In this document: piece after piece, positions 1 through 32,591 of the stretch
How the letters are laid out: every line of letters starts with the position of its first letter
How positions within the stretch are numbered: the first letter of the stretch is position 1
From: Propionibacteriaceae bacterium
GTDB taxonomy: Bacteria > Actinomycetota > Actinomycetes > Propionibacteriales > Propionibacteriaceae
NCBI GenBank assembly: GCA_020846255.1
Contig: JADLEH010000406.1
Location: 1 to 32,591, forward strand
Length of the DNA stretch: 32,591 nucleotides
Reading direction: 5' to 3'
The notes under the pieces: generated by a model
The model's input: the letters and a program-made list of their open reading frames with translations, nothing else
Database searches by the model: none
What the model was told of the DNA's origin: nothing
Position numbers and translations under genes: made by a program

Positions 1-2
1 CG

Positions 3-224
3 AAGCCGGCCGCCGACCTCTACCTCGCCGCCTGCCGGCTGCTCGGCGCCGACCCGGGAGCCAGCATCGCCTTCGAGGACACCGAGACCGGGGTAGCCGC
101 AGCCCGGGCCGCCGGGATGCTGGTCGTGGGGGTGCCGACCCTCTCACCTGAGGGCTTCCCCGCCGACCTGGTGGTGTCGAGCCTCGCCGACCCCCGCCTG
201 CTCGCCTGGGCCCGCTCGCTCTAG
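3..224 (+). CDS. HAD-family hydrolase, C-terminal fragment (5' truncated by window edge)
   Basis: Open frame from the window start: KPAADLYLAACRLLGADPGASIAFEDTETGVAAARAAGMLVVGVPT..., the HAD motif III/IV region (KPxxD, FEDTxxGVxAAxAAGM); stop TAG at 222-224. Confidence 0.8.
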   Translation, partial: KPAADLYLAACRLLGADPGASIAFEDTETGVAAARAAGMLVVGVPTLSPEGFPADLVVSSLADPRLLAWARSL

Positions 225-304
225 CCGTCGCCACCTCCGGCCGGGCGGCCCCTTGCCCCCGGCTCCCGGCCTGTTGGCGGGTGGGAGCCGTGGAAACGGA
301 ATAG

Positions 305-332
305 TTAGCTTGGCTAATGAGATAGGCTAAGC
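305..332. promoter_or_regulatory. Candidate MarR operator: TTAGC-TTG-GCTAA inverted repeat plus a GGCTAA half-site
   Basis: Perfect 5-bp arms at 305-309 and 313-317, further GGCTAA at 325-330, immediately upstream of the MarR ATG at 336. Confidence 0.5.
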
Positions 333-335
333 ATC

Positions 336-758
336 ATGACAACGGATGCCCTGCCCGACCTCGCCAGCGACCTGCGGATCGCCTGCCAGCGGATCAGTCG
401 GCGCGTCCGGTTCGAGTCCAGCTCGGAGCTTGCCCCGCACCTGGTGAGCGCGCTGGCGAACCTTCGCCACGGCCCGCTGACCCCGGGTGAGCTGGCCGAG
501 ATCGAACGGATCAGCGCCCCGAGCATGACCAAGACCATCAACTGCCTGGTGGAGCGCGGGCTGGTTTCCCGCGACGACCATCCCAGCGACGGGCGCTCCA
601 AGGTGCTCACGCTGACCGCCGACGGCGAGGCGGTGCTCGATCGCACCGCCCGCGCCCGCGATGACTGGATGGTTCGTCAGCTCCAGGGGCTCTCCGGAGA
701 GGAAATCGCCTTGCTGAACGACGCCACAGCCGTGCTGAACCGGGTGGTCGGGCGGTGA
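336..758 (+). CDS. MarR-family transcriptional regulator
   Basis: 140 aa; LTPGELAEIERISAPSMTKTINCLVERGLVSRDDHPSDGRSKVLTLTADGEAVL is a typical MarR wHTH and wing. Confidence 0.9.
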   Translation: MTTDALPDLASDLRIACQRISRRVRFESSSELAPHLVSALANLRHGPLTPGELAEIERISAPSMTKTINCLVERGLVSRDDHPSDGRSKVLTLTADGEAVLDRTARARDDWMVRQLQGLSGEEIALLNDATAVLNRVVGR

Positions 759-2041
759 GCGCTGCGACCCTGGAGCGGGTGCCTATGTTCTCCTCGATGG
801 GCATCCGCAACTACCGGCTCTTCTGGACCGGCGGCTTCGTCTCCAACATCGGTACCTGGATGGCCCGCGTCGCCCAGGACTGGCTGGTGCTCACCGTCCT
901 GACCAACAACTCCGCCGTCGCCCTCGGGATCGTCACCGGCCTGCAGTTCCTGCCGACGGCCCTGCTCGCCCCCTGGGCCGGCTCGATGGCCGACCGCTTC
1001 CCCAAGCGCAAGGTCCTGATCGCCACCCAGGCCGGGCTCGCCGTCACCGGCGCAGTCCTCGCCGTGCTCGTGCTGGGCGGGTGGGTCACGCTGTGGCAGG
1101 TCTACCTGCTGGCGACCCTGCAGGGCATCGCTGCCGCCTTCGACGGCCCGGCGCGGCAGGCTTTCGCGCCCGAGATGGTGCCCCAGCACCTGATCGCCAA
1201 CTCGGTCGGCCTGAACACCACGTCGTTCCACACCGCGCGGCTGATCGGCCCGGCCGTCGCCGGCCTGACCATCGCCTGGTGGGGGGTCGGTCCGGCCCTG
1301 ATGCTGAATGCGCTCAGCTTCCTCGCCGTGCTGGTCGCCCTCGCCCTGATGGATTCCAGCCAGCTCACCCCGGCGCCGGTCTCGGCGAAGCGGGGGTCGA
1401 TCCGGGAGGGCATCAGGTACGTGCGCAACCGGCCGGACATCCTGATCGTGATGTTCCTCGTGTTCATGCTCGGCACCTTCGGCCTGAACTTCCAGCTCAC
1501 GAACTCGTTGATGGCCACTGCTGTGTTCAAGGTCGGGCCGGAACAGTTCGGGCTGATGGGCTCCATCCTTGCGATCGGCTCGCTGAGCGCCGGGCTGCTG
1601 GCCGCCCGCCGCACCCAGATCCGGCTGCGGCTGATCCTGGCTGCGCTGGCCGGGTTCGCCCTGTGCATGGCGCTGCTGACCATCGCCGGGAACTACTACG
1701 TCTACGTCCTCATCCTGCTGCCCACCGGCCTGTTCGCCCTGACGGTGATGACGGCGGCCAACACCTCCGTCCAGATGGCCGTCGACCCGGCGATGCGGGG
1801 TCGGGTGATGGCCCTCTACATGGCGATCTTCCTCGGCGGCACCCCCATCGGTGCGCCGGTGATCGGCTGGATCGGCGATGCTTGGGGACCGCGCTGGACG
1901 ATCGCCATGGGTGCGGTTGCCTGTGGCCTCGCCGTCCTCGGCGCAGCGCTCTACGTGTTGCGGGACAACGGTTGGGACTGGCCCTGGCACCGCAGCGCGG
2001 ACCCCAACGGCGTCCTGGAAGTGCCGGACGAGGCCCGCTGA
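755..2041 (+). CDS. MFS transporter
   Basis: 428 aa multi-TM protein with the MFS loop motif GSMADRFPKRKVLI; 4-bp overlap with the MarR gene. Confidence 0.9.
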   Translation: MSAATLERVPMFSSMGIRNYRLFWTGGFVSNIGTWMARVAQDWLVLTVLTNNSAVALGIVTGLQFLPTALLAPWAGSMADRFPKRKVLIATQAGLAVTGAVLAVLVLGGWVTLWQVYLLATLQGIAAAFDGPARQAFAPEMVPQHLIANSVGLNTTSFHTARLIGPAVAGLTIAWWGVGPALMLNALSFLAVLVALALMDSSQLTPAPVSAKRGSIREGIRYVRNRPDILIVMFLVFMLGTFGLNFQLTNSLMATAVFKVGPEQFGLMGSILAIGSLSAGLLAARRTQIRLRLILAALAGFALCMALLTIAGNYYVYVLILLPTGLFALTVMTAANTSVQMAVDPAMRGRVMALYMAIFLGGTPIGAPVIGWIGDAWGPRWTIAMGAVACGLAVLGAALYVLRDNGWDWPWHRSADPNGVLEVPDEAR

Positions 2042-2082
2042 GCTCGAGGTCCCCGGTCGGCCCGGGACCTCCTTGGCTCAGC
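2037..2082. terminator. Bidirectional hairpin terminator between convergent genes
   Basis: Inner perfect arms GAGGTCCC (2046-2053)/GGGACCTC (2064-2071), outer perfect arms GCTGAGC (2037-2043)/GCTCAGC (2076-2082); spans both stop codons. Confidence 0.55.
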
Positions 2083-3763
2083 CGTGGTCGGCGAGGAACT
2101 TCTCCCGGACTTCCTTGCGCAGCACCTTGCCGAGCATCGAGCGTGGCAGGTCGTTCAGCGACACGATCTGGCGGGGCACCTTGTAGCCGGCGAGCCGTTC
2201 GCGGCTGTAGTCGCGCAGGGCCGCCTCGTCCAGCCGCGCTCCCTGCCGGAGCGTGACCACGGCGGCGACGCTCTCGCCACCGGATGGTGCCGGCACCCCG
2301 ATCACCGCGGCGTCGGTGATGTCCGGGTGCCCGCGCAGCACGCCCTCCACCTCGGAGGGGGAGACGTTGAAGCCGCCGGTGATGATCAGTTCCTTGACCC
2401 GGTCGACGATGGTGGTGAACCCGTCGGCGTCGACCGTGACCAGGTCGCCGGTGCGCAGCCAGCCGCCCGGCAGCAGCGCCTTCTCGGTCTCCTCCGGGTT
2501 GTTCCAGTAGCCAGAGAACACCTGCGGTCCCTTGATCAGCAGCTCGCCCCGCTCACCGCTGCCGACCTCCCGGCCGGGATCAGCTGGGTCGACCACGCGC
2601 ATGTGGGTGCTCGGGAACGGGACCCCGATGGTGCCGGGCCGCCGGCTGGGATGGAACGGGTTGCCGAGGCAGACCGGTGAGGCCTCGGTCATGCCGTAGC
2701 CCTCTACCAGCAGGCCGCCGGAGACGCTCTCCCAGAGCTCCACGACCGCGTCCGGCAGGTTCATGGCCCCGGAGATGCAGTACTTGGCCGAGCGCAGGCT
2801 GACGCCGCGCTCCTTGGCCCGGTTGGCCGTTGCCTGGTAGATCGGCGGTACGGCGCAGTAGACCGTCGGCGGCGACTTCCTGGCCGCGTCCAGCACGAGG
2901 TCGACGTCGAAGGAGGGGAAGATCACCAGCCGCGCCTGCTTGAGGATGCCGTAGGTGAGGAACAGGGTCATGCCGAAGGCGTGGAACATCGGCAGGATCG
3001 CGTAGAAGACCTCCTTGCGGTACTGCGCCCCGTGCATCCAGGCCTCGCCCTGGCGGGCGTTGCTGAACAGGTTGAAGTGGCTGAGCATCGCGCCCTTGGG
3101 CACGCCGGTGGTGCCGGACGTGTACTGGATCACCGCCAGGTCGCGCACGCCCGGGCGGGGGTGGCCCGGGGCGATCGGCGGCGCGGCGAGGAACTGCTCC
3201 CAGCTGACGGTTCCCGGCGCCGGCTGGGTGAGCCGGTCCCGGGTGGCCCGAAGCTTGGGCACAGGTAGTTGCAGCGCGAGCCGTTTCAGGGTCGGGAAGG
3301 CCTTCAGCAGGTTGACGGAGATGATGCGCTCGAGGGCGAGGTCGTCGGGGAGGGCGCGGAGCTTGGCCACGGCGACGTCCCAGCAGATCGCGACCCGGGC
3401 GGCGTGGTCCTCGAACATGTGTCGCAGCTCACGCTCGGTGTAGAGCGGGTTGTGCTCTACCACCACGGCGCCGATTCGGAGCACAGCGTAGAAGGCGACC
3501 ACGTGCTGGGGGCAGTTCGGAAGCACAATGGCCACCCGGTCGCCGGCCTGCACCCCGAGCCGCCGAAGCCCTTCGGCAGCCCGGGCGATCTGGTCGCCGA
3601 GCTCGGCGTAGGTGGTCGTCCGGCCGAAGAACTCGGTGGCAACCGAGCTGCCGGCCTCGGCGACCGAGCGCTCGTACAGCGCGACCAGGGACTCCGTGGG
3701 CAGGTCGATCTCGTCCGGGACCCCCGGCTGGTAGTGCCTGGTCCAGGGAGTCTCAGTGTTCAC
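2078..3763 (-). CDS. AMP-dependent synthetase / long-chain fatty-acid-CoA ligase
   Basis: 561 aa; YTSGTTGVPKGAMLSH, GYGMTEASPV, GWLRTGDLVTVDADGFTTIVDRVKELI motifs of the ANL superfamily. Confidence 0.92.
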   Translation of the reverse strand: MNTETPWTRHYQPGVPDEIDLPTESLVALYERSVAEAGSSVATEFFGRTTTYAELGDQIARAAEGLRRLGVQAGDRVAIVLPNCPQHVVAFYAVLRIGAVVVEHNPLYTERELRHMFEDHAARVAICWDVAVAKLRALPDDLALERIISVNLLKAFPTLKRLALQLPVPKLRATRDRLTQPAPGTVSWEQFLAAPPIAPGHPRPGVRDLAVIQYTSGTTGVPKGAMLSHFNLFSNARQGEAWMHGAQYRKEVFYAILPMFHAFGMTLFLTYGILKQARLVIFPSFDVDLVLDAARKSPPTVYCAVPPIYQATANRAKERGVSLRSAKYCISGAMNLPDAVVELWESVSGGLLVEGYGMTEASPVCLGNPFHPSRRPGTIGVPFPSTHMRVVDPADPGREVGSGERGELLIKGPQVFSGYWNNPEETEKALLPGGWLRTGDLVTVDADGFTTIVDRVKELIITGGFNVSPSEVEGVLRGHPDITDAAVIGVPAPSGGESVAAVVTLRQGARLDEAALRDYSRERLAGYKVPRQIVSLNDLPRSMLGKVLRKEVREKFLADHG

Positions 3764-3837
3764 GTCCCGACCTTAGGGGAAGCCGACCCCCCGCCAGCGG
3801 GTTTTCCGGCCAACGCCGGAATCGTCATCAACCAGCC

Positions 3838-3908
3838 CCGCACAAACGGGGACAGTCCCCGTTCGTGCGGACTCCAGCACACAAGGGGACTGTCCCCTTT
3901 CGTGTCGC
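3838..3908. repeat. Two adjacent REP-like palindromes sharing GGGGAC-N-GTCCCC cores
   Basis: CCGCACAAACGGGGAC-A-GTCCCCGTTCGTGCGG (3838-3870, one mismatch) and GCACACAAGGGGAC-T-GTCCCCTTTCGTGTCGC (about 3877-3908) in the intergenic region. Confidence 0.6.
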
Positions 3909-3992
3909 GGCCGCGCGACGCAGCCGCCCGGACGGTCGCCGCCGGGCTGTGTCCGACACCGGTACTAGCATGAGCGGGCGAGGGGAGGCGGG

Positions 3993-4562
3993 ATGGGCGA
4001 ACGTTGCGGCTGGAGCGGCACTGACCCGCTGTACGTCGCCTACCACGACGAGGAGTGGGGGGTGCCCGAGCATGACTCCCGGGCGCTCTACGAGAAGCTG
4101 ATCCTCGACGGCTTCCAGGCCGGCCTGTCCTGGTACACGATCCTGCGCAAGCGGGAGAACTTCCGTTCGGCCTTCGCCGGCTTCGATCCGGACGTGATCG
4201 CGGGGTGGGGCGAGGCCGAGGTCGAGAGGCTGCTCGCGGACGCCGGGATCGTGCGGCACCGGGGCAAGATCGAAGCAGCCATCACCAACGCCCGGGCCTG
4301 GCAGCGGATCGAAGCGGCTGACGGCTTCAGTGACTTCATCTGGAGCGCCTTCCCCGGCGCCCCGCAGCAGCACGCGTTCACCGAACTCGGCCAGATCCCG
4401 GCAACCAGCCCGGAAGGGGACGCCCTCTCCAAACGGCTGAAGCAGGCCGGTTTCCGGTTCTGCGGGCCGACGATCGTCTACGCCTTCGCCCAGGCCGTCG
4501 GCCTGGTCAACGACCACCTGACCAGCTGCCCCGAGTACGACCGCCGCGCAGCCCTGGCATGA
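3993..4562 (+). CDS. tag: DNA-3-methyladenine glycosylase I
   Basis: MGERCGWSGTDPLYVAYHDEEWGVPEHDSRALYEKLILDGFQAGLSWYTILRKRENFRSAF is characteristic of Tag. Confidence 0.95.
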   Translation: MGERCGWSGTDPLYVAYHDEEWGVPEHDSRALYEKLILDGFQAGLSWYTILRKRENFRSAFAGFDPDVIAGWGEAEVERLLADAGIVRHRGKIEAAITNARAWQRIEAADGFSDFIWSAFPGAPQQHAFTELGQIPATSPEGDALSKRLKQAGFRFCGPTIVYAFAQAVGLVNDHLTSCPEYDRRAALA

Positions 4563-5416
4563 AGCAGCTGCCCGCCTGGTTGAGTCCGGTCTGGCTCGTG
4601 CTCGGGTCGATCGTCACCGTGCAGGTCGGGGCCGCCTTCGCCAAGTCGCTGTTCGGCCTCGCCGATCCCACCGCTGTGGCCTGGCTGCGGATGGCGGTGG
4701 CTGCCCTCATCTTCTGGGTGGTCGCCCGGCCGCGGCTGCGCGGGCGGACCTGGCCCGAGTGGCGGGTGGTGATCGGCTACGGCATCACGCTGGCGACCAT
4801 GAACTGGGCGATCTACCAGTCGTTCGCCCGGATCCCGATCGGGCTCGCCGTCACCATCGAGTTCCTCGGCCCGCTGGGCATAGCCCTGTTCGGGTCGCGC
4901 CGCGCCCGGGACCTGCTCTGGGTCGGGCTCGCGGCCGCCGGCGTGGCGCTGCTCGGGGTCTTCCCGACCACCGTCGACTGGGTCGGGGTCGGGTTCGCCC
5001 TGCTGGCCGGCGCCGCCTGGGCCGGCTACATCCTGCTCTCCGGGCCGACGGGAGCCGCCTGGGAGGGTGTGACCGGAGTGACCGTCGGCAGCCTCGTCGG
5101 CGCCCTGGTGTTCCTCGTCCCCGGCCTGCTGGCCGGCGGGTCGGCCCTTTGGCAGCCCCGGGTGGCGCTGCTGGCCGTTGCCGTCGGCGTGCTGAGCTCG
5201 GTCATCCCGTACGGGCTGGAGATGATCGCCCGCCGCCGGATCCCGGCATCGGTGTTCGGCATCCTGATGAGCCTCGAACCCGCCGCGGCAGCCCTGGCGG
5301 GCCTGCTCCTGCTCGGCGAACAGCTCGGCTGGGTTGAGCTGGTGGCGATGGGCTGCGTGATCGTCGCCAGCGCCGGCTCGACCCGCGCACTTTCGACGGC
5401 ACCGGCCCCGAACTAG
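4559..5416 (+). CDS. EamA/RhtA-family (DMT) transporter
   Basis: 285 aa, about 10 TM segments, EamA-like repeats; 4-bp overlap with tag. Confidence 0.85.
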   Translation: MKQLPAWLSPVWLVLGSIVTVQVGAAFAKSLFGLADPTAVAWLRMAVAALIFWVVARPRLRGRTWPEWRVVIGYGITLATMNWAIYQSFARIPIGLAVTIEFLGPLGIALFGSRRARDLLWVGLAAAGVALLGVFPTTVDWVGVGFALLAGAAWAGYILLSGPTGAAWEGVTGVTVGSLVGALVFLVPGLLAGGSALWQPRVALLAVAVGVLSSVIPYGLEMIARRRIPASVFGILMSLEPAAAALAGLLLLGEQLGWVELVAMGCVIVASAGSTRALSTAPAPN

Positions 5417-5425
5417 CCTCGGACC

Positions 5426-5764
5426 TCAGGCGGGTTCGGCCCGGAGCTCCCGACCGCCGCTGCCGACCTCGATCCGGGTGACCGCAACGGTGTCGTCGAG
5501 GATGGCCGGCAGGGCCGCACAATCGAGGGTGAAGGGCGGCTGCTGCCCGGTTCGCCGGGCGGTGCGGGTGACAATGTGGGTGATCTCCCCGGCCAGCTCG
5601 GACTCGACCATGGTGGCGATCGACGTCCACGCGCCGGAGTCACGTGCGGCGGCCCTCGCGATCTCGGTGAGCCGGACGGTCGCCAGCACGCCGGGGAAGC
5701 CGATCACCTGCTCCCGGCCCGATCGCAGGTCCTCGAGTTCGACAGTGATCATCGCGTCCACCAC
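5426..5764 (-). CDS. Hypothetical protein, 112 aa
   Basis: ORF fills the space between flanking genes; GTG start at 5764 or ATG at 5752; no family recognised. Confidence 0.55.
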   Translation of the reverse strand: MVDAMITVELEDLRSGREQVIGFPGVLATVRLTEIARAAARDSGAWTSIATMVESELAGEITHIVTRTARRTGQQPPFTLDCAALPAILDDTVAVTRIEVGSGGRELRAEPA

Positions 5765-5862
5765 CTGGTGCCGTCGGTGCTGCTCCTACTGATCACGGTA
5801 GTCAGCACCGCACTGCTCCGCAGCGGTTCCGGCCAGCTCGGCAGGAATCCCCGGTCCCCGGG

Positions 5863-6747
5863 TCAGGTGGGCAGGATGCCCATCGGCGAGGGGCTGCGGA
5901 CGCCGGCCCTGGCGAGCGCCGTGAGGCTGCGCTCCAGCAGCGTCCGCTGCAGCCCCCAGTGCTGGTTGGGGGCGGTCTTCGCCATCATCCGGATGCTCAT
6001 CGTGTTGGCCGTCACGGCGTTCACGCCGGCGACGGCCGGCTTCTCCAGCAACACGTCGGCGTAGGCCGGGTCGGCGTCGATGGCTGCCGCCACCTCCTCG
6101 AGGATGGCGATCACCTTGCCGGCGTCCTCGTCGTAGGCCACCGGGACGTCGATGATCGCCGTCGACCAGCCCTGGCTCTGGTTGCCGAGCTTCAGGATCT
6201 CCCCGTTGCGGACGTACCAGACGGTGCCGGTGGCGTCCCTGACCTTGGTGACGCGCAACCCGACGTCCTCCACCGTGCCGCGGACCTCGCCGGTGTCGAT
6301 CAGGTCGCCGACCCCGTACTGGTCCTCCATGATCATGAAGATCCCGGAGAGGAAGTCCTTCACCAGGCTCTGTGCACCGAAGGCGAGGGCGATGCCGCCG
6401 ACGCCTGCCGAGGCGAGCAGCGGCCCGAGCGGGATCTCGAACACGGCCATCAGCGTGAGCACGAGGATGACCCCGACCACGATCGAGGTGAGGTTCCGCA
6501 GCAGCGCTGACACCGTGGAGATCCGCTGCTCGTAGCGCTCGTTGTCGGCCCCCGTGGCCATCGCCAGGATCCGCTGGGCCCGGGACTCGGGATGCTTGCG
6601 CTGCTGCTCGGCGCGATGGATGGCTGCCTGGGTGCCGAACTTGATGGCGCGCACGATCAGCCAGCGGCCGACCAGGGCGACGAGGACCACCACGGCGATG
6701 GCGATCGGGGTGTCGGGCCAGGTCCAGGGGATGGCGAGTGGGCTCAT
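5863..6747 (-). CDS. MscS-family mechanosensitive ion channel
   Basis: TM region followed by LLASAGVGGIALAFGAQSLVKDFLSGIFMIMEDQYGVGDLIDTGEVRGTVEDVGLRVTKVRD, the MscS TM3/beta domain; start taken at MSPLAIPW. Confidence 0.93.
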   Translation of the reverse strand: MSPLAIPWTWPDTPIAIAVVVLVALVGRWLIVRAIKFGTQAAIHRAEQQRKHPESRAQRILAMATGADNERYEQRISTVSALLRNLTSIVVGVILVLTLMAVFEIPLGPLLASAGVGGIALAFGAQSLVKDFLSGIFMIMEDQYGVGDLIDTGEVRGTVEDVGLRVTKVRDATGTVWYVRNGEILKLGNQSQGWSTAIIDVPVAYDEDAGKVIAILEEVAAAIDADPAYADVLLEKPAVAGVNAVTANTMSIRMMAKTAPNQHWGLQRTLLERSLTALARAGVRSPSPMGILPT

Positions 6748-6860
6748 GGGTCCATTCTGGCCGATGCCGGGCGAACCCCGGGGGAGCGTGGCGGCGAGAT
6801 TGGTCACCCCGGGCCGCTGCCCTACCGCCCGGGCCCGGAATAGCCTGAGGCAGGCAGGTG

Positions 6861-6885
6861 TTTCAAGGGTAGTTGAAAGTACAAC
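6861..6885. promoter_or_regulatory. Overlapping inverted repeats upstream of the LLM oxidoreductase
   Basis: TTTCAA (6861-6866)-GGGTAG-TTGAAA (6873-6878) and GTTG (6872-6875)-AAAGTA-CAAC (6882-6885), directly before the start at 6900. Confidence 0.4.
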
Positions 6886-6899
6886 AATCTGGAGCAGAC

Positions 6900-8078
6900 A
6901 TGCAGCTGGGCATCTTCACCGTCGGCGACATCACCCCGGACCCGACGACCGGTCGCGTTCCCACCGAGCACGAACGGATCCTGGCTGCGGTCGAGATCGC
7001 CAGGAAGGCCGAGGAGATCGGCCTGGACGTCTTCGCGCTCGGCGAGCACCACAACCCGCCCTTCCACCCGAGCTCCCCGACCACGCTGCTGGGCTTCATC
7101 GCCGCCCAGACCTCGAAGCTGATCCTGTCCACGGCCACGACGCTGATCACCACCAACGACCCGGTGAAGATCGCCGAGGACTACTCGGTGCTCCAGCACG
7201 TCTCCGAGGGCCGGGTCGACCTGATGATGGGCCGCGGCAACACCGGCCCGGTCTACCCCTGGTTCGGCCGTGACATCCGGGACGGGATCGCGCTGGCCGT
7301 CGAGAACTACGCCCTGCTCCGCCGGCTCTGGCGGGAGGAGGTCGTGGACTGGGAGGGCAAGTTCCGCACCCCGCTGCAGGGCTTCACCCTCGCCCCGCGT
7401 CCCCTGGACGACGTGCCGCCGTTCGTCTGGCACGGCTCGATCCGCAGCCCGGAAATCGCCGAGCAGGCCGCCTACTACGGCGACGGCTTCTTCCACAACA
7501 ACATCTTCTGGAACCTCTCCCACACCAAGCGCATGGTGAACCTGTACCGCCGCCGCTTCGAGCACCACGGCCACGGCCCGGCGGACACCGCGATCGTCGG
7601 CCTCGGCGGGCAGTTCTTCATGCGTCGCAACAGCCAGGACGCGATCAACGAGTTCCGCCCCTACTTCGACGTTGCCCCGGTCTACGGCTACGGGCCGAGC
7701 CTGGAGGAGTTCATCGCGGAGACTCCGCTCACGGTCGGCTCTCCGCAGCAGGTCCTGGAACGCACCCTCTCCTTCACCGGCGAGGTCGGCCACTACCAGC
7801 GGCAACTCTTCCTGCTCGACCACGCCGGGCTGCCGCTGAAGACCGTGCTGGAGCAGCTCGACCTGCTCGGCGAGATCCTTCCCGACCTCCGCGCCGGCTA
7901 CGCCGAGGGCCGCCCTGCGCACATCCCGGACGCCCCGACGCACGCCTCCCTGCTGGCAGCGAAGTTGCGTTCCGGGCTTGAGGAGGCCCCTGGGGCCGAC
8001 GGCCCGGGGCAGGCGAAGCCGTCGCGGTTGGTCCTTGACACGGTGACCGGCCGCTCCCCGGAACCGAGCCGGCGATGA
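6900..8078 (+). CDS. LLM-class FMN-dependent luciferase-like monooxygenase (CE1758-like)
   Basis: MQLGIFTVGDITPDPTTGRVPTEHERILAAVEIARKAEEIGLDVFALGEHHNPPF; bacterial luciferase-like fold motifs; GGAG upstream of ATG 6900. Confidence 0.88.
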   Translation: MQLGIFTVGDITPDPTTGRVPTEHERILAAVEIARKAEEIGLDVFALGEHHNPPFHPSSPTTLLGFIAAQTSKLILSTATTLITTNDPVKIAEDYSVLQHVSEGRVDLMMGRGNTGPVYPWFGRDIRDGIALAVENYALLRRLWREEVVDWEGKFRTPLQGFTLAPRPLDDVPPFVWHGSIRSPEIAEQAAYYGDGFFHNNIFWNLSHTKRMVNLYRRRFEHHGHGPADTAIVGLGGQFFMRRNSQDAINEFRPYFDVAPVYGYGPSLEEFIAETPLTVGSPQQVLERTLSFTGEVGHYQRQLFLLDHAGLPLKTVLEQLDLLGEILPDLRAGYAEGRPAHIPDAPTHASLLAAKLRSGLEEAPGADGPGQAKPSRLVLDTVTGRSPEPSRR

Positions 8079-8674
8079 TGAAGCTGGTGGTACTGACGGC
8101 CGGCACGGGCAACCCGTCGTCGAGCCGGCTGCTCGGCGAGCGGCTGGCCGACGCCAGCGTGGCGGCCCTGCTCGAACTGGGGGTCCCGGCCGAGGTGGAC
8201 CACATCGAACTGCGCACCCTCGCCGTAGAACTCGCCAATCACCTCGCCACCCGGCTGCCGGGCCAGGCGTTGCGGGCAGCGTTCGACACGGTCTGCGCGG
8301 CCGACGGCGTCATCGCCGTCACCCCGGTGTTCAACGGCTCCTATTCCGGCCTGTTCAAGCTGTTCTTCGACGCGCTTGACGAGGGCGCCATGGCGGGCCG
8401 CCCGGTACTCCTCGGCGCGACGGGGGGCACCGCCCGGCACTCCCTGGTGATCGAGCACGCCATGCTCCCGTTGTTCTACTACCTGAAGGCTCCGGTGGCA
8501 GCGCACCCGGTGTTCGCGGCCACCAAGGACTGGGGCACGGCCGGTGGCAAGCTCGACCGGCGGGTCCGCCGGGCTGCCGAGGCCTTCGCCCTGCTCGTCC
8601 GTGGCGCCGCGCCGGGAAAGGGCGGCGACGACTTCGAGGTCGTCGACTTCGCGGAGTTGCTGGCCGACAAGTAG
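8075..8674 (+). CDS. NADPH-dependent FMN reductase (CE1759-like)
   Basis: MMKLVVLTAGTGNPSSSRLLGERLAD...DGVIAVTPVFNGSYSGLFKLFFDAL; flavodoxin-like; 4-bp overlap with the LLM gene. Confidence 0.88.
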   Translation: MMKLVVLTAGTGNPSSSRLLGERLADASVAALLELGVPAEVDHIELRTLAVELANHLATRLPGQALRAAFDTVCAADGVIAVTPVFNGSYSGLFKLFFDALDEGAMAGRPVLLGATGGTARHSLVIEHAMLPLFYYLKAPVAAHPVFAATKDWGTAGGKLDRRVRRAAEAFALLVRGAAPGKGGDDFEVVDFAELLADK

Positions 8675-8703
8675 GGTCCGGCGGCCGGTCTCCCGAACTC
8701 TGC

Positions 8704-8766
8704 TCAACCGAATGGTTGACCAGCACCCTGACAGTGGGTAGAGTCATGGTCAACCAATCGGTTGAC
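8704..8766. promoter_or_regulatory. Two palindromic operators bracketing a sigma70-like promoter for the ArsR operon
   Basis: TCAACC-GAAT-GGTTGA (8704-8719) and GTCAACC-AATC-GGTTGAC (8749-8766); between them TTGACC (8716-8721), 17-bp spacer, TAGAGT (8739-8744). Confidence 0.65.
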
Positions 8767-8770
8767 AAGG

Positions 8771-9172
8771 ATGAAGATGCCCACTGACCAGCTCTCGCTC
8801 ACCTTCGCTGCCCTCGCCGACCCGACTCGTCGCGACCTGGTCGCGCGGCTCGCCGAGGGCGACGCCAGCGTGGTCGACCTGGCCGCGCCCTACCCGATGA
8901 GCCTGCAGGCGGTGGCCAAGCACCTTTCCGTGCTGGAGCGCGCCGGGCTCGTCACCAGGGGTCGGGACGCGCATCGCCGCCCCGTCCATCTCGAGGCAGA
9001 GGTGCTCGCCCCGGTGACCGACTGGCTGGAGCAGTACCGCCGCCGCGCCGAGGCCCGCTACCAGCGCCTCGACGCCGTGCTCGCCGAACTGGCAGCAGAC
9101 GAGGCCTACCCGGAGACGCCAGTCTTCGCCCGGCCACCCAGAACCCAACCACCGTCAGGGAGCCAACGATGA
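8771..9172 (+). CDS. ArsR-family HTH transcriptional regulator
   Basis: LSLTFAALADPTRRDLVARLAEGDASVVDLAAPYPMSLQAVAKHLSVLERAGLVTR; start may be 8771 or 8777 (track uses TTG 8762, inside the operator). Confidence 0.92.
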   Translation: MKMPTDQLSLTFAALADPTRRDLVARLAEGDASVVDLAAPYPMSLQAVAKHLSVLERAGLVTRGRDAHRRPVHLEAEVLAPVTDWLEQYRRRAEARYQRLDAVLAELAADEAYPETPVFARPPRTQPPSGSQR

Positions 9173-9672
9173 CCGTCACCTTCCACTCGGCCCGGATCGA
9201 GGCCGACCCGGTAGTCCCGCTGATCCGCATCACCAGGGACTTCGCCGCCACCCCCGCCCAGCTGCTGCGGGCGCATGTCGACCCCGAGCTGTACGCCAGA
9301 TGGGTCGGACCAAACGACATCTCCACCCGAATCGACCACTGGGACGCGCGCAGCGGCGGCAGCTGGGCCTTCACCAACCTCCGCGACGGTGAGGAGTTCG
9401 CCTTCCACGGCTGCTTCCACGAGGTGTCGGCGAACCGCATCGTCCAGACCTTCACCTTCGACGGCTGGCCGGAGGGGGTGTCGCTGGAGACCCTCACCTT
9501 CACCGACCTCGGCGACGGCCGGACCCGGATGGTGGCCACCTCGCTGGTCGACAGCTTCGAGGGCCGCGACCAGTGGCTGACCAGCGGCATGGAGGTCGGG
9601 GTGAACGACGGCTACAGCAAGCTCGACCAGTTGCTGGCCGCCGGTGCCGTCGAAGCACAGGAGGAGGAATGA
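9169..9672 (+). CDS. SRPBCC/AHSA1-domain protein
   Basis: ITRDFAATPAQLLRAHVDPELYARWVGPNDI...GGSWAFTNLRDGEEFAFHGCFHEV; typical ArsR-linked AHSA1 protein; 4-bp overlap. Confidence 0.9.
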   Translation: MTVTFHSARIEADPVVPLIRITRDFAATPAQLLRAHVDPELYARWVGPNDISTRIDHWDARSGGSWAFTNLRDGEEFAFHGCFHEVSANRIVQTFTFDGWPEGVSLETLTFTDLGDGRTRMVATSLVDSFEGRDQWLTSGMEVGVNDGYSKLDQLLAAGAVEAQEEE

Positions 9673-10145
9673 GCATCATCACGTGCCTGTGGTTCCAGGG
9701 CGACCTCGAGGCAGCCCTCGAGCGCTACACCGGCCTGTTCCCGGACTCGGAGGTGTTCTCCTTCGAGCGGATGGGCGGCATGGAGGACGAGGTGCACCTC
9801 GCCGAGTGGCAGATGCTGGGTACCCGGTTCCGCGCGATCAGCCAGCGCTCGGAGTTCAGGTTCAACGAGTCGATGTCGCTGAGCGTGACCTGCGCCGACC
9901 AGGCCGAGGTCGACCGCTACTGGGACGGGCTGATCGCCGGTGGCGGTGAGGAGTCCATGTGTGGCTGGCTGAAGGACCCGTTCGGCCTGTCCTGGCAGAT
10001 CCTGCCCGCCCGGCTCGCCGAACTGCTGGGCGACCCGGATCCGCGACGGTCGGGCGCGGCCACCCGGGCGATGCTGGGGCAGCGCCGGATCGTCATCGCC
10101 GAGCTGGAGGCAGCCGCCGACCTGGCCGCAGTGGGACCGGCCTGA
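9669..10145 (+). CDS. VOC-family (PhnB/3-demethylubiquinone methyltransferase-like) protein
   Basis: MSIITCLWFQGDLEAALERYTGLFPDSEVFSF...CGWLKDPFGLSWQILPARL; ATGA overlap with upstream CDS at 9669-9672. Confidence 0.88.
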   Translation: MSIITCLWFQGDLEAALERYTGLFPDSEVFSFERMGGMEDEVHLAEWQMLGTRFRAISQRSEFRFNESMSLSVTCADQAEVDRYWDGLIAGGGEESMCGWLKDPFGLSWQILPARLAELLGDPDPRRSGAATRAMLGQRRIVIAELEAAADLAAVGPA

Positions 10146-10199
10146 CGCAGCGCCCGGTTCCCGCAACGGCAGCCGGCCGTGGGCGCCGGCGGCGCCGTC

Positions 10200-11033
10200 C
10201 TACTTCTTGACGCCCTCGAGGGAGCCCTTGATGCCGCCGTCGGGGGAGCCGGCGCTGCACACGATCCGGTGGTCGGCGACCTTCGTCCAGACATCGGCGC
10301 CGGCCAGGAAGTACGTCACCTCGTACTTCGACTTGCCGGAGTCGATCCCGACGAACTCCTTGAAGCCGGACTGGCAGACCGAGTTGAACAGCTTGTCCAG
10401 CTCGGCCCTGGTCGGCGCGGCCTTCGTGGTGATGTTCTTGGTGGCGAAGACCTCGTAGTTGTGGGCGAGCGCGCAGTCGATGATCTCCACCTCGAGAGCC
10501 GGCACGTTCTGCGGCCCGGTGCACTCGCCGATCTTCGGGAAGACCAGGTAGTCGCCCTCGGCGGAGCCGACCAGCCCGCCGTCGGGCGAGCCGACCAGGC
10601 AGGTGATGGCACGGTTCTCCGGCAGTCCCCACGCAGCCTCGTCCGGCACCAGGTAGGCCGAACCGTAGCGGCCGTACTCCGGCTCGACACCGACGTACTC
10701 GACGAAGCTGGGGGCGCACTCGGCGGTGGCCCGGTCGGCGAGCCGATCGGCGCCGGGGTAGACGTCGCCGGTCAGCGGGATGGTGGCATGCACCTCGTAG
10801 TGGTGCGGCTGGCTGCACGGGACGGCCTGCAGGTTGCTGATCGACGCCCCGGTCAGGTCGACCGGTCCGGTGCAGTCCCCGACGGTGAGCTGGGCCACGG
10901 GTTCGGGAGCGGGCGAGGCGGACGCGGCCGGGCTCGTCGCGCCCGTGGGCACGTCCGGCTGCTGCGCCGCTGCGGTGCAGCCGGCCAGCGCCAGCAGCAC
11001 GGCGATGCCCAGCCACAGCAGTCTTCCCGGCAT
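10200..11033 (-). CDS. Septum-formation-domain-like lipoprotein with two tandem domains
   Basis: Lipobox LLALAGC near N-terminus; two repeats beginning GDCTGP.../GECTGP... and ending CLVGSPDGGLVGSAEG/CSAGSPDGGIKGSLEG. Confidence 0.75.
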   Translation of the reverse strand: MPGRLLWLGIAVLLALAGCTAAAQQPDVPTGATSPAASASPAPEPVAQLTVGDCTGPVDLTGASISNLQAVPCSQPHHYEVHATIPLTGDVYPGADRLADRATAECAPSFVEYVGVEPEYGRYGSAYLVPDEAAWGLPENRAITCLVGSPDGGLVGSAEGDYLVFPKIGECTGPQNVPALEVEIIDCALAHNYEVFATKNITTKAAPTRAELDKLFNSVCQSGFKEFVGIDSGKSKYEVTYFLAGADVWTKVADHRIVCSAGSPDGGIKGSLEGVKK

Positions 11034-11087
11034 CGGCACCCCTCCTATCCGCTGCGCCCATGGTAACGGGCCATAGTCTTGGCTCCG

Positions 11088-12329
11088 ATGGAAGCGAAAG
11101 AGTTGGTCTTCCCGCCCGGCGCGACCCGGCACGACTGGGTCCTGGACGCCGCGCTGGCTGCTGGGCTCGGCCTGCTGACCGTGCCGCCCTACGGGGTCCG
11201 CGGCTTCGCCGAGGGCCCCTCGACCTGGCTGTTCGTCAGCGCCGTGCTGATGGTCGGCTCGCTGGTCATGCGTCGCCACTCCCCGCTGCTGGCCCTCGCC
11301 GGGGTCACCCTCGCCGGACTGGTGCAGCTGGTGCTGTCCACCGACCCGATGGCGACGCTCGTCGCGATTCCGGTGGTGGCCTACTCGGTGGCCCGCTGGG
11401 TGCCGGGACAGGCTGCCCGGATCGTGCTCGCTGTCGGCGCCCTCGGCTCGTTCCTCGCCCCGATCCGCTGGATCCTGCTCGACCTGAGCCACCCCAGCAT
11501 CCGCGACCTGATCTGGCTGATGCTCGCCTGGTTCGTCTGCATGGGGCTGGTGATCACCCCCTACGCCGTCGGCCGGCGGGTGCGGGAGTCCAGCGAGGCG
11601 CACCTGCACCGGGTGGCGGTGGCGGAGGAGCGCTACCGCACGATGCTCACCGAGCGGGAACAGGATTCCCGGCTGGCCGAGTCGAGGGCCCGGACGCAGA
11701 TCGCGCGTGAACTGCACGACATCGTCGCCCACTCGCTGTCGGTGATGATCGTCCAGGCCGAGGGCGGCCGCGCCATGGCCGCCAAGAAGCCGGAGGCTGC
11801 GACCGAGGCGCTGAACACCATTGCCGAGACCGGTCGGGAGGCCCTCAGCGAGATGCGGCGCATCCTCGGGGTGCTCCGGGACGAACCCGAGCCCGGCCGG
11901 CAGGCCGACTTCGCGCCCGCGCCGCGGCTCACCGACATCCCGGACCTGGTGGCCAGGACGAGTGACCGGGCGCAGCTGGCCGTCCACGGACAGCCGCCCC
12001 GGGTGCCGCCGGCGCTGGAGCTCACCGCCTACCGCGTCGTGCAGGAAGCGCTGACCAACTTCCTCAAGCACGCCGGCCCGCAGGCGACCGTGCTGGTGAC
12101 GATCACCTACGGGATGCGGGAGATCGGCATCGACGTGCTGGACAATGGCATCGCGACCCCGTCAGCGGTGCCGCAGAACCCCGGTCACGGGCTGCGCGGC
12201 ATGCACGAGCGGGTCGCTTCCATGGGCGGCCGGCTGCTCACCCGGGCCCGCCCCGGCGGCGGGTTCCAGGTCACCGCTGCGCTGCCGATCCCGAGCCAGC
12301 TCAGCCAGCAGGAAGGTGGGTACCGATGA
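11088..12329 (+). CDS. Two-component sensor histidine kinase (HisKA_3/NarL type)
   Basis: ARTQIARELHDIVAHSLSVMIVQAEGGRAM H-box; DNGIATPSAVPQNPGHGLRGMHERVASMGGRL ATPase G-box; ATG at 11088 (TTG 11079 alternative). Confidence 0.92.
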   Translation: MEAKELVFPPGATRHDWVLDAALAAGLGLLTVPPYGVRGFAEGPSTWLFVSAVLMVGSLVMRRHSPLLALAGVTLAGLVQLVLSTDPMATLVAIPVVAYSVARWVPGQAARIVLAVGALGSFLAPIRWILLDLSHPSIRDLIWLMLAWFVCMGLVITPYAVGRRVRESSEAHLHRVAVAEERYRTMLTEREQDSRLAESRARTQIARELHDIVAHSLSVMIVQAEGGRAMAAKKPEAATEALNTIAETGREALSEMRRILGVLRDEPEPGRQADFAPAPRLTDIPDLVARTSDRAQLAVHGQPPRVPPALELTAYRVVQEALTNFLKHAGPQATVLVTITYGMREIGIDVLDNGIATPSAVPQNPGHGLRGMHERVASMGGRLLTRARPGGGFQVTAALPIPSQLSQQEGGYR

Positions 12330-12988
12330 CCCCGATCCGGGTGTTCCTTGCCGACGACCAGGAGCTGGTTCGCAGCGGCTTCCGGATGCTGATCGAGGCG
12401 GAGGAGGACCTGCGGGTGGTCGGTGAGGCCGCCGACGGCGCCGGCACGGTCGCCGGGGTGCAGCAGACCGCCTGCGACGTCGTGCTGATGGACATCCGGA
12501 TGCCGGTGATGGACGGGGTGGAGGCCACCCGGCGCATCGTTGCCACCGGCCTGCCGACCCGGATCCTGGTCCTGACGACCTTCGACCTGGACGAGTACGT
12601 CTTCAGCGCGCTCAAGGCCGGCGCCAGCGGGTTCATGCTGAAGGACGCCCGTCCCGGAGACCTGCTGAACGCGATCCGGACGGTCGCGGCCGGTGAGGCC
12701 GTGATGGCCCCCTCGGCCACCCGGCGGCTGCTCGACCATGTCGTCCCCACCCTGCCGGCCAACCCCGAGGGTGCCGACCCGCGGCTCGACCTGCTCACCG
12801 AGCGGGAGCGCGAGGTGCTGGTGGAGATAGCCGCCGGAGCCACGAACGCTGAGATCGCCGGGCGGCTGTACATGGCCGAGGGCACGGTGAAGACCCACAT
12901 CACCCGGCTGCTGGCCAAGCTGCAGTGCCGGGACCGGGTCGGGCTGGTGCTGTTCGCCTACGAGACCGGCCTGGTCCGCCGGGTGTGA
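12326..12988 (+). CDS. LuxR-family (NarL-type) response regulator
   Basis: Receiver domain FLADDQELVRSGFRMLIE...VLMDIRMPVMDG; LTEREREVLVEIAAGATNAEIAGRLYMAEGTVKTHITRLLAKL HTH. Confidence 0.95.
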   Translation: MTPIRVFLADDQELVRSGFRMLIEAEEDLRVVGEAADGAGTVAGVQQTACDVVLMDIRMPVMDGVEATRRIVATGLPTRILVLTTFDLDEYVFSALKAGASGFMLKDARPGDLLNAIRTVAAGEAVMAPSATRRLLDHVVPTLPANPEGADPRLDLLTEREREVLVEIAAGATNAEIAGRLYMAEGTVKTHITRLLAKLQCRDRVGLVLFAYETGLVRRV

Positions 12989-13064
12989 GCGGGTCAGCCG
13001 CCCGATCACGTCCCGGCGAAGCGTAGATTCGTCCACGACCCGGCTGAAGGCGAAGGAGCAACCG

Positions 13065-16000
13065 GTGCGCGATAACGAGTGGCTCTACCGGGGCAGGTTG
13101 GGACGCCTCGTCGAGGAGCTGATCGTCCCCAACCTCTACGGCGCCACGCACGACCTGGAGCTGTCGGCCTGGCTGGTTCCGGACGAACCGGTGCCCTTCG
13201 CCGAGGCGCTCGCGCAGCCCTACCAGCCCTTCCGGGTGGGCACCGAATGGGGTCGCGGCTGGAGCACGCTGTGGCTGCACATCACCGGCGCGGTGCCGGC
13301 CGAGTGGGCCGCCACGCCCAACCCCTACGAGATCGTGGTCGACCTCGGCTTCCACAAGCAGCTGGACGGCGGCCAGGCCGAAGGCCTCGCCTTCCGGCCG
13401 GATGGGTCGGTCATCAAGGGGATCGAACCGTTCAACAACTACCTGCCGGTGGAGGACCCCGCCCGCATCGACATCTACCTCGAGGCTGCGGCGAACCCGG
13501 TGCTGGCCGCCGGCGGGTCCTGGCACCCGACCCCGTTCAGCTCGAAATACACCGTCCCGGACGAACAGCTCTACGTCCTGCGGCGCCTCGACCTCGCGCA
13601 ACGCAACGTCGAGGTCTGGGAGCTCGGCCAGGACATCGAGGTGCTGGCCGGACTGGTCGAGGAGCTGCCGCCGGACCTGCCCCGGCGCGCCGAGATCGTG
13701 GTAGCCCTGAACGCGGCGATGGACGCCATCGACCCGCGCGATGTTGCCGGCACCGCCGGCCTGGCCAGGGCTGCGCTCGCCGGGGTGCTCAGCCGCCCGG
13801 CCAACGCCAGTGCCCACCGGGTGCTGGCGACCGGCCACGCCCACATCGACTCGGCCTGGCTGTGGCCGGTGCGCGAGACAGTGCGCAAGTGCGCCCGGAC
13901 CTTCGCCAATGTGATCGCCCTGAGCGAGGAGCACCCGGACCTGGTCTTCGCCTGCTCCTCCGCCCAGCAGTACGCCTGGGTCAAGGCCGGCTACCCCCAG
14001 CTGTGGGAGCGGCTGAAGGCGAAGGTGGCCGAGGGCCGGTTCGTCCCGGTCGGCGGCATGTGGGTCGAGTCCGACACCAACATGCCGGGCTCGGAGGCGC
14101 TCGCCCGACAGTTCGTGCTCGGCAAGGCCTTCTTCCTGCGCGAGTTCGGCTTCGAACCCCTGGATGTGTGGCTGCCGGACTCCTTCGGCTACTCCGGGGC
14201 CCTGCCGCAGGTAGCTGCCGCGGCCGGCTCGAAGTGGTTCCTCACCCAGAAGATGTCCTGGAACGAGACCAACGTGCTGCCGCACCACACCTTCTGGTGG
14301 GAGGGCATCGACGGCACCCGGCTCTTCACCCACCTGCCGCCGGTCGACACCTACAGCTCCCGGCTGGCTGCGAACGAACTGGCCAGGGCCGAACGCCAGT
14401 ACGCGGAGCAGGGCCACGGCACGATCTCGCTGGTGCCCTTCGGCTACGGGGACGGAGGCGGCGGGCCGACCAGGGAGATGGTGGCCAAGGCCCACCGCAC
14501 CGCCGACCTGGAGGGCTCACCGAGGGTGCGGATCGGGACCCCGGCCGAGTTCTTCGCAGCGGCCGAGGCGGAACTGCCCGACCCCGGGACGTGGTCCGGG
14601 GAGATGTACCTGGAGAACCACCGCGGCACCTACACCTCGCAGCTGCGCACCAAGCAGGGCAACCGGCGCAGCGAGCACCTGCTCCGCGCAGCCGAGCTGT
14701 GGGCGACGACGGCTGCCGTCCGCAGCGGGCTGGCCTACCCCGTCGAGGAGCTGCGGGCCTGCTGGGAGACGGTGCTGCTGCAGCAGTTCCACGACATCCT
14801 GCCCGGATCGTCGATCGCCTGGGTGCACCGCGAGGCCGAGGCCAACTACGAACGCGTGGCCGGGGTGCTCGATGGCATCATCGGGCGCTCGCTGGCGGCC
14901 CTCACCGGCGCCGGGCAGACCCGGCTGGCCGTCAACTCGGCCCCGGTACAGCTCGCGGGCGTCGGCCCGTTCACCGTGGCAGCTCCGGCAGCGCCCGGCA
15001 GCGGGACGGTCCAGGTCGCTGCGGACGGCGCAGGGTGGGTGATCGACACCGGGGTGCTGCGGGTCGTCGTCGACGGCGACGGGTTGCTGCCCTCGGTCGT
15101 CCACCTCCCGAGCGGACGGGAACTGGTGGCCGGAGGGCGCAGGTTCGGCCTGCTCCAGGTGCACAACGACCGGCCGTCTGCGTACGAGGCCTGGGACATC
15201 GACGCCCACATCGACCGGTCCGTCACCGACCTCGTGACCGCCGAATCGGTGCGCCTGGTGACCCGGGAGCCGCACCTTGCCGAGGTTGAGGTGGTGCGCC
15301 GGATCGGCGACAGCACCATCACCACCCGGCTCGGCCTCGCCGCCGGCAGCCCGGCCATCGACCTCGACCTCGACATCGACTGGCACGAGCAGCGCCGCCT
15401 GCTGAAACTGGCGTTCCCGACCAGCATCTTCACCGACCGGGCTGCCTCGGAGATCCAGTTCGGCCACATCCACCGGCCGACCTACGTCAACACCTCCTGG
15501 GACGCGGCCCGCTACGAGACCTGCGCGCACCGGTGGGTGCAGGTGGCCGAGCCGGGCCTCGGCTTCGCCGTGGCCAACGACTCGACCTACGGCCACGACA
15601 TCCGCAGGGAGCACGCCGGGGGGCGGGCCCCCGGCACGACCGTCCGGCTGTCGCTCATCCGGGGGCCGCTGTTCCCGGACCCGCAAACCGACCAGGGCCG
15701 GCACCGGCTGCGGGTCTCAGCCGTCTGCGGTGCCGACATCGAGGCCGCGATCATCGCCGGGCAGCGGCTCAACCAGCCGGTTCGCGAAGTGCTGGGCGGC
15801 GGCCCGGTCGAGCCCATCGTCACCGCCTCGGCTCCCGGCGTCGTCGTCGAAGCCGTGAAGCTGGCCGAGGACGGCTCCGGGGACGTGGTCGTCCGGCTGT
15901 ACGAGTCGCTCGGTTCCCGGACCAGCGGCAGGCTCACCGCCGGGTTCGGCTACGCCGGTGTCGCAAGGACCGACCTGCTGGAGCGGCAGCTCGGGCCCGA

Positions 16001-16094
16001 CCCGGTCGAGCTGGCCGGACCGCCCGGAGCTGTGGCCCTCGACCTGCGCCCGTTCGAGATCCTGACGTTGCGGTTCCGCGGAGTACACGGATGA
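13065..16094 (+). CDS. Alpha-mannosidase, GH38
   Basis: 1009 aa; ATGHAHIDSAWLWPVRETVRKCARTF, WVESDTNMPGSEALARQF, PDSFGYSGALPQV motifs; AAGGAG SD upstream of GTG. Confidence 0.95.
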   Translation: MRDNEWLYRGRLGRLVEELIVPNLYGATHDLELSAWLVPDEPVPFAEALAQPYQPFRVGTEWGRGWSTLWLHITGAVPAEWAATPNPYEIVVDLGFHKQLDGGQAEGLAFRPDGSVIKGIEPFNNYLPVEDPARIDIYLEAAANPVLAAGGSWHPTPFSSKYTVPDEQLYVLRRLDLAQRNVEVWELGQDIEVLAGLVEELPPDLPRRAEIVVALNAAMDAIDPRDVAGTAGLARAALAGVLSRPANASAHRVLATGHAHIDSAWLWPVRETVRKCARTFANVIALSEEHPDLVFACSSAQQYAWVKAGYPQLWERLKAKVAEGRFVPVGGMWVESDTNMPGSEALARQFVLGKAFFLREFGFEPLDVWLPDSFGYSGALPQVAAAAGSKWFLTQKMSWNETNVLPHHTFWWEGIDGTRLFTHLPPVDTYSSRLAANELARAERQYAEQGHGTISLVPFGYGDGGGGPTREMVAKAHRTADLEGSPRVRIGTPAEFFAAAEAELPDPGTWSGEMYLENHRGTYTSQLRTKQGNRRSEHLLRAAELWATTAAVRSGLAYPVEELRACWETVLLQQFHDILPGSSIAWVHREAEANYERVAGVLDGIIGRSLAALTGAGQTRLAVNSAPVQLAGVGPFTVAAPAAPGSGTVQVAADGAGWVIDTGVLRVVVDGDGLLPSVVHLPSGRELVAGGRRFGLLQVHNDRPSAYEAWDIDAHIDRSVTDLVTAESVRLVTREPHLAEVEVVRRIGDSTITTRLGLAAGSPAIDLDLDIDWHEQRRLLKLAFPTSIFTDRAASEIQFGHIHRPTYVNTSWDAARYETCAHRWVQVAEPGLGFAVANDSTYGHDIRREHAGGRAPGTTVRLSLIRGPLFPDPQTDQGRHRLRVSAVCGADIEAAIIAGQRLNQPVREVLGGGPVEPIVTASAPGVVVEAVKLAEDGSGDVVVRLYESLGSRTSGRLTAGFGYAGVARTDLLERQLGPDPVELAGPPGAVALDLRPFEILTLRFRGVHG

Positions 16095-17491
16095 TCCGCG
16101 CCACCACGATCCGGGTGGGTGGCGTTGGGCGACTCGCCGGCAGGCTGGCGCCGCTGGTCGACTCGGCGCAGGCCTGCATCGCCCGCAACACCGTCCCGGG
16201 GAAGGGACCCGGCGACCCCGCGGCCTTCCTGCAGGCCGGCGGCGCCTATGACACCCCCTGGACAAGGGACAGCGCGATCAACACCTGGCAGGCGGCTGCC
16301 TGGCTGGTGCCACAGGTGGCAGCGGACACCCTGACCATGGTGTGCGAGCCGGACGGCTCGCGGGTGGTCTGGGACACCCAGTGGTGGGACCAGGTGATCT
16401 GGGTGCTCGGCGCCCGTGAACTTGCGCTGGTGACCGGCGACCGGGCCTGGGCCGAGCGGGCCTACCGGGTGGGGGTGGCCACCCTTGCCCAGCTCGACGA
16501 ACGCTGCCTGGATGCGGGAACCGGCCTCTACCGGGGGCCGGCGGTGATGGCCGACGGCATCACCGGCTACCCGCAACGGCTGCACGACCCGCATCGGCCC
16601 GGGGAGTCGTTCGTCCTTGACCATTCGGCGACGCTGCGGATCCACAGCCTCTCGACCAATGCGCTGTACGTGCTGGCCATGGCTTCGCTCGGCGACCTGG
16701 CTGAGGTGACCGGCTCGGATCCCCGGCCGTGGCGGCAACGATCCGCCGAGCTCGCGGCACTGGTCAGGGCACGGTTCTGGCAGGAGGCCGACCGCCGGTT
16801 CGGCTACCTGCTGGTGGACGGCGTCATTTCCAGCGAGCAGGAGGGGCTCGGGCTGGCACTGGCCATCCTCTCCGGAACGGCCACCCCCGACCAGGCGCTG
16901 GCCACCATCGCCGGCCTCCGGCACGCCCCGCGAGGGCTGCCGGCCGTCTGGCCGCCGTTCGCCGGGTACGACCTGGACCGTTTCGGCCGGCACGGTGCGG
17001 CCCTCTGGCCGGTGGTCATGGGCGTCTGGGCCCAGGCCGTGGCTGCCACCGGCGACGCGTCGGCGTTCGGGCTGGAGCTCGACCGGCTGTGCAGCCTGTT
17101 CGAGGGCAGCGGCCTCAACTTCTTCGAGATCTACCACCCGGTGACCGGGTTGCCCGACGGCGGCTGGCAGGTCGGCCGGCACTGGCCGGCCGGACCGGAC
17201 CAGACCTGGTCGGCCACCACCCTGATCGGCACGGTGCTGCACGGCGTCGCGGGCCTGCGGCCCACGCCGTCCGGCCTGCAGGTGCAGCCCTGCCTGCCCC
17301 CGGGCGCCGGGCGCCTGGAACTGCTCGGGGTGCCGTGGCACGGCTCGCACTTCAACCTCGTCCTGCGCGGGGCCGGCAGCCGGATCGATGCGGTCATCGT
17401 TGACTCCAAGGCGGTCTCGACCACAGCGCTGGTGATCACCGATGACGTGCCGAGGAATGTCGAGGTGTTCTGCACCGAGGCGCGCCGCTGA
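16091..17491 (+). CDS. Six-hairpin glycosidase (amylo-alpha-1,6-glucosidase-like)
   Basis: YDTPWTRDSAINTWQAAAWL...FEIYHPVTGLPDGGWQVGRHWPAGPDQTWSATTLIGTVLHGVAGLRP; ATGA overlap with GH38. Family assignment tentative. Confidence 0.7.
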   Translation: MIRATTIRVGGVGRLAGRLAPLVDSAQACIARNTVPGKGPGDPAAFLQAGGAYDTPWTRDSAINTWQAAAWLVPQVAADTLTMVCEPDGSRVVWDTQWWDQVIWVLGARELALVTGDRAWAERAYRVGVATLAQLDERCLDAGTGLYRGPAVMADGITGYPQRLHDPHRPGESFVLDHSATLRIHSLSTNALYVLAMASLGDLAEVTGSDPRPWRQRSAELAALVRARFWQEADRRFGYLLVDGVISSEQEGLGLALAILSGTATPDQALATIAGLRHAPRGLPAVWPPFAGYDLDRFGRHGAALWPVVMGVWAQAVAATGDASAFGLELDRLCSLFEGSGLNFFEIYHPVTGLPDGGWQVGRHWPAGPDQTWSATTLIGTVLHGVAGLRPTPSGLQVQPCLPPGAGRLELLGVPWHGSHFNLVLRGAGSRIDAVIVDSKAVSTTALVITDDVPRNVEVFCTEARR

Positions 17492-17501
17492 CCTACGGGC
17501 A

Positions 17502-17545
17502 CCGCCCGGATACGGGCGGCGGCACCCGCCGGGTCGGCGGCGGGT
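17502..17545. terminator. Double-hairpin bidirectional terminator between convergent genes
   Basis: CCGCCCG-GATA-CGGGCGG (17502-17519) and ACCCGCC (17524-17530)/GGCGGGT (17539-17545). Confidence 0.5.
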
Positions 17546-18571
17546 TCAGGGCAGCAGGGCCAGCAGCGCGCCCGGGTTGTGCCGGTACGTCTCCAGGCTC
17601 TGCTCACCGGAACTGAGCGCTTCCAGGGTCTCGGTGAGCACGGAGTTCACCGGGGTAGCGACGCCGTGCTCTGCGCCGTACCTTGCCACGGCACCGTTGA
17701 GGAAGCGGACCTCCGTCTGGCCCCTGCCGGAGTGCAGGTCGATGTGGAAGGAAGGCATCTTGTCGCCCCGGCCACCACCGAGGGCCTTCGTCAGTGCCGG
17801 CTGCGCGATGAACTGCGGCAGGCGAGACGCAGCCAGCGCCAGTGCCCGCACCGGGGTGCCGGGCAGGTCGACCGGCCGGTAGCCGAGGGCGGCCATCACG
17901 GCGAGGCATTCGCGCAGCACAGCGATCTCCACCTCGTACAGCCGCCGGTCGGCGAACAGCACCGAGACCGGTTCGTCGAGGATGGCGGAGGTGGCATTGC
18001 CGGTGAGGTTGGTGAGCAGCTTCGACCACTTCATCGGGCCGGGCCGGGCATAGCCGATGCCGTTCAGCCGGGCGTCGTTCAGCGCTGCCACGATCCGCGA
18101 CCCCAGCGGGTGGTCCAGGGCGATCCCGATGCCGCGGCGCTTCTCCTCCACCACCTGGCCGGTGCCGGGCTTGCTGACGGCCGTGGTCACCGTCCCGGTG
18201 ATCACCTGGTCGGCGCCGAGCCGGGCGGCGATCAGCGGCTCGTTGTCGACGCCGTTCTGCAGCGAGAGGATCGGCGGCAGGGTGACGCCGGTGGCCTGCA
18301 GGCCGTCAAGGGCCGCTCCGGTGTCGAAGGACTTCAGCGCGAAGACGGCCACATCGTGGGGGCCCGCGGCCAGCGCCTCGGTGGCGGATCCGAACACCTT
18401 GAAGTTCCGGACTCCGACACTGTGGCCTTCCCGGGTCAGCCGGAGTCCCTGCTCAGCGATCACCTCCGCAGCCGAGGGCTGCTCGCTGTAGGTGACCTGG
18501 TGCCCGGCAGCGGCCAGCGAGCCGCCGACATAGGTACCGATCGCCCCGGCGCCGAGGAACAGGAAGCGCAT
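17546..18571 (-). CDS. Ketopantoate reductase family (2-dehydropantoate 2-reductase)
   Basis: MRFLFLGAGAIGTYVGGSLAAAGHQVTY Rossmann motif; MKWSKLLTNLTGNATSAI is characteristic of ApbA/PanE C-domain. Start 18571 or 18577. Confidence 0.88.
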   Translation of the reverse strand: MRFLFLGAGAIGTYVGGSLAAAGHQVTYSEQPSAAEVIAEQGLRLTREGHSVGVRNFKVFGSATEALAAGPHDVAVFALKSFDTGAALDGLQATGVTLPPILSLQNGVDNEPLIAARLGADQVITGTVTTAVSKPGTGQVVEEKRRGIGIALDHPLGSRIVAALNDARLNGIGYARPGPMKWSKLLTNLTGNATSAILDEPVSVLFADRRLYEVEIAVLRECLAVMAALGYRPVDLPGTPVRALALAASRLPQFIAQPALTKALGGGRGDKMPSFHIDLHSGRGQTEVRFLNGAVARYGAEHGVATPVNSVLTETLEALSSGEQSLETYRHNPGALLALLP

Positions 18572-18632
18572 GGCCATCCTCCATTTCAGTCGCTGGCAGC
18601 CTTGCACACAGCCATCGGCGGCGAAAGCCGGA

Positions 18633-19196
18633 TCATCCGCGCCACTCCGGGGCGAGCAGCCCCATGACGTAGCAGTCGACCCAGTCGTCGTCGAACCGCA
18701 GTGCCTGCCGCTTGGTGCCTTCGACGACGAACCCCACCTTCTCGTAGACGTGGCGGGCCCTGGAGTTGAACGCGTAGACGTCCAGTTCCACCCGGTGCAG
18801 CCCGACGGCGAAGGCATGGGCCATGCTCAGCCGGACCGCCTCGGTGCCGAGGCCCCGGTTGGTCGCGCCGCTGATCCAGATCCGGAAGCCGCAGCTGAGG
18901 TTCTCCTCGTCGAGGTGGTTGAGCACGGCCTCCCCGACCACCTGACCGCTGGTGTTGTCGAGGACGACCCAGACGATCCGGTCGTTGGCCGTCATCCAGC
19001 CGGCGTAGATCGAGTTGAGCTCCGCCACCGTCCACAGTTCCGGCTCCTCCCCGCTGCTGTGGTGCACCGAACCGGTGAGGCGACCCACCTCGGGGTCGGA
19101 CATCAGCGTCCACAGGGTCGGGACGTCGGCCACCTCCACCGGTCGCAGGGTGACCAGTTCACCGGTCAGCGCCGGCTTGGCGGAGAAGTCCGGCAT
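18633..19196 (-). CDS. GNAT-family N-acetyltransferase (RimJ/RimL-like)
   Basis: LVTLRPVEVADVPTLWTLMSDPEVGRLTG...RGLGTEAVRLSMAHAFAVGLHRVELDVYAFNSRARHVYEKVGFVVEGTKRQALRFDDDWVDCYVMGLL. Confidence 0.92.
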   Translation of the reverse strand: MPDFSAKPALTGELVTLRPVEVADVPTLWTLMSDPEVGRLTGSVHHSSGEEPELWTVAELNSIYAGWMTANDRIVWVVLDNTSGQVVGEAVLNHLDEENLSCGFRIWISGATNRGLGTEAVRLSMAHAFAVGLHRVELDVYAFNSRARHVYEKVGFVVEGTKRQALRFDDDWVDCYVMGLLAPEWRG

Positions 19197-19354
19197 CAGC
19201 CGTTCTGCTCGAGCTCAAGACGGTCGAGGATCCAGGAGCGGACCAGTGTGGAAGCGGGCAGGTGTCGGGCGTCCGCGATCTTCTGGATGGAGTTGCTCTC
19301 CTGCGGGCTGAGCCGCACGGAGTAGACGAGGGAACGTCGGGCAGGGGTAGCCAT
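19196..19354 (-). CDS. Short ribbon-helix-helix-like protein (52 aa), putative antitoxin/repressor
   Basis: MATPARRSLVYSVRLSPQESNSIQKIADARHLPASTLVRSWILDRLELEQNG; beta-strand-helix-helix pattern of Arc/CopG; stop overlaps the GNAT start by 1 nt. Confidence 0.65.
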   Translation of the reverse strand: MATPARRSLVYSVRLSPQESNSIQKIADARHLPASTLVRSWILDRLELEQNG

Positions 19355-19371
19355 GTAGTACAGGGTAATAC
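19355..19371. promoter_or_regulatory. Tandem GTA-N-TAC half-sites 10 bp apart at the RHH start codon
   Basis: GTAGTAC (19355-19361) and GTAATAC (19365-19371), abutting the ATG at 19354-19352 on the minus strand; no SD visible. Confidence 0.35.
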
Positions 19372-19418
19372 CGGACCGGCTCGCGTGTGCCGGTTGCCGG
19401 CCAGGTCGAATTGCCGCT

Positions 19419-21908
19419 TCAGCCGGCTTGCCAGGTGGAGCCGAGCACGACGAACGCAGAGCCGGTGGAAGTGGCGGCCGCAAGGGCCTCGTCACTGGGC
19501 AACCCGCCGGCGAGGCCGGCGTGGTAGGCGGCCATGGTCGCTGCGGTCTCGGCGTCGGCGACCGGGGCGACGGCCGCAACCACCGAGCTGACGCCGAGGG
19601 CGAGCAGGGTGTCGGCGAGGCCGAGCGGTTCGTCGCCGGGGCGCACCTGGGCCGTGCCGACGTCACAGGCCGAAAGCACCACGTGGCCGGCGCGGACACG
19701 ACCTGCGGGCAGCTCGTGGGCATACACGTCACCGTCGCTCATCCGCAGCGAGGAGAACAGCGGGCTGTCGGCCCGGTGCAGGCCGTGGGCTGCGACATGG
19801 ACGACTTCTGCGGAACCGAGCGCAGCCAGCAACTCCCCACTCGTCGCAGCCTCCCGGAGCCCGGCGGACGGCCAGGCGCCGGCCACTGCGGCAGCCTCGG
19901 CAGCGGCGTGGTCGAGGCCGGGACCGGTGAGGACCTCGACGTGCGGCGCACCCGTCCGCCGCCGTCCGGCCCACCCGGTCGCCGAGCTGGCCACCGTCAC
20001 CGGGACCCCGGCCAGCGATGGCAACCCGCCCCACGGCACGGACGCGACAGCGTGGGTGCCGATCACGACGAGTCCGGGCGAACGCACCCGCCACGGCCGC
20101 ACCAGGGTTTCGTCAAGCCAGGCCAAGCCCGCGGTTAGCGATCCGGCGACCGCCACCCGGAGCGGCCCAGCGGGCTGGTAGGCGATGGCGCGCAGATCCG
20201 CCTGGACCCGCCGGGTGGTCTCGAGGCAGCGGTCGAGCTCGGCCAGCCGCGCCAGCCGCCGCCGGCCGCCGATCATCGCCACCCCCCACAACCCGCCGTC
20301 ATGGGGGAAGAACCACAGCAGGTCGCGGTCGGCGGCGACGATTCGGGCCAGGGCATCGGAGGCGTGGACCAGCGCAGCTGCGCCCAGCTCCTCCTGGCGC
20401 TGCGCGAGGCTCAGCCCGGTCAGTTCGCGGCGCAGGCGGAGCGACTCGGCGCGCCGCGCGGCGGCCTCCGGACCGGCCGGATCCTCCCGGAGCACGCGTG
20501 AGAGCGCCCGCAACCGGCGGGTGAGTTCGGCCTGGCGGGGGTCGGCGGGCGGACGAACCACCGGCAGGCCGAGGCTGCTCCACCGCTCCAGCGTTGTGAG
20601 CACGTCCGTCGGACCCCGCTGCACTGCGAGGTCTATGTCGAGCTGCGCCAGGCGGAGGCTGAGCACCTTGCGGGCAGCCCGCGAGTCGAGGGAGGCGCTG
20701 GCGGCCTGGCTCGCTGCCAGGGCTGACGCCGCGGCCGCGAGCTGGCGTCGCGGCGAGCGTCCGGCTGCGAGGTTGGCCACGGCGGTGGCGTAGGCCAGCC
20801 GGAGGTTGAGGACCAGGCCGAAGGATGCGTTCGGGTAGCGGCGCAGGGCGAGCCGTGCCTCCTCCGGCCGGCCGAGGCGGGCGGCAGCCTCCGCCGCGAC
20901 GACGACGGCGCGGGCGCGCAGCTCCGGATCGCCGAGGTCGACAGCCACCCGCTCATCTTCGGCGGCAGCGGTCGCAGCCTGCTGCAGCCGACGGCCGGTG
21001 GCGAGGTCGGCGTCGCGGACGATCAGGTCGGACTGGGCCGCCGGACCTGCCATCCCGAGCCGGCGGAAGCGTCGCCTTGCCGACCGGGCGGAAGCCGCGG
21101 ACTCGGCGTACTCCCCGGCGAGCAGCAGGGTCCGCGCGCGCTGCATGTCGACCTCGGCCCGCAGCAACCGGTCCTGGCCGGGGCGGCAGGCGGCCCGGGC
21201 CTGGTCGAGCGCCGCGACCGCCTCGTCGAGCAGGCCGGCTTCGTGCAGCACCAGGCCGCGGTCGTAGAGGGCCGTCCCGCGGAACACGTCCGCGTCCATC
21301 CGGTCGGCGACAGCCATGGTCGCGAGCGCCCCGGGGAGGTCCCCGGTGAGGTAGAGGGCGTAGCCCCGGTTGTGCTGGGCCATGAACGCCTGGCGATCGT
21401 CGCCGCCGTCCCTGGCGAGCTCTGCGGCCGCCTCGAACTCGGCAGCCGCCTCACCGGGCCGGCCCAGCCACTGGAAGACCATCCCCCGGTTCAGTCGGAT
21501 CGTGCACTGCTCCAGGGGCGTGAACCACTGCGGCTCCTCGACCACGACCGCCAGCTCTGCGGCCGCTGTGGCCAGGTCCCCGCTGCGCCCGAGGATCAGA
21601 CCACGCTGGCACCGCCACCGCGCGACCAGCTCCGGTTCGCCGCCGGCCAGCAGCCGGGCTTCGTCGAGGCGGGTCTGGGCAGCCGGCAGGCCCCCCAGCT
21701 GGTACTCGGCCACGGCCAGGGTCAGCAGGCAGGCGACCCGGACGGCGTTCTCCGCGGCCGTGGCCGGCTGGTCCGGGGGCGGCACCAGGCGAAGTGCCCG
21801 CGACAGGGTGGCCATTGCGCGCCGGGGCCGGCCGGCCAGGTTCTCGCTGACCGCCTCCGCCCGCAGCGACCGGGCGCGGTCGAGGCCGTCCGGTTCTGCG
21901 ACCGGCAC
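19419..21908 (-). CDS. TPR-CHAT domain protein (caspase-like protease)
   Basis: 829 aa; N-terminal helical/TPR-like repeats; C-terminal EVVHVAAHGLHRADSPLFSSL...HVVLSACDVGTAQVRPGDEPLGLADTLLALGVSSVVAAVAPV with CHAT His (AHG) and Cys (SACDVG). Confidence 0.92.
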   Translation of the reverse strand: MPVAEPDGLDRARSLRAEAVSENLAGRPRRAMATLSRALRLVPPPDQPATAAENAVRVACLLTLAVAEYQLGGLPAAQTRLDEARLLAGGEPELVARWRCQRGLILGRSGDLATAAAELAVVVEEPQWFTPLEQCTIRLNRGMVFQWLGRPGEAAAEFEAAAELARDGGDDRQAFMAQHNRGYALYLTGDLPGALATMAVADRMDADVFRGTALYDRGLVLHEAGLLDEAVAALDQARAACRPGQDRLLRAEVDMQRARTLLLAGEYAESAASARSARRRFRRLGMAGPAAQSDLIVRDADLATGRRLQQAATAAAEDERVAVDLGDPELRARAVVVAAEAAARLGRPEEARLALRRYPNASFGLVLNLRLAYATAVANLAAGRSPRRQLAAAASALAASQAASASLDSRAARKVLSLRLAQLDIDLAVQRGPTDVLTTLERWSSLGLPVVRPPADPRQAELTRRLRALSRVLREDPAGPEAAARRAESLRLRRELTGLSLAQRQEELGAAALVHASDALARIVAADRDLLWFFPHDGGLWGVAMIGGRRRLARLAELDRCLETTRRVQADLRAIAYQPAGPLRVAVAGSLTAGLAWLDETLVRPWRVRSPGLVVIGTHAVASVPWGGLPSLAGVPVTVASSATGWAGRRRTGAPHVEVLTGPGLDHAAAEAAAVAGAWPSAGLREAATSGELLAALGSAEVVHVAAHGLHRADSPLFSSLRMSDGDVYAHELPAGRVRAGHVVLSACDVGTAQVRPGDEPLGLADTLLALGVSSVVAAVAPVADAETAATMAAYHAGLAGGLPSDEALAAATSTGSAFVVLGSTWQAG

Positions 21909-21913
21909 GGCGC

Positions 21914-22378
21914 TCAGATCTCGACCGATGGGGTGATCACGGGGCGGTAGCCCTCCCGGCGGACGACGAAGTGCGCCTTCCCGCGGGGCAGGCCGTCGAC
22001 GGAGAACCGCCCGCCGTCGTCCGCGACCGTGGTGCGGGTGACGCCCTCGCCGACCACGTCCACCTCGGCGCCCGGGCTGGTCACCCAGCCGTCGACCCGG
22101 ACGTGGCGCGCACCGGCGACCGTTGTGACCATCAGGCTCAGCGAACCGCTGGTGAAGGTCACCGAGTCGGTCTCCTCGCTGCGAACGCCCGCCAGCTCGC
22201 CCATGGTGAGCTCGGCGAGGTCGGCCTCGAGTTCTGCGACGGCGATGGCGAAGTCGATCCGCTCCGCCAGCCCCGGCGGCACCGGGTCGAGGAGGTCATG
22301 GATGCCGGCCAGGTCCCGCAGGAGGAGCTGGTCGATGGCGTCGATCTGCTGGTCGGCGCCGAACTGTTCGGTGCTCAC
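21914..22378 (-). CDS. Hypothetical protein, 155 aa, helical N-terminus plus carboxypeptidase-regulatory-like beta domain; possible regulator of the sigma factor
   Basis: GTG 22378 one nt after the sigma stop; C-terminus GWVTSPGAEVDVVGEGVTRTTVADDGGRFSVDGLPRGKAHFVVRREG resembles a CarboxypepD_reg/transthyretin-like sandwich. Confidence 0.7.
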   Translation of the reverse strand: MSTEQFGADQQIDAIDQLLLRDLAGIHDLLDPVPPGLAERIDFAIAVAELEADLAELTMGELAGVRSEETDSVTFTSGSLSLMVTTVAGARHVRVDGWVTSPGAEVDVVGEGVTRTTVADDGGRFSVDGLPRGKAHFVVRREGYRPVITPSVEI

Positions 22379-22379
22379 C

Positions 22380-22949
22380 TCAGTGCTCCCATCTCGGGTC
22401 GGTTTCCAGGGCCGTCCGGAGTTTCGCCAGGCAGCGGCCACGGGTCGGGCCGATGCTCCCGACCGGCATGCCGAGGCTGGCGGCGACACTGGCGTAGTCG
22501 GGGACCGCGGCGAAAGCGATCACGCGCAGCAGTGCCCGGCAACGCTCCGGCAGATCGTTGACGTGGCGCCAGAGCACCCGCTGCCGGTCACTCAACAGCG
22601 CCAGCTCCTCCGGGGTGGTCGTTGCGGCTCCCTCCGGCAGCCCGGTGTCGGGTTCGGCCTCCCGGCCGTCCAGGCGCAGCAACCGCCAGGTCTCCCGCTT
22701 GACTGTGACCACCAGCCACGACACGACCCCCTTCGGGTCGGTGATGGTGTCGGCGGCCTCGACCAGGCGCACCCAGGCGGTCTGGATCGCGTCCTCGGCG
22801 ATCTCGGTCGGCGCCCGCTGCGAGCGGGCGGTGTGCCAGAGCAGCGGGTTCACCAGTGCGACCAGTTCGCGCAGGCGCTCCCGGTCGCCGTCCCGGTAGC
22901 CGGCGAACGCTGTTGCGGCCTGTGCGCCCAGTGACACTGTCGAGCTCAT
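22380..22949 (-). CDS. Sigma-70 family (ECF-like) RNA polymerase sigma factor
   Basis: 189 aa; region 2 AEDAIQTAWVRLVEAADTITDPKGVVSWLVVTVKRETWRLLR; region 4 LPERCRALLRVIAF...DYASVAASLGMPVGSIGPTRGRCLAKLRTAL. Confidence 0.92.
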   Translation of the reverse strand: MSSTVSLGAQAATAFAGYRDGDRERLRELVALVNPLLWHTARSQRAPTEIAEDAIQTAWVRLVEAADTITDPKGVVSWLVVTVKRETWRLLRLDGREAEPDTGLPEGAATTTPEELALLSDRQRVLWRHVNDLPERCRALLRVIAFAAVPDYASVAASLGMPVGSIGPTRGRCLAKLRTALETDPRWEH

Positions 22950-24541
22950 GGTCGTTCCGGCCGGAGCAGGCGGGCGAGAACGGATCGGCCACGCTCGACC
23001 AGGGCCTCCAGCCGCACGTCTTCCGTGCCGGCCTCGACCAGCGCCTGGAGGATCTCCCCGGCGAGGACCGGGGTGGCGAAGGAGGTGCCGCTCCAGACCC
23101 CGAAGCCGCCGGAGAAGTCGTCGCGGTCGATGGTCATCCGCTGGTGGTCGTCCGGCGAGCCCGGGGCCGCTGCCGTGGAGGACTGCGCGCCGGCGTTCTC
23201 CCGCTCGGGCAGCGTCGAGACGATCGCTGCGCCGTGGCGGTAGGTGGTGACCCAGTCGCCGGCGTTGGAGAACAGGGCCACCGTGCTCCGGTTCGGGTTG
23301 AGCGCGCCGACGCTCACCAGCGGGAGCCCGTCGGAGCTGGTCGTCTCGCCGGCGAACGCTGCCGGCAGGAACGGGCGCCGGGTGGCGTCGTTCCCGGCCC
23401 CGGCCACGACCAGGACGCCGGCCCGGCCGAGGTCCCGCAACACGGTGGCGACCTCCGTGCCGGAGAGGGTCTGCGGATCGGCCCCCTCGTCGGCGAGGTC
23501 CTCGTGGTAGAACCCGGCGGACAGCGAGACCACGTCGACGATCCCGCCCGGGTCGCCGGTCTCGAGCGCTTCGAGCTGCTGTTCCAGGAGGTCGTGCAGC
23601 AACTCCAGCAGGTCGTCCTCCAGGAGTTCACCGGCCGAGTCCATGACGGCGTGCGCGCGCAGGCGAGCTGCCGGGCAGCTCTGCCGGATGATCCCAGCGA
23701 TGAAGGTGCCGTGCCCGGCCAGGGGCAGGGGATCGCCGATCAGGTCGGAGCCGAGGGCCGGGTGGTCGTCGGGGATCCCGAGGGTTGCCGATGCGACGAC
23801 CGAGACCGCACCCGGCGGCGCCGGCACGATGCCCTCGTCCCGCGGGAACCAGGTGTGCGGACCGATGCCGGTGTCCGGCATCACCACCACCGGCGGGCGC
23901 TTCAGCGCCGGGGCCGACAGTGCGGGGTTGGCCATCACCACCGCCACCGGCACCTTGCCGCCGTAGCCGGGTGCTGCGTACTCCGCCGGGCCCGAGATGC
24001 CGCCCCAGTAGCCGCCGCTGCCGATACCGCCCCAGTAGCCGCCGCTGCCGATGCCGCCCCAGTAGCCGCCGCTGCCGATGCCGCCCCAGTAGCCGCCGCT
24101 GCCGATACCGCCCCAGTAGCCACCGCTGCCGCAGGCGCGCACGAGGTGGTTCAGGGCGAAGGCCCCGGCGAGGTCACCTGCCGCGGCACGGATGTGCTGC
24201 AGTGCGACCCAGGCGTCCGGTGGTGACGTCGGGCCCGAGCCGGCCGGGACCAGCTGCATCGTCACCGGACGAGCGGACTCCAGCTCCACAGCCACCTTGT
24301 ACCGGCGCCGGCCCTCCTGCCTGCGCCTGCGCCGCTGCACCGGTCGCAGTGCCCAGCCCAGCGAGCCGAGCGCTGCCTGCACCCGGTCGTCGAGCCGGTC
24401 GGCCGCCTGGTCCCGGCGAATCACGAGCTGGTCGGACACATAGAGCGTCGGCCCCAGCAGTGGGACCCGGAGATTGCCGGAGCCGTCCTCCGGCTTGCTC
24501 GGCAACACGACTGCGGTGGCTGGATCAAGCACTCGGATCAC
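22946..24541 (-). CDS. S8-family serine peptidase (subtilase), apparently cytoplasmic
   Basis: Asp motif VVVMPDTGIGPH, His motif AGHGTFIAGII, Ser motif WSGTSFATPVLAG; GTG start with AGGAGG SD (complement of 24548-24553); no N-terminal signal peptide apparent. Confidence 0.93.
   Translation of the reverse strand: MIRVLDPATAVVLPSKPEDGSGNLRVPLLGPTLYVSDQLVIRRDQAADRLDDRVQAALGSLGWALRPVQRRRRRQEGRRRYKVAVELESARPVTMQLVPAGSGPTSPPDAWVALQHIRAAAGDLAGAFALNHLVRACGSGGYWGGIGSGGYWGGIGSGGYWGGIGSGGYWGGIGSGGYWGGISGPAEYAAPGYGGKVPVAVVMANPALSAPALKRPPVVVMPDTGIGPHTWFPRDEGIVPAPPGAVSVVASATLGIPDDHPALGSDLIGDPLPLAGHGTFIAGIIRQSCPAARLRAHAVMDSAGELLEDDLLELLHDLLEQQLEALETGDPGGIVDVVSLSAGFYHEDLADEGADPQTLSGTEVATVLRDLGRAGVLVVAGAGNDATRRPFLPAAFAGETTSSDGLPLVSVGALNPNRSTVALFSNAGDWVTTYRHGAAIVSTLPERENAGAQSSTAAAPGSPDDHQRMTIDRDDFSGGFGVWSGTSFATPVLAGEILQALVEAGTEDVRLEALVERGRSVLARLLRPERP
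23996..24130 (-). repeat. Five tandem 27-bp in-frame repeats encoding (GSGGYWGGI)x5 in the S8 peptidase
   Basis: Copies at 23996-24022, 24023-24049, 24050-24076, 24077-24103, 24104-24130; differences only at wobble positions. Confidence 0.97.
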
Positions 24542-24619
24542 GGGGTTCCTCCTGGGTCCGGCGGTGACCGCAGCCTATGCAGCCACCTCCTCACCTGGGT
24601 AGAGCCCCGGCTAAGCACT

Positions 24620-24645
24620 CTGATACCTGGACCCGGACGTATCAG
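24620..24645. promoter_or_regulatory. Perfect 7-bp inverted repeat CTGATAC-N12-GTATCAG upstream of the S8/sigma/CHAT operon
   Basis: Arms 24620-24626 and 24639-24645, about 80-105 bp upstream of the S8 start codon. Confidence 0.45.
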
Positions 24646-24705
24646 GACGCCACGTCGCTGCTCTGAAGGTCATCGGGGGGCGGGCAAGCGTCCCACCGGC
24701 AGCTC

Positions 24706-24811
24706 GTGCGCAGCGCCCGGACCGGCCTGGACGGTTTCGGGGGGAGCGATCAGGACGAGTCGCGGCGGCCTACCGGGGGGAGGCCGCCGCGGCTCCCCGG
24801 GCGCTGCGCAC
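24706..24811. other. Nested inverted repeats; candidate structured RNA or regulatory element
   Basis: Outer perfect 15-bp arms GTGCGCAGCGCCCGG (24706-24720)/CCGGGCGCTGCGCAC (24797-24811); inner perfect 11-bp arms CGCGGCGGCCT (24761-24771)/AGGCCGCCGCG (24781-24791), 9-nt loop. Confidence 0.6.
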
Positions 24812-24830
24812 CACTTCCCAAGGGGGGTGG

Positions 24831-24858
24831 GTCGTCCGCCGGAGAACCGGCGGGCGAC
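24831..24858 (-). terminator. Hairpin terminator immediately 3' of the ABC-F gene
   Basis: GTCGTCCGCCGG-AGAA-CCGGCGGGCGAC (12-bp arms, one G.U-type mismatch), adjacent to the ABC-F stop at 24859. Confidence 0.55.
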
Positions 24859-26517
24859 TCACACCTTGTCGACCTGCGTGACCTGCACCGTCGCGGTGTC
24901 ACCGCTCCGGGTGAACTCCCAGGTTGCGGACGGGGCCAGGGCTGCGAGCAGCGCCCGGTCATGGGTGACGATCAGCAGCGTCCCGGCGAACTCGACGAGC
25001 GCGGCCTGCAGCTGCTCGATCGCCTCGACGTCCAGGTGGTTGGTCGGCTCGTCGAGCACGACCACGTTGACCGCCCGACCCTGCAGCACCGCCAGCGCGG
25101 CGCGGGTCCGCTCGCCGAGGGAGAGGGTGTCCCCCGGCCGGCCGACGTGCTCGGCGCCGAGGCCGAACTTCGCCAGCAGCGTTCGGGTGGCCGCGGCGTC
25201 CGGCGAGACGAGCGCTGCCTGCACCTGGTCGAGCAGGGCTTCGGTGCCGGCGATCACGGACCTGGCCTGGTCCAGCCGCCCGAGCACCACCCGGCTTCCC
25301 CACGAGATCCGTCCCGACGCCGGCCGGCCGGCCAGGATCGCGTCCAGCAGGGTGGTCTTCCCGGTGCCGTTGTCGCCGACAAGGGCCACCCGTTCGCCGC
25401 GGGCGACCTGCGCGGAGACCGGCCCGACGGTGAAGTCGCCGTTGGCTGCCACCACCTGGTCGAGGGTGAGCACGATCCCTGCTGATGGCGCAGCCTCGGT
25501 GATCGAGTAGCGCAGCTCCCATTCGCGACGGGGCTGCTCGACCTCCTCCAGCCGGTCGGCCGCACTCCGCACCCGCGCTGCGCGCTGGTCCATCCGCCGG
25601 GCCCGGTCCTCGCGGTACTTCTTCTCCAGCTTCAGCCCTGGACCGAGCTGGGCCGCCTTGGCCCTGCCCTGCTGCGCCCACTCGGTCTTGCGCCTGGCCT
25701 GTTCCACCAGGTCCGTCCGCTCGCCGACGTAGGCGCGGTAGGCGGCTTCGGCCTGGGAGCGGGCCAGGTCGCGTGCCGCCCGGTACTCCGACCACCCGCC
25801 GGCGTAGTGGTTCACCGCCTGCTGGACCAGGTCCAGCTCCACGACGGAGGTGGCCACGGCATCAAGGAACGCCCGGTCGTGGGAGGCGATCAGCACCGGC
25901 GCCGGCGACTGCCGCACGAACCCGGTGATGGCATCCAGCCCGGCCAGGTCGAGGTTGTTGGTCGGCTCGTCGAGCAGCAGCAGGTCGAACCGGCTGACCA
26001 GGATCGACGCCAACGCTGCGCGGGCCGTCTGGCCGCCGGAGAGGCTGCCCAGCGGGCGGTCGAGCTGGACCTCGAGTCCCACCCGGGCCACGACCTCGGC
26101 CAGCCGGACTTCGAGATCCGCCCCGCCGAGGGCCAGCCAGCGCTCCAGGGCGAGGCTGTAGCGGTCAGCGGCAGCGGCGTCCGGTGGACCGGCGAGGGCA
26201 GCTGCCGCCCGCTCGAACTCCAGCCCTGCTGCAGCGACTCCGGTGCGTCGCCGCGCGTAGTCGAGGATGGACTCGGCCGCGGCCGGTGGGGACTGCGGCA
26301 GGTAGCCGACGGCTGCGTCCGGCGGGGCGAACCGGACGGTGCCGGAGTCGGCTGCGTGCTCACCGGCGATGATGCGCAGCAGGGTCGACTTGCCCGAGCC
26401 GTTCACGCCGACGAGGGCGGTCACGTCGCCAGGCGCGAGCGTCAGGTCGAGCCCGGCGAAGAGCGGCCGGGCGCCGAAGGAGGCGGACACGGCGGACAGG
26501 AAAAGGGAAGCGGACAT
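24859..26517 (-). CDS. ABC-F family ATP-binding cassette protein
   Basis: Two NBDs (GVNGSGKST, LSGGQTARAALASI, LLLLDEPTNNLDL; GDNGTGKTT, LSLGERTRAALAVL, VVLDEPTNHLDVEAI) with a charged linker and no TM segments. Confidence 0.93.
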   Translation of the reverse strand: MSASLFLSAVSASFGARPLFAGLDLTLAPGDVTALVGVNGSGKSTLLRIIAGEHAADSGTVRFAPPDAAVGYLPQSPPAAAESILDYARRRTGVAAAGLEFERAAAALAGPPDAAAADRYSLALERWLALGGADLEVRLAEVVARVGLEVQLDRPLGSLSGGQTARAALASILVSRFDLLLLDEPTNNLDLAGLDAITGFVRQSPAPVLIASHDRAFLDAVATSVVELDLVQQAVNHYAGGWSEYRAARDLARSQAEAAYRAYVGERTDLVEQARRKTEWAQQGRAKAAQLGPGLKLEKKYREDRARRMDQRAARVRSAADRLEEVEQPRREWELRYSITEAAPSAGIVLTLDQVVAANGDFTVGPVSAQVARGERVALVGDNGTGKTTLLDAILAGRPASGRISWGSRVVLGRLDQARSVIAGTEALLDQVQAALVSPDAAATRTLLAKFGLGAEHVGRPGDTLSLGERTRAALAVLQGRAVNVVVLDEPTNHLDVEAIEQLQAALVEFAGTLLIVTHDRALLAALAPSATWEFTRSGDTATVQVTQVDKV

Positions 26518-26618
26518 GGGAGACCTCGATCGCTGGCTGGGACAGGGCGAGAGGTCAGTTCCACATGGCAACCAGCTTCACCCGGACCCGCGCTCCCGGT
26601 CAAGCCGACCGGCCCACC

Positions 26619-27803
26619 TCAGGGGAGCGGCTCGCCGCGCATCTGGGGGGAGGCGTACACGGAGGAGACGATCTCGCCGCCGAACCAGCGGGTGAGCCGT
26701 TCGGCCTCTGCCTCCAGCCGGTCCCTGGCAGCTTCGCCGGGGTCGCCGCGGTAGATCACCCGGACGCTGCTGTCGTCGGTCTGCACCCAGCAGCCGACCA
26801 CCCGGCCGTTCCACCAGGCCGTCGTGCCGCCGTTGCCCGCATAGTCGAAGAGATAGGGCACGTCGGCCGGGTCGAGGTAGAAGTCACGCTGCTTCCACCC
26901 CATGGTGGTGGGATCCAGCGCCGGGAGCAGAGCTGCCCACGGCTCCACGGGCGGGTCCGGCTCGGTGTCCTGCGGCAGCACCCAGCCGAGGTCCCCGGAA
27001 TCGAGGGCCACCTGCACGGCCGAGACATCGGCCAGCGCCCGGCGGACCGCAGCCTTGGTCGCGCCGAGCCACCAGACGATGTCGGTCTCCGTGCCCGGGC
27101 CGAAGGTCCACAGCCAGCGGCGGACGAGTTCGGCGTAGCCCTCGGCCTCGACCAGGGGGTCGGGGACGTCGCCGTGCAGCCAGGCGTCCATGGTCGTCCA
27201 GCGGGGACGGGAGATGCGCCAGTGGTGCACGTTGTGGCCCCGGGCCACCTGGCCGCGGGCGCCGAGCAGGGTGAGGATGCGCGGCGCGACCGGGCTCTCC
27301 TGGCTCCAGCGTCCGGAACCGAAGATGATCCGGGTGTCCAGCAGCGGCACCTCCTGGCGCAGGGTGGCTGCGTCCAGCCCCTCACCGCCGGCCAGCCGGT
27401 CGAGCACAGCGGCGGCGGCTTCCTCGACCCAGGCCGGACCGTCGGCAGCCACGCCGGCCTTGGTCACGTCCTGGGCCAGCCGGCGGAACTCAGCAGCGGC
27501 GACGCGAGCCGAGGCGCTGCCCCACGCCGCCGGCAGCAGGTCCCGGGTGAATGCGAACAGCGTGCGGCGCATCGCGAGCTGCTTCACGAGCGCCCGGGTG
27601 TCGTAGAGGGCTGCGTCGACGTCAGCCACCGAAAGGCCGTCCACCCGGGCGCGGAGCGACAGGTGCACCGTCGGCGGCTCCGTGGCGTGCAGCACCGTCA
27701 TGGCCCGGGTGGCGGTAACGGGGTCGGGGTAGCGGTGCTCCGGATGGATGCCGTGGCGCCGCGCCATCCGCACGCGGCGCTGCTCGTCCCCGATGTGCAG
27801 CAT
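26619..27803 (-). CDS. Winged-helix DNA-binding domain protein (HTH_42 family)
   Basis: RRTLFAFTRDLLP, RQEVPLLDTRIIF...RILTLLGARGQVARG, FDYAGNGGTTAWWNGRVVGCWVQ; start at MLHIGDEQ. Confidence 0.82.
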   Translation of the reverse strand: MLHIGDEQRRVRMARRHGIHPEHRYPDPVTATRAMTVLHATEPPTVHLSLRARVDGLSVADVDAALYDTRALVKQLAMRRTLFAFTRDLLPAAWGSASARVAAAEFRRLAQDVTKAGVAADGPAWVEEAAAAVLDRLAGGEGLDAATLRQEVPLLDTRIIFGSGRWSQESPVAPRILTLLGARGQVARGHNVHHWRISRPRWTTMDAWLHGDVPDPLVEAEGYAELVRRWLWTFGPGTETDIVWWLGATKAAVRRALADVSAVQVALDSGDLGWVLPQDTEPDPPVEPWAALLPALDPTTMGWKQRDFYLDPADVPYLFDYAGNGGTTAWWNGRVVGCWVQTDDSSVRVIYRGDPGEAARDRLEAEAERLTRWFGGEIVSSVYASPQMRGEPLP

Positions 27804-27894
27804 CGGGCCATGATCGCCGAAGCCGGCGTCCCGGCCAAGTGCCTGACTGCAACGGGCGTCCCGTCGGGGCAGCCCTCCAGCCCCGGAGGTCGAC

Positions 27895-28506
27895 TCAGGT
27901 TCCCCAGTCGCCGAGCGCACCCTCAAGGGCGCCGAGGGCAGCGTCGACGAGCGGGTGCCGGTCGTCGTCCGGGCAGCCGGCAAGGACCCAGGCCAGGCAC
28001 GCCTGGTCGACGAAGCCGAAGTAGCCCCGTAGCGCGTACTCGTGGCGGGCCCAGGCCGCCGGCCTGAGCAGCGTGCGCAGGTTCTCGACCTGCTCGGCCC
28101 TCGCCACCTGCCGGAGCTCGACCGCTTCCCGCGGCTCCTCGCCCCCGACCAGCGGGCTGGCCCAGGTGCCCGGTCGGTCGGCGATGTGGTCCAGGTACAC
28201 CAGCAGCGAGGTCCGGACCCGGTCGCGCACCGGCACCCCGGCGGGCAGGGCCGCGTCCGCCTGCAGCTGGGCCTTGGCGAGCGCTTCCACCGCCGTCCTC
28301 ACCACAGCCGTGTACAGGCCGGCCTTGCTGCCGAAGTAGTGCAGCACGAGAGCCGGCGAGGCGCCGGCAGCCCTGGCCACCTGTGCAGTGGTGACGTCGG
28401 CATAGGCGGCCTCGCCGTAGAGCCGGCGGGCCGCCTCGAGGATGCCCTCGCGGCGCTCCTCGACATCGAGTCGCTGCCGGGGCTCGCGGTCGGTCCGTGG
28501 CGTCAT
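27895..28506 (-). CDS. TetR-family transcriptional regulator
   Basis: REGILEAARRLYGEAAYADVTTAQVARAAGASPALVLHYFGSKAGLYTAVV; start at MTPRTDREPRQ. Confidence 0.93.
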   Translation of the reverse strand: MTPRTDREPRQRLDVEERREGILEAARRLYGEAAYADVTTAQVARAAGASPALVLHYFGSKAGLYTAVVRTAVEALAKAQLQADAALPAGVPVRDRVRTSLLVYLDHIADRPGTWASPLVGGEEPREAVELRQVARAEQVENLRTLLRPAAWARHEYALRGYFGFVDQACLAWVLAGCPDDDRHPLVDAALGALEGALGDWGT

Positions 28507-28521
28507 GTTGACCAGCTTACC

Positions 28522-28569
28522 CCTTATTGCGTTACCATCAGTAACCATATTGAACGACAATCAATAAGG
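28522..28569. promoter_or_regulatory. Nested operator-like palindromes in the TetR/GH13 divergent promoter
   Basis: GTTAC-CATCA-GTAAC (28531-28545) enclosed by CCTTATTG (28522-28529)/CAATAAGG (28562-28569). Confidence 0.55.
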
Positions 28570-28575
28570 AAGCAG

Positions 28576-29772
28576 ATGAACCTCACGCACGCCATCTGGT
28601 GGCACCTCTATCCGCTCGGTGCGCTCGGCGCCCCGATCCACGAGCACCCGTCCGCTGACGTGGTCCACCGCCTGCCCCGGTTGGTGGACTGGCTCGACTA
28701 CGCGGTGGAGCTGGGTTGCTCCGGCCTGCTGCTCGGGCCGGTGTTCACTTCCACCTCGCACGGCTACGACACCGTCGACCACTTCACCATCGACCCACGG
28801 CTCGGCGACCAGTCCGACTTCGACCACCTGGTCGCGGCTGCGGGACAACGCGGCCTCGCCGTGGTGCTGGACGGGGTCTTCAACCACATCGGCGCCGCGC
28901 ACCCGGCCGTGACCGCAGGGGAAGGGCTGGTGCGGACCGAGAACGGCTCGCCCGCCGGCTGGGAGGGCCACGCCGAGCTGGTCGAGCTCGACCACGCCAA
29001 CCCGGCGGTCGCCGACCTGGTCACCGAGGTGATGCTGCACTGGCTGCGCCGCGGCATCGCCGGCTGGCGACTCGATGTCGCCTACGCCGTGCCGCCGGAG
29101 TTCTGGCGGGAAGTGCTCGGCCGGGTGCGGGCGGAGTTCCCGGAAGCGATCTTCATCGGGGAGGTGCTGCACGGCGACTACGCAGCCGTGGCGCGGGCGG
29201 GGGGCCTCGACTCCGTGACCCAGTACGAACTCTGGAAGGCAGCGTGGAGCTCGCTGAAGGACCGCAACTTCTGGGAGCTCGCCTGGGCGCTCGAACGCCA
29301 CGACGCCATCGCAGCCCAGTTGGTGTCCCAGACCTTCGTCGGCAACCACGACGTCACCCGCATCGCCAGCCAGGTGGGCGACGCCGGGTCGGTGCTCGCG
29401 CTGGTGATCCTGCTCACGCTCCCGGGGATGCCGAGCATCTACTACGGCGACGAGCAGGGCTTCCGTGGCGAGAAGGGCTGCGGGCGAGACGCCGATGACC
29501 CGCTCCGGCCCCAGCTTCCAGCGACTCCTGCCGATCTGGCGCCGCAGGGGTGGTGGCTCTACCGGCTGCACCAGGAGCTGATCGCGTTGCGCCGCCGCAA
29601 CCCGTGGCTGGCCGGCGGTCGCGTCCGGGTCGTCGGCAAGGACTGCACCTGGATCACCTACGAGACCACCGGTTCGGCGGGGAACGTGCTCCGGGTCGAG
29701 CTGGGCCTCGAGCCGGAGCCCTCGGCCCGGGTGGTCGTCGACGGCACGACCGCCTTCGTCTGGCCGCGCTGA
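28576..29772 (+). CDS. Alpha-amylase family (GH13) glycoside hydrolase
   Basis: DGVFNHIG, GWRLDVAYAVP (nucleophile Asp), FIGEVLHGDY (acid/base Glu), FVGNHDVTRIAS; SD AAGGA upstream of ATG. Confidence 0.93.
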   Translation: MNLTHAIWWHLYPLGALGAPIHEHPSADVVHRLPRLVDWLDYAVELGCSGLLLGPVFTSTSHGYDTVDHFTIDPRLGDQSDFDHLVAAAGQRGLAVVLDGVFNHIGAAHPAVTAGEGLVRTENGSPAGWEGHAELVELDHANPAVADLVTEVMLHWLRRGIAGWRLDVAYAVPPEFWREVLGRVRAEFPEAIFIGEVLHGDYAAVARAGGLDSVTQYELWKAAWSSLKDRNFWELAWALERHDAIAAQLVSQTFVGNHDVTRIASQVGDAGSVLALVILLTLPGMPSIYYGDEQGFRGEKGCGRDADDPLRPQLPATPADLAPQGWWLYRLHQELIALRRRNPWLAGGRVRVVGKDCTWITYETTGSAGNVLRVELGLEPEPSARVVVDGTTAFVWPR

Positions 29773-29807
29773 GCTCGTCGGCCACCGCCGGGCGCTAGCG
29801 TCTGGCC

Positions 29808-30401
29808 ATGCCCAGCTACCAGCACCGCGGTGCCGTCCCGGCCATCGACCCGCAGGCCTTCGTCGCTCCGACCGCAGTCATCTCCGGTGCCGTCTCCATC
29901 GCCGCCGGCGCCCGCGTCCTGCATGGCGCTGTGGTGACGGCTGAGGACGGCGAGGTCTCGATCGGACGCGACGTGGTGGTGATGGAGCACGCCCTGATCC
30001 GCGGACGGGCCGGGCACCCGGCCCGGATCGGGAACTCGGTGCTGATCGGTCCCACCGCGCATGTCAACGGCGCCACGGTGGGCGACGGCGCCTTCATCGC
30101 CACCGGTGCTGCGGTCTTTCCCGGTGCAGTCATCGGGGACGGCGCAGAGGTGCGGGTCCACGCCGTCGTCCAGGTGAACACCACCGTCGCGCCCGGCGAG
30201 GTCGTGCCGATCGGGTGGGTGGCGGTCGGGACGCCCGCGACGATCCTGCCGCCAGAGCGGCACGAGGAGATCTGGGCGGTGCAACGCGACCTGGACTTCC
30301 CGGGGACGGTCTACGGGGTCCCCCGCGGCACGCCCATGGCAGAGCTCATGCGCGGCCAGTCCGACTACTACGGGGCCCACGCCGGCGACCGGCAGCTCTA
30401 G
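29808..30401 (+). CDS. Left-handed beta-helix hexapeptide-repeat protein (gamma-carbonic anhydrase-like fold)
   Basis: IGNSVLIGPTAHVNGATVGDGAFIATGAAVFPGAVIGDGAEVRVHAVVQVNTTVAPGEVVPIGWVAVGTPATI hexapeptide periodicity. Confidence 0.85.
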   Translation: MPSYQHRGAVPAIDPQAFVAPTAVISGAVSIAAGARVLHGAVVTAEDGEVSIGRDVVVMEHALIRGRAGHPARIGNSVLIGPTAHVNGATVGDGAFIATGAAVFPGAVIGDGAEVRVHAVVQVNTTVAPGEVVPIGWVAVGTPATILPPERHEEIWAVQRDLDFPGTVYGVPRGTPMAELMRGQSDYYGAHAGDRQL

Positions 30402-30436
30402 GCCGGACCTTGCGGGACGCCAGCGTCCACGCGTAG

Positions 30437-30449
30437 CATGTTCTACATG
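30437..30449. promoter_or_regulatory. CATGT-TCT-ACATG palindrome at the PadR start
   Basis: Perfect 5-bp arms (30437-30441/30445-30449), ATGT...ACAT half-sites as in PadR operators, between alternative starts 30438 and 30450. Confidence 0.4.
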
Positions 30450-30989
30450 GAGAATATTTCGGCCATGGACGTTGCCCTGCTCGGGCTCCTCGCGGAACGC
30501 CCGATGCACCCGTGGGAGATCACCAAGCAGGTCGAGTACCGGGAGATGCGAACCTGGACCGACCTGGCCCGCTCGACCGTCTACAAGCAGCTCGCCTCGC
30601 TCGAGGCCCGCGGTCTGGTCCGGACCGAGGACGAGGTGGCCTCCAGCCGGGTCCGGCGGGTGCACCAGCTCACGCCGGCGGGCCGGGCAGCCCTGGCCGG
30701 GGGCGTGACCCGGCTCCTTGGCGAGCCGCAGTACCCGCATTGGGGGATCGACATCGCCACCTACAATCTCGACGCGATCCCGCCGGCCGAAGCCGTTGCC
30801 GCCCTCGACAAGTACGCCCGGACACTGCGCGAGTGCTCCGCCGGTTGGTCGAAACTCGAGGCGTTCCTGCGGGACGAGGAGAAGTGTCCGCCCCACCGCT
30901 GGGCCCTCGCCCGCCGGGCGCGAGCGATGATCGACGGCGAACTCCGCTGGATCGCCGAGTTCCGGGCCGAGCTGGAGGCAGCCAGGTGA
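30438..30989 (+). CDS. PadR-family transcriptional regulator
   Basis: ALLGLLAERPMHPWEITKQVEYREMRTWTDLARSTVYKQLASLEARGLVRTEDEVASSRVRRVHQLTPAGRAAL; start could be 30450. Confidence 0.9.
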   Translation: MFYMENISAMDVALLGLLAERPMHPWEITKQVEYREMRTWTDLARSTVYKQLASLEARGLVRTEDEVASSRVRRVHQLTPAGRAALAGGVTRLLGEPQYPHWGIDIATYNLDAIPPAEAVAALDKYARTLRECSAGWSKLEAFLRDEEKCPPHRWALARRARAMIDGELRWIAEFRAELEAAR

Positions 30990-32591
30990 GCGCCGTCATC
31001 GAGGTCCGCGGTGCCCGGACCCACAACCTGCGCGCAATCGATGTCGACATCCCGCATGACCGCCTGGTGGTGTTCACCGGGGTCTCCGGCTCGGGCAAGT
31101 CCTCCTTGGTCTTCGACACCGTCCACACCGAGGCTCAGCGCCAGTTGATCGAGACCTTCAGCAGCTTCGCCCGGCAGCGCCTGCCGAAGCTCACCCGGCC
31201 GGACCTGGACGAGATCCGCCACCTGACCACCTCCATCCAGATCGACCAGAAGCCGATGGGACGCAACCTGCGCTCCACCCTCGGCACCGCAACCGAGCTG
31301 CACACCTATCTCAGGCTGCTCTTCGTGCGGTGCGGTGATCGCAAGGACCTGCCGAGCTTCCACCTCGGCTTCAACAATCCCCACGGCGCCTGTCCCGGCT
31401 GCGCGGGGCTGGGGCGGGTGGTGCGGGCCGACCTGGACCAGCTGCTGGACCGCTCGTTGTCGCTGCGCGACGGAGCGATCCGGCACCCCGACTGGAAGGT
31501 CGGTGGCTGGAACTGGCGCGAGGTACTGGTGCTCGGCCTGTTCGACGTCGACCGGCCCCTAGCCGAGTGGGACGCCGAAGCGCTCCACCTGCTGCTGCAC
31601 GCCGAGGGAGTCGAGGTCGAACGCCCGCACGGCGCTGCGGCCTACACCAAGACCTGGCGTGGAGTTGTCAGACGGCTGGAGACGGCCGGAGCCGAACAGG
31701 ACGACACCGAGACCGGCTCGCCGGCCCGCGTCCGGGCCCGAGCCAAGTACCTGGTGCCGGCGGTGTGCCCGGACTGCGACGGGCTCCGCCTCAAGCCTGC
31801 GGCCCTCGCGGTGCGCGTTGCCGACCTCTCCTTCGGTGAAGCACTGACGATGGAACTCTCCGACCTGCGGGAGTGGCTCTGCACCCTCCCGGCGAGGCTC
31901 GGTCCGGCCGACCGGGCTGTGGCGACGCCGCTGGTGGCCAAGCTGGGCCGCATGCTGGAGCACCTGATCCGCGTCGGGGTGGGCTACCTCCACGTCAACC
32001 GCCCGGTGGCGACCCTCTCCGGCGGCGAGGCACGCCGAGTCAAGACCGCCCGCCAGCTCGACTGCGATCTGACGAAGCTGACCTACGTGCTCGATGAGCC
32101 GACCGCCGGCCTGCACCCCAACGACGTGGACAACCTGGTCGAGATCCTGTTCGAGCTGCGTGACCAGGGCAACTCCGTGCTGGTCGTCGAACACGACCCG
32201 CAGGTGGTCCTCGCCGCCGACCACGTGATCGAGATCGGGCCCGGCCCGGGACGCAAGGGCGGGGACCTGGTGTTCTCGGGGTCAGCCGCGGCGTACCTGG
32301 CGGCGGGGTCCGCCAACGCGGAGGCCCTGGTCCCCGGACGTGTGCTGGCCAATCCTGCGCCACGTCCCTGGACGAAGGCCTGGGAGATTCGTGGAGCTGC
32401 TGCCAACAACCTGCGCAACGTGGATGTGTCGATCCCACAGGGAGTCCTCGTGGCTGTCACGGGAGTAGCCGGCTCCGGGAAGAGCACCCTGGTTCGGGAG
32501 GTGCTGCTCCCGGCCTGTCCCGATGCCGTGGTCATCGACCAGGGCCCGATCGGCCGCTCCAGCCGCTCCACTCCACTGTCCTACGTTGGCG
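30986..32591 (+). CDS. Class II UvrA-like (UvrA2/drug-resistance) ABC ATPase, 3' truncated by the window edge
   Basis: GTG 30986 overlaps the PadR stop; IEVRGARTHNLRAIDVDIPHDRLVVFTGVSGSGKSSLVFDTV, CPGCAGLG...CPDCDGLRLKP zinc module, TLSGGEARRVKTARQL, YVLDEPTAGLHPNDV, second Walker A VTGVAGSGKSTLV; open to the window end. Confidence 0.9.
   Translation, partial: MSAVIEVRGARTHNLRAIDVDIPHDRLVVFTGVSGSGKSSLVFDTVHTEAQRQLIETFSSFARQRLPKLTRPDLDEIRHLTTSIQIDQKPMGRNLRSTLGTATELHTYLRLLFVRCGDRKDLPSFHLGFNNPHGACPGCAGLGRVVRADLDQLLDRSLSLRDGAIRHPDWKVGGWNWREVLVLGLFDVDRPLAEWDAEALHLLLHAEGVEVERPHGAAAYTKTWRGVVRRLETAGAEQDDTETGSPARVRARAKYLVPAVCPDCDGLRLKPAALAVRVADLSFGEALTMELSDLREWLCTLPARLGPADRAVATPLVAKLGRMLEHLIRVGVGYLHVNRPVATLSGGEARRVKTARQLDCDLTKLTYVLDEPTAGLHPNDVDNLVEILFELRDQGNSVLVVEHDPQVVLAADHVIEIGPGPGRKGGDLVFSGSAAAYLAAGSANAEALVPGRVLANPAPRPWTKAWEIRGAAANNLRNVDVSIPQGVLVAVTGVAGSGKSTLVREVLLPACPDAVVIDQGPIGRSSRSTPLSYVG

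Follow-up and report, generated by a model that had tools for sequence, protein, structure and literature searches.

The S8 subtilase encoded in a four-gene cluster of the window, the 32,591-nucleotide stretch of Propionibacteriaceae DNA analysed here, carries a tandem array of a short, lineage-specific peptide between its putative propeptide-like domain and its enzyme domain. It is considered an even bet that this array acts as a self-encoded peptide code, which the partner TPR-CHAT protease would read by binding, cutting or releasing the peptide, thereby giving each protease pair a private specificity in the control of a sigma factor. The four genes, encoding the subtilase, an ECF sigma factor, a CarboxypepD_reg protein (CPD) and the TPR-CHAT protease (Table 1), are a conserved actinobacterial module: CHAT is present in 95 of 97 actinobacterial loci, and the sigma factor and the CPD are both present in 94 of 97. 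Among the exceptions to the full module, L058 stops at a contig end and L105 at an N gap, and in L098 and L117 a sigma homologue is located elsewhere in the genome.

The tight packing on the minus strand described in the original prediction can be read directly, with a 4-bp ATGA overlap between the S8 and sigma genes and gaps of 1 nt between sigma and CPD and of 5 nt between CPD and CHAT. The same holds for the SD sequence before the S8 start, AGGAGG at 24553-24548, ahead of the GTG. The 155 aa reported for the product of the third open reading frame are 154 aa, since the 155 codons include the stop. Because the same genes cluster in the relatives examined and across Actinomycetota, as had been anticipated, the grouping is not due to chance. 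The catalytic motifs of S8 and CHAT are intact at every readable position across the orthologues, and a hydrophobic N-terminal segment was found in none of about 95 orthologues of each protein, in agreement with the claimed absence of signal peptides. What stands of the earlier interpretation is a single conserved system with two intact, apparently cytoplasmic proteases and a dedicated sigma factor; the peptide array of the S8 protein had been missed.

Table 1. Positions of the genes, S8 segments and promoter motifs of the module within the window.
Feature	Position	Strand	Remarks
S8 subtilase	22946..24541	-	GTG start; Pfam Peptidase_S8 PF00082, 8.5e-9
ECF sigma factor, 189 aa, ECF54-like by gene context	22380..22949	-	NCBIfam TIGR02937 and Pfam Sigma70_r2
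CPD protein, 154 aa	21914..22378	-	Pfam CarboxypepD_reg PF13620, 9.2e-8
TPR-CHAT protease, 829 aa	19419..21908	-	Pfam CHAT PF12770, 2.6e-21, plus TPRs
S8 N-terminal domain, residues 1-138	24128..24541	-	beta-alpha-beta-beta-alpha-beta, propeptide-like in the AF2 model
Tandem array (Gly-Ser-Gly-Gly-Tyr-Trp-Gly-Gly-Ile) x5, S8 residues 138-182	23996..24130	-	read directly
ECF-like promoter GTATCA-N16-CTCT, upstream of the operon	24601..24626	-	PWM score 20.3
Divergent copy of the promoter motif, back to back with the operon promoter	24639..24664	+	PWM score 20.4

The catalytic residues of the window's S8 protein are Asp223, His277, Asn384 and Ser487, and the Asp, His, Asn and Ser positions, including the oxyanion Asn, are intact in 97 of 97 orthologues. 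Its N-terminal domain, modelled by AF2 with a pLDDT mostly above 90, ends in a conserved [DNE]H motif (Asn131-His132 in the window). The topology of this domain and the Foldseek comparison, in which TMq was about 0.39-0.42 for pro-forms and about 0.30 for mature subtilisins, suggest that it is propeptide-like. By sequence, neither a Pfam search, including Inhibitor_I9, nor a comparison with the N domains of other subtilases gave a match for it.

In the window, the array consists of five copies of GSGGYWGGI that differ from each other synonymously only. Of 95 distinct type A linkers that could be read, 90 contain an array. The unit is lineage-specific, with about 70 sequences of 5-10 aa, usually 6 aa, and the copy number varies; in L117 (PHVAF) and L197 (PYWHP) the motif spacing is free. 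Between S8 proteins of more than about 77% identity the units never differ, and turnover is seen between genera. In 26 of 75 cases, the window included, the array starts six residues past the conserved [DNE]H, at the residue equivalent to P1' of subtilisin autoprocessing; for comparison, EEDHIAHEY precedes the mature AQSV in pro-subtilisin E. Two adjacent copies occurred in none of the 21 readable other subtilases from the same genomes, GYWGGI was not found elsewhere in the window genome, and the eight genomes with PYYAGV or GYWGG[IV] matches did not have the peptide elsewhere. Copies of the peptide were likewise absent from the sigma factor, the CPD and CHAT.

The array copies differ by a minimum of 383 synonymous versus 28 non-synonymous changes, where neutrality would give a synonymous fraction of 0.246, with a pS of about 0.5 and a pN of about 0.015. 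This codon pattern shows strong purifying selection on each array copy. In nine sister pairs, which were picked as sharing a unit, as is the case for every pair with more than about 77% identity, pN/pS was 0.011 for the array, 0.37 for the N domain and 0.25 for the enzyme; by this measure, the array is more conserved between sister species than the S8 enzyme. If one cut anywhere in the array sufficed, the copies would be expected to be redundant and to decay. That they are kept speaks less for a simple cut site than for peptide release or for docking through avidity.

In the TPR-CHAT protease, the TPR region covers about residues 1-510 and the CHAT domain about 515-829, with His708 and Cys748; the His is intact in 86 of 86 readable orthologues and the Cys in 87 of 87. 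The AF2 model (pLDDT 91.1) has separase as its top Foldseek matches (1e-13) and also matches Csx29 (4e-12). The sigma factor scores 52.7 bits against NCBIfam TIGR02937 (sigma70-ECF; cut-off 42.9) and matches Pfam Sigma70_r2 at 2.4e-8. The CPD consists of an N-terminal DPVPxGL helix region followed by a CarboxypepD_reg beta domain, which matches PF13620 in 13 of 29 members. Sigma factor and CPD remain adjacent whichever of the two gene orders applies, and also in type B loci, and from this adjacency the CPD is presumed to be the regulator (anti-sigma) of the sigma factor.

Most operons share an ECF-like promoter with the consensus GTATCA-N16/17-CTC[CT], for which 64 of 94 operon upstream regions exceeded a PWM score of 14, versus 1 of 282 shuffles. 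The divergent copy in the window also occurs in the close relatives L027-L033, and the GTATCA promoter precedes some neighbouring accessory subtilases and trypsin/Nal1-like proteases. A search for the exact pattern in 60 genomes gave few matches each, near the reversed control, with exceptions such as G035 (5 versus 1); for this reason, no large regulon is claimed. The shared promoter before most operons fits a switch from proteolysis to transcription, and it is as such a fit that the proposed proteolytic cascade controlling transcription holds.

A fifth conserved gene was not found around the module, whose neighbours show only genus-level synteny. Since neighbouring genes are shared within genera, vertical inheritance is suggested rather than a mobile defence island. 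The proposal of a conflict system or regulated-death module drew no support from PADLOC-DB 2.0.0, where no confident defence-system match was obtained and the matches were weak (BovA 0.0017, subtilase 0.0049). No carriers of the system were found among viral contigs, a plasmid search returned a single distant match, a Nonomuraea record of chromosome size, and the locus contains the four-gene cassette only, with neither a Cas7-11 effector nor a CRISPR array.

Several observations bear on the partner of the array. L189 and L190 each have two S8-CHAT pairs whose peptides differ, one sigma factor was found per locus, and the pairs predate the species split. In Knoellia sinensis (L122), GWGDGI recurs four times in a trypsin-like neighbour protein whose gene bears the shared promoter, the only one of 104 loci with the peptide in a second protein. 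Type B S8-CHAT systems have one invariant CP[AD][TDI]EP motif and no array, so S8 and CHAT can pair without one. Neither covariation nor partial Mantel tests pointed to one particular partner, as the peptide distance correlates similarly with the TPR, CHAT, CPD and S8 distances.

The preferred explanation, to which we assign a probability of about 0.45, is an ECF54-type proteolytic switch in which the array serves as a recognition tag, specific to each lineage, that couples the S8 zymogen to TPR-CHAT, and in which release of the sigma factor is the output. The module would comprise two matched pairs, the proteases S8 and TPR-CHAT and, for transcription, the ECF sigma factor and the CPD. The S8 zymogen and TPR-CHAT would engage through the peptide, either by docking of the TPR superhelix on the array or by cleavage of the array at the CHAT site. 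Upon a trigger, this engagement would remove or displace the S8 propeptide, and the active proteases would then destroy the CPD and free the sigma factor. The freed sigma factor may drive its own operon (autoactivation) together with a few accessory proteases that vary between lineages, and the lineage-specific unit would insulate each S8-CHAT pair from other systems.

Alternatively, the array could be a multi-copy precursor from which S8 or CHAT cuts out identical signal peptides that bind the TPR domain. The unit length, the free motif spacing, an array start that in many members coincides with the site of propeptide autoprocessing, and the identity of all copies, as expected if dose matters, agree with such a messenger. 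It nevertheless seems rather unlikely, since no signal peptide is present, neither an exporter nor any fifth gene is conserved, and TPR-CHAT lacks the HTH of RRNPP proteins. In addition, judged by eye, the residues at the unit ends are unlike the propeptide tail expected in S4-S1, so that cutting at the unit borders is not obviously the work of S8.

Somewhat more doubtful is a role in self-processing only, with the array as a tether or cleft plug for S8 maturation or autoinhibition, tuned to the enzyme's own specificity, and with CHAT acting elsewhere. The position of the array directly after the propeptide-like domain, often at the offset of six residues, would suit this explanation, as would Foldseek matches of S8 to unprocessed pro-subtilisins and the intracellular subtilisins among its closest PDB sequences. 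However, the array has no fixed location in the AF2 model (pLDDT <50), ordinary subtilases encoded in these genomes need no array to mature, and in L122 the motif turns up again in a protease of another fold.

In the published ECF54 view, which PMC8999054 derives from gene context with reference to Casas-Pastor 2021 and Huang 2015, the sigma factor would be degraded by the proteases encoded next to it, so that the system stays off, and the array would be incidental. We regard it as improbable because it predicts neither lineage-specific arrays under purifying selection nor duplicated S8-CHAT pairs that carry new peptides next to one sigma factor, and because the peptide is absent from the sigma factor and the CPD. 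Slightly more improbable again is a bait resembling the sites at which foreign proteases, from phages or predators, cleave, so that their cut would free S8. The many copies, the turnover between genera and the placement where one cut would free the propeptide are in line with this, but unit stability above about 77% S8 identity is slow for an arms race, a single cut would suffice so that copies should decay, there is no viral carrier, and neighbourhoods are common within genera. Finally, a neutral minisatellite in the linker, as its disorder, tandem repeats and variable copy number might suggest, or gene conversion is ruled out by the codon pattern among copies and the sister-species pN/pS, because under slippage or gene conversion the synonymous sites would become uniform as well.

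So far, gene context has been the sole ground for listing ECF54 sigma factors as regulated by proteolysis. The array provides a concrete handle on where S8 is engaged; it predicts that S8 and CHAT form a private pair, and the choice of partner is testable with synthetic peptides. The GTATCA promoter can serve directly as a reporter, and the accessory proteases behind it are a candidate regulon. If the recognition-tag reading is true, caspase/separase-like proteases, subtilisin zymogens and sigma control would be joined in one circuit, which would supply many natural orthogonal peptide-protease pairs. A self-encoded peptide code, if true, would represent a new kind of bacterial intracellular signalling, by zymogen tag or intracellular peptide messenger, across many Actinobacteria.

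The four-gene association itself is already published as ECF54 context and hence is not new: ECF sigma factors with carboxypeptidase-like, subtilase and CHAT neighbours are described for Actinobacteria in PMC8999054, citing Casas-Pastor 2021 and Huang 2015. With an ECF sigma factor above the TIGR02937 cut-off and the same three neighbours, the locus is placed in this group by context. The context description in PMC8999054 does not mention the array, the promoter, the logic of S8-CHAT pairs or the accessory proteases. This statement was the only one on the system found by our literature search, whose reach ended short of the 2021 and 2015 ECF surveys.

With pro- and intracellular subtilisins (subtilisin E/BPN', Tk-subtilisin, ISP, CylA), the S8 protein shares the fold, the intact triad and a propeptide-like N domain ending in a DH-V strand, but it differs in the lineage-specific tandem array at the junction and in lacking a signal peptide. 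RRNPP quorum sensing combines a TPR receptor that has an HTH DNA-binding or Rap domain with a secreted propeptide that has a signal sequence; Phr-type peptides bind RRNPP proteins, and alpha-factor copies come from a single precursor. The TPR region is here fused to CHAT without an HTH and S8 has no N-terminal signal, which sets the module apart from RRNPP systems. Like multi-copy precursors (alpha-factor, neuropeptide) and RRNPP peptides, it has many identical short peptides per chain, a TPR partner and a species-specific sequence, whereas its array is embedded in a protease, with no secretion signal and no known receptor. Separase, the top Foldseek match, likewise combines helical repeats with a CHAT-type cysteine protease, but the module is bacterial, pairs this protease with S8 and an ECF sigma factor and has no securin or cohesin. 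In Craspase/CASP (Cas7-11, Csx29, Csx30, CASP-sigma), Csx29 cleaves Csx30, an inhibitor of the ECF-like CASP-sigma (PMC10028731). A TPR-CHAT protease with intact His and Cys and a Csx29-like model, an ECF sigma factor and a partner protein are common to both systems; unlike Craspase, the module here dispenses with Cas7-11 and CRISPR, has a CarboxypepD_reg CPD as the partner protein and adds a subtilisin-type protease with its peptide array.

The operon in the window belongs to a conserved four-gene module with intact proteases and a common promoter, in which the S8 subtilase carries a selected, lineage-specific peptide array at the junction with a propeptide-like N-terminal domain. Read on the minus strand, the genes for S8, the ECF sigma factor, the CarboxypepD_reg protein (CPD) and the TPR-CHAT protein (CHAT) lie where the original prediction had placed them, and only the length of the third product had to be corrected from 155 to 154 amino acids (AA). 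The sigma factor passes the NCBIfam cut-off for sigma70-ECF. The retention of the catalytic residues that had been described for both proteases holds in the window, and the S8 Asp/His/Asn/Ser residues are kept in 97 of 97 loci, the CHAT His in all 86 and the Cys in all 87 readable cases. Signal peptides are likewise not evident, as no N-terminal hydrophobic segment was found.

Features of the operon region in the window
Feature	Position	Strand	Remark
Peptide array	23996-24130		GSGGYWGGI, five tandem copies; S8 residues 138-182
S8	24541-22946	-	Peptidase_S8 domain
Sigma factor	22949-22380	-	ATGA overlap with S8; Sigma70_r2 domain
CPD	22378-21914	-	1 base after sigma; CarboxypepD_reg domain
CHAT	21908-19419	-	5 bases after CPD; TPR and CHAT domains
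GTATCA promoter motif	24626-24601	-	refined matrix
Divergent promoter copy	24639-24664	+	back-to-back; refined matrix
ABC-F type ATPase	24859-26571	-	by eye; neighbour common to close relatives
GNAT-like acetyltransferase	18633-19196	-	by eye; flanks operon

An S8 match was found in 21 of 60 relatives, in most of which the other three genes adjoin it. A scan of genome contigs yielded at least 80 named loci, all actinobacterial, and within the order, 170 of 397 genomes have a match at E<=1e-20 if the more distant S8-CHAT systems (type B) are included. The predicted clustering of orthologues was borne out, with CHAT present in 95 of 97 loci and sigma plus CPD in 94; one locus is truncated by a contig end (L058) and another by a run of N (L105). 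S8 and CHAT form only a pair in L098 and L117, and both genomes encode a sigma homologue elsewhere. The two main gene orders, S8-SIG-CPD-CHAT and SIG-CPD-S8-CHAT, are tightly spaced. No fifth conserved gene was found around the module, flanking genes being common only within genera. In type B loci L160-L179 and L042-L046, CHAT is usually divergent from S8.

At the same place in S8, relatives carry other units, such as GGGGYWHGI, GGGFMPGI, GGIWGGV, PYLAGV, PYDSSH, NPFTKS and PHNEPT, most commonly hexapeptides. The first set comprised 88 distinct arrays with 71 distinct unit strings when rotated versions are counted separately, and about 70 units is an approximate figure since a few wrongly oriented frames (L132, L136, L142) are included. 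A cleaner set comprised 95 distinct linkers, of which 90 contain an array and five (L037, L109, L067, L117, L196) have one motif or spaced copies. Very long arrays of at least 12 copies occur in two genomes (SPMHDG in L199, NPYATG in L200). None of 21 readable other subtilases of the same genomes contains so much as two copies side by side, and the test detected an operon S8 included as positive control. Unrelated spacers separate the four copies of PHVAF in L117 and of PYWHP in L197, while type B S8 proteins are without an array and have a single invariant CP[AD][TDI]EP (20/20), 10-14 residues past DH. Judged from these sequences, the conserved element is the motif and not the spacer.

Copies within one gene differ almost only synonymously (pooled pS 0.498, pN 0.015). 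As the seed for these values demanded perfect neighbours, the analysis was repeated with a 60% identity rule, giving a minimum of 383 synonymous changes against 28 non-synonymous ones; the share of synonymous changes expected from random mutation is 24.6%. Over nine sister-species pairs, pN/pS was 0.011 for the array, 0.37 for the adjacent N-terminal domain and 0.25 for the enzyme; the few non-synonymous counts in the array reflect leucine codon pathways, because its residues are identical in all nine pairs. A neutral repeat and gene conversion are both refuted by this codon pattern and conservation. S8 proteins that are more than about 77% identical always have the same unit; below 75% identity, the units are usually different. 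Thus, the peptide is fixed for long periods and then replaced in all copies together, as with Tyr to His (L030 versus L031/L032) and Met to Leu (L189b versus L190a).

Two genomes of another class (L189, L190) have two S8-CHAT pairs per locus, with one sigma gene found in each. One pair uses PFTSGG in both species and the other PMYDGH or PLYDGH. Pair-mates across species (S8/CHAT identity 63/60% and 50/57%) are closer than adjacent paralogues (41-43/42-48%), and therefore each pair has retained its peptide from before the two species diverged, an indication that the pairs are insulated from each other.

AlphaFold2 predicts a confident beta-alpha-beta-beta-alpha-beta N-terminal domain, a disordered array and then the catalytic domain. 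In Foldseek, subtilisin pro-forms align along both domains (TMq ~0.39-0.42) and mature forms reach ~0.30; by predicted fold only, the N-terminal domain would be homologous to Inhibitor_I9. It is closed by a conserved [DNE]H, and the array starts exactly six residues past this His in 26 of 75 cases, including the window, and at five to seven in 34. Since the equivalent stretch of pro-subtilisin E reads EEDHIAHEY before mature AQSV, offset six corresponds to P1'.

The unit was not found in sigma, CPD or CHAT, nor was the window unit found in its genome outside the array; PYYAGV and GYWGG[IV] had no second site in the genomes tested. In 1 of 104 loci, that of Knoellia sinensis (L122), the S8 unit GWGDGI recurs four times at 12-residue spacing in the C-terminal part of a trypsin-like protein encoded next to the operon. 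These copies may have arisen recently by recombination, and a reader common to both proteins would explain them too.

An unbiased search identified GTATC-N17/18-TCCT/CTCC as the most frequent dyad in operon upstream regions (34/94, at most 8 in shuffles), and the refined matrix GTATCA-N16/17-CTC[CT] precedes 64 of 94 operons versus 1 of 282 shuffles. Genome-wide matches to the exact pattern are few. The matrix also marks nearby accessory subtilases (L069, L084, L087, L110, L120) and trypsin/Nal1-like proteins (L034, L099, L122, L192). It further marks a 109-AA protein that follows CHAT in seven loci of the Nocardioides type and, in type B loci, a membrane protein. From this co-occurrence, we infer that the sigma factor recognises the motif. 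Several further observations concern these neighbours. Close relatives L027-L033 share the divergent GTATCA...CTCT copy, which in L028 and L029 points towards the gene of an 81-86-AA protein similar to the N-terminal portion of accessory trypsin-like proteins. The trypsin/Nal1-like proteins (e.g. L122:6895-8436, minus strand) contain TRP..C repeats rich in Cys, and YW[AS]GY[LM] is conserved at their C-terminus. Downstream of CHAT, L036, L086, L088, L097, L102, L118 and L199 encode a 109-117-AA protein with SRWxVxxRPGxLLPLEE and the same promoter, which looks by eye like a chagasin-type inhibitor and has no Pfam or NCBIfam match; L056 and L074 encode a 719-776-AA protein (MGPTYAGGSQPI..DGYDVLYLPDVNN) behind a GTATCA promoter.

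The array could be the element by which the S8 zymogen and TPR-CHAT recognise each other. CPD would then be proteolysed, freeing the sigma factor, which would amplify the operon and the accessory proteases. Since all copies matter, docking by avidity or a released peptide is favoured over a single redundant cleavage site. Covariation tests singled out no protein as the reader of the tag. The originally proposed conflict or cell-death role is possible but so far unsupported.

The predicted CHAT model matches separase and Csx29 of Craspase, where the substrate of Csx29 is Csx30, a protein that inhibits an ECF sigma factor (PMC10028731). By analogy, CPD may take the role of Csx30, although the module here is without Cas7-11. 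The gene association is already in print as the ECF54 context, where it comes with the conjecture that the proteases degrade the sigma factor (PMC8999054). A literature search, with primary ECF surveys outside its reach, found no report of the array. The operon is a further member of a described context, and the array is its new and unexpected feature, which makes the mechanism testable.
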